Shown here one piece after another: positions 1-64,000 of a stretch of DNA of 64,000 nucleotides. The translations under genes were made by a program, and so were the position numbers. The DNA comes from Proteiniborus ethanoligenes. Its GTDB lineage: Bacteria; Bacillota; Clostridia; Tissierellales; Proteiniboraceae. How positions within the stretch are numbered: position 1 is the first letter of the stretch; every line of letters starts with the position of its first letter. Location of the stretch: positions 1-64,000 of the forward strand of contig NZ_FNQE01000006.1 in assembly GCF_900107485.1 (NCBI RefSeq), read 5' to 3'. The notes under the pieces were generated by a model that ran no database searches, was not told the origin of the DNA, and worked only from the letters and a program-made list of their open reading frames with translations.

Positions 1-253
1 TATCAGCTAATGATCCTTTTCCATCTAAGTAATCTCTTACAGCTATATTCTTAATTTCTTCTGAATAAAAAGAATTCTTAGAAGTACCTAATCCATCAAC
101 ACCTAGTGCTTGAAAATTTCTAATCCATTCTCTTAAGGTGCTATTGTCAACGCCAATAAGTTTAGCAGTATTATTAATGGAGTCTATTCCATCTAAACAT
201 CTATGGACATATTCTAGTTTCTCATTTGTTGTAAATGCACCTTTTCTTCCCAT
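1..253 (-). CDS. IS3-like transposase N-terminal part (runs off window edge)
   Basis: This is the first 84 codons of a minus-strand reading frame that continues beyond base 1. It starts MGRKGAF and carries a helix-turn-helix of the type found in OrfA-like proteins of IS3/IS150-group insertion sequences, which bind the element's ends: INNTAKLIGVDNSTLREW, then a basic stretch ending GLGTSKN. A GGAGG site lies about 7 bases before the ATG at 253. Just outside it is an imperfect inverted repeat (267-310) that looks like the element's terminal region. The catalytic DDE part is outside the window, so intactness cannot be judged. The family call rests on motif appearance only. Confidence 0.65.
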   Translation of the reverse strand, partial: MGRKGAFTTNEKLEYVHRCLDGIDSINNTAKLIGVDNSTLREWIRNFQALGVDGLGTSKNSFYSEEIKNIAVRDYLDGKGSLAD

Positions 254-266
254 AAAAAATACTCCT

Positions 267-310
267 CCTTGTAGTGAACAGTTTTATTATTTTAACTGTC
301 TACTACAAGG
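267..310. repeat. Imperfect 17-bp inverted repeat at probable IS end
   Basis: Arms 267-283 and 294-310 match at 15 of 17 positions when folded (CCTTGTAGTGAACAGTT against CCTTGTAGTAGACAGTT). The hairpin covers the ribosome site side of the transposase gene. It is probably the terminal region of the insertion sequence and may also shield the transposase message from outside transcription. No target-site duplication can be checked because the other end is outside the window. Confidence 0.5.
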
Positions 311-358
311 GGAGCATATCAAATTTTCTTGAGGGCTTTGCTCCATATAATTTATCTT

Positions 359-622
359 TTACTTATCATCATAATGTCCTTTACATTGTGCTATTTCAAT
401 TATATTATTTTGTATTCTATAAACTAATCGGTTTTTATCATCAATTCTTCTTGACCACCATCCAGATAGATTTCCTTTTAATGCTTCAGGTTTTCCTATT
501 CCTTCATTATGATTGCGGTCAATGTCTTGAATAAGCTGATTTATTCTCTTTATTGTCTTCTTATCTTGTCCTTGCCAATAGATATAATCTTGCCATGCTA
601 TTTCTGTAAAGTTTATCTTCAT
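359..622 (-). CDS. yoeB: YoeB-family mRNA interferase toxin
   Basis: An 87-residue toxin of the Txe/YoeB type, a ribosome-dependent endoribonuclease that cuts mRNA in the A site. The sequence carries the family hallmarks: an N-terminal WQDYIYWQ, then GKPEALKGNLSGWWSRRI, NRLVYRI, and a C-terminal KGHYDDK whose His matches the catalytic His near the end of E. coli YoeB. The Glu of GKPE and the Arg of NRLVY match the other catalytic positions. Its ATG overlaps the antitoxin stop codon as ATGA, so the two are translationally coupled and the antitoxin comes first, as is usual. Length is normal for the family. Confidence 0.9.
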   Translation of the reverse strand: MKINFTEIAWQDYIYWQGQDKKTIKRINQLIQDIDRNHNEGIGKPEALKGNLSGWWSRRIDDKNRLVYRIQNNIIEIAQCKGHYDDK

Positions 623-888
623 TGTTCCATTTCCTTCAACTCTTCTAATGACTTAGAAACAAACTTGCTTTCACTTGCCTCCTTAATGGATTCTTGAAGT
701 ACTTTTATATTTGATTCACTAAAAAATGGATCTACTTGTGTTGTAATTTCAAATGGTATACCACCCTGCCTAATACTTTGGCGGATAAATACATTAAAGG
801 CTGTTGACATATTTAAGCCTAATTCTTCAAATAAGATTTCTGCTTGTTCTTTTAAATTATCATCAATACGAATATTTATTTGAGCCAT
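619..888 (-). CDS. RelB/DinJ-family antitoxin
   Basis: An 89-residue antitoxin with an N-terminal ribbon-helix-helix (MAQINIRIDDNLKEQA, then LGLNMSTAFNVFIRQ) that would bind its own operator, and a charged C-terminal tail that would wrap the toxin. I chose the ATG at 888 rather than the longer frame starting at 939, because GGGAG lies directly upstream and the start matches the usual MAxINIRID beginning. The longer frame would also run through the promoter. It pairs with the YoeB toxin in an ATGA overlap. RelB-like antitoxins with YoeB toxins are a known mixed pairing. Confidence 0.88.
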   Translation of the reverse strand: MAQINIRIDDNLKEQAEILFEELGLNMSTAFNVFIRQSIRQGGIPFEITTQVDPFFSESNIKVLQESIKEASESKFVSKSLEELKEMEQ

Positions 889-910
889 ATTAATCACTCC
901 CTTTAAGTAT

Positions 911-956
911 ATTATACTCAATTGTATATACAATGTCAATACAGTGTATATGCAAT
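911..956 (-). promoter_or_regulatory. Toxin-antitoxin promoter inside a palindromic operator
   Basis: Reading the minus strand, TTGACA (939-934) and TATAAT (916-911) are both perfect consensus hexamers with a 17-base spacer. The -35 lies within a 36-bp imperfect palindrome at 921-956. This is the expected layout for autorepression by a ribbon-helix-helix antitoxin covering its own promoter. Confidence 0.8.
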
Positions 957-1029
957 TTCTTTTATCTTATGTATTTATTATAATAATATACAAGAAAAAT
1001 ATAAAGAATAATTAAAAAATCTTCACATG

Positions 1030-2637
1030 CTATAATTTATTTAGTTCATCCATCATTGCTGGTCTATTTCTATATCTTAATCTCCAATCACTTACAATTT
1101 CCGATACCTTTTCTTTACCCTTTGGATACTTCTTCATTCTTCTTAAAATAGATACTATCTCTCTATAGTGTGCCCTGCCAGAAGTATTTGTTGCCATAGC
1201 CTTTATTGTATTTTCATATTTATTAAGAAGCTCTTTTGGATAAATATCTTTTAAAATTTCTTCATACTCCATCACCATATATAATCCATGGGAATTTACA
1301 ACTAACTCAATTAATCTATCATATAATCCCTCTAGCTCATATAATTTATCAATTCCTCTATAGGGAGATAGCTTACTAAACACTATTTCTCTTTCTTTCA
1401 TCCATTCTTTATCTGTATAAATTGATTTTAATTCTTTATATAATTCCACATCCCCTGCTTTGTAGTTTAATACTAATGCCCATAATTCTTCTTCATACAA
1501 TTTATGTTTGCCAATTTGTTTATATAAGTCCTTTAACTTCAAACTATAATTGATTAAAAGTCCTGGCCAATCTTTTTCTTTGTCTTTACCTTCCCTAAGT
1601 AACTCAATTGCCATATCGTAGTCTTTCTTATTAATACAAATATCAATATAATATTTCCTAACCTGATTAATCTCCAAGTTCTCTTTACAATATTCTTCAA
1701 TTTTATTTTGGTCTACATTCTTTGTCTCTAGAATTTCTATACGGTGCAAAGCTAATTCACCAAGCCTAAAGCTACTTAACCATGAATCCTTATCTTTTTT
1801 ATATTCGTTTATCTCATTATCAAGAAATATAAGTTTGTTTTCCAGAAATTCTTCTTCTTTAAAATTATCAAATATAAACTGTTCTATGTAATCCTCCATA
1901 TAGTCTATAACCGAACCATCCAAATGAGCAATAAACCAATTAAAAATTTCTCTTTTAAGTTTAACATCACATTTATATAGTATTTCTTGCCATATTTGTA
2001 GACAATTGTTGGCTATTTCTCCAGTTCCACCATCTGAATCATCCATGTCTTGATTTCCAACTTTAATAAATATATAATTAGTAAGTTCAAAGGCCTCTTT
2101 CAGTTGATTGTTATCTAGCATTGCTTGTATATCATTATCTAGAATTTCTTCAAGTTCGGATATGAAACTCCTGGCATTTTTATAATCAACAAAATCATGA
2201 TGTCCTGCATATCTCCTAAAAATAATATTTACTTGATTTTTATAACGCTTCATATCTGTTGGTGAAATATCACACTGTAATTTACTTTTAAATTTGTTTA
2301 ATAATTTTTCATCATTTTTCAGAATATCAATTAAAAAATCTTCAATTATAATCTTATCTGCTTCTTCTACTAATTTACCAATACTTTCGCCTATATCTTT
2401 TCCTGCTAAAGTATTCTCTTTGTCTTCTAAATAAAATAATACTGCCGCCATATGCTTACAATTACTTCCACCATCTGCATATGGACAGTTGCAACTTAAA
2501 TCTCTAATTTCATCATTATCTTTCACAATTTCAACTTTATATTCTTCAGTTCCATGTACAGTAGCTTCTATTATGTTGTCTTTAACATATACATTTTCAA
2601 CAAGGTTACGAATAAAATAATCTATCCCTCTTTCCAA
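1030..2637 (-). CDS. SWIM zinc-finger protein; start disrupted by UGA
   Basis: The readable frame is 535 residues from a TTG at 2637. Near the N terminus is a SWIM zinc finger, CNCPYADGGSNCKHMAAVL (CxCx(n)CxH), a motif thought to mediate DNA or protein binding in bacteria. The rest is helical, repeat-rich and acidic, as is common in SWIM proteins of Firmicutes, and has no enzyme motif I recognise. The best ribosome site (AGGAG, 2676-2680) serves an ATG at 2667 in the same frame, but the next codon is UGA (2664-2662). The frame then continues KDLFQDHI into the TTG, a plausible coding continuation. The gene is therefore either a codon-2 nonsense mutant, a case of reinitiation at TTG, or it carries a sequence error. 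Biological role unknown. Confidence 0.75.
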   Translation of the reverse strand: MERGIDYFIRNLVENVYVKDNIIEATVHGTEEYKVEIVKDNDEIRDLSCNCPYADGGSNCKHMAAVLFYLEDKENTLAGKDIGESIGKLVEEADKIIIEDFLIDILKNDEKLLNKFKSKLQCDISPTDMKRYKNQVNIIFRRYAGHHDFVDYKNARSFISELEEILDNDIQAMLDNNQLKEAFELTNYIFIKVGNQDMDDSDGGTGEIANNCLQIWQEILYKCDVKLKREIFNWFIAHLDGSVIDYMEDYIEQFIFDNFKEEEFLENKLIFLDNEINEYKKDKDSWLSSFRLGELALHRIEILETKNVDQNKIEEYCKENLEINQVRKYYIDICINKKDYDMAIELLREGKDKEKDWPGLLINYSLKLKDLYKQIGKHKLYEEELWALVLNYKAGDVELYKELKSIYTDKEWMKEREIVFSKLSPYRGIDKLYELEGLYDRLIELVVNSHGLYMVMEYEEILKDIYPKELLNKYENTIKAMATNTSGRAHYREIVSILRRMKKYPKGKEKVSEIVSDWRLRYRNRPAMMDELNKL

Positions 2638-2661
2638 TATATGATCTTGAAATAAGTCCTT

Positions 2662-2680
2662 TCACATTATCTTCGCTCCT
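2662..2680 (-). promoter_or_regulatory. Strong ribosome site leading to ATG-TGA start
   Basis: Minus strand: AGGAG at 2680-2676, 8-base spacer, ATG at 2667-2665, then TGA at 2664-2662, all in frame with the SWIM protein. The downstream TTG at 2637 has no ribosome site of its own at a usable distance. This decides that the native start was probably the ATG. Confidence 0.7.
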
Positions 2681-2886
2681 TTATGCTAAAATATATTCTC
2701 TTTTCACTAGTAATACTATATTCCATAATAATATAACTACCTCCTTAATGCTATCTTTTTTCAAAGTCTTTGTTTAAAAATGTCCTTATTTAGTAATTAA
2801 ACCTTTAAATAATAGTTATTTATTTTACCAAAACATTTCCTTATTAAATCCTTATATCTAAACCTATACACATTAGTTTTCAAATC

Positions 2887-3279
2887 TTACCCAATGTATC
2901 CATATTTATTCCATCTATTGTTAACATTAAGAACATTGCAGTTGCAATCTTTTCCACCCCCTTGGCAGTTGAAATAATTGTTAATGACTATACCACTTCT
3001 TCTTGGCTGGAAATTTGGAACCATAACCATTGAAGCCCTAACCCTATTTATGAAATAAATAGTGGTAGGTCTCATGTCAGGAATGTCCAAGAACTCGACC
3101 GTAGGGAGAAGTGATTGGTTACATTCTACGGCCAGTTGTTCTATTCCCTCCAGTGATGTTCCATACATAAATAATTTTGACATTGTTCTCAATCCTCTCT
3201 TTCTATTTTTAGACATAAAAAAATCGAAGTATATTGGTCTTCTTGACCTCAACTTCGCCAGCTTATTCTCTATATTCAA
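2887..3279 (-). CDS. Hypothetical protein containing a repeat-derived segment
   Basis: A 130-residue frame I do not recognise. The start is basic (LAKLRSRRPIYFDFFMSKNRKRG), and an alternative in-frame ATG at MSKLFMYGTSLEGI would give a shorter protein without that basic leader. The middle contains AVECNQS, six variable residues, then FLDIPDMR. The same two peptides, equally spaced, can be translated from the opposite strand at 4319-4381, with exact nucleotide identity over both blocks. The C terminus is Cys/Asn-rich (NCQGGGKDCNCNV). Either this is a real gene that has taken up part of a mobile repeat, or the whole frame is a decayed copy. No membrane segment or known domain is visible. Confidence 0.45.
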   Translation of the reverse strand: MNIENKLAKLRSRRPIYFDFFMSKNRKRGLRTMSKLFMYGTSLEGIEQLAVECNQSLLPTVEFLDIPDMRPTTIYFINRVRASMVMVPNFQPRRSGIVINNYFNCQGGGKDCNCNVLNVNNRWNKYGYIG

Positions 3280-3415
3280 TTTTCTTTATATAAAAATAGA
3301 TGTATTAGAATTGTTTATAATCCAATCCATGTATTTTTATCAATTTATTTACATCTTATTAGTTGTGCATAAAATAAAGAATACATCTAAAATATTTCTA
3401 GAACTTTATACATAC

Positions 3416-3588
3416 TTATTTTTTATTTATACTAGAACCTATTCCTACTCCAAGTGCGAGCCCTGCCCCAACTCCAATAGGAATATTTTTAACTATTACC
3501 CCAATGACAGTACCTAAAGTTAATCCAATTCCTATCAAGTTCCAATAGGATTAGCTCCATTGTCACTATTATCATTTTTATTTGCCAC
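3416..3588 (-). pseudogene. Frameshifted small glycine-rich membrane protein gene
   Basis: GGAGG at 3600-3596 precedes a GTG at 3588 that opens a frame rich in Asn/Asp and Gly (VANKNDNSDNGANPIG), which then meets TGA and TAG. One base out of frame, the following sequence reads LIGIGLTLGTVIGVIVKN and continues through Gly/Val repeats to SSINKK and a stop at 3416. The halves fit a short glycine-zipper-like membrane protein broken by a one-base indel near 3538. I do not know its role. A sequencing error would give the same picture. Confidence 0.5.
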
Positions 3589-3712
3589 ATCAACACCTCC
3601 AATATATAGGTTATTCATGATGTATATAATACTCCCCTTAAGATATAGTTATTAAGAGTGCGTATCTAATTAAAATAAGCTATAGGCAAACTATTACATA
3701 AATATAAGCTTT

Positions 3713-4045
3713 TCATGCTTTATATTTATTATAGATTTTCTGATAAAGAACCATCATAATGATTATAATAAAAAATATTAATAACACAAAAACCAAAGAA
3801 ATCATCTTACTTTTCCATATAAGAGAAGCAAAACCTGAAAATGCGATTATAGCTCCAGCCCCAAGCCACATAAAAGCATTGGCCCTGTTATATGCCTTTA
3901 CATCTTTTATTTCTTCATCTTTAACAACCGAACCCGCCCAGAAGTGAACAGGGCCTTTCTTTTTTAAGGCATAAGTGCCAAAAATTACAAAAACTGAACT
4001 GCAGATTAAGGTGCTTAAAATATAAACTATTGATTTGCTGTTCAT
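3713..4045 (-). CDS. Small three-helix membrane protein, unknown function
   Basis: A 110-residue integral membrane protein. Hydrophobic helices lie at roughly residues 7-27, 58-77 and 80-103. A polar loop between the first two contains KKKGPVHFWAG and KDVKAYNRANAFMW, a conserved-looking pattern seen in small uncharacterised Firmicutes membrane proteins. The ATG at 4045 is preceded by AAAAAGGAG. It stands alone, between the broken glycine-rich gene and the repeat region. No catalytic or transport motif is visible, and I cannot assign a function. Confidence 0.7.
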   Translation of the reverse strand: MNSKSIVYILSTLICSSVFVIFGTYALKKKGPVHFWAGSVVKDEEIKDVKAYNRANAFMWLGAGAIIAFSGFASLIWKSKMISLVFVLLIFFIIIIMMVLYQKIYNKYKA

Positions 4046-4190
4046 GAAATCACTCCTTTTTAAAGACGTATTCTAATACTAATCTTCATCTATAGTATAT
4101 AATTCACATACCATAACATCAACTAAATTTAACCATTTACTCTTCAAATATCTCCAATTATACAATGTCATCTGTCAAATGGCCTATTTA

Positions 4191-4236
4191 AAAGGGTCAA
4201 AAAACGGTGTTTTTCCACCGATTTTTGACCCTTTTT
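4191..4236. terminator. Long bidirectional hairpin with T runs
   Basis: Arms GGGTCAAAAA and TTTTTGACCC enclose an inner CGGTG/CACCG stem, flanked by A and T runs, so it could end transcription in either direction. It is the first strong terminator after the SLH gene (stop at 4616), about 380 bases downstream and beyond the repeat element. Confidence 0.75.
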
Positions 4237-4244
4237 TCACTCTC

Positions 4245-4600
4245 AAACCACTATATGTTGTGGTCAAACCCTATTATTCTTTATCCAGACCACAATACGT
4301 CATCAGAAGACTACCTCCGCCGTAGAATGTAACCAATCAGCCTTCGCTTCACTTGTCTTCTTGGACATTCCTGACATGAGAAGTACCTCTACTTACAACT
4401 CGCTTCACTCCTTGTAAGCAGGGTTACGACTTCAACGTGCCCCCTCCGAGGAAACACGTCCACAAAACAGCAAAACACCCCCGCCCCCGTGACGTAGGTA
4501 AGTACGCTTCCCCCCCCAAAAACCAAAACCCCCGCAGGTGAGCCTGGTTTCGACTCTGCCTACGAGGGTGATTTGGGTTTTGATTATGCAGTTAAATGTT
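4245..4600. repeat. GC-richer repeat element with reading-frame remnant
   Basis: This segment is clearly richer in G+C than its surroundings, with C runs near 4490-4540. An 8-bp inverted repeat (TTGTGGTC ... GACCACAA) brackets about 4259-4296. From 4319 on the plus strand one can read AVECNQSAFASLVFLDIP and then DMRSTSTYNSLHSL before a stop. The blocks 4319-4339 and 4358-4381 are exact reverse-complement matches to 3112-3132 and 3070-3093, with the same 18-base spacing but a different middle. I see no ribosome site before this frame. The best reading is a dispersed repeat of unknown type; I did not identify its family. Confidence 0.55.
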
Positions 4601-4615
4601 AAATACTTTGTTTTT

Positions 4616-7600
4616 TTACCTTAGTGTAGGATATGAAGAGTCTTCGACTATTGTCCATATAGTTTCAAAATCCCACCCTGAAAATGTAGTCTTCTTCATC
4701 ATATCTACTGTTGTTTTACCGTCTCCTTTGCCTGTGTCAGATTGACCAGTCTTTTCAGAATCATAGTAGCTTGAAGTTATAGCCCCTTCATCTTTATTCT
4801 GACCCACTAAACCACCTGCATTGGTTACGTTACCTGTTACTTTACCTGCAGCGTAGCAATTCTCTATAGCTTTCTGATTTAAACCTACAAGGCCACCTAC
4901 ACGTCCATAGGTTGTTGTTGCTGTGACTGAAGCTAGGGAGTAGCTATTAGTTACTTTAACATTTGAACTCAAAGCCACATTACCTACCAGTCCACCTACA
5001 ATGTCAACTCCTTTAACTGAGCCCTTTGAATAGCAGCTGTCTATAGTAGTATAACCACTTTTACCTGCCAATCCACCTACATAATTTATGCCTATGACCT
5101 CAACTGAGGTACTGCAGTTTTTCATGCCTTCGCCAACATTGCTATTATTATATAGTCCTGCCAATCCACCTACAAAGTTTCCAGTGCCTTCTACTTTACC
5201 TGACACATGACAGTTTTCTAACTGTCCAAAACCAAAATTCCCAATTAAGCCTCCAACATATGAGTTCCCTTTTATATCAACCCCTGTTAAATTAATATTT
5301 TTCAAGTTTGTATATTGTGAAGCATTTCCAAAAAGTCCCTGATAATCTTCTGAACTTACTATAGTAAGCCCGGTGATTTCAAATCCTCCTCCATCATAAT
5401 TTCCATAAAACCTTTCTCCAAAAACGTCCTTTCCAATTGGAACCCAACCTTTACCTTCGTTATATCCAGCTCCACCTACACCAAGATAAGCTGTAAGGTC
5501 AATATCTGCCGTCTGTTTAAAGTACACATTATTACCCGGATAATTTCTAACCTTATTCAGTTGCTCTGCATTAGATACTTGATAGGGATCTCCTACTGTC
5601 CCAGTTCCACCGGCAAAATCAGATGCTGCTGTTGCTGGAAACTTTACAGTTACAACTCCCGCCACATGGGTTGTTGCTATACCATTTACTGTAAAGAAGT
5701 TAGCAGCCACGCCATCTAATGTAAATCCTGTTTCTGCTGTTAATTCTATTGTAGCTGTATAAACTGTTTCTGCAGCAAATTTTGTATCTGCCGGTAACCA
5801 CTCTACTGTTCCTGTATATTGTTCTGTATCATTTATTTTTGTTACTGGAGTTTTCCCAGTTACCGGTGCTTCGACTCCTGGTATTGCTGCTATATTTATT
5901 AATGTATCAGCTGCTGTTGCTGGGAATACTGCTATTATTTCGCCTGTATCCGCTTCATTAGTTACTGTTGTTGCACCTTCTACTTCAAAGAAGTTAGCAG
6001 CTACTCCATCTAACTTAAATCCTGATTTTGCTACTAAAGTAATCGTTGCTGTATAAGCTGTATCTCCAGCAAATTTTGTTGCTTTTGGTGACCAAGTTAC
6101 AGTTCCTGTGTATTGTTCTGTTCCAGCGATAGTTGTTACTGGAGTTGCCCCTGTTACTGGAGCTGTTACTCCTAGTATTGCTGCTATATTTATTACCGCT
6201 CCAGTTTCCTTTTCTCTAGCTTTAATATTTAGACTTCCAGCCGGCATCTTAATTGTTGCTGTGGCGGTGTTTGCAGTAGTACTATTTATAAATAATGATG
6301 TTTCTAATGCTGCTCCATTTGCTTTTGTCCATCTATCAAAATTAGCTTCAGATATTGTAGATTGGATTGTTATTACATCATCTTCTAGGTATTGATGTGG
6401 TGAGCCTATAACTCCTCCTGTTGCTGTGGTAATATTTCCACCTTCCAGCCCTAGCGTGTATGGTGTACCGCTTCTGTAGCTAGCTTCTGTAGCTGATTTG
6501 TTGACGGCAACTCCTGATGATACATCAACTGTTCCACTTGTGAATTTTGTATTAGTATCACCGGTTGAAGGTATTGTTATAAGCATGGAATTAACTTGCT
6601 GTATTTCTATACCACTATTACCGTATATTCCTACACCTTGATCACTATTTGAAACATCGATTCCTATTTTTCCTGAGGTATTTATTATAGTTTTCCCGTT
6701 TGAGTATATTCCTCGTCCTTGATACTTTGAATTTGTTATAGTAGCGGAATAATCTGCTTGATCCTGAATTTTTACAGAACCTCTTCCAGCATAAATACCA
6801 GTTATACTATTAGTAGTTTGTTCTCCAGTATATTCGGCTTTTATTGTTAGTTTAACTTTACCGCCGATGAACACGGAAGGGTTTTCAGTCATGGTCATCC
6901 ATCCATTTGCAATTGCCGCACCAGCGGAAGATGAATTTATCTCAATTTCTAAGGATGCTTCATTATCTGACGTAATATAAATATCTCCTTTATCATTATG
7001 GATACCAAATTGTCCGCCAGTAATTTTGTTATTATTTCCTATTAATTTAATACGGAGATCCTTGCCTGCCTCATTAATATGGATCTTTCCACCTACATAG
7101 CCCTGTAAGCTTAAAACTCCAGTTAATGAATCAAAATGTGCTGTGCACTTGCCATCCCCAAGCGTTCCTGTCGTTGCTGGTTTATCGTCTACTAAATAAG
7201 GATTGGTTGAATTTAATATACTAGAGCCCAATGTAATAGAACTAGGAACATTAGCTTTAGTTACTCTTACTGTCGCAGTTACATTTCCTGCTGTTCCTGT
7301 CCAGCCTGTTGGTAATGTCAATACTCCTGTTGCTAAGTATTCTCCTAATGTATTTCCATCATAACTTGCTATTGTCCAAGCTATATTAGCTGTGCCTGTT
7401 TCACTATTTGTTCCAACTACTTCTACAGTTGCATCTAATGCTGCTTTTGCATCTGCTTCACTTGTTCCATTTGCTACTGATACAGTAGCGTTTGTAAGTT
7501 TTTTTGTTGATGCATATGCTATTGGTGTTACAGGATTTACTGTTACTGTGGCAGTTACATCTGCTACTGTTCCTGTCCAGCCTGTTGGTAAGGTTAATAC

Positions 7601-9670
7601 ACCTGTTGCTGTGTAATTATTAGCTGTATTTCCATCATAACTTGCTATTGTCCAAGCTATATTAGCTGTGCCTGTTTCACCTTTTGTTCCAACTACTTCT
7701 ACTGTTTTATCTAATGCTGCTTTTGCATCAGCTTCGCTTGTACCATTAGCTACTGTTACTGTAGCATTTGCAAGTGCCTTTGTTGATGAATATGCTGGTG
7801 GTGTTACAGGATTTACTGTCACTAATATTGTTTTTGAAAATCCACCATCCACAGTTGTTGCTGTAATTGTTGCTGTTCCTGCTGTTTTTGGTGTAACAAC
7901 ACCATTAACTACCGTTGCTATAGTTGCATCACTTGTTGTCCAAGTAACACTCTTGTTTGTTGCCTTATCAGGTAAAACTGTTGCTACTATGGTTCCTGTT
8001 GCTCCACCTGCTGTTAAATTCAAGGTTTCTGGAGTGATGTTAATAGCACTTACTGACACTACTGTTGTTGTTACCGTAACCACACATGTTGCTGTCTTAC
8101 CATTATTACTTTTTGCAGTAATGGTAGCTGTTCCAGCACTCACTGCCCTTACCTTACCTGTTGAATCTATTGTTGCTTTACTTGCATCACTTGTTGTCCA
8201 AGTGATGGTTTTGTTGCTGGCATTACTTGGTGTAAATGTTACTGTTAGAGTTTCTGTTGTTCCTTCTACTAATGTTGTCGTTGATTTGTTGATGTTAATA
8301 GAACCTACTGACACTACTGTTGTTCCACCACTACTACTGCCACCACCACTACTACTGCCACCACTACTACTAGGGCTTGGTGGGGTAGGGGGTAGGGTAA
8401 CTCCTGTAACTCCCTTATCTACTTGGATTTTTGTATTTGTTGTTTCAATTTTTGCATTATTGCCCCCTTCTTTTACTTCTACTTTGGAAACTTTTCCTTT
8501 TCCCGTGATTTGTGTGTTTGGGGCTTGAGTTGTAACTTTATCAGCTATCCCTACTACTTCTAGTTTTATTCCAACTGCTTCTTTATTTATATTGATATTT
8601 TCAACTTTTGAGTCTTTGTCTATTATTACCTTTGAATTCTTACCTATGATGTCTATTGTTTTAATCTGGCTATCTATAGCACCTACTATAATTCCTGATG
8701 CCATTAATTGTAGATTACCTATTTGCCCTTCTATGTTAACGTCATCAGATTCGTCATCTATATATATTATTTCAACATTTGCATCGCCTTGTACTTTAAT
8801 ACTTACTACTCCATCTACTTTGGCTACTATAATATTTGATATGTCTGAGTTTCCTTTGATGATGATGGAATTCTCTCCACCACCACGAACTACAATCCTT
8901 CCCCTTACCTTTACACTATCTAAGATGACATCTCCTTCTCCTACTCCGTCACCTATTATGAGGTCACCTTCTATGGTTAGGTCTTTTAGTATGACATTAG
9001 GTACACTAACCATGATATTGCCTTTTGCAAGGTTTTTGTAGGTGCCTTCTGTTTGAATGTATTCTTTTACAATATTGTAGAAAACTTGTGCAAATTCTGC
9101 CCTTGTAATATTACCTTTGGGATTGATTTTTCCATTAGAACCTTGAATATATTCATTGTTAATTACAGAATAGACCTCTTCTTTTGCCCAATCAGAAATC
9201 TGATCTGTATCTTCAAATGATTTGTTAAGTACATCTGCTGGTTCTAACTTGAATGCTCTTGCGATCATTACAAAAGCTTCTTGACGAGTAATTGGTTCCT
9301 TTGGGTTTAACTTATTGTTAGAACCCTTTATTACCCCCATCTTGTATGCTTTTGACATACTGTCATAAAACCAATCTGAAGCTTTTACATCTGAAAACTT
9401 TGATATGTTGCCCTTGTCTTTTGCTCCAAAGGCCCTAGTAATCACTGTTGCCATTTGTGCCCTTGTTAGTTTTTCATTTGGCATTATTTTGCCATCTACC
9501 CCTGATAATAGTCCATTTTCTACGGCATTTTCCAATGCTGCCCTTGACCAATTTTCAGGCATATCTTCAAATTTGGCTGGTTCTTGGCTATTATTAGCAA
9601 AAACGTCAATTGGAATTGTTCCAAAGACTATCACAATTGCTATAAAGACTGCTATAATTTTTTTAATCAT
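4616..9670 (-). CDS. Giant SLH-domain surface protein with Ig-like and GLUG repeats
   Basis: A 1684-residue exported protein. Residues 1-25 are a signal peptide ending DVFA. Three SLH repeats follow (about 30-205, with LTRAQMATVI, ITRQEAFVMI and ITRAEFAQVF), which would anchor it non-covalently to cell-wall polymer. Next is a beta-solenoid-like part (about 215-400), a Ser/Gly/Pro linker, two Big_2-type Ig domains (about 450-620), two near-identical 92-residue repeats, a second solenoid-like part, two related 98-residue repeats, and C-terminal GLUG-type repeats (VGGLAG, VGGLVG). There is no LPxTG. GAGGAGGAG precedes the ATG. It follows a degenerate receiver gene by 22 bases, so it is probably co-transcribed and controlled by the adjacent two-component genes. 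Likely an adhesin or S-layer-associated matrix protein; the ligand is unknown. Confidence 0.9.
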   Translation of the reverse strand: MIKKIIAVFIAIVIVFGTIPIDVFANNSQEPAKFEDMPENWSRAALENAVENGLLSGVDGKIMPNEKLTRAQMATVITRAFGAKDKGNISKFSDVKASDWFYDSMSKAYKMGVIKGSNNKLNPKEPITRQEAFVMIARAFKLEPADVLNKSFEDTDQISDWAKEEVYSVINNEYIQGSNGKINPKGNITRAEFAQVFYNIVKEYIQTEGTYKNLAKGNIMVSVPNVILKDLTIEGDLIIGDGVGEGDVILDSVKVRGRIVVRGGGENSIIIKGNSDISNIIVAKVDGVVSIKVQGDANVEIIYIDDESDDVNIEGQIGNLQLMASGIIVGAIDSQIKTIDIIGKNSKVIIDKDSKVENININKEAVGIKLEVVGIADKVTTQAPNTQITGKGKVSKVEVKEGGNNAKIETTNTKIQVDKGVTGVTLPPTPPSPSSSGGSSSGGGSSSGGTTVVSVGSININKSTTTLVEGTTETLTVTFTPSNASNKTITWTTSDASKATIDSTGKVRAVSAGTATITAKSNNGKTATCVVTVTTTVVSVSAINITPETLNLTAGGATGTIVATVLPDKATNKSVTWTTSDATIATVVNGVVTPKTAGTATITATTVDGGFSKTILVTVNPVTPPAYSSTKALANATVTVANGTSEADAKAALDKTVEVVGTKGETGTANIAWTIASYDGNTANNYTATGVLTLPTGWTGTVADVTATVTVNPVTPIAYASTKKLTNATVSVANGTSEADAKAALDATVEVVGTNSETGTANIAWTIASYDGNTLGEYLATGVLTLPTGWTGTAGNVTATVRVTKANVPSSITLGSSILNSTNPYLVDDKPATTGTLGDGKCTAHFDSLTGVLSLQGYVGGKIHINEAGKDLRIKLIGNNNKITGGQFGIHNDKGDIYITSDNEASLEIEINSSSAGAAIANGWMTMTENPSVFIGGKVKLTIKAEYTGEQTTNSITGIYAGRGSVKIQDQADYSATITNSKYQGRGIYSNGKTIINTSGKIGIDVSNSDQGVGIYGNSGIEIQQVNSMLITIPSTGDTNTKFTSGTVDVSSGVAVNKSATEASYRSGTPYTLGLEGGNITTATGGVIGSPHQYLEDDVITIQSTISEANFDRWTKANGAALETSLFINSTTANTATATIKMPAGSLNIKAREKETGAVINIAAILGVTAPVTGATPVTTIAGTEQYTGTVTWSPKATKFAGDTAYTATITLVAKSGFKLDGVAANFFEVEGATTVTNEADTGEIIAVFPATAADTLINIAAIPGVEAPVTGKTPVTKINDTEQYTGTVEWLPADTKFAAETVYTATIELTAETGFTLDGVAANFFTVNGIATTHVAGVVTVKFPATAASDFAGGTGTVGDPYQVSNAEQLNKVRNYPGNNVYFKQTADIDLTAYLGVGGAGYNEGKGWVPIGKDVFGERFYGNYDGGGFEITGLTIVSSEDYQGLFGNASQYTNLKNINLTGVDIKGNSYVGGLIGNFGFGQLENCHVSGKVEGTGNFVGGLAGLYNNSNVGEGMKNCSTSVEVIGINYVGGLAGKSGYTTIDSCYSKGSVKGVDIVGGLVGNVALSSNVKVTNSYSLASVTATTTYGRVGGLVGLNQKAIENCYAAGKVTGNVTNAGGLVGQNKDEGAITSSYYDSEKTGQSDTGKGDGKTTVDMMKKTTFSGWDFETIWTIVEDSSYPTLR
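5600..6190 (-). repeat. Tandem 294-bp coding repeats in SLH protein
   Basis: Two copies of a 98-residue module containing INIAA, GVxAPVTG, EQYTGTV and LDGVAANFF, with period 294 bp (for example the matching points 5875 and 6169). The copies differ enough that the duplication is not very recent. Confidence 0.8.
7269..7820 (-). repeat. Tandem 276-bp near-identical coding repeats
   Basis: Two copies of a 92-residue Ig-like module (containing NATV, VANGTSEADAKAALD, ANIAWTIASYDGNT and LTLPTGWTGT), with period 276 bp (7269 aligns to 7545). Long stretches are identical at the nucleotide level, indicating recent duplication or gene conversion and a risk of copy-number change. Confidence 0.85.
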
Positions 9671-9692
9671 AAACTCTCCTCCTCTTTTTATT

Positions 9693-10079
9693 TTATTTTA
9701 AAGCTTTTAAGCCTGCTACTATCTCTTCCAATCTGGTAAAGCTTGTGGTAAATCCATCTATCCTATTTTCTTTTTTTGCCTTAATCACCTCCTCGATTAT
9801 TTCCTCCATAGGAGTGTGGTTTAAAAACAGCATGGATTTGATTTGAGGATATTTCTTTTTGAATCGATCAGATACTTGCATACAGTAGCCTATTGGGTAG
9901 GATGAATGGTCTGGTACTTCTATAAGGATAATATCTGGTGTTTTCTTATTTAAATATAATTCTGTGTTTTCATAATCATTAGTAAATACCGTTTCATATT
10001 CTTTTTGTGTTAGGAATTCTCTTTCCAACCCCTGGCCTATCATACTAGTGTACATTAAAAAAACTATTTTTTTTCCCAT
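9693..10079 (-). CDS. Degenerate receiver-like protein
   Basis: A 128-residue protein that looks like a single receiver fold: beta-rich KIVFLMY at the start, a PDIILIEVPD strand at the usual phospho-acceptor position, then helices and GFTTSF where a receiver has its conserved Lys. The paired acidic residues and the phospho-acceptor Asp are not in canonical form, so phosphorylation is doubtful. I chose the ATG at 10079 because AAGGAGG is 6 bases upstream; the GTG two codons earlier abuts the ribosome site. It sits directly before the SLH gene and after the response regulator's terminator, with its own inverted-repeat promoter region. It may be an adaptor or anti-regulator; the function is inferred only from fold and position. 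Confidence 0.6.
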   Translation of the reverse strand: MGKKIVFLMYTSMIGQGLEREFLTQKEYETVFTNDYENTELYLNKKTPDIILIEVPDHSSYPIGYCMQVSDRFKKKYPQIKSMLFLNHTPMEEIIEEVIKAKKENRIDGFTTSFTRLEEIVAGLKALK

Positions 10080-10136
10080 ATCCACCCTCCTTTGCTTGCT
10101 AATTTAATTTTACATTTATATTTTTTCTTTGTATAT

Positions 10137-10150
10137 TGGTCATTCGACCA
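10137..10150. promoter_or_regulatory. Inverted repeat TGGTC-N4-GACCA, candidate operator
   Basis: A perfect 5-bp inverted repeat with a 4-base spacer lies about 60 bases upstream of the degenerate receiver/SLH unit. The LuxR-type regulator encoded next to it is the obvious candidate to bind here. I saw no second copy in the window, so this is a position-based guess. Confidence 0.4.
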
Positions 10151-10162
10151 GTTTTTGCACAT

Positions 10163-10188
10163 AAAAAAAGACCTTAAAAGGTCTTTTC
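10163..10188 (-). terminator. Terminator after response regulator
   Basis: The minus strand reads AAAAGACCTT, TT, AAGGTCTTTT followed by a T run, 9 bases after the regulator stop. It separates the sensory genes from the receiver/SLH genes, so the two units probably have separate promoters. Confidence 0.8.
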
Positions 10189-10196
10189 TAAATTTA

Positions 10197-10823
10197 TTAT
10201 ATACTTGGGTCTATCCAACCTCCAGACATGGCATGGGAAACTAAACCTGCTCTAGATGTTTTCCCAGTCTTTGAAAGAAGTTTTTCCACATGTCTTTTTA
10301 TTGTACTTTCACTTACAAAAAGTTCACTAGCTATTTCCTTATTAGTATAATCTTTGCAAATAAGCCTTAAAACTTCTATTTCTCTCCAGGTTAGTGAAGT
10401 CTGTCCATGCGTTACTGGTATTTGTAGATCTTCGTCGGGGAATACTTTTTTCCCTTGATAGATTATTTCATCTAATGCCTTTATAAACTTAGATTCAGGA
10501 TAACTTTTGAACAAGAAACCATCTACTCTTATATCTTTTGCCCTTGGTAGATATGAAATTTCATCATAACCTGTCATCATTATTATTTTAATATTAGGAT
10601 ATTTTCTTTTTATTATTTCTGCTATTTTAAGACCATTGATATGGTCCTCTTTTATTTGAATATCCAAAAATATAGCATCAGGTTTCTTTTCTTCACACCA
10701 CAATTCTGCTAGTTTTCCTTGAGTTAAGCTGCCTACTATTTCATATTTTACCTTGTCGCTGAAAATGTCTTCTAGGAATCTTAAGATTATTGGCTGATCA
10801 TCTATGAATAATAACTTTATCAT
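10197..10823 (-). CDS. NarL/LuxR-family response regulator
   Basis: A 208-residue two-domain regulator. The receiver has the acidic pair (FIDDQ), the phospho-acceptor Asp in AIFLDIQ, the conserved Thr in MMTGYD and the Lys in FLFKSYP. The C-terminal LuxR-type helix-turn-helix (about 143-205) reads LTWREIEVLRLI, then NKEIASELFVSESTIKRH. It would dimerise on DNA after phosphorylation by the adjacent kinase. The start has an AGAGAGGTGATG-type ribosome site and lies 20 bases after the kinase stop, so they form one operon. Likely targets are its own operon and the SLH unit next to it. Confidence 0.93.
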   Translation of the reverse strand: MIKLLFIDDQPIILRFLEDIFSDKVKYEIVGSLTQGKLAELWCEEKKPDAIFLDIQIKEDHINGLKIAEIIKRKYPNIKIIMMTGYDEISYLPRAKDIRVDGFLFKSYPESKFIKALDEIIYQGKKVFPDEDLQIPVTHGQTSLTWREIEVLRLICKDYTNKEIASELFVSESTIKRHVEKLLSKTGKTSRAGLVSHAMSGGWIDPSI

Positions 10824-10843
10824 GATTTACATCACCTCTCTGC

Positions 10844-12232
10844 CTAGTATTTAATAGTTAATTTGAATTCCGGCCTTGTATCTATATTTAGTATTCCATT
10901 CAATTCTTTAGCTTTATTCTCTATACTTTTAAGACCATTTCCCCAATAAATTGTTTCTGGTGAGACAGCTCCATCATTTCTAATACTAAGATAATGATCT
11001 TTGTCCTCATATAAATCTATATAGATATTTTTTGCCCTTCCATGACGCACTGCATTTGTTATTCCTTCTCTTACTATTCCTACTAATATATTTGATATCT
11101 TAGGGTCTTGTGGCACTTCACCATTTTTATGTATTTGTATATCTAATGATTTAAAAGATTCAACCAAATTCTGATAAATTTCTTCTGACGACCTTTCTTC
11201 TACACTATTTATATCTTTCACCAAATTATCTATTAACTCCTCTAGTTTTTCTAGTTGAAGATTCTCGTCTGATTTTAACATTCTTTGCAGAATAGATATC
11301 TTCTGACCTAGCATATCATGTATATGTTCATAGGCAATACTGTATGCTTTTAATCTTTCTATCTCTTCTACATTCTCTATTAAAGCTTTTAATTCATAGC
11401 CCTGCTCTTCTAATTGTTTTTTCTTTTGCTTAAGTTTTTGATTTATAGCTTCTTGTTCGGTTACGTTGGTAGCAATTATTTGATATATTTCTTTCTCTTT
11501 TCTAAAAATCTTTTCCCTTCTAAATTGCCATTTTTCTCCTTCTGTATCAGTCATTATATAGCAATCCTTCTCTTGTCTACAACATATTGAATCGGATGAT
11601 TCTTCTAATATAAAATCCCAAAATTTATTTGCATTTCTCTTATATTCCCCAGTTATCTTCTTTATTAAAATTGCCATTTTATTATTTATCAGGGTTATTT
11701 GGCCATTAGTTTCTGCAAATAATATTCCTATAAAATGAGCGTCCATTGCTTCCTTTATGGAATTATACGTTATTTCTGTTCTTTCTTTTCTATTTTCTTT
11801 TTTATATAATAAATATCCCCTTATACCAAGGCCAAACAATGAAATCACAAAGAAAAAAGTATATGTTTTATAAGGCAATCTTTCCATAATTGGGAATGTT
11901 ATAACCACCAGTAGTAATCCACAGATTATGTGGTTTTTCTGTATTGTTTTATAAGCATATAAGCCAATAGTAATTGTAATAAAGCCTATAAGCCATATAA
12001 AAGGATCGTATATTCCTTCCATCAATATAGATGAGTTTAACCCACTATTAAGGCTACGTAGCATCTGTGATAATAGTATTAAATATGCAATATTTAATAC
12101 TTCATATATCTTTAGGACTATATTCTTTTTTATCAATGTAATATACATTGCTTGAATAATTATTACAAAAACTGATAATATCATGAAAATAAATATTATA
12201 CTTGAATTTAAACTACTATATAATTCCATCAT
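10844..12232 (-). CDS. Membrane sensor histidine kinase
   Basis: A 462-residue kinase. The first 145 residues hold about five hydrophobic helices. A PAS-like region follows (about 155-270), then a coiled coil, then the phospho-acceptor helix with YEHIHDMLGQKISILQ, which resembles the HxxLGQ-type box of NarX/DegS-like kinases that pair with LuxR-type regulators. The ATPase domain shows an N box (REGITNAVRHG) and a G-type motif (WGNGLKSIENKA), then ends soon after. Its start overlaps the end of the 829-residue sensor by 17 bases, so the two are translationally linked. It probably phosphorylates the regulator just downstream. Confidence 0.88.
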   Translation of the reverse strand: MMELYSSLNSSIIFIFMILSVFVIIIQAMYITLIKKNIVLKIYEVLNIAYLILLSQMLRSLNSGLNSSILMEGIYDPFIWLIGFITITIGLYAYKTIQKNHIICGLLLVVITFPIMERLPYKTYTFFFVISLFGLGIRGYLLYKKENRKERTEITYNSIKEAMDAHFIGILFAETNGQITLINNKMAILIKKITGEYKRNANKFWDFILEESSDSICCRQEKDCYIMTDTEGEKWQFRREKIFRKEKEIYQIIATNVTEQEAINQKLKQKKKQLEEQGYELKALIENVEEIERLKAYSIAYEHIHDMLGQKISILQRMLKSDENLQLEKLEELIDNLVKDINSVEERSSEEIYQNLVESFKSLDIQIHKNGEVPQDPKISNILVGIVREGITNAVRHGRAKNIYIDLYEDKDHYLSIRNDGAVSPETIYWGNGLKSIENKAKELNGILNIDTRPEFKLTIKY

Positions 12233-14705
12233 AATCTTCTACTCCCTCTTCTATACTAAGAATAATAGATGTAGAACTATCTATTGATTTTTTTCTGATT
12301 TTAGTTGATAATCTATTAGAAAGAAAATCTTTTAATTCTATGTAGATCCTATTGCCATTTTCATCCACCAATAAATGTAGATATGTTTTTTTATTTTCTT
12401 TATATAATCTTGTAGTTATGTTCTGGATACCTATTCCCACCCCTATATTTAATGCTTGATGATAATAATCATATAAGATTTTTACAGTATCAAGGTTTAC
12501 TTCCCCTTTTGGCCGACTAAAAAATGTATATCCCTTTGGCATCTCTTTGGTTATTTCTTCTAGTAGATTAGATGTATCCTCCATAGAATAAGTCTTTTCT
12601 TGTTGTGATTTTATTAATAGTTCAGATTTTCTTTTACTATATATTGCCAATCTATAAATTTCCTTCCGCACCTTGTCTTTTATTAATTCTGTTTCTTCTA
12701 TCCCTTCTAGTAGATTTTTCATTTCCCTGGTTTTTTCATTTATTATCTTACTTACTTCTTTCAAAATATAGTTTCGTTCTCTAACAAAGACTAATTCTCT
12801 TTCTATCTTTTCTTTCTTTAAGAGAATATTGTTTTCTTTCTCCAGTTCTTCTGTAACCTTTTCAAGTGAATTTTTTAATTCATTGATTATAGATATATCT
12901 TCTTTTATGATCACCTTGCCACCAGATATGGCTGTAGTGGAAACTAATATATTGTCTTTGTAAACAAATACTTCCTTATCTCTTTCTATTATTGCCTTCT
13001 CCATTTCCTCTGATATGGGAGTTGCCCCTTTTGTTTTGTGAATTATATTTGATTTTAAGTCAAGTATTTGCATGTCCATAGTGCTTTCTTCAAAAGTTAA
13101 AGGATAACTTTTATTTACGGGAATTAAATCAAAAAATATTGCCGCTGTCCAAAAACCTATTATAAATATACTCATACCAAAAGTCAGTGGTAATTCACTA
13201 AAAAATTGCACTCTTGAATTATATAAAGAGCTATATAATATACCTAGTAGAATGACTAGGATTGGAATTAATATGTTTTTTCGTTTTGGTGAATCCCAAG
13301 CTTTTTTCATCATTATAAAAAATGCTGCGAACAGACTAATTATAAACCATAATTTAAGTGATATATAGCCAATGCCATAGCTATATTGGCTATTCCATGT
13401 TCTTTGATCCAAGGAGTGGAATTTGAATACTAATTGATGTTTATCATTTGTAAATACTAATAATAAGAATAAAATTGAAATAATACTACTTAATTTAACC
13501 CCATTAGATATATATCTATCCATAGGCCTATCCGCATTTTCAGCTATATATAATGATATCACTGGAATGGGCAACATAAAGCCATAATATAGATACCAAG
13601 ATATCCGTTCTACAAGCGGATTGTCATATATGGCAGATTTAAATATAGTCAATATAAGCCAAGAAATTATTAAAATTCCAGTAATTAGTAGCCCTACCCG
13701 TATACCTGAATAGATAATATGTTTTTGACTATGTTTTATCCATACTACAATAATAATTATTAGTATTAGGCTAAATAAGTGATGTTCTATATCATCTATT
13801 GGAACAAATTTTTGGATTCCTAATACATTTCTATTAAATTTTGTTGTAATCTCATTGGATGAAATAAATTGTTCTATCATTTCTGGCGAAAAGAAATGCT
13901 CTTGCTCTGATGCTAATTCATTTAATTTATCTAGGTTTTCTTTTCCTAGCTTTTCTTCTAAGCTTATATAAGAATTTTGTATTTCTTTAATTTTTTCCTC
14001 TGGAATTGGATCCCATGACAGTATACCAAGTTGATAGACTAAGGAGGGATCTTCGTTTTCTACTATTTTATAAGAATCTCTACTGGATATTTGACTTAAG
14101 GTTGTTGATTTAAGACGTATTTGTAATGGGGTATTTGGATCATCTATATATAATCTTTTTTGTTCATTTATTTCTTTTAAATATTTATATGTATAATCAT
14201 GATTTACTTCACCTATAGATTCGTAGGAAATAGCTGAGCAAATATATTGTAATTCTAACTTATCTGAAGGCAAGCTTAATTTATGGTCTATAGATTTTAA
14301 ATCTTCCCAACTCATAATAGCGCTGTTTATCTGCTGAAAATCTTGTAAAATAACTACTTTATCATTATATATTGGATAAAAATAAAATTTATCCTTACTA
14401 GATTTTATCAAGGGCAGGGCTTGGACATCGTAAGCCATAGTGATTCTACCTTTAGATAAAAAATATGCTAGAGTCCTTTCTTCTACTAGCCTTATGGTAT
14501 ATTCTAGAAATACTGTTTCAAAGGTTCTTATTATAGAATTAGGTGTAGCTTTTAATAAAACTATCTCCCTACAATCTTCAAATGAATTTATAGAGAAATT
14601 TGATTCTTTATGCCTATTTAAATCTTTATTTACAAAGGTGAAAAAGGATGCAAATATTATAATTATTATCAGAGTAATAGCTATGATTTTAAGTTTTTTT
14701 CCCAT
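12216..14705 (-). CDS. Membrane sensor with SBP-like ectodomain and kinase-like tail
   Basis: An 829-residue protein. It has a signal anchor (about 5-25), then about 280 extracytoplasmic residues that resemble a type-2 solute-binding fold (FYPIYNDKVVILQDF, SWEDLKSIDHKLSLP). About eight hydrophobic helices follow (310-530), then a cytoplasmic part with a long coiled coil (600-700). The C terminus looks like a degraded or divergent kinase ATPase domain; I cannot find clear N, G1 or G2 boxes or a phospho-acceptor His box. It opens the operon and overlaps the true kinase gene. The likely role is ligand sensing for that kinase, possibly as a heteromer. I do not recognise a named family for the whole protein. 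Confidence 0.7.
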   Translation of the reverse strand: MGKKLKIIAITLIIIIIFASFFTFVNKDLNRHKESNFSINSFEDCREIVLLKATPNSIIRTFETVFLEYTIRLVEERTLAYFLSKGRITMAYDVQALPLIKSSKDKFYFYPIYNDKVVILQDFQQINSAIMSWEDLKSIDHKLSLPSDKLELQYICSAISYESIGEVNHDYTYKYLKEINEQKRLYIDDPNTPLQIRLKSTTLSQISSRDSYKIVENEDPSLVYQLGILSWDPIPEEKIKEIQNSYISLEEKLGKENLDKLNELASEQEHFFSPEMIEQFISSNEITTKFNRNVLGIQKFVPIDDIEHHLFSLILIIIIVVWIKHSQKHIIYSGIRVGLLITGILIISWLILTIFKSAIYDNPLVERISWYLYYGFMLPIPVISLYIAENADRPMDRYISNGVKLSSIISILFLLLVFTNDKHQLVFKFHSLDQRTWNSQYSYGIGYISLKLWFIISLFAAFFIMMKKAWDSPKRKNILIPILVILLGILYSSLYNSRVQFFSELPLTFGMSIFIIGFWTAAIFFDLIPVNKSYPLTFEESTMDMQILDLKSNIIHKTKGATPISEEMEKAIIERDKEVFVYKDNILVSTTAISGGKVIIKEDISIINELKNSLEKVTEELEKENNILLKKEKIERELVFVRERNYILKEVSKIINEKTREMKNLLEGIEETELIKDKVRKEIYRLAIYSKRKSELLIKSQQEKTYSMEDTSNLLEEITKEMPKGYTFFSRPKGEVNLDTVKILYDYYHQALNIGVGIGIQNITTRLYKENKKTYLHLLVDENGNRIYIELKDFLSNRLSTKIRKKSIDSSTSIILSIEEGVEDYDGII

Positions 14706-14779
14706 TTCATCCTACCTCACCTTTGTTTTTTAAATTATAATAATATAAAGTGTTTTCCACATCCTTGTAAGGATTAGCA

Positions 14780-15037
14780 CTATATTATTAGACAACTTAT
14801 AGCTAGCGGTGAAACCAATAATACAATCACTATAAATACAGGTAAATTTCCATTTCTTTCAAATATTATACCATACAAGTCATCTAAATAAACATTCTTA
14901 TTAAATATAATCAAACTTAATGCTAATAATTTTAAAACCAGGTATGTACTTAGTATTTCAGATATACTTTAAATCTAGAATATATAATACTTATAATAAC
15001 AGCTTCTATTCCTATAAATCGTGCTAGATCAATATTT
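14780..15037 (-). pseudogene. Frameshifted remnant of a small membrane protein
   Basis: The minus strand reads DLARFIGIEAVIISIIYSRF, then KVYLKY and a stop. One base out of frame it continues ISEILSTYLVLKLLALSLII and DDLYGIIFERNGNLPVFIVI to a stop at 14780. Both halves are hydrophobic with plausible codon use and no start codon survives. This looks like the C-terminal part of a membrane protein gene broken by a frameshift near 14965. Identity unknown. Confidence 0.45.
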
Positions 15038-15098
15038 TATAACCACTTTATATACGCACTTCCTCTTTAAATATCCCAATTGTCCAATGTCATCAGAA

Positions 15099-15188
15099 TT
15101 ATACTCTAATAAGAATTGTTGCTAGTATTGAACAGCCTACAATTCTTGCATGTCGTTTACGTGAACAATTATGCGAAGCTGAATTCAT
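15099..15188 (-). CDS. Possible 29-residue peptide gene
   Basis: AGGAGG at the right distance precedes an ATG at 15188 that opens a 29-codon frame: basic and Cys-containing at first (NCSRKRHARIVGC), then hydrophobic (SILATILIRV). The strong ribosome site is the main argument. It lies in the GC-richer decayed stretch and overlaps the end of another broken frame, so it may be a relic. No family recognised. Confidence 0.35.
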   Translation of the reverse strand: MNSASHNCSRKRHARIVGCSILATILIRV

Positions 15189-15522
15189 CTTGACACCTCC
15201 TGTAATTTCCTTCAATACTATGCCTGTCACCTGGGATTATTCGTCGATTTTGAAAAGGCAAATTGTCTTTACAAAAGCGAATATCCTGTAAAACTATATG
15301 CTATTCGATGGCTGCTATAAGTTTTGCTCATGTTATTGTAGAAGTTGCCGCTTATTCCAAAGTTATTCCCTGTACTCCACAGATATTTTCCGGACGCTGT
15401 ACTATTTCGATTGCGCGAACCAGCCCGCCATGAGCTAGGGTTTGATTAGTGTCCGTGCCAAATTGAATATAATCAGAGCTTAGGTTTGAGGTTTTTAACG
15501 CATCCCAAATTGTAGAAGCAAT
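15169..15522 (-). pseudogene. Decayed gene, one frame with three nonsense codons
   Basis: AAGGAG followed by a 6-base spacer leads to ATT (15522-15520) where a start codon would sit. The frame reads IASTIWDALKTSN and FGTDTNQTLAHGGLVRAI to a TAA at 15352, then continues in frame through a TGA and a TAG to KDNLPFQNRRIIPGDRHSI and a final stop at 15169. G+C is higher than in the neighbours. I interpret it as an acquired gene in decay, with a lost start and nonsense codons; I could not identify the protein. A non-coding explanation is possible. Confidence 0.35.
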
Positions 15523-15683
15523 GATTCTCTCCTTCTTTCACTACAATTATACTTATATTGTATGTTAAATAGGTATAATTGTAATCTTTTTTTTAAATCT
15601 TTATATTTTGATACTATCTAAAAACTAATTTTAAAATTAATATTGATACTATTTTTAATGGGCATGTTCCCATGAACAGAAAA

Positions 15684-15712
15684 GCATTGAATATCATCTG
15701 TACATTCAATGC
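15684..15712 (-). terminator. Terminator after RlmD-type methylase gene
   Basis: GCATTGAAT and ATTCAATGC arms (9 bp) with an 11-base loop, followed on the minus strand by TTTTCTGTT. It lies about 35 bases past the methylase stop. Confidence 0.75.
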
Positions 15713-15747
15713 CTTAAAATCATCCAACTCTTTGATATAACTAGGTC

Positions 15748-17103
15748 CTATAATTTTACAATCTTCACAACCACTTCAACGTGTCCCGTATGCGGAAACA
15801 TATCCATACACTTAACCTTTGTTACCTTGTAGCCTCTTTCTACGAAGATTGGTAGGTCTCTTGCTAGTGAGGTTGGCTTGCAGGAAACGTATATGAATTC
15901 CTCTGGTTCAAAATCTAATATTTTGTGTATTGCCTTTGGATGGATGCCGTCTCTTGGTGGATCTAAGATTATTAAATCAGGCTTTTCTTTAAGCTCAGAT
16001 ACCTTTTCCATTACATCCCCTGCTATGAACATACAATTATCAAGATTATTCAGTCTTGCATTTTCCTTGGCTGCTTCTACTGCTTCGTCTACTATTTCTA
16101 TGCCTATTACCTTATTTGCAACTGTTGCCATGATTTGAGCTATAGTACCTGTGCCACAGTATAGGTCATATATTAGCTTATTCTTTTTATCTCCTGCAAA
16201 GTCTCTGACTATGGAGTATAGCTTTTCTGCTCCTAATGTATTTGTTTGGAAAAATGAAAATGCTGAGATTTTGAATTTAAGTCCAAGAATTTCTTCAATT
16301 ATATAATCCCTTCCGTATAGTGTTTTAGTTTCGTCACTTTGCACCGTATCTGAAAGTCCATCATTTATAGTATGTAAAAAACCTACTAGTTTTCCTTTAT
16401 AGTTAGTCTCTTTAAGTATTTCAATAAGCTCATTTAGGTTTAGCTCCTGCTGAGATGAGGTCACTAAATTTACTAGGAGCTCCCCAGTTTTTATGGCTTT
16501 TCTTACTACTAAATGTCTTAGAACACCTTCATGACTTCTTTTATTATAAAACTTTACATTTTTCCCTTTAAAATAATTTAATATGGTAGTAAGCACCTTA
16601 ACAAAATCTTCATCTACTATTTGGCATCCATCTACTGTAACTATTTCATAGAATCTCCCTTTGCGGTGCATTCCTAAGCTTAGCTCTCCACCCTTCTCTA
16701 GGTCTCCAAATGTAAACTCCATTTTGTTTCTATACTCATACTCTGATGGACTTCCTTCTATACCTAGATACTCAAAATCATTTATGCCTGCATCCCTTAA
16801 AAGTTTAAGCACTTGGCTACTTTTCATGTTTAACTGCTCCTTATAGGGTAAGGTTTGATGAGAACAGCCTCCACATATGCCGAAATGCTTACAAAAAGGC
16901 TCTTGTTCTATAGGTGCTCTTTGGAGTACTTCTAATATTTTTCCTTCTATTTTATCTTTTCTTTTTTTTGATATTCTTATTTTTACTTTTTGACCTTTTA
17001 TAGCGTCCTTAACTATAATCTTATTGTCTCCAATTCTACCAATTCCCTTGTTGGGGAATAATACTTCATCTATATACAATTCTAATACATCGTTTTTCTT
17101 CAC
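15748..17103 (-). CDS. rlmD: 23S rRNA (uracil-C5)-methyltransferase, RlmD/RlmCD type
   Basis: A 451-residue SAM-dependent enzyme that methylates C5 of specific uridines in 23S rRNA. An N-terminal TRAM domain (about 1-60) is followed by the iron-sulfur Cys cluster CKHFGICGGCSH plus the upstream Cys pattern. The SAM-binding motif is YDLYCGTGTIAQIM, the DPPRDG motif follows, and the nucleophile Cys is in FIYVSCKPTSLARDL. In Firmicutes a single enzyme of this family may modify two sites (RlmCD), and the sequence does not tell which. It stands as a single gene between terminators. Confidence 0.92.
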   Translation of the reverse strand: MKKNDVLELYIDEVLFPNKGIGRIGDNKIIVKDAIKGQKVKIRISKKRKDKIEGKILEVLQRAPIEQEPFCKHFGICGGCSHQTLPYKEQLNMKSSQVLKLLRDAGINDFEYLGIEGSPSEYEYRNKMEFTFGDLEKGGELSLGMHRKGRFYEIVTVDGCQIVDEDFVKVLTTILNYFKGKNVKFYNKRSHEGVLRHLVVRKAIKTGELLVNLVTSSQQELNLNELIEILKETNYKGKLVGFLHTINDGLSDTVQSDETKTLYGRDYIIEEILGLKFKISAFSFFQTNTLGAEKLYSIVRDFAGDKKNKLIYDLYCGTGTIAQIMATVANKVIGIEIVDEAVEAAKENARLNNLDNCMFIAGDVMEKVSELKEKPDLIILDPPRDGIHPKAIHKILDFEPEEFIYVSCKPTSLARDLPIFVERGYKVTKVKCMDMFPHTGHVEVVVKIVKL

Positions 17104-17174
17104 TATGATTTCCTCCTATGATTTCAAAAATAATATTACAGTATTATTATATACTAATGTTCGCAAAAACAAAA

Positions 17175-17205
17175 AATATTATAGGGCATTTTGCCCTATA
17201 ATATT
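17175..17205. terminator. Terminator between aminopeptidase and methylase genes
   Basis: A 14-bp perfect stem (AATATTATAGGGCA / TGCCCTATAATATT) with a 3-base loop. On the minus strand it is followed by TTTTTTGTTTTT, so it ends the aminopeptidase transcript just before the methylase promoter. Confidence 0.88.
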
Positions 17206-17237
17206 TATGCATTATATCTTCTTAGAAATTTATCAAT

Positions 17238-19019
17238 TTACTGTATTACCTTAGTATTTTCCTTGAGCCATTGTTTTTCCTCATCAGTTAGATATGGGGA
17301 TAGCTTTGCATATACATCTTTATGATAGTTGTTTAACCAATCCTTCTCTTCATTAGTTAGCATACTAAAGTCAACTCCATCTAAATCTATTGGACAATAG
17401 GATAGGACTTCAAACTTCATAAACTGTCCTGAATCTGTTGATCTATCCTCAACTACTAATAATGTGTTTTCTGTTCTTATTCCATGCTTTCCTTCTTTGT
17501 ATACTCCTGGTTCATTAGTTATTACCATTCCACTTTCAAGGATTGCATCATTGTATTCGACCCCAAATCTTTGTGGTGCTTCGTGAACACTAAGCAGAAA
17601 ACCAACCCCATGTCCTGTACCACATTTGTAGTCTATGCCTTGCTCCCATAGTGGAAGTCTAGCTAATACATCTAAATTTGTTCCTGTTACTCCATGTAAA
17701 AACTTAGCTCTACATAATGCAATATGCCCTTTAAGAACTAAAGTAAAGTCTTTTCTTTCTTCCTCTGTTATTTTCCCTAATACTATAGTTCTTGTAATAT
17801 CAGTAGTACCGTCAAGATACTGTCCTCCAGAATCTACAAGAAACATGCCCTCTGGACTTAGTGTATATTGGTTTTTCTCTGTAGCCCTATAGTGCATCAT
17901 GGCTGCATGGTCCCTATATGCGGCTATAGTATCAAAGCTAGTATCTATAAAGCCTTCCTGAGCTCTTCTAAAATCCTCAAGCTTTTCAGCTGCAGACACC
18001 TCTGTTATTTCTTCTCTACCTATTGTATTATGCAGCCAATAAAGGAATTTCACCATAGCCACATTATCTTTTATATGACATTTTTTAAGATTTTCAATTT
18101 CCACTTCATTTTTTATGGCTTTAAGAAGCATGGAAATATCCTTTCCTTCTATTTTCTTTGTGTTTTCAGGCATACATCCGTAAAGCCACCTGCTTACCTT
18201 GTTTGGGTCGTAGTAAATACTTAAATTCTTTTCAATACCTTTTAATATATTTTCAATTTCTTCATATCCTCTAACTTCAACTCCATTGTCCTCTAGGGTG
18301 GATTTCACTTCATCAGTTATCTTTCTTGAATCTATGAAAAGCATAGCACTATCTATTGAAACTAAGGCATAGGATATGGTTACAGGGTTATTGCTTACAT
18401 CATTTCCTCTTATGTTATATAGCCAAGCTATATCATCTAAGCTGCTTATTATATAATATTGAGCCCCTTTTTTCTTCATTTCCGCTCTAACTATGTTTAG
18501 CTTTTCTTTAGTAGATTTGCCTGAATACTTTACATCATGAATATACACCTTCTCTAAAGGAAGTGTTGGTCTGTCCTCCCATATTAAATCTATCAAATCA
18601 TATTTATCATTTATGCTTATGTTTTTTTCTTTTAACTTTTCTTCTAATTCTTTTGATTGATTACAGGAGAACACTTTGCCGTCAAAGCCTACACAGGCAT
18701 CTTGCTTAAGAGTGTCTCTTAGCCACTCTGAATAGGTAGGTACTCCAGGCTGTCTCATTTTAAAAAGCTTTATCTCTGTACCTTGAAGCTCTTTTTCTGC
18801 TTGTATAAAATATCTTCCGTCAGTCCACAATCCTGATTCATTTAATGTAACTACTACTGTTCCTGCTGAGCCTGTAAAACCTGAAATCCACGCCCTTGAT
18901 TTCCAATGCTCTGGTACATATTCGCTTTGATGTGCATCAAAGCTTGGCACTACATAAGCATCCATTCCTTTTTCCTTCATTAAATTTCGAATCTCTTTAA
19001 GCTTTTCATTTACTTGCAT
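17238..19019 (-). CDS. Xaa-Pro aminopeptidase (M24B, long form)
   Basis: A 593-residue cytosolic aminopeptidase P of the three-domain type, which removes an N-terminal residue preceding proline. Two creatinase-like N-terminal domains (1-300) are followed by the pita-bread catalytic domain. Metal ligands are visible: the two Asp in LVDSGGQYLDGTTDITRT, the His in GTGHGVGFLLSVHE, and the Glu residues in NEPGVYKEGKHGIRTEN. A short C-terminal extension is typical of the long eukaryote-like form. GGAAGGGTGG precedes the ATG. It lies 37 bases after an EutH-like gene on the same strand, so the peptidase and the two permeases may be one operon for peptide or amine use. Confidence 0.93.
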   Translation of the reverse strand: MQVNEKLKEIRNLMKEKGMDAYVVPSFDAHQSEYVPEHWKSRAWISGFTGSAGTVVVTLNESGLWTDGRYFIQAEKELQGTEIKLFKMRQPGVPTYSEWLRDTLKQDACVGFDGKVFSCNQSKELEEKLKEKNISINDKYDLIDLIWEDRPTLPLEKVYIHDVKYSGKSTKEKLNIVRAEMKKKGAQYYIISSLDDIAWLYNIRGNDVSNNPVTISYALVSIDSAMLFIDSRKITDEVKSTLEDNGVEVRGYEEIENILKGIEKNLSIYYDPNKVSRWLYGCMPENTKKIEGKDISMLLKAIKNEVEIENLKKCHIKDNVAMVKFLYWLHNTIGREEITEVSAAEKLEDFRRAQEGFIDTSFDTIAAYRDHAAMMHYRATEKNQYTLSPEGMFLVDSGGQYLDGTTDITRTIVLGKITEEERKDFTLVLKGHIALCRAKFLHGVTGTNLDVLARLPLWEQGIDYKCGTGHGVGFLLSVHEAPQRFGVEYNDAILESGMVITNEPGVYKEGKHGIRTENTLLVVEDRSTDSGQFMKFEVLSYCPIDLDGVDFSMLTNEEKDWLNNYHKDVYAKLSPYLTDEEKQWLKENTKVIQ

Positions 19020-19056
19020 AATCCACCCTTCCTTTCATTATATGTTTAAGCTTACA

Positions 19057-20160
19057 TTAACTTAATTCTGCATTAATAGGTTCTCCATAGCTACTCATAT
19101 TCCTAGTTAGAACCATACCTACTGCAATTGCACTAACTCCTGCGGCTAGCTTCGATAGTATGAATGGTGTTATTGCAGTTTTATCTATACTGGCTACAAA
19201 GCCTAGCTGTCCACCAAGGGTAAAGGCTCCACTTACTAGAAATGCTGACAGCAGCACCTTCCCCCTTTCGTCCATATCCTTCATCATAATCATGGAAGGA
19301 ACATTACTTGATAAGGAAATTAACATGCCTAAAACAGCAGTTTCTCCAATGCCTAACATATTCCCAAACTTCAAAAGAGAGGTCTTAAATACTTTTGTGA
19401 TCACATGAATCATAGGATATGCCCCGCAAAGAATTATAGTTATAGTTCCTACAATTTTTAATCCTTCATCAAAAGGGCTCATCCCAGGGATTAATGTAAG
19501 TCCTGATATCTTTTCAAATATACTTATGGTAATCCCCAATGTGCTTATTATAGTTGTTGCCTTGCTAAAGCGATTAAAGCCATTTAATAACTGATTAGGC
19601 CATTTTACTAAGCCTATTGTAAAAGCAATTGAAATAAATATAACCGGAATAATATTTATAAGGAGAACTGGTATAGATAAGCCTAATAATAAACCACCAA
19701 CTAAACAGCCTAAGGGTATAGTTATCATACCTGCTAATATTCCTTTAGTAAATAGCATTTGATCTTCTTTTTCTAAAATTCCTGCACCTGTAGGTATTGT
19801 AAATCCTATGGTAGCTCCTAGCATAGAGGCTAAAATAAATCCTGAAAACACTCCTATTTCATTACTTTGTGCCATGTTCATCGCAGCAGTATATCCACCC
19901 ATGTTGCAGGGGAGAATTGACGCAGGAAATATAGATGGATCTGCTCCTATATATTCAAACAGTGGAGTTATTATTTTTGATAATTGATGGGCTATTACAG
20001 GCGTAAGTGCATATATCCCAATTACAGGTATAGCCAAGTTACCCATGGCTAAAAATCCTTCGTTAAACTTTTCCCCTAAGCCATATTTATTCCCTATAAT
20101 TTTATCTATGCAACCTAGTACAGCAAATCCATATATTATATATAGTATTGTTTTACTCAT
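19057..20160 (-). CDS. eutH: EutH-family permease, copy 1
   Basis: A 367-residue polytopic membrane protein (about ten to eleven helices) of the EutH family, whose studied members move ethanolamine. Conserved-looking segments are GNKYGLGEKFNEGFLAMG, FPASILPCNMGGY, SPFDEGLKIVG and GGQLGFVASIDKT. It is closely related to the neighbouring copy over its full length. No ethanolamine lyase or microcompartment genes are nearby, so the substrate is uncertain. Position next to an Xaa-Pro aminopeptidase hints at amine or amino-acid scavenging. Confidence 0.85.
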   Translation of the reverse strand: MSKTILYIIYGFAVLGCIDKIIGNKYGLGEKFNEGFLAMGNLAIPVIGIYALTPVIAHQLSKIITPLFEYIGADPSIFPASILPCNMGGYTAAMNMAQSNEIGVFSGFILASMLGATIGFTIPTGAGILEKEDQMLFTKGILAGMITIPLGCLVGGLLLGLSIPVLLINIIPVIFISIAFTIGLVKWPNQLLNGFNRFSKATTIISTLGITISIFEKISGLTLIPGMSPFDEGLKIVGTITIILCGAYPMIHVITKVFKTSLLKFGNMLGIGETAVLGMLISLSSNVPSMIMMKDMDERGKVLLSAFLVSGAFTLGGQLGFVASIDKTAITPFILSKLAAGVSAIAVGMVLTRNMSSYGEPINAELS

Positions 20161-20234
20161 ATCGTCCCCCCTAATTGCACAAGTTGTCTTAATATGTTCA
20201 TGTGCTTTAGCTTCTGTATATTTTTATAATTCTC

Positions 20235-21338
20235 TTAGTTACATTCCTCAATAGTAAGCCTATGGTCTTCTTTAATATTTCTAGTAAGAATTAAGCCTAG
20301 TATAATTGCACTAATTCCGGCTACTATCTTAGATACAACAAATGGAACTATGGCTGTTTTTTCTATACTAGCTACAAAGCCTAGCTGACCACCAAAGGTA
20401 TAAGCACCACTGACTGCAAATGCAGAGCATAGGACCTTTCCTCTGTTGTCCATATTTTTCATCATCATAAATGCTGGGATACTGTTAGCTAAGGTTATCA
20501 GTATTCCCACTACTGCATTTTCTCCAACACCTATTTTCTCTCCAAGCTTTAATAATGGTGCTTTAAATATTTTTGTGATTATATGCATCATGGGATAAGC
20601 TCCGCACAATACTATAACTATACTGCCTACTATTTTAAGTCCTTCATCAAAGGGTTCCATTCCTTGTATAAGAGTAATGCCAGATATTCTTTCAAATATA
20701 CTTACAATAAGTCCAAGGGCGCCTATTATCATTATTAGTCTACTAAAATAACCAAATCCCTTTACTAATTTATTCTGAAATTTAATCAAGCCAATAATAA
20801 AGATTAGCCCCATTAAAATAATCGGAATCATATTAATCAAAAGAATATATATAGGAACACCTAACAGTATTCCACCTACAAAGCTACCTATAGGTATAGT
20901 TACCATACCAGATAATATGCCTTTAGTAAAATAGTATTGATCCTGCTTTTCAATAATGCCTGCTCCTATGGGGAGGGTAAATACTACTGTAGCCCCTAGC
21001 ATAGAGGCTAGTATCAGTCCTGAAAACAGTCCCATTTCCTTTGACTGCGCCATATTGGCTGCTGACATATAACCACCCATATCACAGGCAAGTATAGACG
21101 CAGGAAATACAGATGGATCTGCACCTATGGCTGCAAATATAGGAGTTACTATTTTTGAAAGCTCAGTAGATAGTACTGGAGCTAAGGCATATATCCCGAT
21201 AATAGTAAGGCTTAGGCTTCCCATTGCCATAAAACCTTCATTAAATTTTTCTCCCAATCCATATTTGTTCCCTAGTAGCTTATCTATAGCTCCTATTGCA
21301 GCAAATGCGAATATTGTATAGAGTATTATTTCGTTCAT
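20235..21338 (-). CDS. eutH: EutH-family permease, copy 2
   Basis: A 367-residue paralogue of the preceding gene, sharing GNKYGLGEKFNEGFMAMG, FPASILACDMGGY, PFDEGLKIVGS and FGGQLGFVASIEKT. I moved the start to the ATG at 21338 because AAGGGG is 7 bases upstream and the product then aligns with copy 1 from its first residues; the earlier in-frame start at 21356 has no ribosome site. The strongest differences are in the hydrophobic middle helices and the C terminus, consistent with divergence in substrate or regulation. It is the first gene of the probable three-gene unit. Confidence 0.85.
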   Translation of the reverse strand: MNEIILYTIFAFAAIGAIDKLLGNKYGLGEKFNEGFMAMGSLSLTIIGIYALAPVLSTELSKIVTPIFAAIGADPSVFPASILACDMGGYMSAANMAQSKEMGLFSGLILASMLGATVVFTLPIGAGIIEKQDQYYFTKGILSGMVTIPIGSFVGGILLGVPIYILLINMIPIILMGLIFIIGLIKFQNKLVKGFGYFSRLIMIIGALGLIVSIFERISGITLIQGMEPFDEGLKIVGSIVIVLCGAYPMMHIITKIFKAPLLKLGEKIGVGENAVVGILITLANSIPAFMMMKNMDNRGKVLCSAFAVSGAYTFGGQLGFVASIEKTAIVPFVVSKIVAGISAIILGLILTRNIKEDHRLTIEECN

Positions 21339-21464
21339 TATATTTCCCCTTATCATTTTGTTTAATATTCTTATAATATGGTAAGTAATACTTAATCACA
21401 AATCTTTTATCTATAATTATAATATATTAAACATACATATGTATACATAAAAAGACTGCTTTTA

Positions 21465-22211
21465 CTAGCAGTCCTTTTGTTTTTCAACTAAGTGCTTCCA
21501 ATACCTTACTGGCATGTGTTGTTTTTGAAGCCTTGGGTTTATTTTATTTTCAATGGCGATACTATTAAAATATTCTTTCCAAAGTCTTTGGTATTCCTCC
21601 TCTTCGTCTATAAAGCTAATCTCTTCTAGGACATTTAAATCCCTAACTACCCATTCTTTTTTATTATACATAACAGCTAATTCTCGCTTAACATCATGAA
21701 CAATCCAATATTCATCTGGCATTCTATCCTCAAAGTGAGGTGCTATAAGGCCTATTATATTATTATCTGGTTCTATCTGGGAATAATATACTCCATTGCT
21801 CAGCTGGCTAAATCTAATAAGTCCAAGCATTCGATGAACTTCCTTTCTTACCTTTTGGGAGATATTATTTACTAAAAGCACTGCATCATTCGATAAATTT
21901 AAGTCTATATCTTTTCCTATTTTCCACCCAAGCCTTAAATAATTATATATTACAGTTCCCCTGTATTCATCTTCAGAAAGAAAAACATAAAAGCAGTTTT
22001 GCAAAGCAAAATCCGATATCTTAGCTTTTATTGAATTATAAACTCTTTTAGCCTTTTCCAGATCTGTTTCTATATGTACTTTTTTTATAAAAAGATTTTG
22101 CTGAGGATTATCCTCTGACAAAATATCATCTGGTATTTCTCTTCTGTAATAAGCTTCATATATGGCTGTTAGTAGTCCATCAAAGCTTCCATCGTAAATA
22201 TACTGTAGCAT
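21465..22211 (-). CDS. TIGR03915-type DNA metabolism protein
   Basis: A 248-residue protein with the start typical of the TIGR03915 family (LQYIYDGSFDGLLTAIYEAYY), a partner encoded beside TIGR03916 radical SAM proteins in many anaerobes. The family is described as probable DNA metabolism; its exact reaction is not known to me. Visible landmarks are VHRMLGLIRFSQL, LIAPHFEDRMPDEYWIVHD and a C-terminal RYWKHL. It begins one base after the stop of the radical SAM gene, so the pair is co-transcribed and would share the SOS-type promoter upstream. Confidence 0.85.
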   Translation of the reverse strand: MLQYIYDGSFDGLLTAIYEAYYRREIPDDILSEDNPQQNLFIKKVHIETDLEKAKRVYNSIKAKISDFALQNCFYVFLSEDEYRGTVIYNYLRLGWKIGKDIDLNLSNDAVLLVNNISQKVRKEVHRMLGLIRFSQLSNGVYYSQIEPDNNIIGLIAPHFEDRMPDEYWIVHDVKRELAVMYNKKEWVVRDLNVLEEISFIDEEEEYQRLWKEYFNSIAIENKINPRLQKQHMPVRYWKHLVEKQKDC

Positions 22212-22212
22212 G

Positions 22213-23520
22213 TTAAAACTCCCCTGTTATAGTTGATATAACTTCGTTAGCAGGTAGCAACTGTGGATATAGGGAAAATATAGAAATCTGCTCTCCTGAC
22301 TCTATAGCATACTTCTTATCCACATTGAGGACTAGGCTATTTCTTATGGCAGAAGCATCCATGCTTTTTATACCATAATGCTTACCGTCACAGGTTATAA
22401 AATATCTAGCTCTCTTTATTACCACCCCCAGCTTTTTTAAATGTTCAAAGTCTAATTTACCAAACTTTCTAGCAGAGATTATTCTCCTAGCAGATTTTAC
22501 CCCTATGCCAGGAACCCTTAAAAGCAAATAATAATCTGCCTTATTTACTTCTACAGGAAACATGTCTATGTTTCTCAAGGCATAGTCACATTTAGGATCA
22601 AGGTCAAGATCAAAATCTGGCTTTTCATCATTAAGTATTTCGGCAGCATTATACCCATAAAATCTAAGCAGCCAATCTGCCTGATAAAGCCTGTTTTCTC
22701 TGACTAAGGGTGGAGAAGATAGTGGCGGAAGGTTTGGATGTGTAGATACAGGCACAAAGGCAGAATAATATACTCTTTTAAGATTAAAGCCTTTATATAA
22801 GGCTTCCGAAAGCCTAAGTATCTTTAAATCACTATCCTTAGTAGCTCCCACTATAAGCTGGGTAGTTTGCCCAGCAGGTACAAAGCTTTGAGAATGTCTA
22901 AACTTTTGTTTTTCTTCTATAGATTGATGTATTCTTGAGTTTATATAATTCATAGGCCTTATAATGGCTTCCTTGTTCTTTTGTGGTGCAAGTAGCTTAA
23001 GTCCTTGATCTGATGGCAGCTCAATATTTACACTCATTCGGTCTGCATACATGCCTGCCTTTTCTATCAAAGTCTTGTCTGCACCAGGTATGGCCTTTAA
23101 ATGAATGTATCCATTAAACCTATGTACCTCTCTAAGCTTTTTAACTGTGTCTGTCAAAAGCTCCATTGTATAATTAGGGTTTTTATATACTGCAGAGCTT
23201 AAAAAAAGTCCTTCTATGTAATTTCTCTTATAAAAATTGATAGTTAAATCTGCTACTTCATCAGGTGTAAATGCTGCTCTAGGTATATGGTTTGAAGCCC
23301 TATTCACACAATATACACAATCATATATGCAATAATTAGTAAAAAGAATCTTAAGCAAGGATATGCATCTCCCATCATCTGCCCAGCTATGACATATGCC
23401 GCTTTGACTAGTGCTTCCTATATCTCCCTTTCTTCCACTTCTATTGCTTCCACTAGATGAACAAGACACATCATATTTAGCTGCATCTGATAATATTTTA
23501 AGTTTATTTAGGATTTCCAT
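22213..23520 (-). CDS. TIGR03916-type radical SAM protein, DNA modification/repair
   Basis: A 435-residue radical SAM enzyme of the family annotated as putative DNA modification/repair. The N terminus has KYDVSCSSSGSNR and the [4Fe-4S] cluster motif CIYDCVYCVNR (CxxxCxxC). The C-terminal part contains a helix-hairpin-helix (VPGIGVKSARRIISARKFG), a non-specific DNA-binding element. I chose the ATG at 23520 because GGAG is 7 bases upstream and the product then starts MEILNKLKILSDAAKYD as relatives do; the longer in-frame start at 23541 has a poorer site. A LexA-type box overlaps the promoter, which supports a role in DNA damage. Confidence 0.88.
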   Translation of the reverse strand: MEILNKLKILSDAAKYDVSCSSSGSNRSGRKGDIGSTSQSGICHSWADDGRCISLLKILFTNYCIYDCVYCVNRASNHIPRAAFTPDEVADLTINFYKRNYIEGLFLSSAVYKNPNYTMELLTDTVKKLREVHRFNGYIHLKAIPGADKTLIEKAGMYADRMSVNIELPSDQGLKLLAPQKNKEAIIRPMNYINSRIHQSIEEKQKFRHSQSFVPAGQTTQLIVGATKDSDLKILRLSEALYKGFNLKRVYYSAFVPVSTHPNLPPLSSPPLVRENRLYQADWLLRFYGYNAAEILNDEKPDFDLDLDPKCDYALRNIDMFPVEVNKADYYLLLRVPGIGVKSARRIISARKFGKLDFEHLKKLGVVIKRARYFITCDGKHYGIKSMDASAIRNSLVLNVDKKYAIESGEQISIFSLYPQLLPANEVISTITGEF

Positions 23521-23552
23521 AGTATCACTCCACATGTTCATTTCCTATCTAT

Positions 23553-23591
23553 ATTTTACCATGAAACATCAATTTTGTGAACATATGTTCG
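23553..23591 (-). promoter_or_regulatory. SOS-type promoter with LexA box
   Basis: Minus strand: CGAACATATGTTCA (23591-23578) matches the Gram-positive LexA/DinR box CGAAC-N4-GTTCG with one mismatch at the last base. It overlaps TTCACA (23581-23576), which with a 17-base spacer leads to TAAAAT (23558-23553). A repressor bound here would block the -35 of the radical SAM repair pair. Confidence 0.78.
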
Positions 23592-23861
23592 GTATTTTTT
23601 ATTGATTTAATTTTTCTAAGAATAATTTTCATTTTTATGAACTTTAAAATTTATCAATAAATTTTATTAATATTTTTATTTTAAATATTAATTTTATAAA
23701 AATACAGTTTGACATTATTAATATTTGATAGTAATATGTAATCAAGAATGCATTATCCAACAATTCTAAATAGTTTTACATTTAAAATAGTAGCAAACAT
23801 ACATACACTATGGATAATACTTATCTACATTTAATAATAAAAGTATTTAAGGAGGGATTAG
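23592..23861. other. AT-rich divergent intergenic region
   Basis: About 270 very AT-rich bases between the SOS-type promoter and tldD. The only clear element is the GGAGG ribosome site of tldD just before 23862. I see no strong consensus promoter or riboswitch for the rightward genes; weak AT-rich candidates are too many to choose from. Confidence 0.5.
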
Positions 23862-25199
23862 ATGTATATTTTTCCAAAAAATCTTTATACAGATGTGAGG
23901 TTAGAGGATGCTTCTGTAAGCGAAATTACCTATCAAAATGGAGAACTAAGACAAAATTTAAAGAGAAACCATAAGGGTGGCTTCATAAGAGTTTTCGACG
24001 GTAAAAGATGGTACTATAGCTCAACAACGGATATAGACAATATACAGGAAGAAATAAATACGCTCGCTCTTATGGCTAAAGAAAATGAAAGAATCATGGA
24101 AAATCATGTAGTTGAAAAATTTCAAGTTAATAAGGGAGATTTTTTTAAGTTTAAGGAAAATGACATATTGAATGTAAGTCAAGAAGAAAAACTCCATCTT
24201 CTAAAATCATACTTCCCAATTATAGAAAATAAAGATGAAATAAAAATGTGGAGAGCTATTTACATTGACCGCAAAACTACTAAGGAATTTTATTCAAGTA
24301 AGGGAGCAGATTTAAAGTTTGACTATCAGACTTGTGCAGTAGTATTTAGATATTCCTTGAATGTAAACGGTAAAACCCTAGACAGTGGGTACGATAAAAC
24401 TGTTACGGATTTTAATGAAATTAAATCTCTACATGATAAGCTAGAAAAAAACATAGCTAGAGATATTGAATATGTTACCCATGCTCAGCCTATAAAGCCT
24501 GGGAAATATACTGTAATATTCTCACCTATTGCAACAGGAGTATTTACTCATGAAAGCTTTGGACATAAAAGCGAGGCAGATTTCATGGTTGGCGACGAAA
24601 CCATGATGAGAGAATGGACTATTGGCAAAAAAGTAGGTGTAGATAATTTATCTATAGTTGATAGAGGAGATATTCCTGGAAGCGGATTTGTACCATTTGA
24701 CGATGAAGGAACTAAAGCTAATAAAACCTATTTAATTAAAGACGGAATCCTTTCTGGTAGACTTCATAGCAGTGTAACTGCAGAGTCCCTTAAAGAAAAT
24801 CCTACGGGTAATGCTAGAGCTTTGAATTTTGAATTTGAGCCTATTGTGAGAATGACTTCTACATATATTGAGGCTGGAGATAAAACTAAAGAAGAGCTTA
24901 TTTCAGAGGTGAAAGAAGGCATATTAGTAGAAGAGATAAACCACGGCTCCGGTATGTCTACTTTTACTATAGCACCTAGTATTTCCTATATGATTAGAAA
25001 TGGTAAAATTGCAGAGCCTGTTAATATAGCAGTTATTAGTGGTAATGTAATGGAAACTCTTCATGAGATAGATGGTATCTCTAAGGAAATGGAGCTTCTT
25101 TCCTTCTCTTTAGGAGGCTGTGGAAAGTTTGAGCAATGGCCTCTTCCTGTAGGCATGGGTGGTCCTTATATAAGAGTAAATAATATTACAGTACAATAG
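23862..25199 (+). CDS. tldD: TldD-like metalloprotease subunit
   Basis: A 445-residue member of the TldD/PmbA (M103) family, the half that carries the zinc site. The HExxxH motif is HESFGHKSEAD, and the C-terminal Gly/Cys-rich stretch (GGCGKFEQWPLPVGMGG) is conserved in TldD. In bacteria the TldD/TldE heterodimer trims unfolded peptides, for example leader peptides of microcins, and degrades the CcdA antitoxin. GGAGGG lies 7 bases before the ATG. TldE follows after 11 bases, so both subunits are made together. No peptide-antibiotic genes are nearby, so a general peptide-turnover role is more likely here. Confidence 0.9.
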   Translation: MYIFPKNLYTDVRLEDASVSEITYQNGELRQNLKRNHKGGFIRVFDGKRWYYSSTTDIDNIQEEINTLALMAKENERIMENHVVEKFQVNKGDFFKFKENDILNVSQEEKLHLLKSYFPIIENKDEIKMWRAIYIDRKTTKEFYSSKGADLKFDYQTCAVVFRYSLNVNGKTLDSGYDKTVTDFNEIKSLHDKLEKNIARDIEYVTHAQPIKPGKYTVIFSPIATGVFTHESFGHKSEADFMVGDETMMREWTIGKKVGVDNLSIVDRGDIPGSGFVPFDDEGTKANKTYLIKDGILSGRLHSSVTAESLKENPTGNARALNFEFEPIVRMTSTYIEAGDKTKEELISEVKEGILVEEINHGSGMSTFTIAPSISYMIRNGKIAEPVNIAVISGNVMETLHEIDGISKEMELLSFSLGGCGKFEQWPLPVGMGGPYIRVNNITVQ

Positions 25200-25210
25200 G
25201 AGGTGTAGGA

Positions 25211-26440
25211 ATGGTAAAGGAAAAATATATTAAGACTTTTAAAGAAATAAGCATAAACATATCTCAAACAGAAATAAAATCCGTCAGAAAAAAGGATATT
25301 ACAAAAACAGGATTCAGAATATATGAAAATGGCTTTATAGGTATTGCAGGGGCTGTAGGAAAAGCAGATGAGGCTGAGCTTGAAAAAAGAGCAATAGAAA
25401 ATTTAAAGCTTCAAATACCTTATCCTTACGAGCCTTCATCAAGCCTTGTAAAAGAAGTTGATTATAGAAAAGAAACTCTTTCTGATGAAGATTTTGTAAG
25501 TGAAGTAGAAGAGCTGCTTAAAATATTGAGAGAAGAGTTTCCTGACTTTATTTTTTCAAATAATATCTATATTCAAGAATTTGAAACTAAACTAATAAAT
25601 AATAAAGGACTCAATCTAACTCATGTAGATAGAGCTGTTATAGCAGCACTTATAATAAAAGAAAAAGCTTCTGTAAACGTCTTTGATGCATTTGCAAGCT
25701 TTTTAGATAGAGAGTATAGTAGAAATGAAATCTTAAATAATGTAAGAGAAACTTTAACAGCTTACAATAATAAGGTTAAGCTTCCTGTTCAGGGTAAACA
25801 GCCCGTGGTATTTTTAGAGAATGATGAACGACTACCCCTTAAGAAAATTTTAGAGGAAATGAACGGATACAAGATAGGTACAGGCGCTTCTCTATTTAAA
25901 GACTTTTTAGGTGAAAAGAAATTTAGCGACAGCTTTACACTATACCAGAGTACAGAAAGAGAAGATATTACAGAGTTTGAATTCTTTGATGCTGAGGGTG
26001 TTGTAAATGAGGATAGATATACTTTAATCGAAAATGGAAAGATAATAACTCCATATACGGATAAGAAGACTGCAGCTCAATTTAACCTGCCTTTAACTGG
26101 CAGTGCTTCCGCAGATTATGATAAGGTTCCATCCTTAGGAGCTAGAAATCTTAAGGTAGCATCTAGCAATAAAACCTTAAAGGAGCTATTAAATGGGCAA
26201 CTGGCTATTGTAGTTCTCCTAGCTTCTGGTGGTGACTTTACAGCAGAAGGAGTATTTGGTACGCCTGTTCAGCTAGGATTTTTAACTGATGGCGAAAAGC
26301 TTCTAGGAAGGCTTCCTGAGCTTACTATTTCAGGTGAATTATATACAATGTTTGGAGATGACTATATAGGAAAGTCTAAGGATAAGGCGCTATTAGGACA
26401 AAAGGCTTTAGCATTCAATTTAAATGTGGATTATATATAG
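25211..26440 (+). CDS. tldE: TldE/PmbA-like subunit
   Basis: A 409-residue partner of TldD. It lacks the HExxxH zinc motif, as expected for the TldE half, but shows the family fold, including the ARNLKVASS stretch and a C-terminal region ending GQKALAFNLNVDYI. AGGAGGTG lies directly upstream. It would combine with TldD to form the closed chamber protease. The gene is followed by a large hairpin with a T run. Confidence 0.87.
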   Translation: MVKEKYIKTFKEISINISQTEIKSVRKKDITKTGFRIYENGFIGIAGAVGKADEAELEKRAIENLKLQIPYPYEPSSSLVKEVDYRKETLSDEDFVSEVEELLKILREEFPDFIFSNNIYIQEFETKLINNKGLNLTHVDRAVIAALIIKEKASVNVFDAFASFLDREYSRNEILNNVRETLTAYNNKVKLPVQGKQPVVFLENDERLPLKKILEEMNGYKIGTGASLFKDFLGEKKFSDSFTLYQSTEREDITEFEFFDAEGVVNEDRYTLIENGKIITPYTDKKTAAQFNLPLTGSASADYDKVPSLGARNLKVASSNKTLKELLNGQLAIVVLLASGGDFTAEGVFGTPVQLGFLTDGEKLLGRLPELTISGELYTMFGDDYIGKSKDKALLGQKALAFNLNVDYI

Positions 26441-26460
26441 ATAATAGCAATTTAGTAATA

Positions 26461-26544
26461 AAAAAAAGATATCTAGGAGACCACTGAATAACAGGCAAAA
26501 TTCAAGAATTTTTCAGAAGTCTCATATCTAGGTGTCTTTTTTTT
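26461..26544 (+). terminator. Large structured terminator after tldE
   Basis: A run of A and GATATCTAGGAGAC at the left face GTCTCATATCTAGGTGTC and a T run of eight at the right, with an inner TGAA/TTCA pair. The unusually long loop (about 35 bases) and the doubled TATCTAGG make it more elaborate than a plain terminator; it could also be the 3' part of a small RNA. Confidence 0.6.
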
Positions 26545-26628
26545 ACTTTCTTTTCATTATAACTATAAATGCCATTTTATGATATAATTAATGCAGTTAA
26601 ATATATAATCTTCAAGGAAGTGAGTCTT

Positions 26629-26841
26629 GTGAAAACCATAGATTGTCTAGGTGATATGTGCCCTATTCCAATTTTAAAAACACGAAAAGAACTCAAATCA
26701 TTGAGTTCAGGTGATACGGTTAAAGTTGTGACAGATCACAGCTGTGTCCTTGAGTCTGTAATGAGTAACTTTAAGAAATATGATATTTCCTATAAAGAAG
26801 TCATAAATGGTGTTTGGGAGATTTTCATAGTAAAGCCTTAG
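26629..26841 (+). CDS. TusA/YeeD-like sulfur carrier protein
   Basis: A 70-residue TusA-fold protein. The sulfur-carrying Cys is in CLGDMCPIPIL (CPxP motif). TusA-like proteins accept persulfide sulfur from a desulfurase or rhodanese and pass it on; YeeD, a relative, works next to YeeE thiosulfate transporters. I chose the GTG at 26629 because GGAAGTGAG is just upstream and the product then starts at the usual VKTIDCLG; the longer frame from 26569 would add 20 residues that look like leader sequence and contain the -10-like TATAAT at 26583. Its stop overlaps the convergent LysR gene by 4 bases. Confidence 0.87.
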   Translation: MKTIDCLGDMCPIPILKTRKELKSLSSGDTVKVVTDHSCVLESVMSNFKKYDISYKEVINGVWEIFIVKP

Positions 26842-27734
26842 CATAAATTTTTTTGTGCTATACTCTTAAAATATTCTACAAATTCGTAGAGTACTTTATT
26901 TTCTCTTGTTTTCTTGTCATGTATTAAATACATATCATATTCTATTGAAAAATCTGCAATATTTATTAACATTAGCTGTTTATTGTATAATTCTTTTTTT
27001 ATAGATGTGTAAGGTAAAAAGCCTATACCAAATTCATTTAGTACAGATAGTTTTACTGACTCTGCTGAATCGCTATTGTATAGAATTTTTAGATTATCTA
27101 TCATTAATCCTAGTTCTTTCATTTTGCTTGTTATAGGATCCATAACATGCATTTTATCATTTAATAATACAAGTGGATATTTAATTAAATCCTTAAAATC
27201 AATTTCATCAGATATATTATAATTTGATGAAGAAACAAGAACAATTTTATCCATACCTATTTTATAATAGGAAAGATTCTGGTTTTTAGGTTTACTATAT
27301 ATAACTCCAATATCACATATATTGTTCATAACATTTTCTTCAATTAAGTCTGATTCATTTGGATTTAATTCATAACTATGATTTGGGAATTTGTTTTTAA
27401 TTTTATACATAACACATGGTAAGGAATAGGTAGCAATTGACCAACATGCCTCAATCTTTATATTTCGTGCATTTTCATTATCTAAATGTAACTGCTCTAT
27501 CATAGCTTCATATGTTCTTACTATATTGTCAGCATATTTAAAAACAATAAGTCCTTTGTCAGTTAGTTCAACACCTTTATTACTTCTATCTAATAATTTA
27601 TAACCCAAAACTTCTTCAAGTTTTGAAATCTGCTGGCTTAGTGCTGACTGAGATATATGGGCACTTTTAGCTACCTTTGAAATACTACCCATTGTAGCAA
27701 CTTTATAAAAGTAATCTAGGTACTCTATATTCAT
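26838..27734 (-). CDS. LysR-family regulator of sulfur genes
   Basis: A 298-residue LysR-type regulator: N-terminal winged helix (FYKVATMGSISKVAKSAHIS, then QSALSQQISKLEEVLG) and a C-terminal ligand-binding domain of the periplasmic-binding fold. It is transcribed away from the split YeeE/YedE genes across a 218-base region, the classical layout for a LysR protein acting on a divergent target. Relatives include CysB- and YwfK/CysL-like sulfur regulators, but family membership alone does not fix the ligand. An O-acetylserine- or thiosulfate-responsive role is inferred from context. Confidence 0.87.
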   Translation of the reverse strand: MNIEYLDYFYKVATMGSISKVAKSAHISQSALSQQISKLEEVLGYKLLDRSNKGVELTDKGLIVFKYADNIVRTYEAMIEQLHLDNENARNIKIEACWSIATYSLPCVMYKIKNKFPNHSYELNPNESDLIEENVMNNICDIGVIYSKPKNQNLSYYKIGMDKIVLVSSSNYNISDEIDFKDLIKYPLVLLNDKMHVMDPITSKMKELGLMIDNLKILYNSDSAESVKLSVLNEFGIGFLPYTSIKKELYNKQLMLINIADFSIEYDMYLIHDKKTRENKVLYEFVEYFKSIAQKNLC

Positions 27735-27952
27735 TCTCTACTCAGCTCCTCATGTAAATAAATATCACTATTTACATTATATATTATAAATAATTAAATA
27801 GCAGCAATAATCACAAATTTAAATGTAATTTAGTATTTTCTGTATCACTAAATAAGTCGAATATGCATTTATGGTATAATAATAAAATTCGATTAGCCTG
27901 TGACGAAAATTTACTGTATGAGAAATAACTCAATGAATTCGAGGTGTATGCT

Positions 27953-28594
27953 ATGAATAGCAACAATCTAAAAAATCAAATCCCTATTGGTCTATTAGTT
28001 ATTGCCTTAATTATAGCTATAGATATATTTTTACAATCAATATCAGATATCCACAGTTTCTTTTGGTTAACTGGTATAGCCTTTGGTTTTATACTTCAGA
28101 GATCAAAATTTTGCTTTGCTGCAGCCATAAGAGATCCCTATTTAATTAATGGCACATCATTAACTAAAGCAATGCTAATAGCCTTTGCCATAACAACTAT
28201 TGGCTTTACTGCAATTAAGTATGGAGCATATATTAATAACCACGCAATTCCTGGACAAGGCTCTATTGCTCCAATAAGCTTTGCTACCATAGTTGGTGGT
28301 GTTTTATTTGGCATAGGAATGGTTTTAGCAGGCGGCTGTGCTTCAGGTGTTCTTATGAGAGCTGGAGAAGGCTTTCAAATGCAGATACTAACACTTATTT
28401 TCTTTATTATAGGCTCTTTATGGGGAGCACATGATTATGGCTGGTGGGATAAAGCCTTTATTTCGAAAGCTAAGGCAATATTTCTCCCAGATGTTTTAGG
28501 TTGGTCCGGTGCTTTATTAGTACAATTATTATTTATTGCTTTACTCTATATTTTAGCTGATAAATGGGAATCTAAAAATAATCATGACTATTAA
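27953..28594 (+). CDS. YeeE/YedE transporter, N-terminal half
   Basis: A 213-residue membrane protein of the YeeE/YedE (TsuA-like) family, whose studied members import thiosulfate. It has about five helices and two conserved cysteine motifs, QRSKFCFAA and LAGGCASGVLMRAGEG. GAGGTG precedes the ATG at 27953; the GTG at 27944 overlaps that site and is rejected. It corresponds only to the first half of a full-length transporter. The second half is a separate gene 22 bases downstream, so two proteins probably assemble into one pore. Confidence 0.86.
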   Translation: MNSNNLKNQIPIGLLVIALIIAIDIFLQSISDIHSFFWLTGIAFGFILQRSKFCFAAAIRDPYLINGTSLTKAMLIAFAITTIGFTAIKYGAYINNHAIPGQGSIAPISFATIVGGVLFGIGMVLAGGCASGVLMRAGEGFQMQILTLIFFIIGSLWGAHDYGWWDKAFISKAKAIFLPDVLGWSGALLVQLLFIALLYILADKWESKNNHDY

Positions 28595-28616
28595 TGTGTG
28601 ATTTGGGGGGATAAAA

Positions 28617-29150
28617 TTGAATCTAAATGATAATAAATTTTACCTTAAATGGTTTAAAAATTCTTGGACTTATGTTACTGGTGCAATTCTTCTGTCCTTG
28701 TTTCAAATTGTTACTTTAGCTGTAACAGGAGAAGCATGGAGAATTTCTTCTACATTAACAAACTGGGGAGCATGGATATATGAGGCCCTTGGTGGAAATG
28801 TATCTTCTTGGTTTTATTTCAGCTCGGAAAGCTCTCTATTAACTTTGCAAGAGGGGTTTTTAAAAGACCCTAAATCTATTAGGAATATAGGCATTATAGT
28901 AGGTGCACTACTTTCTGCCTTAATGGCGTCTCAGTTTAAGTTTAGAAAAATTAAATCTAAAAAGCAAATAATTGGTGCTTGTATAGGTGGGCTATTAATG
29001 GGATATGGTTCTAGATTGGCTTCTGGATGCAATATAGGTGCTCTCTACAGTGGTATAGCTTCTCTTTCTTTAGCTGGATGGGTTTTTGGTCTTTTCATTT
29101 TTATAGGAGCTATTATAGGCAGTAAACTAATAATTAGATATTTTTTATGA
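28617..29150 (+). CDS. YeeE/YedE transporter, C-terminal half
   Basis: A 177-residue membrane protein that completes the preceding gene. It has GRxRNIG-like KSIRNIGIIVGALLSALM and the third conserved cysteine motif, GYGSRLASGCNIGALYSG. Translation starts at TTG (28617) after GGGGGGAT; no nearer ATG gives the full first helix. Together with the upstream half it restores all three cysteines known from TsuA-type thiosulfate channels. Split versions of this family occur elsewhere, so this need not be damage. Confidence 0.85.
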   Translation: MNLNDNKFYLKWFKNSWTYVTGAILLSLFQIVTLAVTGEAWRISSTLTNWGAWIYEALGGNVSSWFYFSSESSLLTLQEGFLKDPKSIRNIGIIVGALLSALMASQFKFRKIKSKKQIIGACIGGLLMGYGSRLASGCNIGALYSGIASLSLAGWVFGLFIFIGAIIGSKLIIRYFL

Positions 29151-29267
29151 TATTTTAATTAGTCATTATAAATAAATAATTTTAAATATGATAAAAAGAA
29201 TCCAAAATAAATGATTACTTATTTTGAATTCTTTTTCTATATTTCTTAAGAGTAATTATATCTATTG

Positions 29268-30053
29268 TCATTGGCTAATTATGTCTACTATTTCCTCTTT
29301 GATTTTTATATATTCCTCTCCAACTTTTACACGACCATTTTTATTAGTCATAGCTGTATAGGTAAAATCAAGGCTAAACTCCTTTAATATTTTGCCAGGA
29401 GTTTTAGACATAACTACTACTTTTGTTCCAAGAGATAATGCTTCATCTATATCGTGTGTAATCATAAATATTGTACTTTTAGTGTCCTTCCAAATATTTC
29501 GAATTAAAGTCTGCATGTTAACTCTTGTAAGTGCATCTAATGCTCCAAAGGGTTCATCCATAAGTATGACTTCAGGTTCATTTGCCAGCGCCCTAGCTAA
29601 GGCTACTCTCTGTTTCATACCACCAGAAAGCTCAAATGTTGCCTTATCTCCAAACTCTATTAACCCTACTTGTTCTAAATAATGTTGTCCTATTCGTTTA
29701 ATTTCATCTTGTGGTAGGCTCCTCACTCTAGGACCATATTCAATATTTTTTCTCACACTCATCCATGGATATAAGGTGGGTGATTGAAAGACCACACCTC
29801 TGTGCCAATCAGGCCCTTTAATAGGTTCTCCTTGCATGAGACATGAACCTGTTGTAGGTATTATATATCCAGCAATAATTTTAAGCAATGTACTTTTACC
29901 ACATCCAGAAGGACCTAATACACACAGAAATTCTCCCTTTTTTATCTGTAAATTTATATCTTCTAGAGCCGTTATTGGCTTTGTATTAGTTTCATAAGTT
30001 AGGCTTACATTTTGAACGTCAATAATTACTTCTCTTTTTTCGTCTTTCCCCAT
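29268..30053 (-). CDS. Sulfonate/taurine-type ABC transporter ATPase
   Basis: A 261-residue ABC ATPase of the SsuB/TauB/NrtD class. Walker A is GPSGCGKST, the signature LSGGMKQR, Walker B ILMDEPFGALD, followed by the switch His in ITHDIDEAL. It would power uptake through the permease and binding protein encoded just upstream on the same strand. GGAGGTG lies 7 bases before the ATG. Substrate class (aliphatic sulfonate, taurine, nitrate or a vitamin precursor) is not fixed by the ATPase; the surrounding sulfur genes favour an organosulfur compound. Confidence 0.9.
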   Translation of the reverse strand: MGKDEKREVIIDVQNVSLTYETNTKPITALEDINLQIKKGEFLCVLGPSGCGKSTLLKIIAGYIIPTTGSCLMQGEPIKGPDWHRGVVFQSPTLYPWMSVRKNIEYGPRVRSLPQDEIKRIGQHYLEQVGLIEFGDKATFELSGGMKQRVALARALANEPEVILMDEPFGALDALTRVNMQTLIRNIWKDTKSTIFMITHDIDEALSLGTKVVVMSKTPGKILKEFSLDFTYTAMTNKNGRVKVGEEYIKIKEEIVDIISQ

Positions 30054-30111
30054 TTATATCACCTCCATGGCAAATATGATATAGTTTGTTTAAAATATTC
30101 GTCTATTTAAA

Positions 30112-31176
30112 TTATTTTAATATCTTTATAGCCTCTTCTATATAGCTAGGATTAATAAAGTTATTAAACTCTTCTTGTATTGGCACTTTATTTAAAAAAC
30201 CTTGTTGTGCTAGAAAATCTGCTGTATCTTTCATAATCATTGCAAAGTTACCAGTGGAATTTGAATTGCCTAAATATTGTTCTTTTATTAGCTCTTCAGG
30301 TGATAGCCATATAGCACCTTGCATCTGTTCTAAGGCATCTTGTGTTTCAATTTGAAGCTCTTTTGCTACAAAACTAGCTCCTTCATTTGGATTTTCTCTG
30401 TATATCTTTGAGCCTTCAGCTAAGCAAGCAATGAAAGAAGCAACTAAATCAGGATACTGTTCAGCAAATTTTTTTCTAACTAATTTTGTGTTTGCTGTTA
30501 CATAACCTTGGTTTGCCATTTCTTCGCTATTTATGATTACCTTGCCATCTTTCAATATTTTCCCTAGTGAAGGCTGCCAAGTATATGCTGCTTCAATATC
30601 TCCTCTTTCCCATGCTGCAACAATATCTACTGTCTGCATATCTAAAAGTTCTACCTGATCTTCAATTCCTGCATTTTTAAGTGCATTTAATAAACTATAA
30701 TGAGATGTAGATGCAAAAGGAGTAGCTATTTTCTTACCTGCAAGATCCTCTATGCTATTAATGTTGGAACTTTTCTTTACTGCTAAAGCTTCTATTTCTC
30801 CAAGAACTTCATGAATCCATATTAACTCTACATCTAAACCAGTAGCTAAAGCTACTACTGCATTGGTATGTCCCATAGAAGCAAAATCAATGCTTCCTGA
30901 TGCAAATGCCTTGTTAGCTTCTACTCCTGAATCAAAAACAATGAAGTTGCACTTGATACCTTTTTCCGTAAAATACTTATCAAATATCTTTTGTGAAATC
31001 GCTATAGTTTCATCATTTGGAACTCTTAAAATTCCAAAGTTTATTTGCTTTGGTAAAGATGTGTTTGGCCCCTTTGCTTGACCAGAAACATTTAAATTGT
31101 TGCCGCAGCCTATCAATGAAAGAACTAAAACACCTGACAACATAATTAAAGCTAAAGCCTTCATGGATTTTCTCAT
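30112..31176 (-). CDS. ABC transporter lipoprotein, SsuA/TauA-like
   Basis: A 354-residue solute-binding lipoprotein. The signal peptide ends at the lipobox LSLIGC, so the mature protein begins with a lipid-anchored Cys. The fold is the NMT1/SsuA type: NFGILRVPNDETIAISQ, a sensor loop FASMGHTNAVVALA, and AAWERGDIEAAYTWQPSLG. It would capture a sulfonate-like ligand and deliver it to the permease in the same operon. The order on the minus strand is permease, binding protein, ATPase. Confidence 0.88.
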   Translation of the reverse strand: MRKSMKALALIMLSGVLVLSLIGCGNNLNVSGQAKGPNTSLPKQINFGILRVPNDETIAISQKIFDKYFTEKGIKCNFIVFDSGVEANKAFASGSIDFASMGHTNAVVALATGLDVELIWIHEVLGEIEALAVKKSSNINSIEDLAGKKIATPFASTSHYSLLNALKNAGIEDQVELLDMQTVDIVAAWERGDIEAAYTWQPSLGKILKDGKVIINSEEMANQGYVTANTKLVRKKFAEQYPDLVASFIACLAEGSKIYRENPNEGASFVAKELQIETQDALEQMQGAIWLSPEELIKEQYLGNSNSTGNFAMIMKDTADFLAQQGFLNKVPIQEEFNNFINPSYIEEAIKILK

Positions 31177-31203
31177 TTTTCACTACCTCTCTTTTCTTAA
31201 TAA

Positions 31204-31989
31204 TTAAACATAACCTTTCCAATACACAAGCTTTTTTTCTAAAAATTTTAAGCCTGCATCTATTAAAATGCCTGTAATACCCATGATTATAATACCTACA
31301 AACATTACATTGCTTTTTAAATACCTAGATGCATCAATAACCATCCAGCCTATTCCAGAAGTGGCTGCTACCATTTCTGAAGCTACTAGAGTAGTATAAG
31401 CTACTCCTACTGCGGTTCTAAGCCCAGTAAATATTTCAGGCATACTAGCAGGTAATACTATATGAAAGAAAATATTTCGGTGGCTTGCTCCTAGCGATTC
31501 GGCACTTAGTATATAGTCTTGATTAATTTTAGTAACTGCTGAAACACATGCAATATATATGGGAGCAAAAGCAGCTAAATATAATAACGTAACTTTAGAT
31601 GTTTCATCTATCCCAAACCATAGTATAAGCAAGGTATAATAAGCAAGTGGCGGAAGAGGACGATAAAACTGAATTACTGAATCCACAACTGCCCTAATTT
31701 TTTCAAAATACCCGCTTAACAATCCAAGAGGTATTGCAGTTAATACAGCAAAGAATGAAGCAACGAACAGTCTTTTGAAACTAATACCTAAATGCATCAT
31801 TAAAGAAGTCCCATTATAGCCATCTTTTAGTATATTCAAAAAACTATTCCATACCTCATATGGTGATGGCACTAATACTGACTGTACCATATTAAGTTTA
31901 GTTACAAAATACCAAATCCCTAATATTACTATCCAAGTTGCAATAGTTAATTTTTTTGAGCTTTTCACTTTCCTGTTTTTTTCTTTCAT
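31204..31989 (-). CDS. ABC transporter permease, SsuC/TauC-like
   Basis: A 261-residue inner-membrane permease with about six helices and the EAA-type loop SAESLGASHRNIFFHIVLPA that contacts the ATPase. I chose the ATG at 31989, since AAAAGGAA sits just before it, while the earlier in-frame ATG at 32016 lacks a ribosome site and would only add a basic, GGAG-encoding leader. It heads the three-gene ABC operon and lies downstream of a terminator that separates it from the rhodanese fusion gene. Confidence 0.88.
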   Translation of the reverse strand: MKEKNRKVKSSKKLTIATWIVILGIWYFVTKLNMVQSVLVPSPYEVWNSFLNILKDGYNGTSLMMHLGISFKRLFVASFFAVLTAIPLGLLSGYFEKIRAVVDSVIQFYRPLPPLAYYTLLILWFGIDETSKVTLLYLAAFAPIYIACVSAVTKINQDYILSAESLGASHRNIFFHIVLPASMPEIFTGLRTAVGVAYTTLVASEMVAATSGIGWMVIDASRYLKSNVMFVGIIIMGITGILIDAGLKFLEKKLVYWKGYV

Positions 31990-32052
31990 TTCCTTTTCTC
32001 CTCCTCTTTTTCTCATTTTGTATTATGAAAAAAAGATATTCCTTTGTGTGTA

Positions 32053-32093
32053 AATAAAAACCTTGTAAGTCTTTTGCCTACAAGGTTTTTATT
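32053..32093. terminator. Bidirectional terminator after rhodanese fusion gene
   Basis: A 15-bp perfect stem, AATAAAAACCTTGTA / TACAAGGTTTTTATT, with an 11-base loop, 36 bases past the stop of the minus-strand oxidoreductase. It implies that the ABC operon has its own promoter. Confidence 0.9.
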
Positions 32094-32128
32094 AGCTGTT
32101 AAACTAATCTACCTTATATAGAAATAAT

Positions 32129-33829
32129 CTAATTAAAGTTATATTCAGTTACTATTTTATCTCTTCCTGATACTTGGTCATTAAAATACTCATAGCAGCA
32201 AATACCTAGGAAAGATCCTGAAATATTATATAGATTGTCATATCCCATATTCTGTAATGCCATAATAGCATTATAACTTCTTTGGCTTGAACGACAATGT
32301 AGATACACTGGTACATCCTTTGGTATTTCTGAAATTCTATTTCTAATCTCACTTAATGGGATATTAATTGCATTAATTAAATGACCTTCTTCATATTCAT
32401 CTACTTCTCTTACGTCTATAATATAAGCATTGCTCTCTACTAACTCTCTTACCTTTGTAACTGGAACTTGTCTAAATCTTCCATTTAATATGTTTAATGC
32501 TACTAAAGAAGCATGGTTTATTGGGTCCTTTGCAGTACTAAATGCTGGGGCATAGCATAATTCTAGTTCTTTTAAGTCTTCTAATGTTCCGCCCATCATA
32601 ATCATAGCTGCAATAACATCTACTCTCTTAGAAGCATTACCCTTTCCTATAGCTTGAGCTCCTAATATTTTGCCTGTTGGAACTTCATATATTAGTTTAA
32701 AGTGGAATTGACTATTTTCAGGCATTAATCCTACAATATCTCCTGGGATAATGTAAACAAAATCATATTGAATTCCAGCTTTTTGTGCAGCTTTCTCTGT
32801 TAATCCAGTGGATGCTGCATTCATGTCAAATATTTTCACACATGAAGAGCCAATAACACCAGTATTTCTGTGTGGAATTCCATATATATGATCTGCAGCA
32901 GCTCTCGCTTGCCTTTGAGCTGGTCCTGCAAGTGCAAGTCTTGTTTTAGAGTGAGTTAGCTTATTATATACTTCAATAGCATCTCCTACTGCATAAATGT
33001 CTTTGTCATTTGTCAAATAATTATGATCTACTTTTATTCCACCAGTTTCTCCTATTTCAAGTCCTGCTTCTTTTGCCAATGTAGTCTCTGGTCTTACTCC
33101 TATTGCCATAACTACTGCTTGTGCCGGTACTGTTTTACCTGAAGCAAGTTCTATATGTTCATCTTCAACCTTTGCTATTGCATCTCCTACAATTAAATTA
33201 ACCCCCTTTTCCATCATTTCTTTATGAAGTAATTGAACCATATCATAATCAAATGGAGCCATTATTTGATCTGCTGCTTCTACTAAGGTTACATTAATAT
33301 CTAAATCTGATAACTGTAAGTTTTCTGCTACTTCTACACCAATAAATCCTCCGCCAATTACTGCTATATCCTTTACCTTGCCACTTCTTACATATCTGTT
33401 TAATTTGTCAATATCAATAACATTTCTTACTGTAAATACATGTGATTTATTGTAGCCATCAATTTTAGGGACTATAGGATTAGCACCAGGAGATAATACT
33501 AACTTATCATATGCTTCCTCGTACTCTTTATTTGATTGTAAGTCTTTAACTGTAATAGTTTTTTTATCTCTGTTAATCTTAATAACTTCGCTATTTACTC
33601 TTGCTTCAATATTGTATTGATTTTTAAATTGTTCTGGAGACATAAGTACAAGATCATCACTGTTTTCTATCATGCCACTTAAGTGATTTGGTAAACAGCA
33701 GTTTGAAAATGATACATGAGGTCCTCTTTCAAACATGATTATTTCAGCAAACTCATCAATTCTCCTTGCTCTAGCAGCAGTAGAAGCTCCCCCTGCTACT
33801 CCACCAACGATTAAAATTCTTTTACTCAT
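32129..33829 (-). CDS. CoA-disulfide/persulfide reductase with rhodanese domain
   Basis: A 566-residue flavoprotein fused to a rhodanese domain, the architecture of CoADR-RHD and NADH-dependent persulfide reductases. The FAD site is VGGVAGGASTAARARR, the redox Cys is in SFSNCCLPNHLSG (position of CoADR Cys43), the NADH site is AVIGGGFIGVEVAENL, and the second FAD motif is DIYAVGDAIEV. The C-terminal rhodanese (about 460-555) has the persulfide Cys in VYLHCRSSQRS. It would reduce persulfide or polysulfide sulfur to sulfide. Position in a sulfur cluster supports this. The doubled Cys (CC) at the redox site is less common than the usual CG. Confidence 0.92.
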   Translation of the reverse strand: MSKRILIVGGVAGGASTAARARRIDEFAEIIMFERGPHVSFSNCCLPNHLSGMIENSDDLVLMSPEQFKNQYNIEARVNSEVIKINRDKKTITVKDLQSNKEYEEAYDKLVLSPGANPIVPKIDGYNKSHVFTVRNVIDIDKLNRYVRSGKVKDIAVIGGGFIGVEVAENLQLSDLDINVTLVEAADQIMAPFDYDMVQLLHKEMMEKGVNLIVGDAIAKVEDEHIELASGKTVPAQAVVMAIGVRPETTLAKEAGLEIGETGGIKVDHNYLTNDKDIYAVGDAIEVYNKLTHSKTRLALAGPAQRQARAAADHIYGIPHRNTGVIGSSCVKIFDMNAASTGLTEKAAQKAGIQYDFVYIIPGDIVGLMPENSQFHFKLIYEVPTGKILGAQAIGKGNASKRVDVIAAMIMMGGTLEDLKELELCYAPAFSTAKDPINHASLVALNILNGRFRQVPVTKVRELVESNAYIIDVREVDEYEEGHLINAINIPLSEIRNRISEIPKDVPVYLHCRSSQRSYNAIMALQNMGYDNLYNISGSFLGICCYEYFNDQVSGRDKIVTEYNFN

Positions 33830-33955
33830 AATCTTTTCCTCCTTTATGGTTTTGTTTTCTTATATAACAGAAATAGAAATCCAATATGTGAATTTAATAA
33901 AAAATTAGGTTGTCTATCTGTATTAAATTTATAATAAAACGTTTGCATAAAACTA

Positions 33956-35263
33956 TTAAGCTTTTGCTTTTCCTTTGTACCTACTTGGTGGTATTATATT
34001 AACTTTTCCTGCAAATAATTTAAGTCCTACTATTCCACCTAAACAAAGAGCAACCATGAATCCCCAGCCAGACAATGAAAAGCTGCTAATTGCAGAATAT
34101 AGAGCACCAAGATTACATCCACCTGCTAGTCTTGATCCAAATCCCATAAGAGCTCCACCAACAGCATAGTATACAGCATCTTTAAATCTAAAGTTAAGGT
34201 TAAAACTAAACTTACCTGCTAAAAGCATACATAAAGCTGCTCCAATGACAATTCCTACGTTTCTAAGTGTGCCACCATCATATATTAAACCAGTATTAAC
34301 ATCTTTAACAATACTTGCAAAGGCTGGTGATGTAATTTCTATGCCAAATAGATTCACAATCTTAACTCCTAGCTTTGTAAAGGCAGAGGTTACTCCCCAG
34401 TTTTTCCCTGTTGTATTTAATACAAATATAAATCCAATTGATAATAACATTCCACCTTTAAGAAAACTCCATCTTTCAATGAAAAACTTATGATATGTTT
34501 TGTAACTAAAGAATTTAAAGTCTTCATCCTCTGGTAGTGGCATTTCATTTGGTTCAAAAACTGTCTCTTCATAAAAACCTTCTTTTTTTCTAAAATCTTC
34601 ATATTTTCTAGTTATTACATATAAAACTAACAATATTGCAAAAGATATAATAATAGCCCCTATAAATCCAAATACATCTGGTAAATATACTTGTGCTCCT
34701 ATTTTACCTATGGATGACTGTGCAATTGAATCTCTTAAAGCGTGACCTGGTATAGTAAATAAAACGAAAAATGGTAGAGCTATGGCAGAACGAATTTCTC
34801 CTTCCCCTAAATCACTAAGTGTACCTGATGCACAACCTCCAGCAAATATCATTCCGATTCCGAAAAGAAATCCTCCAAGAATAGTAGAGATATTAAACAT
34901 GCTTACAGATTGGCTTCCAGGGATAATCAAATCTGAAGAAGCGGCTCTAAATTGTGGTACTGCTCCTTTTGCTACAGCTGCCCATTGTATACCTGCTGAT
35001 GCAACCATAGTGATAGCAAACATTATTAAAAGTACTTTAGTAAGGCTACCTTCTCCTGTAACATAAATTCTTTTGATTCCGCCTGCAAAGCCATATCTTG
35101 AACGAGAAAGTATGTATCCTAAAACCACACCAGTAATAAGAAACAATGTTAATTTGTTATCAGTTTGACTTAAGAACTTGCCAAAAGCTGAAGTAATTGC
35201 AATGATACATAGTGCAATGATTAATTGAGTTTTATTGATTTTGGCTGTAGTTTGCATTTTCAT
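33956..35263 (-). CDS. Single-chain YeeE/YedE-type sulfur transporter
   Basis: A 435-residue full-length YeeE/YedE protein with about nine helices and an internal two-fold repeat, joined by a polar linker (about 225-260). It keeps two of the three conserved cysteines, in FAGGCASGTLSDLGEG and RLAGGCNLGALYSAIS. At the first position, where the split pair has RSKFCFAA, this protein has RSRYGFAGG, so the Cys is Gly. In TsuA-like channels the cysteines handle thiosulfate, so this copy may carry another sulfur or selenium species. It lies upstream of the persulfide reductase on the same strand, probably with co-expression. AAAGGGGAATG marks the start. Confidence 0.88.
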   Translation of the reverse strand: MKMQTTAKINKTQLIIALCIIAITSAFGKFLSQTDNKLTLFLITGVVLGYILSRSRYGFAGGIKRIYVTGEGSLTKVLLIMFAITMVASAGIQWAAVAKGAVPQFRAASSDLIIPGSQSVSMFNISTILGGFLFGIGMIFAGGCASGTLSDLGEGEIRSAIALPFFVLFTIPGHALRDSIAQSSIGKIGAQVYLPDVFGFIGAIIISFAILLVLYVITRKYEDFRKKEGFYEETVFEPNEMPLPEDEDFKFFSYKTYHKFFIERWSFLKGGMLLSIGFIFVLNTTGKNWGVTSAFTKLGVKIVNLFGIEITSPAFASIVKDVNTGLIYDGGTLRNVGIVIGAALCMLLAGKFSFNLNFRFKDAVYYAVGGALMGFGSRLAGGCNLGALYSAISSFSLSGWGFMVALCLGGIVGLKLFAGKVNIIPPSRYKGKAKA

Positions 35264-35409
35264 TCCCCTTTCATTGTGTTTTTTTTAACATTTTCTTTGT
35301 GTTTATTATATAACAAACAATCCCCTTTCTATAATTAGCTTTTCTTATGCAGTATTAAAGATTTTGAAGGTGAATAAAAATATTATATTTTTAAGGCTGT
35401 ACAAAAGCC

Positions 35410-35443
35410 AAAAAAACCACTGGATTTTACCAGTGGTTTTTTT
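35410..35443. terminator. Bidirectional terminator
   Basis: AAAAAAACCACTGG / CCAGTGGTTTTTTT, a 14-bp perfect stem with a 6-base loop, follows the transglutaminase-like gene (minus strand). Confidence 0.9.
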
Positions 35444-35477
35444 ATATTCACTTTATATGGTGATTTTTATATTCATT

Positions 35478-36272
35478 TTAATATTGCTTTTCTACAGTAT
35501 ATTCTTTTTCGCTTTTTATCATTGAAGTAGCTGATTTTCCCTTTTTCATACTAGCGTCATATGTTGTATCTATGATTATCCACTCATTAGTGTCTTTTAA
35601 GTAAACTTGATTCCAAGCATGATATGCTTCTATATCATTTTTCCTTCCCATTACTAGTTTTGTAGGTACATCTACGCTTCTAAGCATTGCTGCAAATAGT
35701 GCTGAATAATCATAACATATTCCCTTTTGCTCGTTTAAGGTACTATCTATGGAAGGTATATATCCTGCTTGTACACTTACAGCTTTTTCATTATCATAGC
35801 TAATGTTATTTACAATGTAATTATATATTGCTATTACTTTTTCATTATCATTTTTTGCACCCTTAGTTAATTCATTAGCTTTTTTTATAGCGTCCATGTT
35901 TTCGTTCCAGTTTACGATTTGGCTGGATTGTAAGAATACTGTATTAGCATTTGATAGCTTTAAATTTATCTCTTCTTTTTCAACTTGTCTGTATTTATTA
36001 CCATCTACATTTTCTAAAATGGAAACTGTATATTTACCATCCCCAAGCTGTAGTGGAAAACTATTGTATGCTTTTATATCGTAAGTATATTTTACATCAC
36101 CTTTACTGATCATTACTTTTGTTGCTACATCTTTTTTTGGTGTATAATTTATGCTTATTAACCCACTCTCTAATTGGCTTTTGTCTATATTTGAAGTTGA
36201 AGCGAAAGCCACTGTGGAAGATAATATTATTGTAGCAATTAGTGAGAAGATTACTAGATTACGCTTTAACAT
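35478..36272 (-). CDS. Exported transglutaminase-like protein under c-di-GMP riboswitch
   Basis: A 264-residue secreted protein with a signal peptide (about 1-25, ending AFA) and a transglutaminase-like domain. The catalytic triad is visible: Cys in EQKGICYDYSALFAAML, His in EAYHAWNQVYL, and Asp in WIIIDTTYDA. Bacterial members are usually cysteine peptidases or cross-linking enzymes acting on surface proteins. The mRNA leader is a c-di-GMP-I riboswitch whose 3' end abuts the ribosome site, so expression should follow the second-messenger level. A sortase and a giant adhesin lie just upstream, which suggests a role in surface remodelling. Substrate unknown. Confidence 0.87.
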   Translation of the reverse strand: MLKRNLVIFSLIATIILSSTVAFASTSNIDKSQLESGLISINYTPKKDVATKVMISKGDVKYTYDIKAYNSFPLQLGDGKYTVSILENVDGNKYRQVEKEEINLKLSNANTVFLQSSQIVNWNENMDAIKKANELTKGAKNDNEKVIAIYNYIVNNISYDNEKAVSVQAGYIPSIDSTLNEQKGICYDYSALFAAMLRSVDVPTKLVMGRKNDIEAYHAWNQVYLKDTNEWIIIDTTYDASMKKGKSATSMIKSEKEYTVEKQY

Positions 36273-36287
36273 AAAAAACTCTCCTTT

Positions 36288-36376
36288 CGGTAACTGGCTG
36301 CCATCTTATTTCTAAGGAAGGCCCTTTAGCTTTGCGCCCCTAGCTTTCGCTAGGTTTGCCTTTATCGGTGAAAAGT
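36288..36376 (-). ncRNA. Cyclic di-GMP-I (GEMM) riboswitch
   Basis: The minus strand carries the GEMM-I core in order: AAAGGCAAACC, a P2 hairpin closed by a GAAA tetraloop (36339-36354), GGGGCGCAAAGC, the tetraloop-receptor-like GGGCCT, then GATGGCAGCCAGTTACCG. These match the conserved elements of class I c-di-GMP riboswitches. P1 appears weak. Immediately upstream is a small TATCAGTGA/TCACCGATA hairpin. The 3' end touches AAAGGAG (36287-36281), the ribosome site of the transglutaminase-like gene, and I see no intrinsic terminator between them, so control at translation initiation is likely; on or off cannot be told. Confidence 0.92.
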
Positions 36377-36440
36377 CACTGATAAAAAATTACATTTATT
36401 TTCTTGATTTTACCATAGCTTGTCCTTTAAAAAAATAATC

Positions 36441-36465
36441 CAAAAGTCCTATTTTTTCTAGGACT
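36441..36465 (-). terminator. Terminator after sortase gene
   Basis: AGTCCTA / TAGGACT stem with a 7-base loop, followed on the minus strand by TTTTGG and, after a few bases, a long T run. It sits 15 bases after the sortase stop and before the riboswitch leader. Confidence 0.7.
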
Positions 36466-36479
36466 ACTCTGTCTATTGT

Positions 36480-37214
36480 TTAGTCAATAATCTTTCCTTT
36501 TATTATCAATCTATGGGTCGGATTAACCATAGGATGACATGTGATCAAGGTTATTTCTTTATCCTCCTTGTTATTATTTAATACCCATACATCTTCTGGA
36601 TAAACATATAGCTTTTCTGTTACTGTATATTTATATTGATTATCTCCACTATCTACTTCCACTATGTCTCCCAGCTCTACTTCTTCTAATCTATTGAAGT
36701 TTCGCCCATAGCTGCGGGTTCTATGTCCTGCTATGGCATAGTTGCCTACTTCTCCTGCTTTCCCTGTATTTTCTACACTAGCTACAGATGTTTTTAGATT
36801 TTTTTCTGTAGCGCCCTTAAGTATGGGCTGGTTAAACTTTATTTTATTTATTTTAAGTATTCCTTCCATGTTTTTATTTATATATTCTTCTTTTTCTTTT
36901 GCTGCTTTAGCTGCTCTTTCTCTAGCTTTTTCTTCTTCTTTTCTTTTTTCTTCAGGATCCTCTTTTGTTTCTCCTTCTTCTCTTGGTTCTTGTGGACTTG
37001 CTTCCATATGTAGATTGCTATCTTCATCTAAATTATATATTTCATCATTTTCTATTTCTATATCATCTCCACTATCTATGACCGCCAAGCTCTGCTGCCA
37101 TTGTTCTACGAGTTTAGCCTGCTTATAATCTACATATAGCTCTGATGCTTTGGGATATGCAGCTAGTAACAAGCCTATAATTATAATAATCCACGATAGT
37201 ATTTTTCTCTTCAT
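36480..37214 (-). CDS. Sortase (probably class D or related)
   Basis: A 244-residue membrane-anchored transpeptidase. An N-terminal helix (about 4-20) is followed by a long acidic then Lys/Glu-rich linker (about 45-115) that is probably coiled, then the sortase barrel. The catalytic His is in YAIAGHRTRSYGRNF, the Cys in ITLITCHPM, and the Arg in THRLIIKG. It cuts LPxTG-like signals and joins the protein to the wall. The next gene upstream ends in LPKTG, its obvious substrate. The long charged linker is unusual for the family and may act as a spacer through the wall. Confidence 0.92.
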   Translation of the reverse strand: MKRKILSWIIIIIGLLLAAYPKASELYVDYKQAKLVEQWQQSLAVIDSGDDIEIENDEIYNLDEDSNLHMEASPQEPREEGETKEDPEEKRKEEEKARERAAKAAKEKEEYINKNMEGILKINKIKFNQPILKGATEKNLKTSVASVENTGKAGEVGNYAIAGHRTRSYGRNFNRLEEVELGDIVEVDSGDNQYKYTVTEKLYVYPEDVWVLNNNKEDKEITLITCHPMVNPTHRLIIKGKIID

Positions 37215-37284
37215 TTTATATCCTACCTTTAAATCTTGTTTGTCGAGTTTGAACCGTTAAATAAACATATGTACTCAATGGGTT

Positions 37285-37330
37285 CGGTATTTAAAAGGCA
37301 GAGACTTTGTAATCTCTGCCTTTTATACCG
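37285..37330. terminator. Long hairpin between adhesin and sortase genes
   Basis: CGGTAT, AAAAGGCAGAGA / TCTCTGCCTTTT, ATACCG: an 18-bp stem with a small bulge, flanked by A/T runs in the inner arms. It should end most adhesin transcription or limit read-through into the sortase gene. A short GC-richer stretch (37328-37368) next to it is unexplained. Confidence 0.75.
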
Positions 37331-37376
37331 TTTCCCCTATAGCCCTACGGCGCCCCTTTACTACAGCACTATTTTT

Positions 37377-40300
37377 CTATATTATTTTTCTTCTTAGGAA
37401 TACTCCTAGAAGTACTAGTAATAATCCTGTAAGATAATATCCTAATTTACTGCCTTCTCCAGTTTTAGGTAATACTGTACCTAATGGTACATCTTCTACA
37501 TCTATTTCTATAAATATTTCTTCTTCTGTTCCGTCTGGGTGCTTAATTATTATAGTAAATCTGTCTTTTCCTACAAACCCTGGATTAGGAGTATATTTCC
37601 ACCTTCCATCTTCATCGATGGTTACCGTCCCGTTTTCAGGCGGATTCTTAACCTTTGGATCACTTCCCTCTGGAACTTCTACTTCTCCTTCCTTTGGGGT
37701 TTCCTTTGGAGTTTCTTCCTTAACTGTAGGTTGCTCCTCTGGAATTGTTGGTTCCTCTGGGTCTGTTGGAACTGTTGGCTCTTCTGGTTCTGTTGGAACT
37801 GTTGGCTCTTCTGGACTTGTTGGTGGCTCTGTTGGTTTTTCTGGGTCTGGCTTCGGTCCTGGACCTGGCCCTGGGTCTGGGTCTACTGGTGGAATCCTAT
37901 AATTTATTTTCTCAACTTTAGTTGGCTCTATCTGATTCTCATTGATCTCAAACTCTACTGGTGTCTTATCTAATCTATATCCAGCAGGAGCTTTAGTTTC
38001 AATTAATTGATAACTACCAGCTTCTAAGTTTTCTAAATGAATTTCACCATTTTCATCTGTTGTTAAATCTTCAACATCAATCCCTTCAACAACTTCATAT
38101 TCCCCATCTAGTCCTTCTTTCCTTAGTTCAAAGATTGCGTCCTTGAGAACCTCGGATTTGTTCCAATTGTATTTTGTTAACTTCACAGAGTAGTCCTTCT
38201 TTATGTTCTCTATAGGTCCTACTGTGACTTCTTTACCATTTGTACCCTCTCCATCTAATACTACTGTTATTGAAGTAGTATTTGGTACATATTCATCAAG
38301 TGCCTTCGTCTCTAATATAGTATAGGTGTCGTATGGTAAATTATTGAATGCTAGAGTACCGTCCGCTTTAGTGGTTCCAGATGCTATAACAGTATCGCCT
38401 TTTTTAAGCGTAAACTCTACTCCTTCTAAGGGAGTCTTAGTATCTGGTTCTCCTTCAACTACGCCTACCTTTGTGAGTATTATATTACCTTCGCCGCGAA
38501 TATTTTTTGCTGTTACTGATGTGATGGTTGTTTGATTTTCTTCGATTTTAAAAGATATTGTATAGTTTTCTGGTAATAGATAGTATTCTGGTGATTTTAC
38601 TTCCTTAAAGTAATATTCATCTGGTTCTAGATTATTTATTGAAATTTTGCCATCAATATTTGTTGAGATACGTCCTTCGTCTCCTATGTCTTCACCTTTT
38701 TCATTTTGCTTAACATGTGTCCCATCGGTTTTATAAAGTTCAAACACTGCTCCAGATAACCTTATATTAGCATCACTTTCATCTACTTTAGTTAGCTCCA
38801 CTGCTTGATGAATTTTTTCGTTTTGTACTACTTCCTCTTGTTCAGGTAAAGCAATAGTTATATTAATATCTTCCGAATAACCTACATATCCTGATGGTGC
38901 TTTTGTTTCATTCAATATATATGAGCCATATTTTATATTAGTAAATTTGGCTATTCCATCTGCATTTGTTGTTGCAGTAGCTATTATATTCTTAGAGTTA
39001 TCATAAAGGGTAAACTCTGCACCGGGTAATGAATTATTGTTATCCTTATCAATCTTTTTGACGATTAGGTCGCCTTGCTTGGTATTGGTTATATTGCCTA
39101 GATCAATTATTTCTATATTTTCAGCCTTAATTTCAAATTCAATATGCCCTTCATCTAACCAATATCCTTCTGGTGCTTTTATTTCCTTTAGATAATATTT
39201 ACCTGTTGGTAAATCATCAATAAGGATTATACCATTCACATCTGTTGTAAGTTTCCCTATTATATCATTTTCATTTCTATCTTTTGTAACAGGTATTCCA
39301 TCGTGTTTGAAAAGTTCAAATTCTACACCAGCCAGCTTTATACTAGGTTCTTTTTCATCTATCTTTGTTAATTTGAAGCCTTGGTTTATTTTTGTATTAG
39401 TTAATTCAATAACTTTTGCTTCGTTACCTGATAATTTAATGTCAGTGTCTGTCCCCATTGTAAATGGTTGGTCTTCCATTTTTATATATCCTGCTGGTGC
39501 TGATACTTCTCTAATAAGGTAAGTACCATATCCAACACTGTTAAATACAAATTCTCCATTCTCTTCTGAAGTAGCTTCCCTGATTATATAATGATTATTT
39601 CCTATTTTCTTTATTAGCTGGAATTCAACATTCCCTAGGTCCACTTTATTTTCTGTTGCGTTATCATATCCAACTTTCTTGAACTTCACATTTCCTTTTT
39701 TAGATGAAGAAGTTGCGTCTGAAAAGCTAAATTTAAATTTTTGTTCTACTTTAGAATCGTTATCTTGTCCTTCACCTGTATCCTCAGATCCTTCGTATGT
39801 GATAGTAGCTTCATTAGTAAAGGATTCATTAGTATTATTTGCTTCTAGCACTAATGTTTTATATTGTACTTGAACTGCCTTTCTTTCGGGACTAGATAGA
39901 TTTCCTAAATCTAAAGTAAAACTTCCTTCCTCATTGTTTAGCGTTGGTGCAGGGTTTGGGCTAATCCAAGAACCATATGTTATACTCCCATTAGAAGCTA
40001 TTTTAATTTCTCGTACTCTAATTGTATCTGGAAGAAGCATTAAATTATTAGAAGGTATGTCTTTTAATGTAACCATTCCAATATTAGAAAGTGATTTATT
40101 GATATCTATTGTCCAAGTCAGCACTCTATCACTATTTGAGCTTGCATTCCCTGAAACTGATTTTGATATAAGGTGGTTTGCATTATTTACTGTTACAGGT
40201 TTAGATTCTAAGGTATGAGTCGTGGTATCTTTAGTCTTAAAGGTGGCAGTGTTTGTATATTTACCTTTATCTTCATCATTCTGTTCTGCTTGTTCTCCTG

Positions 40301-42569
40301 TGCTGAGCCCAATTATATTGTCGGAGTCCCTAGTTTCATATTCTATATAATATGCTTTATTGTTCTTTCCACTCTCTAAATCACTTTTAAATGTTAGTGT
40401 ATATCCTGTGCTTTTACCATTTGTAGCATTATATGATACTGTATAATCTGTTTCCGCTATTAGGTTACTAGGATCTCCCTTAGTCCCTTTAGTATCATCG
40501 GATCCATAAGGTGTGAAATTATATATCTTTAATGAATCTGCTACTATGTCATGACCTGGTCCAAGAGTGTCTGTTAAAATCGCTCCTTGGATATCCTTTT
40601 TATTGAAGTTTACTATTATACCCCAAGTAAATGTTTGGGTACTGTAATTATAGTTACCTTCCTTCCTACCGTTGTTTGTAGTTGTTGTTTTAGGTTTATA
40701 GCTATCGGATACAGTAACAGTATAATCTCCCCAAGTAGCTGTCGCAGTATTTTTATATTCACTAGCGACTTTACCATCTTCACCTACAGCATATTTAGTT
40801 TTATAGGTTATTGTTGCAGTTTTGCCTTTTGTAATATTGATATTTGTTATAGTGAAGCCTTTGGTTGAGTCAGAATTAGGTGTTATAGTATGTCCAGTTG
40901 ATTCAGTTATTGTTATGGTTCCCTCAAGGCTTTGCTCACCAATACCTGTTACCGTATCTTTTGAAGCAAATACATCTGCAAGTTTTAAGTTGGTGATATC
41001 AGCATTATCTGCTTTAATGGTGATTTTCCAAGTTAGTTCTTGATTTGCTAAGTCTAAAGTATGAGATTTTTTTAAAATATTTTGTCCTACTGTATAGCTT
41101 TTAGAATCTTTATGGCTCCCTGCATTTACAGTATTGGTTACAGTAGCTGACGGACCAGTATAGAAGTCTTTATCATATTTAGCTTGGTATACTATTCTAT
41201 ATGCATCTGTAACAGGACCATCAAATTTTAATTTAAAGCCTTTTACATTACTTTCTTCATCCTGGACTGTAGTAATAGTATAGCTTGGACCGTTAGGATT
41301 TTCTCCACCTGAAAGTCCTCCTATTTCTGTTCCTGTATCTACTACATTTCCATTCGCATCAGTACTCATTTTATATACTTTGATAGAACTTGTATCAATA
41401 TTATGGGGTCCTGATAGAGTGTCTACAATGTTAAATTCCCCTTCTCCTGGCTCCGGTATACTTGCTAGATTATAGTTATATCTAATCTCCCAGTTTGACT
41501 CATAGTTGTCACCACTAATTCGAATTTTTTCAAGTGCTTTTCCATAGGTAATGCTTTGGGAACCTGTAAATGTCTCTGTGGTAAATCCTGGGCTAGTCAA
41601 TGTTGCCGTATTTTTAAATTCTTGAGGTCCAGAAGGTGAATCTTCAATTACCTTTGTTCTATAAGTAATTTTATAAGCATACTTACCAATCAAGGAATTT
41701 ATGGGAAAGTTCGTATCTGTTGAAACGGTTGTTCCAGCCCCCATCTCATCTATTACACCACTTAATCCAATATCATACCTTGCAACATTAACTGAATTCT
41801 CTACAATTATATGGGCTGGTTTGCTGCTAGGCACATCTGTAATTGTTGCATTGTTTAAAGCTTTACCTGCTTTATTCACCCAAATTACCCAGTCAATATA
41901 TCTTTCACCATCTATGATAGTTACTCCAAGACTTTCCTTTGACATCTTTTCATCTTTTGTCTTAGGCTTAAAGGTTAGTTTTATAGTCTTAGTCCCACCA
42001 GCTTGACCTGGAGTCGGAATCTCTATTTTTTGTTCTAAATCATCCCCACTAAATCCAAACTCTGAAGAAAAGTTTAGTGTAACTATAACTTCATTGCTTA
42101 TATGATTTAAAGGGTCTAAATCTTCAGATAAATAAACCTTTACCTTTCCACCTTCATATTTGTAACTAAATTTTGGCTCTCCTACATCTGGTGATGTATA
42201 TCCAGAAAGATTGCCAAAGTCTTTTATAGCAGTTGGAAAATCAAATTCAAAATAATCTCCTGTTTTATACAGATAAGCATCATTCTCTAAATTTACATTA
42301 AATACTATTGTAAACTTCGCTTCCTGTTTCTGCTCAAGTTCTAAGGCTTCAATTGTTGTTTCATCTGCTGTTGCAAGGTCTATTCCATTTACCACCAAGC
42401 TGAAAGATATCATCTCACTAGGTATGTATACTGCTTCTGTTACTGTTTCTCCCCCTTCGCCATTCATCACCTCAGCATAGACATATTCTGCTACAGGGGC
42501 TGCTATTTGAAGCAGCATGGCTAGGATAATCATCATGATTATCTTGTATTTACTTTTATTAAAAAGCAT
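37377..42569 (-). CDS. Giant LPKTG adhesin with SpaA/Cna-B-type repeats
   Basis: A 1730-residue cell-wall adhesin. I chose the ATG at 42569, because AAAGGAGG is 6 bases upstream and the product then starts directly with a signal peptide (MLFNKSKYKIIMMIILAMLL). The N-terminal half holds collagen-adhesin-type Ig modules. The C-terminal half has six SpaA/Cna-B-type domains, each with a FELF- or FTLY-like strand and ETKAP- or EIKAP-like isopeptide Glu motif. A Pro/Glu-rich stalk (PDPGPGPGPKPDPEKPTEPP and following) leads to one more beta domain, then LPKTG, a hydrophobic helix and RRK. Sortase adjacent. Probably binds a host or matrix ligand, or builds a pilus-like stalk; the ligand is unknown. 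Confidence 0.92.
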   Translation of the reverse strand: MLFNKSKYKIIMMIILAMLLQIAAPVAEYVYAEVMNGEGGETVTEAVYIPSEMISFSLVVNGIDLATADETTIEALELEQKQEAKFTIVFNVNLENDAYLYKTGDYFEFDFPTAIKDFGNLSGYTSPDVGEPKFSYKYEGGKVKVYLSEDLDPLNHISNEVIVTLNFSSEFGFSGDDLEQKIEIPTPGQAGGTKTIKLTFKPKTKDEKMSKESLGVTIIDGERYIDWVIWVNKAGKALNNATITDVPSSKPAHIIVENSVNVARYDIGLSGVIDEMGAGTTVSTDTNFPINSLIGKYAYKITYRTKVIEDSPSGPQEFKNTATLTSPGFTTETFTGSQSITYGKALEKIRISGDNYESNWEIRYNYNLASIPEPGEGEFNIVDTLSGPHNIDTSSIKVYKMSTDANGNVVDTGTEIGGLSGGENPNGPSYTITTVQDEESNVKGFKLKFDGPVTDAYRIVYQAKYDKDFYTGPSATVTNTVNAGSHKDSKSYTVGQNILKKSHTLDLANQELTWKITIKADNADITNLKLADVFASKDTVTGIGEQSLEGTITITESTGHTITPNSDSTKGFTITNINITKGKTATITYKTKYAVGEDGKVASEYKNTATATWGDYTVTVSDSYKPKTTTTNNGRKEGNYNYSTQTFTWGIIVNFNKKDIQGAILTDTLGPGHDIVADSLKIYNFTPYGSDDTKGTKGDPSNLIAETDYTVSYNATNGKSTGYTLTFKSDLESGKNNKAYYIEYETRDSDNIIGLSTGEQAEQNDEDKGKYTNTATFKTKDTTTHTLESKPVTVNNANHLISKSVSGNASSNSDRVLTWTIDINKSLSNIGMVTLKDIPSNNLMLLPDTIRVREIKIASNGSITYGSWISPNPAPTLNNEEGSFTLDLGNLSSPERKAVQVQYKTLVLEANNTNESFTNEATITYEGSEDTGEGQDNDSKVEQKFKFSFSDATSSSKKGNVKFKKVGYDNATENKVDLGNVEFQLIKKIGNNHYIIREATSEENGEFVFNSVGYGTYLIREVSAPAGYIKMEDQPFTMGTDTDIKLSGNEAKVIELTNTKINQGFKLTKIDEKEPSIKLAGVEFELFKHDGIPVTKDRNENDIIGKLTTDVNGIILIDDLPTGKYYLKEIKAPEGYWLDEGHIEFEIKAENIEIIDLGNITNTKQGDLIVKKIDKDNNNSLPGAEFTLYDNSKNIIATATTNADGIAKFTNIKYGSYILNETKAPSGYVGYSEDINITIALPEQEEVVQNEKIHQAVELTKVDESDANIRLSGAVFELYKTDGTHVKQNEKGEDIGDEGRISTNIDGKISINNLEPDEYYFKEVKSPEYYLLPENYTISFKIEENQTTITSVTAKNIRGEGNIILTKVGVVEGEPDTKTPLEGVEFTLKKGDTVIASGTTKADGTLAFNNLPYDTYTILETKALDEYVPNTTSITVVLDGEGTNGKEVTVGPIENIKKDYSVKLTKYNWNKSEVLKDAIFELRKEGLDGEYEVVEGIDVEDLTTDENGEIHLENLEAGSYQLIETKAPAGYRLDKTPVEFEINENQIEPTKVEKINYRIPPVDPDPGPGPGPKPDPEKPTEPPTSPEEPTVPTEPEEPTVPTDPEEPTIPEEQPTVKEETPKETPKEGEVEVPEGSDPKVKNPPENGTVTIDEDGRWKYTPNPGFVGKDRFTIIIKHPDGTEEEIFIEIDVEDVPLGTVLPKTGEGSKLGYYLTGLLLVLLGVFLRRKII

Positions 42570-42611
42570 ATATTTCCTCCTTTCTTTCATAATCTCAACC
42601 CCGTTTTTATT

Positions 42612-42650
42612 TAAATAAGTATGTATTTCGACAAAATACATACTTATTTA
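42612..42650. promoter_or_regulatory. 17-bp perfect inverted repeat before adhesin gene
   Basis: Arms TAAATAAGTATGTATTT (42612-42628) and its exact complement (42634-42650) with a 5-base loop, 43 bases upstream of the adhesin ATG. It is too A/T-rich for a strong terminator and lacks a following T run on the minus strand. It could be an operator, an mRNA 5' hairpin or a phase-control site. Confidence 0.6.
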
Positions 42651-42807
42651 ATAGTATCTAATGCCAATGGCATAAGATATGCTATAGTTGCTTGAATCTA
42701 TTCCTTTTTTTTGCCATTTAAACTTTGGGGATAAGATCCTAATTTACTGAAGGATTAGCCATGTTTACTGTGTTTAACTAAATATTCCATTGGATTATCA
42801 AAAATAA

Positions 42808-42840
42808 AGCCAGCTTCACATTGTTATAATGAAGCTGGCT
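42808..42840 (-). terminator. Terminator after AraC-GH39 gene
   Basis: AGCCAGCTTCA / TGAAGCTGGCT, 11-bp perfect stem, 11-base loop, followed on the minus strand by TTATTTTT. Confidence 0.88.
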
Positions 42841-42853
42841 AATAAAACTATTC

Positions 42854-45421
42854 CTATTTAATTTTTTTCTCTAATAATACTAGCTCTACACCATGTACTG
42901 GAACAAATAGTTTATCTTTATAGTCTCCCTCTATTTCTGAATACTCCACAGTCATTTTAGGCATTGCTTTTCCTTTAAGGTATTTTAGTTCCTCTTCTGT
43001 CATGTTTTCTGGCGCTCCCATGTCTATCCATGCATCTACTACTGACCCATGCTCTCTATTCAACTGGTATCTTGTTATTTTATAATAGCCTGAAAGTCCA
43101 GATATACATAGCTTTACTTCCTTTGTAGGCTTGTCTTCAAAAACTAAATATCTTTGCGTGTTAGTAAGTGCAGAGGTATCTCCGCTTGAAAACAATTCAT
43201 CTAAATATGCATAGTTATAAGCTAAAACTTGAATATCTTCATCTCTTTTCGTTATTACGTATTCCTGGCCTTGTCCTATTATTCTATTTCCGAGCTTAGA
43301 CAATAGATAGTAAGCAAAATAAGATGGTTTTTTTAATCCTTCTTTGTTTATCAGCCCAAAGCCTCCATGGAAATGGGATATGCCTGCCTTAAACTCCTCC
43401 ATTATATCTGTAAATGTCCAATGTCCTATAAAATCAACATTTCCTATGTTCTCCAAAATATTGCTTATAATAAATGTGGCAGAAAAGCATGTATCATTAA
43501 TTAGATTTCGACAATATGTTGAAGCATTCCACTCTGTTATGTGAAGTTCTGGTTTTTTTATTAAATATTTGTTTATTTTGCTGTTAGCTGAACTTAAAGT
43601 GTCATGAGTGTGATTTTTATCATAATAAATCCTTTTAACAGAACCCCATATGGACATTAAATCTAAAGGTTCTTCCTTTTGTATGGCTTCAATCATTATC
43701 TCCTCAACCTCTTCCTTTGACGAAAAATCCTCTGGATAAATGTGCAGGGATATAAAGTCTAAGGGAGCATTATTGCTATTACAATAATCTAAAAAATCCT
43801 CAAGCCAGGTTCCTTCCTTTACAACCTGATGAGTAATGGAAGGACCTCCTACTCTGAATTTAGGAGAAATGGACTTTATGGCTAAAACAGTTTCTTTGTA
43901 AAAATTAAAATAGCTTTCCTTGCCACCAATCCAAAATACATATTCCAGTTCTGGCTCATTCCATACTTCAAAATACCAGGTTTCTACTTCTTTTAGACCG
44001 TATCTATTAATGCAATGCTTTATGAATTCTTTTACTAAATCTGTCCACAATTTAATATCCTTTGGCTGGGATATATTTGCATTCCACCAAAAGATAGTTT
44101 CGTCTGAGCTTTTTATCTCTGAAGGCATAAAACCTAATTCAACAAAGGGTTTAATATTTATTTTTTTAAAAAAATCAAAGAGCTCGTCAACATAAGACCA
44201 GTTGTACACTACATTACCATCGTTGCCAATATTATATACCATCATTTCATCTGAAAATATGCCATGAAACCTTATATATTCAAATCCAAGTTCGTCCTGC
44301 AGCTCTTTAAGCTGATTCTGCCAGCCTTGTCTTAGTCCCTCTGCTGCCCTGCCAAAGCTAGTTAGCTTTTTCCAATATGGCTCTAAATATTCTCCTTCCT
44401 CATTTGCCTTTGCAGATATGGTTTCAGTACTTGTAGGTGCCATATTATGCTTTTGTGCTTTTTTATCCATTAAATCTAAATATTGAAATAGGCTTTTAAA
44501 TGCAGCACTTCTATCTACATCTAAATAAGTTTTGCTCCTTACCTTTCCTATATCATGGTCCTCAGCTTTTGAAATGTAGTTTGGGTTTTCACGCTTTTTT
44601 CTGAATTCTGTAGGGGTGAGATTATATATATCCTTGAAAAGCTTATTAAAAGATTTTGTACTAGGAAATCCACTTTCATATGATATTTCTGTTATTGTTT
44701 TATCAGTGCTTGTCAAAAGCTTAACACTCTTGTCTAATCTTATATGATTTAGATACTCTTGAAATGACATTCCCATATGTTTTTTTATGAAATGCGATAG
44801 ATAGTAGAGGCTAAGATGTTCTATTTCGGCTATTTCTTTAAGAGTTATCTTACTTTCTAGGTTTTCGTTTATATAACTTATTATCCTTTGAATTCTTTCA
44901 ATGTCTTTTCTTATGAATGCAACATTTTCATTTTTCACAGCTGTATATGTAAAATGATTCATCAAATGTGAGATAAGTAAATTTACTTTACTTCCTATTG
45001 TAAACTGATAACCACTAGTTTGTTTATTAAATTCCCATACTATTTGAGCTAGATACCACCTGATTACATCAAATCTTTCTTGCTCATCTTCTCTATAAAT
45101 GAAGGATTTACAGTCAAATAACATCCTATTAATCTGAGGATGATAAGCAGTATAATGTGCTGGATTTATTTGTAATGCTAGTATTATATTATCTTCATCT
45201 GTTTTATTTGTATTGTGAATTTCATTACTATTTATCAATATTAAATCATTTTCTCTAAGCAAAAATCTTTCATTTCCTACATTTATACTTACTGAGCCTT
45301 TTAGAATCAAAAGTATCTCTATTGCATCATGCCAATGCATTTTAAAGCCATCAACGCTATGGATAAATGCTTTTACGGGAAATCCGTCTTGACTATTCAC
45401 TATTTCATATCCAAAAGTCAT
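42854..45421 (-). CDS. AraC-type regulator fused to GH39 glycosidase domain
   Basis: An 855-residue fusion. An N-terminal cupin (about 1-120, FKMHWHDAIEILLILKGS) and an AraC double helix-turn-helix (about 180-280, ITLKEIAEIEHLSLYYLSHF and ITEISYESGFPSTKSFNKLF) are joined to a GH39-like barrel (about 340-800). The barrel keeps the acid/base motif FEVWNEPELEYVFW and the nucleophile motif LHITEWNAS, as in beta-xylosidases. There is no signal peptide, so the barrel is cytosolic and could act as a sugar sensor or hydrolyse imported oligosaccharides. I chose the ATG at 45421 (GAGGAG upstream). It follows the diguanylate cyclase gene by 97 bases on the same strand. Confidence 0.9.
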   Translation of the reverse strand: MTFGYEIVNSQDGFPVKAFIHSVDGFKMHWHDAIEILLILKGSVSINVGNERFLLRENDLILINSNEIHNTNKTDEDNIILALQINPAHYTAYHPQINRMLFDCKSFIYREDEQERFDVIRWYLAQIVWEFNKQTSGYQFTIGSKVNLLISHLMNHFTYTAVKNENVAFIRKDIERIQRIISYINENLESKITLKEIAEIEHLSLYYLSHFIKKHMGMSFQEYLNHIRLDKSVKLLTSTDKTITEISYESGFPSTKSFNKLFKDIYNLTPTEFRKKRENPNYISKAEDHDIGKVRSKTYLDVDRSAAFKSLFQYLDLMDKKAQKHNMAPTSTETISAKANEEGEYLEPYWKKLTSFGRAAEGLRQGWQNQLKELQDELGFEYIRFHGIFSDEMMVYNIGNDGNVVYNWSYVDELFDFFKKINIKPFVELGFMPSEIKSSDETIFWWNANISQPKDIKLWTDLVKEFIKHCINRYGLKEVETWYFEVWNEPELEYVFWIGGKESYFNFYKETVLAIKSISPKFRVGGPSITHQVVKEGTWLEDFLDYCNSNNAPLDFISLHIYPEDFSSKEEVEEIMIEAIQKEEPLDLMSIWGSVKRIYYDKNHTHDTLSSANSKINKYLIKKPELHITEWNASTYCRNLINDTCFSATFIISNILENIGNVDFIGHWTFTDIMEEFKAGISHFHGGFGLINKEGLKKPSYFAYYLLSKLGNRIIGQGQEYVITKRDEDIQVLAYNYAYLDELFSSGDTSALTNTQRYLVFEDKPTKEVKLCISGLSGYYKITRYQLNREHGSVVDAWIDMGAPENMTEEELKYLKGKAMPKMTVEYSEIEGDYKDKLFVPVHGVELVLLEKKIK

Positions 45422-45518
45422 TATATCTCCTCTTCCTCTCTTCCCTATATTCCTCCCCATAATTATTCGTTTTTTCTTTTGTATGAAAATTCGATGTGAT
45501 AATTTTCCCTTCCAAAAA

Positions 45519-46520
45519 TTAGTCGCAGCTATCGTAGATAATAACTCTATTCTTGCCTTGTGCTTTGGCTTGGTATAAGGCTTCGTCTGCCCTCTCAATA
45601 ATTTTTTCAACTGTATCAGATACACCTTTTATTTCGGTGATTCCTGCACTGAAAGAGCATCCAATTAAAACCCCTGTCTTACTTTTAATACATTGGATAT
45701 AGCTTTCATTGTCTCTAAATCTTTCTAAAACCTTGTGAGCATTTTCTTTAGTTGTCTCAGGAAATAGGACAATAAATTCATCTCCTCCAAATCTAAATAC
45801 ATAGTCTGTAGCTCTCAGAGAAGATTTAAGTGTAGATACAAAACATTTTAAGGCTTCATCTCCTGCTAAATGTCCATAAGTATCATTTATTTCTTTGAAG
45901 CAGTCAATATCTACAAATGCAACAGAAAAAATCTTACCGTTTCTTGTATATGCATTTTTAATTTCCTTTAGCTTTCGCCATAGATAAGTTTTAGTATAGG
46001 CCCCCGTTAATCCATCTTCAACAGATAATGCTTTAAGGCTTATATATCTGGTTAATGTTCTTTCAACCCTAGCTATTAGCTCATTTTCTTCAAAGGGCTT
46101 TGTTATATAATCATCAGCACCTATTTTTAAAGCTTTTATTTTGCTCTCTGTTATGGCGCTGCCCGATAACATGATAATAGGTAACTCTGGCTCTGTCTTT
46201 CTAATTAATGCTGTAATTTCATACCCATTACTTTTGGGTAAGATTAAATCCAATATGGCAAGATCTATCTTATTTTCTTTTATTATACTGATTACTTCAA
46301 AAGGATTAGAAGAAAGAATAACTTCATGTCCTCTTTCCGTAAGGAGCCTTTCAAGTATATTCAGCATCATTACGTCATCATCTAAAATCAATATTCTACC
46401 CTTGTAGCTTAATTTGTCCTGTTCCCCAGCATTGCCTTGCAGATGGTCTTTTGTTAAAGCACTAAGTTGCTTATTCCTTTTCATAGTTAATTGTTCTATT
46501 GGTATTTTTATAGCTTCCAC
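45519..46520 (-). CDS. REC-GGDEF diguanylate cyclase
   Basis: A 333-residue response regulator that makes c-di-GMP from GTP. After a 40-residue N-terminal extension, the receiver shows LILDDD, the phospho-acceptor in LAILDLILPKSNGYE, IIMLSGS and DYITKPF. The GGDEF domain (about 175-330) has an intact FRFGGDEFIVLF active site, and RATD exactly five residues before it fits the RxxD inhibitory site for product feedback. The partner kinase is not adjacent. Its product is the ligand of the riboswitch about 9 kb away at 36288-36376. Confidence 0.93.
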   Translation of the reverse strand: MEAIKIPIEQLTMKRNKQLSALTKDHLQGNAGEQDKLSYKGRILILDDDVMMLNILERLLTERGHEVILSSNPFEVISIIKENKIDLAILDLILPKSNGYEITALIRKTEPELPIIMLSGSAITESKIKALKIGADDYITKPFEENELIARVERTLTRYISLKALSVEDGLTGAYTKTYLWRKLKEIKNAYTRNGKIFSVAFVDIDCFKEINDTYGHLAGDEALKCFVSTLKSSLRATDYVFRFGGDEFIVLFPETTKENAHKVLERFRDNESYIQCIKSKTGVLIGCSFSAGITEIKGVSDTVEKIIERADEALYQAKAQGKNRVIIYDSCD

Positions 46521-46849
46521 TTTATCACCTTCTCATTTTTTACATTTGGCTCTTGCTTTCATTTGTATAAGTATCTCTATCATATAACATAATTTTAAAA
46601 GTTCCTAATAATTTATTAAATATTTTATCATATTTTGTGAAAATTTGTTAATTTTTTTACATGTCTAAATTTAATTTATTATATTTGATAGTTTAAAATA
46701 AATCATTCCTTTTATTGCTATTACCTATGTCGTTTTTTGCTTTACTCATATAAAGAACAATTCCTTAGGCTCTCTGTTTACTAGAGCATTTACATTTTTG
46801 TGTATCTCATATATAATTTAGTCTACAATATAGTAACGAGGTGATTTTA
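46521..46849 (+). promoter_or_regulatory. Intergenic region with promoter of hutP-like gene
   Basis: About 330 bases, very AT-rich, divergent between the cyclase gene and the hutP-like gene. TTTACA (46789-46794) and TATAAT (46812-46817) with a 17-base spacer form a good sigma-A promoter for the rightward gene. The rest shows no clear element. Confidence 0.7.
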
Positions 46850-47272
46850 GTGGAAAACCAAAGTACAAATGTTGCAAAGGCTTCAATAAGGCTTGCCATA
46901 TCTACTAGAGATGAAGAAAAGTCTATTATAGAGGATCTTCATAAAAAAGGTTTTAAAGCTGCTGCTGTAAATGTTGGTGGTGATTTGATAAATTCTATAC
47001 CTAAAATTATAGAAAGAGCTTTAGTAGCTTCTAAAAAAACTGGAATTATTAAAGATTATCATGTCCATGAAGGTGCTGTGGCTGGCGCTGTTATGGAAGC
47101 TATTACTCAGGTAAATCCAAAGGCTATGGGGTTAAACTTTGGTGGGAAAATAGGTATCGCCAGATATGAGGAGCATATTAGTGTTTGCCTTTTCATAAGC
47201 ATTGGACTACTTCATCTAAATGATCTTGCTATTGGATTGGGCCATAGGTCCATACCAGTAATAAAAGAATAA
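46850..47272 (+). CDS. hutP: HutP-family RNA-binding protein
   Basis: A 140-residue HutP-family protein. In B. subtilis, HutP binds L-histidine and Mg2+ and then grips NAG-triplet repeats in hut mRNA to prevent termination. Family landmarks here are AKASIRLAISTRDEEK, VNVGGDLINSIPKIIERALV, HVHEGAVAGAVMEAI, LNFGGKIGIARY and GLLHLNDLAIGLGHRS. I chose the GTG at 46850 because GAGGTG ends 6 bases before it; the upstream GTG overlaps that site. No histidine-degradation genes are present. Directly after the stop is a triple UAG repeat and then an amino-acid-type ABC importer, its likely target. Confidence 0.88.
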   Translation: MENQSTNVAKASIRLAISTRDEEKSIIEDLHKKGFKAAAVNVGGDLINSIPKIIERALVASKKTGIIKDYHVHEGAVAGAVMEAITQVNPKAMGLNFGGKIGIARYEEHISVCLFISIGLLHLNDLAIGLGHRSIPVIKE

Positions 47273-47280
47273 ACTAGAAT

Positions 47281-47297
47281 TAGTTGTTAGTTGTTAG
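47281..47297 (+). promoter_or_regulatory. Triple UAG repeat, candidate HutP binding site
   Basis: The plus strand reads TAG-TTGT-TAG-TTGT-TAG: three UAG triplets in the mRNA with identical 4-nt spacers, starting 8 bases after the hutP-like stop. A further TAG lies at 47275-47277. Right after it, AAAAGTT/AACTTTT (47300-47317) could form a weak terminator-like hairpin. Triplet type and spacing are those described for B. subtilis HutP sites. Confidence 0.6.
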
Positions 47298-47319
47298 CTA
47301 AAAGTTTTTTAACTTTTTC

Positions 47320-47348
47320 TTGACATTTTAATGGAAAGATTATAAAAT
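47320..47348 (+). promoter_or_regulatory. Candidate promoter of ABC importer operon
   Basis: TTGACA (47320-47325), 17-base spacer, TAAAAT (47343-47348). It would give a leader of about 155 bases before the binding-protein gene. If this promoter is used, transcripts from it would lack the UAG repeats, so two modes of expression may exist. Confidence 0.5.
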
Positions 47349-47509
47349 CAATTTTAATTATTCTAAAAGTGATCCTTGGATTACACTCAGGATTACAAAA
47401 AGAATTAGTAGGTTTGTTTTTTTGTAGATAGCCATTGAGGCTAAGGGGAGTAAGGTAGGATTTAGCAGAAGACTTTAAACAAAAAATTAAAAAATTGGAG
47501 GACGGTAGT

Positions 47510-48520
47510 ATGGTAGGAAAAAAACATCTCACCAGTCTAAGTAATATCTTAGGCTTTATTTCAATTCTTATGATTATCACTTTATTATTGAGTGCTTGTT
47601 CATCTAGCAATGATTCCAAAAATATGGTTTCAATAGGAATAAGTCAAATTGTCGAACACCCTGCATTAGATAGTGCTAGGGCTGGTTTTATTCATGCATT
47701 AAAAGAAAAAGGTTATGAGGAAGGTAAAAACCTAAATTTAGATATTCAGTTTGCTCAGGGAGATATAGCCTTGACAACTACTATTGCACAAAATTTTGTA
47801 TCACAGAAAAAAGATTTAATTCTTGCTATTTCAACTCCTTCTGCTCAATCAGCACATAACTCTACTAAGGATATTCCAGTATTATTTACAGCTGTTACTG
47901 ATCCTGTATATGCAGGCTTAGTCCAAAATCCTGATGCTCCAGAGGGCAATGTAACAGGAACTAGTGACTTAAGCCCTGTAGCTAAGCAGCTAGAGCTTGG
48001 TATGACCTTAATTCCAAACACGAAAAAAGTTGGTATTTTATTTAATACCAGTGAGCTTAATTCTCAGCTACAGGTAGATATAGCTAAAGAATCTGCTGCT
48101 TTTTTAGGTATTGAAATAATCGAAATTCCAGTTACTAATACATCAGAATTTGAACCTGCTTTAAACGCTAAGATAAAAGGTATAGATTTTTTATTTCTTC
48201 CATCAGATAATTTAGTAGCTTCTAATATGCCTATAATATCTAAAATAGCCATGAATAATAGAGTGCCTATTATAGGAGTAGATGAGCCTATGATAAAAAA
48301 TGGTGCTCTTGCCTGCGAAGGACTTGATTATTATAAGCTAGGCCATCAAACTGGAATTATGGCTGCTGAGATTCTAAGTGGTAAAAGCATAAAGGATACA
48401 CCTGTTTCTATGCTTAAAGAAACCCAATTAATAATAAATGAAGATGCTGCAGAAGAATTAGGTATAAATATACCTGATGAACTGTTAAAAAGAGCTACCC
48501 TAGTGAAGGGAGCTGAATAA
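47510..48520 (+). CDS. TrpX-like ABC transporter lipoprotein
   Basis: A 336-residue solute-binding lipoprotein of the ABC_sub_bind (TrpX-like) family. It has a long signal peptide with lipobox LLLSAC, then VSIGISQIVEHPALDSARAG, AISTPSAQSAHN and VTDPVYAGLV, typical of the family predicted to bind tryptophan or tyrosine. I chose the ATG at 47510 after GGAGG with an 8-base spacer. The family's ligands are mostly predicted rather than measured. The upstream HutP-like gene raises histidine as an alternative. Confidence 0.88.
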   Translation: MVGKKHLTSLSNILGFISILMIITLLLSACSSSNDSKNMVSIGISQIVEHPALDSARAGFIHALKEKGYEEGKNLNLDIQFAQGDIALTTTIAQNFVSQKKDLILAISTPSAQSAHNSTKDIPVLFTAVTDPVYAGLVQNPDAPEGNVTGTSDLSPVAKQLELGMTLIPNTKKVGILFNTSELNSQLQVDIAKESAAFLGIEIIEIPVTNTSEFEPALNAKIKGIDFLFLPSDNLVASNMPIISKIAMNNRVPIIGVDEPMIKNGALACEGLDYYKLGHQTGIMAAEILSGKSIKDTPVSMLKETQLIINEDAAEELGINIPDELLKRATLVKGAE

Positions 48521-48521
48521 T

Positions 48522-49421
48522 ATGAATGCTTTTATCTTAGGCATTTTTATGCAAAGTCTAATATTTTCCATAATGGCAATGGGAGTATATATTACTTATA
48601 AGTTCTTGGACTTTCCTGATCTTTCCGTAGATGGAACATTTACATTAGGTGCTAGTGTATCTGCAATTTTAATTTCTAAGGGAATTAACCCCTTTATAGC
48701 ACTTTCTTTTTCTATTATAACAGGAGCCTTAGCTGGAACCATGACAGGCTTGTTGAATGTAAGGCTTAAAATAAAGGATTTGCTTTCTGGAATTTTAGTA
48801 ATGCTAGGGCTTTATTCTATAAATTTAAGAATTATGGGAAAAGCAAATCTACCTATATTTAATAATGCTACTATTTTCTCTAAAGATAGTTTAACTTTTA
48901 ATTTATTTATTGCATTAGGCTTTTCTGTTGTATGTGCTGCTTTGTTTACTATATTTTTCAAAACCAAAATAGGTTATCTTATAAAGGCTACAGGGAATAA
49001 CGAAAATATGGTAACCTCTCTAGGTATAAGCACTGGAAATGTTAGAATACTTGGTTTAGCATTATCTAATGCTTTAGTTGCATTATCTGGAGGAATATTC
49101 GCCCAATATCAAGGCTATAGCGATATAAATATGGGAACAGGCACTATAGTCATAGGCTTAGCTTCTATAATAATGGCTCATTCAATATTTAAAAATTTAA
49201 GATTATTCACTCCTAGTTTATTGTGCATTATTGGTGCTTTTCTATATAGAGCCAGTATTTCTTTAAGTCTAAGGATAGGCTTTAACCCTAGTGATTTAAA
49301 GCTTATAAGCTGTATAATTGTAATACTTGCTCTTTATTTAGGAAATAACAAGTCAGCTTTTAGATTAAAAGCCTTGCCACAGCCTAAAGCTAAAAGACAG
49401 GCAGGTGATATAAGTGCTTAA
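48522..49421 (+). CDS. TrpY-like ABC transporter permease
   Basis: A 299-residue permease with about eight helices, of the branched-chain/ribose type used by TrpXYZ systems. Landmarks are FLDFPDLSVDGTFTLGA near the start and ATGNNENMVTSLGISTGN, the loop that meets the ATPase. It starts two bases after the binding-protein stop, with its ribosome site (AAGGGAG) inside that gene, and its end overlaps the ATPase start by 8 bases. A Lys/Pro-rich tail follows the last helix. Confidence 0.88.
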   Translation: MNAFILGIFMQSLIFSIMAMGVYITYKFLDFPDLSVDGTFTLGASVSAILISKGINPFIALSFSIITGALAGTMTGLLNVRLKIKDLLSGILVMLGLYSINLRIMGKANLPIFNNATIFSKDSLTFNLFIALGFSVVCAALFTIFFKTKIGYLIKATGNNENMVTSLGISTGNVRILGLALSNALVALSGGIFAQYQGYSDINMGTGTIVIGLASIIMAHSIFKNLRLFTPSLLCIIGAFLYRASISLSLRIGFNPSDLKLISCIIVILALYLGNNKSAFRLKALPQPKAKRQAGDISA

Positions 49422-50190
49422 GTTAAATAATATATGTAAAACCTTTAATCTTGGTGATATTAATGAAGAAAGCATATTTCATGGAGTATCTTTAGAAGTG
49501 AAAGATGATGATTTTATATGTATAGTAGGTAGCAATGGTGCAGGAAAATCAACGCTTTTAAATATTGTGTCTGGAAAGCTAGGTATAGATAGGGGCAGTA
49601 TAATCTTAAATGGTGAAGATATTACTGATCAGGTAGAAAGTCAAAGATGTAAAAAAATTTCTAGGATTTTTCAGGATCCTTCATTAGGTACTGTGCCATC
49701 TATGACAGTCCATGAAAATCTATCTATGGCTTTAAATAAAGGTAAAAAGTTTAACTTTTCACTTTTAATAGATAAGAAAAATGAAAGCTTGTTTAAGGAA
49801 TCATTGAAAATACTAGACTTAGGCCTAGAGGATAAGCTGGAAGTAGATGTGTCTAAATTATCAGGAGGTCAGAGGCAATCCTTAGCCTTAATTATGTCTG
49901 CATTAACTGACCCTCGTCTTTTACTTTTAGATGAACATACTGCTGCCCTAGATCCTAAAACATCTGAAATAGTCATGGCTATAACAGATAGAATTGTTAA
50001 GGAAAAAAAACTAGCTACCCTTATGGTGACTCACAACATAGATCATGCAATAAGATACGGAAATAGATTGATTATGATGCATAGAGGTCAAATAATATTA
50101 GATGTTTCAGGAGAAGAGAAGAAAAACCTTACAAAAGAAAAGCTCCTATCCTTATTTAAGGATGTTAGCGATAGAAGCCTATTTAGTTGA
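49414..50190 (+). CDS. TrpZ-like ABC transporter ATPase
   Basis: A 258-residue ATPase. Walker A is GSNGAGKST, the Q loop is ISRIFQDPSLG, the signature is LSGGQRQS, Walker B is LLLLDEHTAALDP, and the switch His is VTHNIDHAI. The Glu-His at the end of Walker B (DEH) replaces the usual DEP. It completes the three-gene importer and is followed by a strong terminator. Confidence 0.9.
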   Translation: MLKLNNICKTFNLGDINEESIFHGVSLEVKDDDFICIVGSNGAGKSTLLNIVSGKLGIDRGSIILNGEDITDQVESQRCKKISRIFQDPSLGTVPSMTVHENLSMALNKGKKFNFSLLIDKKNESLFKESLKILDLGLEDKLEVDVSKLSGGQRQSLALIMSALTDPRLLLLDEHTAALDPKTSEIVMAITDRIVKEKKLATLMVTHNIDHAIRYGNRLIMMHRGQIILDVSGEEKKNLTKEKLLSLFKDVSDRSLFS

Positions 50191-50191
50191 A

Positions 50192-50237
50192 GCCCTTCTC
50201 AGTACGAAAATACACGTGCTGAGAAGGGTTTTTCTTT
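50192..50237 (+). terminator. Terminator of the ABC importer operon
   Basis: CCCTTCTCAG / CTGAGAAGGG, 10-bp stem plus an inner ACG/CGT pairing, followed by TTTTTCTTTT. Confidence 0.9.
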
Positions 50238-50310
50238 TGTCTTCTCTTATGCACACTTATTCTTAAGATTGAATAATATATAATACAAAATAAGTGAGGT
50301 GATATGAAAC

Positions 50311-51372
50311 ATGCTTGAGAGAAGATGTCCTCCTTTTGCTGAAGAATATACAGTAAAAAGAGGTGATACAATTAGTAGTATAGCTCAAGAATTTAATACA
50401 ACTATTGGTGTTATTCGATTTTTAAACCCTACTATTAATATTAACCGTATCTCTGTTGGTCAGATAATTTGTGTTCCTAGAAGAGTTCCAACTCCTATTT
50501 GTCCAAATGGAACAATATATACTATAAAGGCTGGAGATACATTTTACAAAATAGCTGATGAGTTTGACATAACTGTTAGAGAGTTGCAGCTAGCAAACCC
50601 ATTAGTTAATCCATATAACCTAGTGGTGGGTCAAAAAATTTGTATACCAAAAAAACCTGCTCCTCCGCCTCCACCACCAGCTATACCTCCATGCGTTGAC
50701 GGAACTTATTACGTAATAAAGGCTGGAGATACTTTCTATAGTATAGCAAACAGGTTTAATGTAACTCTTAGAGATTTAGAGGCAGCAAATCCTGGCGTGG
50801 ATCCTAATAGTCTAGTAGTAGGGCGAATTATTTGTATCCCTAAAAAGGTAGTTCCACCTAACACTCCTCCTTGCCCTGGTGGTGCATATTATACTATACA
50901 GGCTGGTGACACATTCTTTAGTATAGCAAACAGATTTAATGTAACTCTTAGAGACTTAGAGTTAGCAAATCCTGGAGTAGACCCTACTAAACTAACTATA
51001 GGCCAAATAATTTGTATACCTAGGAAGCCTAGATGTCCAGGCGGAAAGATACATGTGGTTGTAGCAGGAGATACTTTATTTAAATTAGCACAGCAATACG
51101 ATGTATCCTTTAGAGCATTAGTAGATGCAAACCCGGATATTGATATAGAAAACCTTCGCATAGGTCAAGAGATTTGCATTCCACCTTATGAGCCTTCAGA
51201 GCTATGCCCAACTGGAAAAACTTACGTTATAATGCAGGGGGACACTCTAACTAGTATAGCAGAAAAATTTGTTGTATCTGCTACGGATATACTAAAATAT
51301 AACCCTACTATGGCTCCAAGTGAGTTTATACCTGGCAAACGTATTTGTATACCACCCGAAGTAGAAGTATAA
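50311..51372 (+). CDS. Protein with six LysM domains
   Basis: A 353-residue protein made almost wholly of six LysM modules (near residues 12, 70, 130, 192, 247 and 302), with cores such as YTIKAGDTFYKIADEF and YVIKAGDTFYSIANRF and C-terminal VGQxICIP strands. LysM binds N-acetylglucosamine-containing glycans. No signal peptide and no enzymatic domain are visible, and the linkers are Pro-rich with conserved Cys. In spore-formers, such proteins may localise to the spore coat or cortex from the mother cell, which fits the missing signal; that is an inference. GAGGTG precedes the ATG. Confidence 0.9.
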   Translation: MLERRCPPFAEEYTVKRGDTISSIAQEFNTTIGVIRFLNPTININRISVGQIICVPRRVPTPICPNGTIYTIKAGDTFYKIADEFDITVRELQLANPLVNPYNLVVGQKICIPKKPAPPPPPPAIPPCVDGTYYVIKAGDTFYSIANRFNVTLRDLEAANPGVDPNSLVVGRIICIPKKVVPPNTPPCPGGAYYTIQAGDTFFSIANRFNVTLRDLELANPGVDPTKLTIGQIICIPRKPRCPGGKIHVVVAGDTLFKLAQQYDVSFRALVDANPDIDIENLRIGQEICIPPYEPSELCPTGKTYVIMQGDTLTSIAEKFVVSATDILKYNPTMAPSEFIPGKRICIPPEVEV

Positions 51373-51382
51373 TCATCCAAAT

Positions 51383-51422
51383 AAAAAACGTTACCAACAG
51401 ATTATCTATTGGTAACGTTTTC
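51383..51422. terminator. Bidirectional terminator between LysM and permease genes
   Basis: AAAACGTTACCAA / TTGGTAACGTTTT, 13-bp stem, serving the convergent genes on both sides. Confidence 0.9.
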
Positions 51423-51429
51423 TTATTGC

Positions 51430-52947
51430 TTAGTCAACCATATCCATAGAAACATTATCGTCTAGGTCTACTTTGTCCTTCATTGTAACATTAAATATAT
51501 ATAGCATTATTCCCATTATTAAGTATCCTAGTGCAAATGTATAATCCTGTAAGAATCCTAGCTTTGGTGCATGCATTAGTCCTACTGCAGACATTACAGC
51601 CCCAGCAAAAGCAGCCATACCAGCCTTGTCAAATTCATTGTCAAGAATAAATACTACTATAGCACCCCATACTAAAGCTGTAAACATTGCACCCTGTCCA
51701 AGAGGTACAATTGCTGGTGAAAGCTTAGCAACAGCCTCAGGAGCTGCTCCATTAAATTTACCAGAAATATAGTTAGCCAAATATGGGAACATGGCTACTA
51801 CTACAGCTGGAAAATGTTTTTTGTCTACTGAACCAAAAGCTTGTGAAATCATTGATACCCCAACAAACACTAGTATAGGAGCTATAACTGGTAATGGAAT
51901 AATACTGGATATAGCCGCTATTATTCCAAGAGAAGCAGTTATTAAGAAAGCAATTCCATTTACTACTGAGTATCCTCTACCAGCATTAACCCATTTAGCG
52001 CCTATAGAAGCTATATAAACTGTTGTAGGGAATACTCCACCAAATAAGCTACCTACCATTGTACCCAAACCATCTGCTAGCTGTGCTTCTGCAACATTGT
52101 AGTCGTCACCTGCTGCAGCCATAGCTTCAACGTTATTCATGGTTTCTATAAAGTTATAAACAGATATAGGCACTAAAACTGCTAACAAGCTAATCATAGT
52201 TCCAAATATATACTTAAATCCTTCAAGAAAAGCTATAGATGGTAATGGCGGGTAAAACCCAAAGGTTGAAAATCCTTCTGTTATTTTACCTGGGTCTGCT
52301 TGACCTAAAGCATAAGCTAAAACTGTACCTATAATAATTGCGAATAAAGATGATGGTATTTTAAAAGGCATTGCTTTCTTAGCCACAAGACCAATTAAAA
52401 TAATAACTAATACTATCATGCCAACAACTGGCATCTCAAAAGTATGGAAAAACATTTGTCCACCAATAATTGAGTATGCAACTCCTGCTAAAGCACCAAG
52501 CATAGCGGCTCTAGGAAGATTTTTTCTAACCCAACCTCCAATTACGCTTCCTAAAGCTTCAATAATACCTCCTAAGAAACATGCTGCTACTCCAATTTTC
52601 CAAGCTAGGTTTGGATCCCCTGTAATATCAAGTGCAGGTTTTAATACACCAAAAAGATAAATAAACATTACAGGAGTACTAATACCATAAGATAATGCTG
52701 TTACGTCAAGTCTGTTTTCTTTTTCTGCGAGTTTTTTTGCCATGTGTGCATAATAAAGGTTGCCTGCTAATACTGAGATAGCTGCTCCAGGTATAACTTT
52801 CCCAAATACTATACTACTTGGGTACCCCATCCCAAGCATACTAATTGCGATAACGACAAAGTTAGCAAGGTTATTCTGGAATAGAGAAAAGAATCCATCC
52901 AAGTCCTCCTTTTTCCAAAATGGGTAATTAATTTTTGTTGACGTCAT
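51430..52947 (-). CDS. NCS2-type xanthine/uracil-family permease
   Basis: A 505-residue membrane protein with about 13-14 helices of the nucleobase-cation symporter 2 fold. Landmarks are ALSYGISTPVMFIYLFG, LGSVIGGWVRKNLPRAAMLG, FIETMNNVEAMAAAGDDYN and ADGLGTMVGSLFGGVFPTT. The ENxxA-like TMNNVEAM helix is the substrate region of the family. The substrate (purine, uracil or other) cannot be read from sequence. AGGAGG lies 7 bases before the ATG. The leader shows no purine riboswitch core. Confidence 0.85.
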   Translation of the reverse strand: MTSTKINYPFWKKEDLDGFFSLFQNNLANFVVIAISMLGMGYPSSIVFGKVIPGAAISVLAGNLYYAHMAKKLAEKENRLDVTALSYGISTPVMFIYLFGVLKPALDITGDPNLAWKIGVAACFLGGIIEALGSVIGGWVRKNLPRAAMLGALAGVAYSIIGGQMFFHTFEMPVVGMIVLVIILIGLVAKKAMPFKIPSSLFAIIIGTVLAYALGQADPGKITEGFSTFGFYPPLPSIAFLEGFKYIFGTMISLLAVLVPISVYNFIETMNNVEAMAAAGDDYNVAEAQLADGLGTMVGSLFGGVFPTTVYIASIGAKWVNAGRGYSVVNGIAFLITASLGIIAAISSIIPLPVIAPILVFVGVSMISQAFGSVDKKHFPAVVVAMFPYLANYISGKFNGAAPEAVAKLSPAIVPLGQGAMFTALVWGAIVVFILDNEFDKAGMAAFAGAVMSAVGLMHAPKLGFLQDYTFALGYLIMGIMLYIFNVTMKDKVDLDDNVSMDMVD

Positions 52948-53254
52948 ACTATACCTCCTTTATTTGATTTATTCTGATAATTCTGCATCTTCTTAATATT
53001 ACCTTTGTAGTTAGTGCATAAATTATCTCCTATTAAATAAGAAAGGTATTATAGCTTGGCTATTCAATTGTGAAATTTATTGAAAATATTGCTATTTTTT
53101 TGTAATATGTTCACATGCTTGTTAGATATATATGCAGAAATTCATAATACAGTATATTGTTTCTCTGTAATATCTTAACATTATAGTATTATTACAAAAT
53201 AATAACAGCTACATTAAATCGTAGCTGTTATTAATATTATTCAGAATATATGAT
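52948..53254 (-). other. Intergenic region with terminator of hypothetical gene
   Basis: About 300 AT-rich bases. A 12-bp perfect stem (AATAACAGCTAC / GTAGCTGTTATT, 53201-53232) ends the upstream minus-strand gene. TATAAT-like sequences near 53050 could drive the NCS2 permease. I see no riboswitch and no coding frame. Confidence 0.65.
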
Positions 53255-53563
53255 TTAGGATAGGTCTAGCATATTATCTCTAAAAAATACAATCAACCCA
53301 TAATGAGCTAATATCTCCATATACTGATTATATGGGGAATCCTCCAGTCCTCTTAGCATTGCATTATCCTTGTATCGTCTCTCATTTTCTCTTATTTCCT
53401 CTTCAAAAACCTTATTGTATTCTTCTATGCTGTTAACATCTTTTAAAACCTCTATATATCTGTCATATTCTTCAGAGAGTCTGTTCATAAACTGTCTATC
53501 AAGCTCTGGATACCTGCTAACATACTGCTTTAGTATTTCTTCCTTACTTTTAAGTTTAAGCAT
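53255..53563 (-). CDS. Hypothetical protein, charged and helical
   Basis: A 102-residue, highly charged, probably all-helical protein without membrane segments or Cys. It reads ILKQYVSRYPELDRQFMNRL, then Glu/Arg/Tyr-rich helices, and ends with a hydrophobic LIVFFRDNMLDLS. AAAGGGGGG precedes the ATG and a good terminator follows, so it is a real single gene. No family recognised. Confidence 0.7.
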   Translation of the reverse strand: MLKLKSKEEILKQYVSRYPELDRQFMNRLSEEYDRYIEVLKDVNSIEEYNKVFEEEIRENERRYKDNAMLRGLEDSPYNQYMEILAHYGLIVFFRDNMLDLS

Positions 53564-53639
53564 GTGAACCCCCCTTTAATTATTGTTTTAAAGATATATA
53601 TGACTTTGTTTATAACATTCTATTAAAATAATAAAAGCA

Positions 53640-54794
53640 TTATTTTATATGGCTCAAATATAGCCTCTCAATATTTGTTGCGAAAACATTCAATGAAAAT
53701 CTTTCTACAGAAGCTTTAGCTTTACTTCTTAATTGATGTATGTCCTCATTGCTGCAGAACAGAAGATTTACACATTTAATAAAATCCCCTTCGTTTCTAT
53801 ACATATACCCATTAATTCCATTCATAATTAATCCTTCTACAGCTTCATCATATTTACATACAACTGGAAGACCACTAGCTAAGGCTTCTATATATGTTAG
53901 GCCTTGGCTCTCACTAGTAGAAGCAGTAACAAATATATTGGCTAAAGAATAGTATAATGGAACTTCCTCTGGTGGAACCATACCAGTGAATATAACTTCT
54001 TTTTTGAGGTCCAAATTATCTACAAGGCTTTGTAAATTTTCCATGTGGGGACCTCCACCTACTATTAGCATTTTTAATGGATACTTCTTATTCAGTTCCT
54101 TTATATTCATTATTATTTCATCAATATTCTTTTCTTTTCCAAGTCTGCCAAGAAAAATGAGTACTTTATCTTCTGGATTTATTCCTAGCTTGTCTTTTAA
54201 ATCCTTAGCTTCTTTCGTATGTCTATGCTCTGTTTTAAATCTAGATAAGTCAATTCCCGTAGGTATTATACTTATTGGGTTTCTAATACCATATGCTATT
54301 AAAGAGCCTTTTGCCTTTTGAGTGGGAGTTATGATTTCGTCAACAGACCAAAGTAACCTCCTTATTAAATCCATAGCTCTTCTTCTAGATATTAATCTGC
54401 CCTTAAAAACATAGCCTAGATAGTCTTCATACATAGTATGATAAGTATGGATATGTGGGACCCTTAGTTTTTTTCTTATATGCTTAGCATGAATTAGTGT
54501 GCAGAATTCTGTATGAGAATGTACTATGTCTGGTGACCATTTAATGATTTCATTTATAAATTTGTTCTTGTAGGAAAGTGTACCTCTTGCTCCAGGGTAA
54601 ACCCTTACATTAAAGGATTTTATATAGTAGATGTCCCCTTCCTTATATGAAAAGCCTGTTTGAGAAAGCGTTAGTATTTTTACCTCATGTCCCCTTTTAG
54701 TCAGTTGCTGATATAGATTCTTTACAGAAATAACTACCCCATTTATAGCGGGACTAAAGGTATCTGTTGTTAGTAATATTTTAATATTACTCAT
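53640..54794 (-). CDS. GT4-family glycosyltransferase
   Basis: A 384-residue retaining glycosyltransferase with two Rossmann domains. The N-terminal glycine-rich acceptor region is TDTFSPAINGVVISVKNL, with HSHTEF and HTYHTMYEDY. The donor side has LIFLGRLGKEKNID and the EX7E motif ESQGLTYIEALASGLPVV. The start resembles diacylglycerol glucosyltransferases and mannosyltransferases that build membrane glycolipids. It is divergent from plsY, another membrane-lipid gene, which is consistent with a glycolipid role but does not prove it. Confidence 0.88.
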   Translation of the reverse strand: MSNIKILLTTDTFSPAINGVVISVKNLYQQLTKRGHEVKILTLSQTGFSYKEGDIYYIKSFNVRVYPGARGTLSYKNKFINEIIKWSPDIVHSHTEFCTLIHAKHIRKKLRVPHIHTYHTMYEDYLGYVFKGRLISRRRAMDLIRRLLWSVDEIITPTQKAKGSLIAYGIRNPISIIPTGIDLSRFKTEHRHTKEAKDLKDKLGINPEDKVLIFLGRLGKEKNIDEIIMNIKELNKKYPLKMLIVGGGPHMENLQSLVDNLDLKKEVIFTGMVPPEEVPLYYSLANIFVTASTSESQGLTYIEALASGLPVVCKYDEAVEGLIMNGINGYMYRNEGDFIKCVNLLFCSNEDIHQLRSKAKASVERFSLNVFATNIERLYLSHIK

Positions 54795-55054
54795 CTCCTT
54801 TCATATGGAATTGCAAGTTTAAATATATTTTATCACTTTTTTCAAATTAATGTAATTTTTTTAGCTTTTTTTCTTATTTTTCTGCCTCTATCCTTTAGTC
54901 TTATTTGTTGTATCTTTTACTTCAAAATTAACAGACAAATATTATATATAATTAAGATTAAACATAAATTTATATTATATACAAAATCTTGAATATCTAA
55001 ATCTATTGATTTTTGATATAATGTATTAAAGTATTCTTAAGGAGAGAATAGGTT

Positions 55055-55690
55055 ATGGAAAACTATGTTATTATAACTTTAATTGGCTATTTATTTGGTT
55101 GTTTCCAAGCATCTTATATCTTAGGAAAATTTTTTAAAAAAGTTGATATACGTACTTTAGGCAATGGAAACGCAGGTGCTTCTAACACAGTTGTGTCTTT
55201 GGGTTGGAAATATGGTGTAGCTGTTGCACTGCTAGATATTGGCAAGGCTATACTCTCTATTGTCATTATAAAACTGCTTCTTAAAAATATTCTTCAGCAG
55301 GGTCAACTTCCATTTTACCTTTATTTGAATGGATTATCTGTGATTTTAGGTCATAACTATCCTTTCTATATGAAGTTTAGAGGTGGGAAAGGCACTGCCT
55401 CACTTATTGGTATGCTATCTGCAGTAGATTTTCGTATTGCAATTTTAGGGATAATAGCTATTGTAGCTATTACTATTGCAACTGATTTTATTGCCTTAGG
55501 AACTATAGGCTTAGTTTTATTATTTATAGCTTCTACAATATATTTTGGATATAGTAAAGGCTGTATAATAATTGCTATTGTTTTAGCTGCATTGAGTATT
55601 TATAACCACAGGTCTAATATTATCAATATCCTGCAGAGAAAGGAAACTGGCTTAAGAAGCACCTTTAAAAAGAAACAAACAGCTGACTAG
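55055..55690 (+). CDS. plsY: Acyl-phosphate:glycerol-3-phosphate acyltransferase PlsY
   Basis: A 211-residue integral membrane enzyme that moves an acyl chain from acyl-phosphate to glycerol-3-phosphate, the first step of phospholipid synthesis. The three PlsY motifs are visible: the Gly-rich GNGNAGASNTV, LGHNYPFYMKFRGGKGTAS, and a third near the C-terminal helices (YNHRSNI). There are about five helices. The C-terminal tail is basic and slightly longer than usual. GGAGAG precedes the ATG and a terminator follows. Confidence 0.93.
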   Translation: MENYVIITLIGYLFGCFQASYILGKFFKKVDIRTLGNGNAGASNTVVSLGWKYGVAVALLDIGKAILSIVIIKLLLKNILQQGQLPFYLYLNGLSVILGHNYPFYMKFRGGKGTASLIGMLSAVDFRIAILGIIAIVAITIATDFIALGTIGLVLLFIASTIYFGYSKGCIIIAIVLAALSIYNHRSNIINILQRKETGLRSTFKKKQTAD

Positions 55691-55718
55691 ATAACTACCA
55701 AAAGGTAGTTATTTTTTT
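55691..55718 (+). terminator. Terminator after plsY
   Basis: ATAACTACC / GGTAGTTAT with an AAAA loop and a T run. Confidence 0.9.
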
Positions 55719-55795
55719 ATGAAAATTTTGCTTTTAAAGCTATATAATCTTAGGTATAATTGTTTCTGTACGTAAAATAATGAGAGGGGTTTACA

Positions 55796-57352
55796 ATGAG
55801 TATTTTAACAGTAAAGGATTTAAGTCATGGTTATGGAAGTCGTGCTATATTTAATAATGTTTCTTTTAGGCTATTAAAGGGAGAGCATATTGGTCTTATA
55901 GGGGCTAATGGTGAAGGCAAGTCCACCTTCATGAATATAATAACAGGCAAGCTTGAGCCTGATGAAGGAAACATAGAATGGTCAAAACGTGTAAGGGTAG
56001 GTTATCTTGACCAGCATACGGCTCTTTCTAAGGGAATGACTATTAGAGATGTGCTAAAAACTGCTTTTAAATATCTTTTTGATATGGAAAATGAAATGAA
56101 TCAAATCTGTGAAAGGATGTCAGACGTTACGCCTGAGGAGCTTGAAATATTGCTTGAGGACTTAGGTACTATACAAGATATCCTTACTAATAATGACTTT
56201 TATATAATAGATGCAAAGGTTGAAGAAATAGCAAAAGGCCTTGGCTTGTACGATATAGGTCTTGATAAGGATGTAAATGACTTAAGCGGTGGCCAAAGAA
56301 CCAAAGTACTTTTAGCTAAGCTGCTTTTAGAAAAGCCTGATATTCTTTTATTAGACGAGCCTACTAATTATCTAGATGAGCAGCATATAGAATGGCTAAG
56401 ACGGTATTTACAGCAGTATGAAAATGCATTTATTCTTATATCTCATGACATGCCATTTTTAAATAGTGTAATAAATCTTATATACCATGTGGAAAATCAA
56501 GAATTAAACCGTTATGTAGGCACGTATGATGATTTTATTCAGATATATGAAGCTAAAAAGCTTCAATTAGAAGCTGCATATAAAAAGCAGCAACAAGAAA
56601 TTGAAGATTTAAAGGACTTCGTAGCTAGAAATAAAGCAAGAGTAGCTACTAGAAACATGGCAATGTCTAGACAAAAGAAGCTTGATAATATGGAGGTAAT
56701 AGAGCTAGCAAGAGAAAAGCCTAAGCCAGAGTTTAATTTTAGAGATGCTAGGGCATCGGGAAAGCTTATTTTTGAAACTAAGGATTTAGTTATTGGATAT
56801 GAGGAGGCCCTTTCAAGGCCCTTAAATCTCAGGATGGAACGAGGCCAAAGAATAGCTCTTGTAGGAGCAAATGGTCTTGGCAAAACTACATTATTAAAGA
56901 GTATACTAGGACAAATTAAACCTGTCTCTGGCTCTGTAGAGCTTGGTGATTATCTGCATATAGGATATTTTGAACAAGAAATAAAAAAAGCGAACACAAA
57001 TACTTGCATTGAAGAAATCTGGCAGGATTTTCCCTCTTTTACTCAGTTTGAGGTTCGTGCAGCACTTGCAAAGTGCGGATTAACTACCCAGCATATTGAA
57101 AGTAAGGTTAATGTATTAAGTGGTGGCGAACAAGCTAAGGTTAGATTATGTAAGCTTATAAATAAGGAAACAAACATACTAATACTTGATGAACCTACTA
57201 ATCATCTTGATATTGATGCGAAGGAAGAACTTAAAAGGGCTTTAAAGGCATACAAGGGTTCTATTTTGTTAATATGTCATGAGCCTGAATTTTATAGAGA
57301 TGTTACTACAGACGTATGGAACTGTGAATCCTGGACAACTAAAATAGTTTAA
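55796..57352 (+). CDS. ABC-F family translation ATPase
   Basis: A 518-residue protein with two ABC cassettes and no membrane segment, typical of ABC-F proteins that act on the ribosome. Walker A motifs are GANGEGKST and GANGLGKTT, signatures LSGGQRTKV and LSGGEQAKV, and Walker B motifs ILLLDEPTNYLDE and ILILDEPTNHLDI. The linker between the cassettes (about 250-310) is Lys/Arg/Gln-rich and helical, as needed for the P-site tRNA interaction domain. Length and ends resemble B. subtilis YfmM. Whether it is a housekeeping factor or gives antibiotic protection cannot be told. Confidence 0.92.
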   Translation: MSILTVKDLSHGYGSRAIFNNVSFRLLKGEHIGLIGANGEGKSTFMNIITGKLEPDEGNIEWSKRVRVGYLDQHTALSKGMTIRDVLKTAFKYLFDMENEMNQICERMSDVTPEELEILLEDLGTIQDILTNNDFYIIDAKVEEIAKGLGLYDIGLDKDVNDLSGGQRTKVLLAKLLLEKPDILLLDEPTNYLDEQHIEWLRRYLQQYENAFILISHDMPFLNSVINLIYHVENQELNRYVGTYDDFIQIYEAKKLQLEAAYKKQQQEIEDLKDFVARNKARVATRNMAMSRQKKLDNMEVIELAREKPKPEFNFRDARASGKLIFETKDLVIGYEEALSRPLNLRMERGQRIALVGANGLGKTTLLKSILGQIKPVSGSVELGDYLHIGYFEQEIKKANTNTCIEEIWQDFPSFTQFEVRAALAKCGLTTQHIESKVNVLSGGEQAKVRLCKLINKETNILILDEPTNHLDIDAKEELKRALKAYKGSILLICHEPEFYRDVTTDVWNCESWTTKIV

Positions 57353-57358
57353 TTAATT

Positions 57359-57386
57359 TCCCACTTTTGAAGTGGGATTTATTTTT
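57359..57386 (+). terminator. Terminator after ABC-F gene
   Basis: TCCCACTT / AAGTGGGA with a 3-base loop and TTTATTTTTT. Confidence 0.88.
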
Positions 57387-57403
57387 TGAAATTTTTTAAA
57401 AAT

Positions 57404-57445
57404 TTGATTGTAATCAATTTCAAATTTGGAAAACTAATCTATAAT
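57404..57445 (+). promoter_or_regulatory. Palindrome and promoter before metal-transport genes
   Basis: TTGATT-GT-AATCAA (57404-57417) lies just upstream of TTTCAA (57418-57423) and TATAAT (57440-57445), 16-base spacer. The palindrome resembles operators of metal-sensing repressors (Fur-family-like), placed to control the HMA protein and the P1B ATPase. The regulator is not encoded nearby. Confidence 0.55.
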
Positions 57446-57488
57446 GAAGTTAACAATCAAGCATATTAAATTTAAGGAGGAGTATTAA

Positions 57489-57704
57489 ATGAAAAATATT
57501 ACTTTACAATTAGAACAATTAACTTGCCCAAGTTGTGTGAAAAAAATCGAAACTGCACTTACAAATGCTAATGGTGTAAATGAGGTAAAGGTACTATTCA
57601 CTTCAAGTAAGGTTAAAGTTAGCTTCAACGACGAAGTTGTTTCTGGGGAGGAAATAGCAAAAATAGTCCACAACTTAGGCTTTGACGTTTTAAGTACAAA
57701 ATAA
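57489..57704 (+). CDS. HMA-domain metal-binding protein (CopZ-like)
   Basis: A 71-residue ferredoxin-like heavy-metal-associated domain with the metal site LTCPSCVKKIE (CxxC) and the usual beta-alpha-beta-beta-alpha-beta layout. Such proteins carry Cu(I), Zn or similar soft metals to partner ATPases. Its ATPase follows 40 bases downstream and itself lacks an N-terminal HMA domain, so the two act as separated parts. AAGGAGG precedes the ATG. Confidence 0.88.
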   Translation: MKNITLQLEQLTCPSCVKKIETALTNANGVNEVKVLFTSSKVKVSFNDEVVSGEEIAKIVHNLGFDVLSTK

Positions 57705-57743
57705 TCCAGGGGCTATCTAGCCCCTCTTATGGAGGTAGATAGT

Positions 57744-59597
57744 ATGATGAAAAAAAGAGGGCAGATAGTAATAATTTCAGGTAGTCTTATTATTATAGCC
57801 CATATATTAAAGTATCTTAATTTTGACATAAGCATATTTAACGGACTTATGATTATATCATCAATAGTAGCAGGTTACCCTATAGCTAAAAATGCCATCG
57901 GAGCTTTAAGATATAAAATCTTAGGAATTGAAGCATTAGTAACCGTAGCTGTGACAGGAGCCATATATATTGGTGAGTATTGGGAAGCAGCAGCAGTTAC
58001 TTTTCTTTTTATATTTGGTGCTTATTTAGAAGCAAGAACCTTAGAAAAGACTCGCTCTTCATTAAAAGCCTTATTAGACTTAGCACCAAATACTGCCTCT
58101 GTCATTCGTGATGGCAAGGAGATAAAAGTTTCACCAGATGATGTTCTAAAGGGTGAAACAGTGTTAGTTCGTCCTGGCGAAAAGATTCCAGTAGATGGAT
58201 TGGTCTTATCAGGAAATGCTTCGGTAAATCAAGCCTCTATTACTGGTGAATCTGTTCCTGTTACTAAGGAAAAAGGTGACCATGTCTTTAGTGGAACAGT
58301 TATAGAAACAGGTCATTTAGAGCTAGAAGCAGAAAGAGTAGGAGACGATACTACCTTTGCTCGAATTTTAGAAATGGTTGAAGAAGCTCAAGAATCAAAG
58401 GCTCCAACTCAAAAGTTCATTGAGAAATTTGCAAAATATTATACTCCAGGAATCATGCTGCTTTCAGTAATAGTTTATCTAATCACTAGGGATTTAGAGC
58501 TTACTCTCACTCTATTAGTAATATCTTGTCCAGGTGCCATGGTAATATCTGCTCCCGTTTCTATAGTTGCAGGAATAGGAAATGGTGCTAAAAAGGGCAT
58601 CTTGATTAAGGGTGGAGAATATTTAGAAAAGGCAGGGAAAATAGATATTGTTGCCTTTGATAAAACAGGTACTCTTACTATAGGAAGCCCAAAGGTTACT
58701 AATATTAAAAGCTACGGTATGTCTGAGGAAGATTTGCTCTTTTTAGCTGCTAAAGTGGAAATGACCTCAGAGCATCATTTGGCTAGAGCTATAATAGAGG
58801 AAGCACAGACTAGAATATCTAGTCCAATAGAAGCTGCTACTGACTTTGAAGTATTTCCTGGCGGTGGTGTTAAAGCAGTAGTAGATAATGAAGAAATCTA
58901 TATAGGCACACGTAAATTATTATCAGACAATGAAATCTTCATTTCAAATGAAATAGAAGAATATTTAATCCAAGAAGAAAATAATGGCCAAACAGCAGTA
59001 ATCCTTGCTAAAAAAGAAAAAACATTAGGAGTAATATCAATTGCAGATAAAATAAGAGATGACGCACGTAATGAAATACTAAATCTTAGAAAAGCAGGCG
59101 TAAAAAAGGTAGTTATGTTAACTGGTGACAACAGGAGAGTTGCTAATGCAGTGTCTAAAGAATTAGGCATTGATGAATATTATGCAGAATTGTTACCAGA
59201 AGAAAAGGTAAGTAAAATAAAAGAGTTGATGAAAAACAATACTGTTGCCATGGTAGGAGATGGTATCAATGATGCACCAGCTCTGGCATTAGCTCACTTA
59301 GGTGTAGCCATGGGTGGTTCTGGTACGGATGTAGCCATGGAAACAGCAGATTTAGTCTTGATGTCGGATAGCTTAAGTAAGCTTTCATACGCATTTGGTC
59401 TTAGTCGTGCAACAGTAAGAAACCTAAAGCAAAACATATATTTTGCAGTATTTGTAGTCTTTGCACTTCTAATAGGAGTGCTCACAAGAAATGTATTTAT
59501 GGCTTTAGGAATGTTAATTCATGAAATAAGTGTGTTATTAGTTATCGTAAATGCAGTTAGGTTAACTAGATATAAGGGTGTTCATAAGGATTCATAA
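57744..59597 (+). CDS. P1B-type metal ATPase with CPG motif
   Basis: A 617-residue heavy-metal P-type ATPase. The phosphorylation site is FDKTGTLT, the actuator motif is TGES, the nucleotide-domain His is in SEHHLARAI, and the hinge is GDGINDAPAL. The membrane metal motif is SCPGAMVISAPVS, that is CPG rather than the CPC of Cu and Zn/Cd pumps. The last helix region is MLIHEISVLLVIVNAVRL, with a His-Glu pair. The N terminus has no metal-binding domain. I chose the ATG at 57744 after GGAGG; 57729 overlaps that site. The metal (Zn, Cd, Cu, Mn or Fe) is therefore open. Confidence 0.88.
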   Translation: MMKKRGQIVIISGSLIIIAHILKYLNFDISIFNGLMIISSIVAGYPIAKNAIGALRYKILGIEALVTVAVTGAIYIGEYWEAAAVTFLFIFGAYLEARTLEKTRSSLKALLDLAPNTASVIRDGKEIKVSPDDVLKGETVLVRPGEKIPVDGLVLSGNASVNQASITGESVPVTKEKGDHVFSGTVIETGHLELEAERVGDDTTFARILEMVEEAQESKAPTQKFIEKFAKYYTPGIMLLSVIVYLITRDLELTLTLLVISCPGAMVISAPVSIVAGIGNGAKKGILIKGGEYLEKAGKIDIVAFDKTGTLTIGSPKVTNIKSYGMSEEDLLFLAAKVEMTSEHHLARAIIEEAQTRISSPIEAATDFEVFPGGGVKAVVDNEEIYIGTRKLLSDNEIFISNEIEEYLIQEENNGQTAVILAKKEKTLGVISIADKIRDDARNEILNLRKAGVKKVVMLTGDNRRVANAVSKELGIDEYYAELLPEEKVSKIKELMKNNTVAMVGDGINDAPALALAHLGVAMGGSGTDVAMETADLVLMSDSLSKLSYAFGLSRATVRNLKQNIYFAVFVVFALLIGVLTRNVFMALGMLIHEISVLLVIVNAVRLTRYKGVHKDS

Positions 59598-59602
59598 TAA
59601 AA

Positions 59603-59626
59603 GCTAAAAGCACTTGTGCTTTTAGC
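59603..59626. terminator. Bidirectional terminator between convergent genes
   Basis: GCTAAAAGCAC / GTGCTTTTAGC, perfect 11-bp stem with a 2-base loop and A/T flanks. It overlaps the first codons from the end of the molybdenum-hydroxylase gene. Confidence 0.88.
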
Positions 59627-61949
59627 CTTTATTATTTTCTATTAATGCCATCTTTACTTTTTCAGGTGTTATAGGCAGACTTCTTATTCTAACTCCAACT
59701 GCATTGAAAACTGCATCCTGAATAGCGGGTGGTGCTGGATTAGTTACTACCTCGCCAATAGACTTAGCTCCAAAAGGTCCCGTAGCATCATAGCCATCTG
59801 CAAAATCTACAATTATATTGTTAATATCTATTCTAGATGGTATTTTATATTCCATAAGATTATTAGTTATCAGTCTACCTCGACTATCTTCTCTTACTTC
59901 TTCAAACAACGCCATTCCAATACCTTGAACAGCTCCACCCTCTGCCTGCACCCTTGCTAGCTTAGGATTTATGATAGTTCCACTATCTACTACAGTAGCA
60001 TAGTTGATTAGCTCTACCTTTCCAGTTTCAGTATCCACTTCAACTTCTGCAAAGGCAGATATGAAAGGCGGCGCCACATCACTAGTACCAAATGATGCTG
60101 TAGTAGTTAATTGTTTAGTAGGATTTTTATATATTAGCCTATTGCTTAAATCAGCTAAGCTAATCTTCTTATCTCCTGTTTTATTTCTAATTTCCTTTCC
60201 GTCAAATATTACATCTTCTACATCTATCTTCAAATGTGAAGCTCCTTCTTGCTTTATTAATTCCTTCATTTCAAGTGCTGCTTTTTTCACTGCATTTCCC
60301 GAGAAATAAGTTGTACCTGAAGCATATGCTCCTACATCAAAAGGTGTTAAATCTGTATCTGATGAAAATACACTAATAGTATCATTGTCTACTCCAAGAG
60401 CTTCTGCAGCTATTTGTCTAAGGATAGTATCACTACCCGTTCCTATATCTGTAGCGCCTAAAAGAAGTGTAAAGTAGCCATTATCATCAATCTTTATGGT
60501 GGCAGTTGCAGTGTCTATGCCGGGTATTCCTGAACCTTGCATAGCTATGGCCATACCTATCCCACGTATTTTAGTAGGTGATATCTCTCTTCTAGGGTAT
60601 TTTTCATTCCAGCCTATTAGCTCCTTGCCCCTCTTCACACAGTATTCCAGCTCACAGCTATCCATCATTATAGGCTCACTACCTGCTCCTATTGTTGTCA
60701 TATTAAATATTTTAGAGGTCTCACCTTTTTTAAGCATATTCATTTCTCTTAGCTTAGCAGGGTCCATGTTAAGTCTGTGGGCTAATTCGTTCATTGCTGA
60801 TTCAAGTGCAAAGGTCCCTTGAGTTACACCGTAGCCTCTTAATGCTCCTCCAGGAGTACGATTTGTATACACTGCCTTGCCTGTAAATCTTGCAGCCTCC
60901 ACCTTGTTATATAATGGTAATGATTTATATCCTGCTGCACCAAGGACTGTATAAGCATGTTCTCCATATGCTCCAGTATCAGAAATAGCATGCATATCCA
61001 CAGCTTTAATTTTGCCATCTAAATCTGCGCCAATAGTTACATCTATTTTCATGCCATGCCTTGAAGTGGTAGATTCAAAGGTTTCCTTCCTTGTGTACAC
61101 TATTTTTGAGGATTTACCTGTTTTGAGCGTAACTAGAGCTGTATAAAATTCTACTTGAGCCGTTTGCTTCCCTCCAAATCCTCCACCTATACGTGGTTTA
61201 ATTATTCTAACCTTGCTTATAGGCACATTAAGTGAGTTTGCTATCATTCTCCTTACATGAAAGGGTATCTGAGTAGAAGACACTATTACTAATTTGCCAT
61301 ATTGATCTATATATGAATATGCTCTATAGGTTTCCATCATAGCATGGGCTTGAGCCTGGGAACGATAACTCTCCCTAACTACAACAGAGCATTCTTCTAA
61401 TGTTTTTTCAATATCACCATATCCAAAGTTGTATATTGCAGCTATATTTTTTTCTGGGTCAAAGCCTATGTTAATATTTGAATGACATCTGTCTTTGAAA
61501 TGAATCTTGGAAGGGTGATTCTCTACATTTTCAATGTCTAGGACAGGTTCAAATACTTCATATTCAACCTTTATAAGCTTCATTGCTCTTAAAGCTATAT
61601 CCTCGCTTACTGCAGCTATTATAGCAACTTCATCACCAATATATCTAACATACTCATCTAATATATATTTATCATAAGTAGATGGTTCCGGATAAGATTG
61701 TCCTGCTCTAGTAAATAATATTTTAGGCACATCCTCATGTGTTAATATACATTCTACACCTGGAATTTTTTCAGCCTTTTCTTTATTTATGCCTTTAATT
61801 CTAGCAAAGGCATAGGGACTTCTCAATATTTTTATTATCAACGCATCCCTTGGAGCTAGGTCATCTGTATAGGCGGGCTTTCCTGTTACTAATTGAACCC
61901 CATCTACCTTTGGAATAGATTTTCCAATAGATATTCTATTAGGCTTCAT
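59622..61949 (-). CDS. Molybdenum hydroxylase large subunit (xanthine dehydrogenase family)
   Basis: A 775-residue molybdopterin-cytosine-dinucleotide subunit of the xanthine dehydrogenase/aldehyde oxidase family, which hydroxylates N-heterocycles or aldehydes with water oxygen. Cofactor motifs are GGGFGGKQTAQVE and TPGGALRGYGVTQGTF, and the catalytic Glu is in FGAKSIGEVVTNP near the C terminus. The substrate-pocket residues are not clear enough to choose xanthine, nicotinate, purine or aldehyde. It overlaps the iron-sulfur subunit gene by one base (TAATG). No maturation gene (XdhC-like) or selenium-labile accessory gene is in the window. Confidence 0.92.
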   Translation of the reverse strand: MKPNRISIGKSIPKVDGVQLVTGKPAYTDDLAPRDALIIKILRSPYAFARIKGINKEKAEKIPGVECILTHEDVPKILFTRAGQSYPEPSTYDKYILDEYVRYIGDEVAIIAAVSEDIALRAMKLIKVEYEVFEPVLDIENVENHPSKIHFKDRCHSNINIGFDPEKNIAAIYNFGYGDIEKTLEECSVVVRESYRSQAQAHAMMETYRAYSYIDQYGKLVIVSSTQIPFHVRRMIANSLNVPISKVRIIKPRIGGGFGGKQTAQVEFYTALVTLKTGKSSKIVYTRKETFESTTSRHGMKIDVTIGADLDGKIKAVDMHAISDTGAYGEHAYTVLGAAGYKSLPLYNKVEAARFTGKAVYTNRTPGGALRGYGVTQGTFALESAMNELAHRLNMDPAKLREMNMLKKGETSKIFNMTTIGAGSEPIMMDSCELEYCVKRGKELIGWNEKYPRREISPTKIRGIGMAIAMQGSGIPGIDTATATIKIDDNGYFTLLLGATDIGTGSDTILRQIAAEALGVDNDTISVFSSDTDLTPFDVGAYASGTTYFSGNAVKKAALEMKELIKQEGASHLKIDVEDVIFDGKEIRNKTGDKKISLADLSNRLIYKNPTKQLTTTASFGTSDVAPPFISAFAEVEVDTETGKVELINYATVVDSGTIINPKLARVQAEGGAVQGIGMALFEEVREDSRGRLITNNLMEYKIPSRIDINNIIVDFADGYDATGPFGAKSIGEVVTNPAPPAIQDAVFNAVGVRIRSLPITPEKVKMALIENNKG

Positions 61950-62398
61950 TATTCCACCCCCATATATTTTTTTATTGCCCTAAGCTGTCCCACATATCCT
62001 GTACATCTACATAGATTTCCAGATAAATAGTGCTTTATGGATTCTTCCGTTGGATTTTCAAGCTCTTTTTTCATAGCTATTACTGTAAGGACTAGCCCTG
62101 GACTACAATAACCACATTGATCTACTCCTTCATCAACTAAGCAGTTTCCTACCTCCTTAGCCTGTTCTCCTACTCCTTCAATAGTAGTTATTTCCTTCCC
62201 ATCTGCCTTTACTGCTAATGTAGCACAGGATAAGGTAGGCTCTCCATCTATAAGAACTGTACATACTCCGCAAGTACCAGTATCACAGCCCCTTTTTACA
62301 CTTAAATATCCATTATTTCTAAGGAGGTCTAGTAGGTACTCATGAGGTTCTATGTCAAAACTTTTGTTTATACCATTAATATTAATCTTTATTAACAT
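61949..62398 (-). CDS. Molybdenum hydroxylase [2Fe-2S] subunit
   Basis: A 149-residue iron-sulfur subunit with two [2Fe-2S] clusters. The plant-ferredoxin-like site is GCDTGTCGVCTVLIDG with a later Cys in PTLSC, and the second site is DQCGYCSPGLVLT followed by CRCTGYV. It relays electrons from molybdenum to FAD. It sits between the FAD subunit (7-base overlap) and the large subunit (1-base overlap), so the three are translated in step. Confidence 0.94.
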   Translation of the reverse strand: MLIKININGINKSFDIEPHEYLLDLLRNNGYLSVKRGCDTGTCGVCTVLIDGEPTLSCATLAVKADGKEITTIEGVGEQAKEVGNCLVDEGVDQCGYCSPGLVLTVIAMKKELENPTEESIKHYLSGNLCRCTGYVGQLRAIKKYMGVE

Positions 62399-63192
62399 TT
62401 TGACACCTCCATAATTGCCCTTTTTACTAGCACCTTGCAGATTTCCTTTCTATATTCCTTAGAGCCTCTGGTGTTGCTGCCAAAAACTAATTCTTCAGAT
62501 GCAATCTCTCCAGTTCTATATGCACTTTCCTCAGTAATCTCCGTACTATTTATATACTCCATTGCCTTATAGGCCAAAGCTGAAACCCTAGGTCTTGCTC
62601 CTACAACTATTCTATATTTGCCATCTATCCTTGATACAGCTGCATTAAGTATGGCATAATCTACTTGAGAATTTCTCATAGATTGAAAAGCTGCCTTTTC
62701 AACATTTTTATTTAGAATTATTTTTTCTAAAATATCCTTTCTTCTATTTTCTTCTTTAAGGTAATCCTCTAAAGACATTTTTCCACCATTATAGAGTAGG
62801 ATTTCAGCATTAAGAGCTAAAAGTGTAGTTATTGGGTCTGAAAACCCATACTTTGAAAAAACAGTAGCTCCAATAGTTACTATATTTCTCAATTGTATAC
62901 CGATTATATGCTTTACAGATTCTGAAATTACATTTCCAAAATACTTTGATAATAATTGACTAGTTTCTAGCTTTCTAAAGGTAGTCATTGCACCTATTTC
63001 GATACTGCCCTCATTTTCCTCCATATAGTCAAGGCCTGCATCGCATAAATCAACGGCTAAGCCTAGCCTTTTGTTTCCCATCCTAAGGTAACACCCTCCA
63101 CCTATTAAGGTAGCACTTTTCTTTTGCATAAAAATCTCATATGCTTCTTCTATACTTTTAGGCCTTATATATTCTCCAAATGTTATCAACAT
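62392..63192 (-). CDS. Molybdenum hydroxylase FAD subunit
   Basis: A 266-residue FAD-binding subunit (CoxM/XdhB family). The flavin motifs are KSATLIGGGCYLRMG, and the second, usually TIGGN, is IVTIGATVFSKYG. The C-terminal part (RIDGKYRIVVGARPR) is the CO-dehydrogenase-flavoprotein C domain. I chose the ATG at 63192, with GGGAG 5 bases upstream; the GTG two codons earlier overlaps that site. It starts the three-gene enzyme operon and is preceded by a GntR regulator on the same strand. Confidence 0.9.
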   Translation of the reverse strand: MLITFGEYIRPKSIEEAYEIFMQKKSATLIGGGCYLRMGNKRLGLAVDLCDAGLDYMEENEGSIEIGAMTTFRKLETSQLLSKYFGNVISESVKHIIGIQLRNIVTIGATVFSKYGFSDPITTLLALNAEILLYNGGKMSLEDYLKEENRRKDILEKIILNKNVEKAAFQSMRNSQVDYAILNAAVSRIDGKYRIVVGARPRVSALAYKAMEYINSTEITEESAYRTGEIASEELVFGSNTRGSKEYRKEICKVLVKRAIMEVSKC

Positions 63193-63230
63193 ATTCACTC
63201 CCTTAACTTAAAGTTTATCCACAGTTAATA

Positions 63231-63989
63231 TTATTTAATATAGGGCATAGTCCTACAAGCTGTAAATCTTATGAGGTTGTCCACATAGTATTCTGTGTTA
63301 TACATTACAGGACATCCTTCAACCGTATATTTAATTACATCTACTCGTAAAATAGGAGTATTTTCTTCTAGGCCTAAGATATCTTTTATTTCTTTAGTGA
63401 CAAGACTAGGTATTATTTCCATAAAATCATGACTAAACTGACAGTTACAAGCCTCTTCTACAAAGTCAAACATAGATTTACCTAAATCCTCTTCCTTAAT
63501 CTTATTATTATCTAAGAATATCTTTGGCACCCTATTTATACAGTAGGCAGCAGGCTTGCCATTGGCTAAAAATTTCTTCTTAACCATCAGTACTTGATCT
63601 CCTAGCTCTATATCTAGCTTTTCAGCATCTTCTTCATTACAGCTTTCCCATGCATATGAAATAATATCTACTGTGGATTCATAACCACTTTCATCAATAA
63701 ATCTTCCAAGCTCTCCAGCATAATCTATGCCTTCAGACAGCTTTCTAGCGAAGGTGGTAATCATAGTGCTACTTCCTTGGCTTCTAGTGATTAGGCCTTC
63801 ATTTTCTAGTACTATTAATGCCTCTCTTACAGTTAATCTGCTTATGCCCATTTTACTAGCTAGTTGAGCTTCTGAAGGTAGTTTAGTTATCTCATAATTC
63901 TTAGTAGTTAAAATATAATTTCTTAAATAATCTAGTGCTTGCTGAACTGCAGTTTGTTTCTGAACCTTTGGTATGTTGATTCTATTCAT
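63231..63989 (-). CDS. GntR/HutC-family regulator
   Basis: A 252-residue regulator. The N-terminal winged helix (about 8-75) reads AQLASKMGISRLTVREALIV with LENEGLITRSQGSST, and a UTRA ligand domain (about 95-245) follows. I chose the ATG at 63989 because AGGTG lies 6 bases upstream; the GTG at 63998 would put the ribosome site inside the gene. It lies 39 bases upstream of the molybdenum-hydroxylase operon on the same strand, so it is likely the local regulator, responding to the enzyme's substrate or a product. No operator could be picked out with confidence. Confidence 0.9.
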   Translation of the reverse strand: MNRINIPKVQKQTAVQQALDYLRNYILTTKNYEITKLPSEAQLASKMGISRLTVREALIVLENEGLITRSQGSSTMITTFARKLSEGIDYAGELGRFIDESGYESTVDIISYAWESCNEEDAEKLDIELGDQVLMVKKKFLANGKPAAYCINRVPKIFLDNNKIKEEDLGKSMFDFVEEACNCQFSHDFMEIIPSLVTKEIKDILGLEENTPILRVDVIKYTVEGCPVMYNTEYYVDNLIRFTACRTMPYIK

Positions 63990-64000
63990 TTTATGCACCT

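Follow-up and report, generated by a model that had tools for sequence, protein, structure and literature searches.

The HutP-family protein encoded at this locus of Proteiniborus ethanoligenes is likely, in our judgement, to repress the importer operon that follows it as an RNA-binding protein activated by a ligand, blocking translation by its grip on two clusters of NAG triplets. The window, that is the whole stretch of DNA analysed (64,000 nucleotides), carries the hutP-like gene upstream of a three-gene TrpXYZ-type ABC importer (47510-50190) on the same strand (Table 1). We infer that a plentiful aromatic amino acid, most likely tyrosine, would activate the HutP-like protein, presumably a HutP-type hexamer, which would then bind two clusters of three NAGs, one around the leader hairpin and one across the Shine-Dalgarno sequence and start codon, and that occupation of the second cluster would block translation of the importer. 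In other Clostridia, the same protein may act at a leader terminator as well, its binding to UAGs covering the antiterminator strand in the style of TRAP. The broader view, which we regard as moderately probable, is that a HutP paralog without the His/Mg2+ site serves as a Clostridia-wide tyrosine-sensing repressor convergent with TRAP, the two faces of its hexamer clamping NAGNAYGG clusters in the leader and at the ribosome-binding site; it would control translation and, in many lineages, termination, and would govern tyrosine importers, DAHP synthase, symporters and aryl-CoA ligases in trans. The original prediction had already united a HutP-family protein, NAG triplets and an amino-acid importer in one RNA circuit, and had taken an importer instead of a histidine-degradation operon as the adjacent target. 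The profile matches bear out both the gene pair and this choice of target, and the circuit stands in essence; its site, read-through, antitermination and ligand detail do not.

Table 1. Features of the hutP-like/importer locus, in positions of the window
Feature	Positions	Strand	Basis
HutP-like gene promoter-like site TTTACA-17-TATAAT	46789-46817	+	Consensus scan, candidate
HutP-like protein, 140 aa, GTG start	46850-47272	+	Pfam HutP, AlphaFold2, PDB matches
TAG-TTGT-TAG-TTGT-TAG (N4 repeat), probably chance	47281-47297	+	Shuffles, relatives, spacing counts
Weak AT-only hairpin AAAAGTT/AACTTTT	47300-47317	+	Read from sequence
Importer operon promoter-like site TTGACA-17-TAAAAT	47320-47348	+	Consensus match, candidate
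Leader UAGUAG	47406-47411	+	Read from sequence
NAG cluster I, around hairpin	47425-47458	+	Tissierellales layout and alignment A2
Extra UAG	47463-47465	+	Read from sequence
NAG cluster II, across ribosome-binding site	47498-47516	+	Octamer search, start-codon conservation
Substrate-binding lipoprotein (SBP) of importer, tyrosine-type pocket	47510-48520	+	Profile and structure-relative comparison
Importer permease	48522-49421	+	Pfam BPD_transp_2
Importer ATPase	49414-50190	+	Pfam ABC_tran
Intrinsic-terminator-like site, operon end, 18 pairs	50189-50232	+	Terminator scan

The true UAG array, which the original prediction had missed, lies inside the importer leader and extends across the start codon. 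Cluster I is made up of a UAG (47425-47427), a hairpin with the stem UAGCC/GGCUA (47429-47443), a GAG (47448-47450) and, five bases further, a second UAG (47456-47458). Cluster II reads GAG-GACGG-UAG-UAUGG-UAG, with its GAG inside the Shine-Dalgarno sequence and its two UAGs flanking the AUG (47510-47512). The repeat unit of the array is NAGNAYGG, meaning NAG triplets separated by 5-nt spacers with a period of 8 nt, and two clusters of three NAGs fit a HutP hexamer with its NAG-binding faces. Cluster II is the sole exact match to the triple octamer AGNAYGGNAGNAYGGNAG in its own genome, where GGTAGNATGGTAG also has one exact match; allowing up to two mismatches, the latter gives 109 forward and 112 reverse matches (109 and 109 for the control), which we take as chance because forward, reverse and control counts are alike. 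Whole-leader folding of the window was uninformative (z -0.79), and the T-box covariance model (RF00230) has no match between 46520 and 47800 up to an E-value of 5. An Rfam scan of the window region returned four matches, each far below the gathering score, and these were rejected on score. An alternative in-frame GTG for the hutP-like gene is present at 46841.

The site had been placed elsewhere by the original prediction, at the three UAGs with 4-nt spacers right behind the hutP-like stop codon. In the classical mode, a HutP activated by histidine and Mg2+ would prevent termination there, and transcription would continue from the hutP-like gene into the importer genes. The repeat and the weak hairpin behind it do exist, and the protein shares the family and fold of HutP, but we consider this explanation highly improbable. 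The TAGN4TAGN4TAG pattern is at chance level, with two matches in the window against a shuffle mean of 1.27 (at least two matches in 38 of 100 shuffles). Neither same-genus genome (L007, L005) has it behind the stop codon of its hutP-like gene, and successive TAGs show no excess of the N4 spacing across 77 related leaders (39 cases, with 39.7 expected). A leader begun at the promoter-like site of the importer would exclude the repeat, which lies further upstream; TTGACA/TATAAT-like sequences were also seen by eye, uncounted, in many related hutP-like/trpX intergenic regions. Read-through from hutP is unlikely given this separate promoter-like site and the retention of the array at importers that are not adjacent to the hutP-like gene. 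The metal histidines are lost in all the HutP-like loci compared (see below), a terminator scan was negative in 22 of 22 Tissierellales leaders, and the layout predicts repression, by occlusion of the ribosome-binding site or, in other Clostridia, by TRAP-like termination, and not antitermination. The AAAAGTT/AACTTTT hairpin is perhaps a weak terminator of the hutP-like gene.

The repressor reading finds its regularity in the N5 spacing. Measured from start to start, successive TAGs are most often 8 nt apart in the 77 distinct leaders, with 118 cases versus 37.5 in the null. On the sense strand of 79 hutP-like to trpX intergenic regions (18 from relatives and 61 from named genomes, the same species sometimes being fetched twice) TAG occurs 1003 times, versus 229 times for its complement CTA. 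Dinucleotide shuffles of these regions yield a mean z of only 1.8, since the UAGs also raise the frequencies of TA and AG, and because of this blunting we rely on the spacing, on the asymmetry between the strands and on the comparison with control orthologs.

Both clusters are conserved. Among Tissierellales, the order UAG-N1-hairpin-N4-NAG-N5-UAG is found in 21 of 22 distinct leaders (mean 1.6 and maximum 5 of 22 when the triplets are fixed and the rest permuted), the only exception being a same-genus genome (G002, L153). The stem UAGCC/GGCUA is identical in 15 of the 21, and variants with preserved pairing are UGGUC/GACCA, seen once, and UGCC/GGCA, seen twice; the putative hairpin is spliced into a 5-nt spacer of the array. 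Around the start codon, the upstream UAG is present in 70 of 76 distinct importer genes and both flanking UAGs in 65, while six have neither (the minus-strand paralog L009, L016, L021, L064, L086 and L105). The last of these belongs to Fusobacterium mortiferum, outside the Clostridia; its HutP-like/importer pair, which looks like a horizontal transfer, has a UAG-rich leader array and a terminator, and the start-codon motif is absent. Of three tandem trpX-type SBP genes in Clostridium bovifaecis (L186, L189, L191), two carry the start-motif UAG that precedes the start codon and the third lacks it.

The mark at the importer start follows the HutP-like gene even when the two are apart. A trpX-type gene lies within 900 bp after 18 of the 20 HutP-like genes found in 60 relatives, and after 61 of 80 named HutP-like loci. 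The genomes of 12 of the 21 loci without a directly following trpX were searched; four gave no match and eight have a trpX-type gene, which bears the mark in seven (G002, G018, G060, G061, G064, G065 and G066) and lacks it in Thermoanaerobacterium (G069, trpX L187). The marked importer is 3.5 kb from the hutP-like gene in G066, about 5.5 kb in G065 and, on the opposite strand, in G060, 10 kb in G002 and about 0.8 Mb in G064, and on a different contig in G018 and G061. None of the 14 trpX-type genes from HutP-like-negative genomes of the 60-relative set has the mark (the divergence of these control orthologs is unmatched to the test set, and three of their genomes, G020, G053 and G058, have only a lower-scoring HutP). 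It is likewise missing from all six second trpX-type copies counted in HutP-like-positive genomes (L168, L190, L192, L195, L196, L197), which remained from 20 paralog stretches fetched after 14 without a usable gene start were left uncounted; G064 has one of two copies marked and G066 two of three. The exact motif GAGGANGGTAGNATGGTAG occurs in 15 of the 60 relatives, always at a trpX start and always together with a HutP-like gene.

T-boxes read uncharged tRNA. Rfam scans found one at 11 of 16 unmarked loci and gave no T-box at 12 loci that bear UAGs or octamers. Among the former is the second trpX-type gene of P. ethanoligenes itself (L192, G000:C44:3300-4100), whose T-box leader scores 126 bits with a specifier that reads UUC (Phe) by eye; each of the two importer paralogs in this genome thus seems to have its own kind of RNA control.

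Across the class, 95 of 291 genomes have a match to the HutP-like profile (A1, E up to 1e-10). The exact motif GGANGGTAGNATGGTAG is present in 21 of the 291, and 20 of these 21 carry the HutP-like gene. A triple octamer occurs in 50 of the 95 genomes with the gene versus 15 of the 196 without it (p 4e-17), while a reversed-pattern control shows no significant association (8/95 versus 8/196, p 0.11); as the genomes are related, these p-values overstate independence. The exact triple octamer is lacking in 45 of the 95 HutP-like-positive genomes. Six of the 15 octamer-positive, HutP-like-negative genomes fall in families with HutP-like members (f33, f57, f59), so that missed or lost genes may account for part of the exceptions, and one of the 15 (G335) has the longer exact motif too.

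This co-occurrence bears on whether the array could be read by another protein, a TRAP-like ring or some other binder, with the hutP-like gene as a mere neighbour. Triplets over the importer ribosome-binding site that also overlap an antiterminator are indeed the architecture of TRAP as outlined in the available part of PMC4347634. We find it quite unlikely nonetheless: from genome to genome the array goes with the HutP-like gene, whether or not the two are neighbours; TRAP (PF02081) has no match in the P. ethanoligenes genome (99.8% complete), the B. subtilis control being positive; the spacers are of five nucleotides versus two in TRAP, according to the title of a reference in PMC4347634; and it is the HutP family for which binding to clusters of three NAGs is reported (PMC7430163, available part).

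The HutP-like protein is a HutP in fold and family from which the known His/Mg2+ site is gone. It matches Pfam HutP (PF09021) over residues 8-133 with 158 bits (cut-off 25). A profile search of PDB sequences (A1) gave only sub-threshold HutP matches (E 0.14), and a fold search was used instead: with the AlphaFold2 model (pLDDT 90.8), Foldseek retrieves 1vea (E 1.6e-9, TM 0.79) and a total of 11 PDB matches with E below 0.001, all of them HutP, the best non-HutP match having an E of 7.5e-3. At the positions of the metal-binding residues of HutP, which we take to be, in role and numbering, His73, His77 and His138, there is Gly, Gly and Asp or Glu in 100 of 100 HutP-like loci (including a few same genes fetched twice), versus three histidines in 11 of 11 classical HutPs. 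The loss of this site counts against the classical histidine/Mg2+ mode. The classical HutPs, B. subtilis HutP and one from P. ethanoligenes itself (L002, G000:C43:3765-4151) included, form their own clade with a support of 1.0 (FastTree, midpoint root). L002 has all three metal histidines; its neighbours are an M42-type peptidase, named by eye, and a distant ABC-ATPase match, with no hut genes in the 3.4 kb seen.

The SBP of the importer scores 302.5 bits against the TrpX model NF041285, below the curated cut-off of 390, and its best-scoring solved relative is CD0873 (304 bits). The tyrosine specificity of CD0873 has been attributed to Glu263, with Tyr279 excluding tryptophan, and the tryptophan-binding SP1069 has Ala and Gln at these two positions (PMC6816091, available part). 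The window SBP has Asp and Tyr there, and Glu or Asp plus Tyr or Phe is found in 78 of 78 distinct SBPs with the upstream UAG (55 EY, 21 DY, 2 EF), a pocket of the tyrosine type, not of the tryptophan type, that favours tyrosine as the imported ligand. The EY pocket is also present in 14 of 21 SBPs without the upstream UAG. T-box specifiers read by eye at unmarked paralogs are UAC (L172), UUC (L190, L192, L195, L197) and UGG (L168, whose SBP pocket differs); given the UUC specifiers, one of them at an unmarked gene with an EY-type pocket (L190), phenylalanine is a possible ligand as well.

In the window leader, the translational mode appears to be the only one visible. Elsewhere, an intrinsic terminator (dG -7 or lower) stands between the array and the ribosome-binding site in 39 of 54 non-Tissierellales leaders, the shuffle mean being 1.4 and the maximum 4. 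Many of these leaders have a candidate antiterminator strand, for example GUAGGAGA, which contains UAG and could pair with the 5' arm of the terminator, and a TAGGAGA-like string occurs in 20 of the 54. A loose scan finds such pairing in 45 of the 54 leaders, which makes it a suggestion, for the terminators have a control and pairing strength does not.

The same protein at the same site could conceivably activate instead of repress, opening the leader or making the mRNA more stable in the presence of the amino acid, to serve catabolism, as HutP does for hut. HutP is after all an activator, and PaaK-like and AMP-binding CoA ligases among the targets look catabolic. We judge activation unlikely: cluster II covers the Shine-Dalgarno sequence and the start codon, the possible antiterminator strand of the leader overlaps UAGs, and DAHP synthase, also a target, is biosynthetic.

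For the repressor that we favour, the theme common to the octamer targets is, judging from the gene families that carry the array, aromatic amino acids. Octamer-marked trpX genes were named by BLAST (L217-L223) or by eye (L334, L337, L338, L340), and octamer-marked DAHP synthases by TIGR01361 (L335, 421 bits) or by ortholog search (L339, L341, L342), L313 being probably another. Further octamer-marked genes in HutP-like genomes encode sodium:solute symporters, for which we predict aromatic substrates, permeases of the lactate-permease family and AMP-binding CoA ligases, these last two groups being not obviously aromatic, and one PaaK-like ligase that scores under the curated cut-off. Family scans covered one representative per target group, or two for the permeases (L214, L229, L335, L346, L106, L109, L343 and L347 were scanned), and the remaining members were named by eye or by the symporter and DAHP synthase searches; triple-octamer matches with an unjudged downstream gene (L303, L307, L309, L314, L315, L322, L323, L333, L345) are left out of the targets. 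In a separate, deeper HutP-like clade, the gene adjoins an AroH chorismate mutase (L106, L109). At L109, trpE also stands beside the HutP-like gene, as do trpG and trpD by eye.

Two of these groups allow orthologs to be compared. A double octamer or more is found at symporter starts in 29 of 41 HutP-like-positive genomes versus 0 of 28 negative ones. This criterion was chosen after the output of the strict two-UAG start mark (1 of the 41 positives; the array there usually stops upstream of the start codon) and is no independent prediction; the triple-octamer and DAHP tests came later. The 41 positives checked are from 47 HutP-like-positive genomes with a symporter match, and the six left out (G105, G132, G193, G238, G258, G299) all carry the exact motif, so that their omission counts against the reading. 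The 28 negatives, among the best 30 loci, come from 81 genomes and are nearer to the query than many positives; L298 had no match, L250 and L302 are one place counted once, and G335 is in neither group. The octamer array was seen at the symporter starts L224, L225, L227-L232, L308, L316, L317 and L330-L332, in genomes that all have a HutP-like match except those of L230 (G335) and L332 (G107). In DAHP synthase leaders, octamers are present in 15 of 27 HutP-like-positive cases versus 1 of 23 negative ones (the exception is G233), a set formed by the best 30 loci (27 positive, 3 negative) and 20 chosen negatives, in which G081 is counted twice and L379 has only 110 bases.

That the array might simply reflect base composition, UAG stop codons or a protein start conserved as MVG/MVA is the explanation we find hardest to credit. 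The AUGGUAG part of the motif is coding, it is true, but the upstream UAG and the leader array are non-coding, the sense/antisense ratio of TAG is 1003:229, the reversed pattern lacks significant association, and orthologs without a HutP-like gene keep the array in only 0/14, 0/28 and 1/23 cases.

The system proposed here has to be compared with several known ones. HutP recognises clusters of three NAG triplets, as stated in the available part of PMC7430163. With the hut antiterminator of B. subtilis, the protein shares the Pfam family, the predicted fold and the clusters of three NAGs; it differs in its separate clade, in the Gly/Gly/(Asp or Glu) that replaces the metal histidines, in the N5 spacing, in the aromatic-amino-acid targets and in the repressor layout. 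B. subtilis TRAP has NAG triplets over the ribosome-binding site of a tryptophan transporter gene and, in a second mode, favours a terminator over an antiterminator (PMC4347634, available part). Triplets on a transporter ribosome-binding site and a terminator mode are thus common to both (trpP/yhaG and the trp leader in B. subtilis), whereas the protein families are unrelated, and three-plus-three triplets with 5-nt spacers contrast with the 9-11 NAG repeats and ~2-nt spacers of TRAP. The trpX gene of Streptococcus suis is under T-box control (PMC9382623, available part), which amounts to the same importer family with RNA-level amino-acid feedback; the window leader differs in carrying a NAG array and no T-box match. 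The window SBP resembles CD0873, the tyrosine-binding lipoprotein of Clostridioides difficile, in having an acidic residue plus Tyr at the selectivity positions, and departs from it by an Asp in place of Glu263, as do 21 of the 78 marked SBPs. Searches of the open-licence literature gave no account of aromatic metabolism being under the control of HutP relatives. The HutP fold and its reading of NAGs are known, while the ligand class, the spacing rule, the sign of regulation, the regulon and its spread appear to be new.

HutP itself is known as a single-operon antiterminator. If our reading is true, much of the wider HutP family in Clostridia (95 of the 291 genomes) would be a TRAP-like aromatic-amino-acid regulator made from another fold, and would represent a second, independent solution to the metabolite-dependent reading of NAG triplets. 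It would also mean that ligand site and sign of regulation can switch within one family, and, for many anaerobes, would name the regulator and the operator behind the import of aromatic acids and behind the step by which aromatic synthesis begins. The regularity of the operator makes the proposal directly testable and usable for finding further targets.

On either side of the locus, the window holds two other genes of some interest, both described by eye: an AraC-type regulator apparently fused to a glycoside-hydrolase-like domain, on the minus strand (42854-45625), and, directly 3' of the importer terminator, a protein with repeated LysM-like units (50311-51372).
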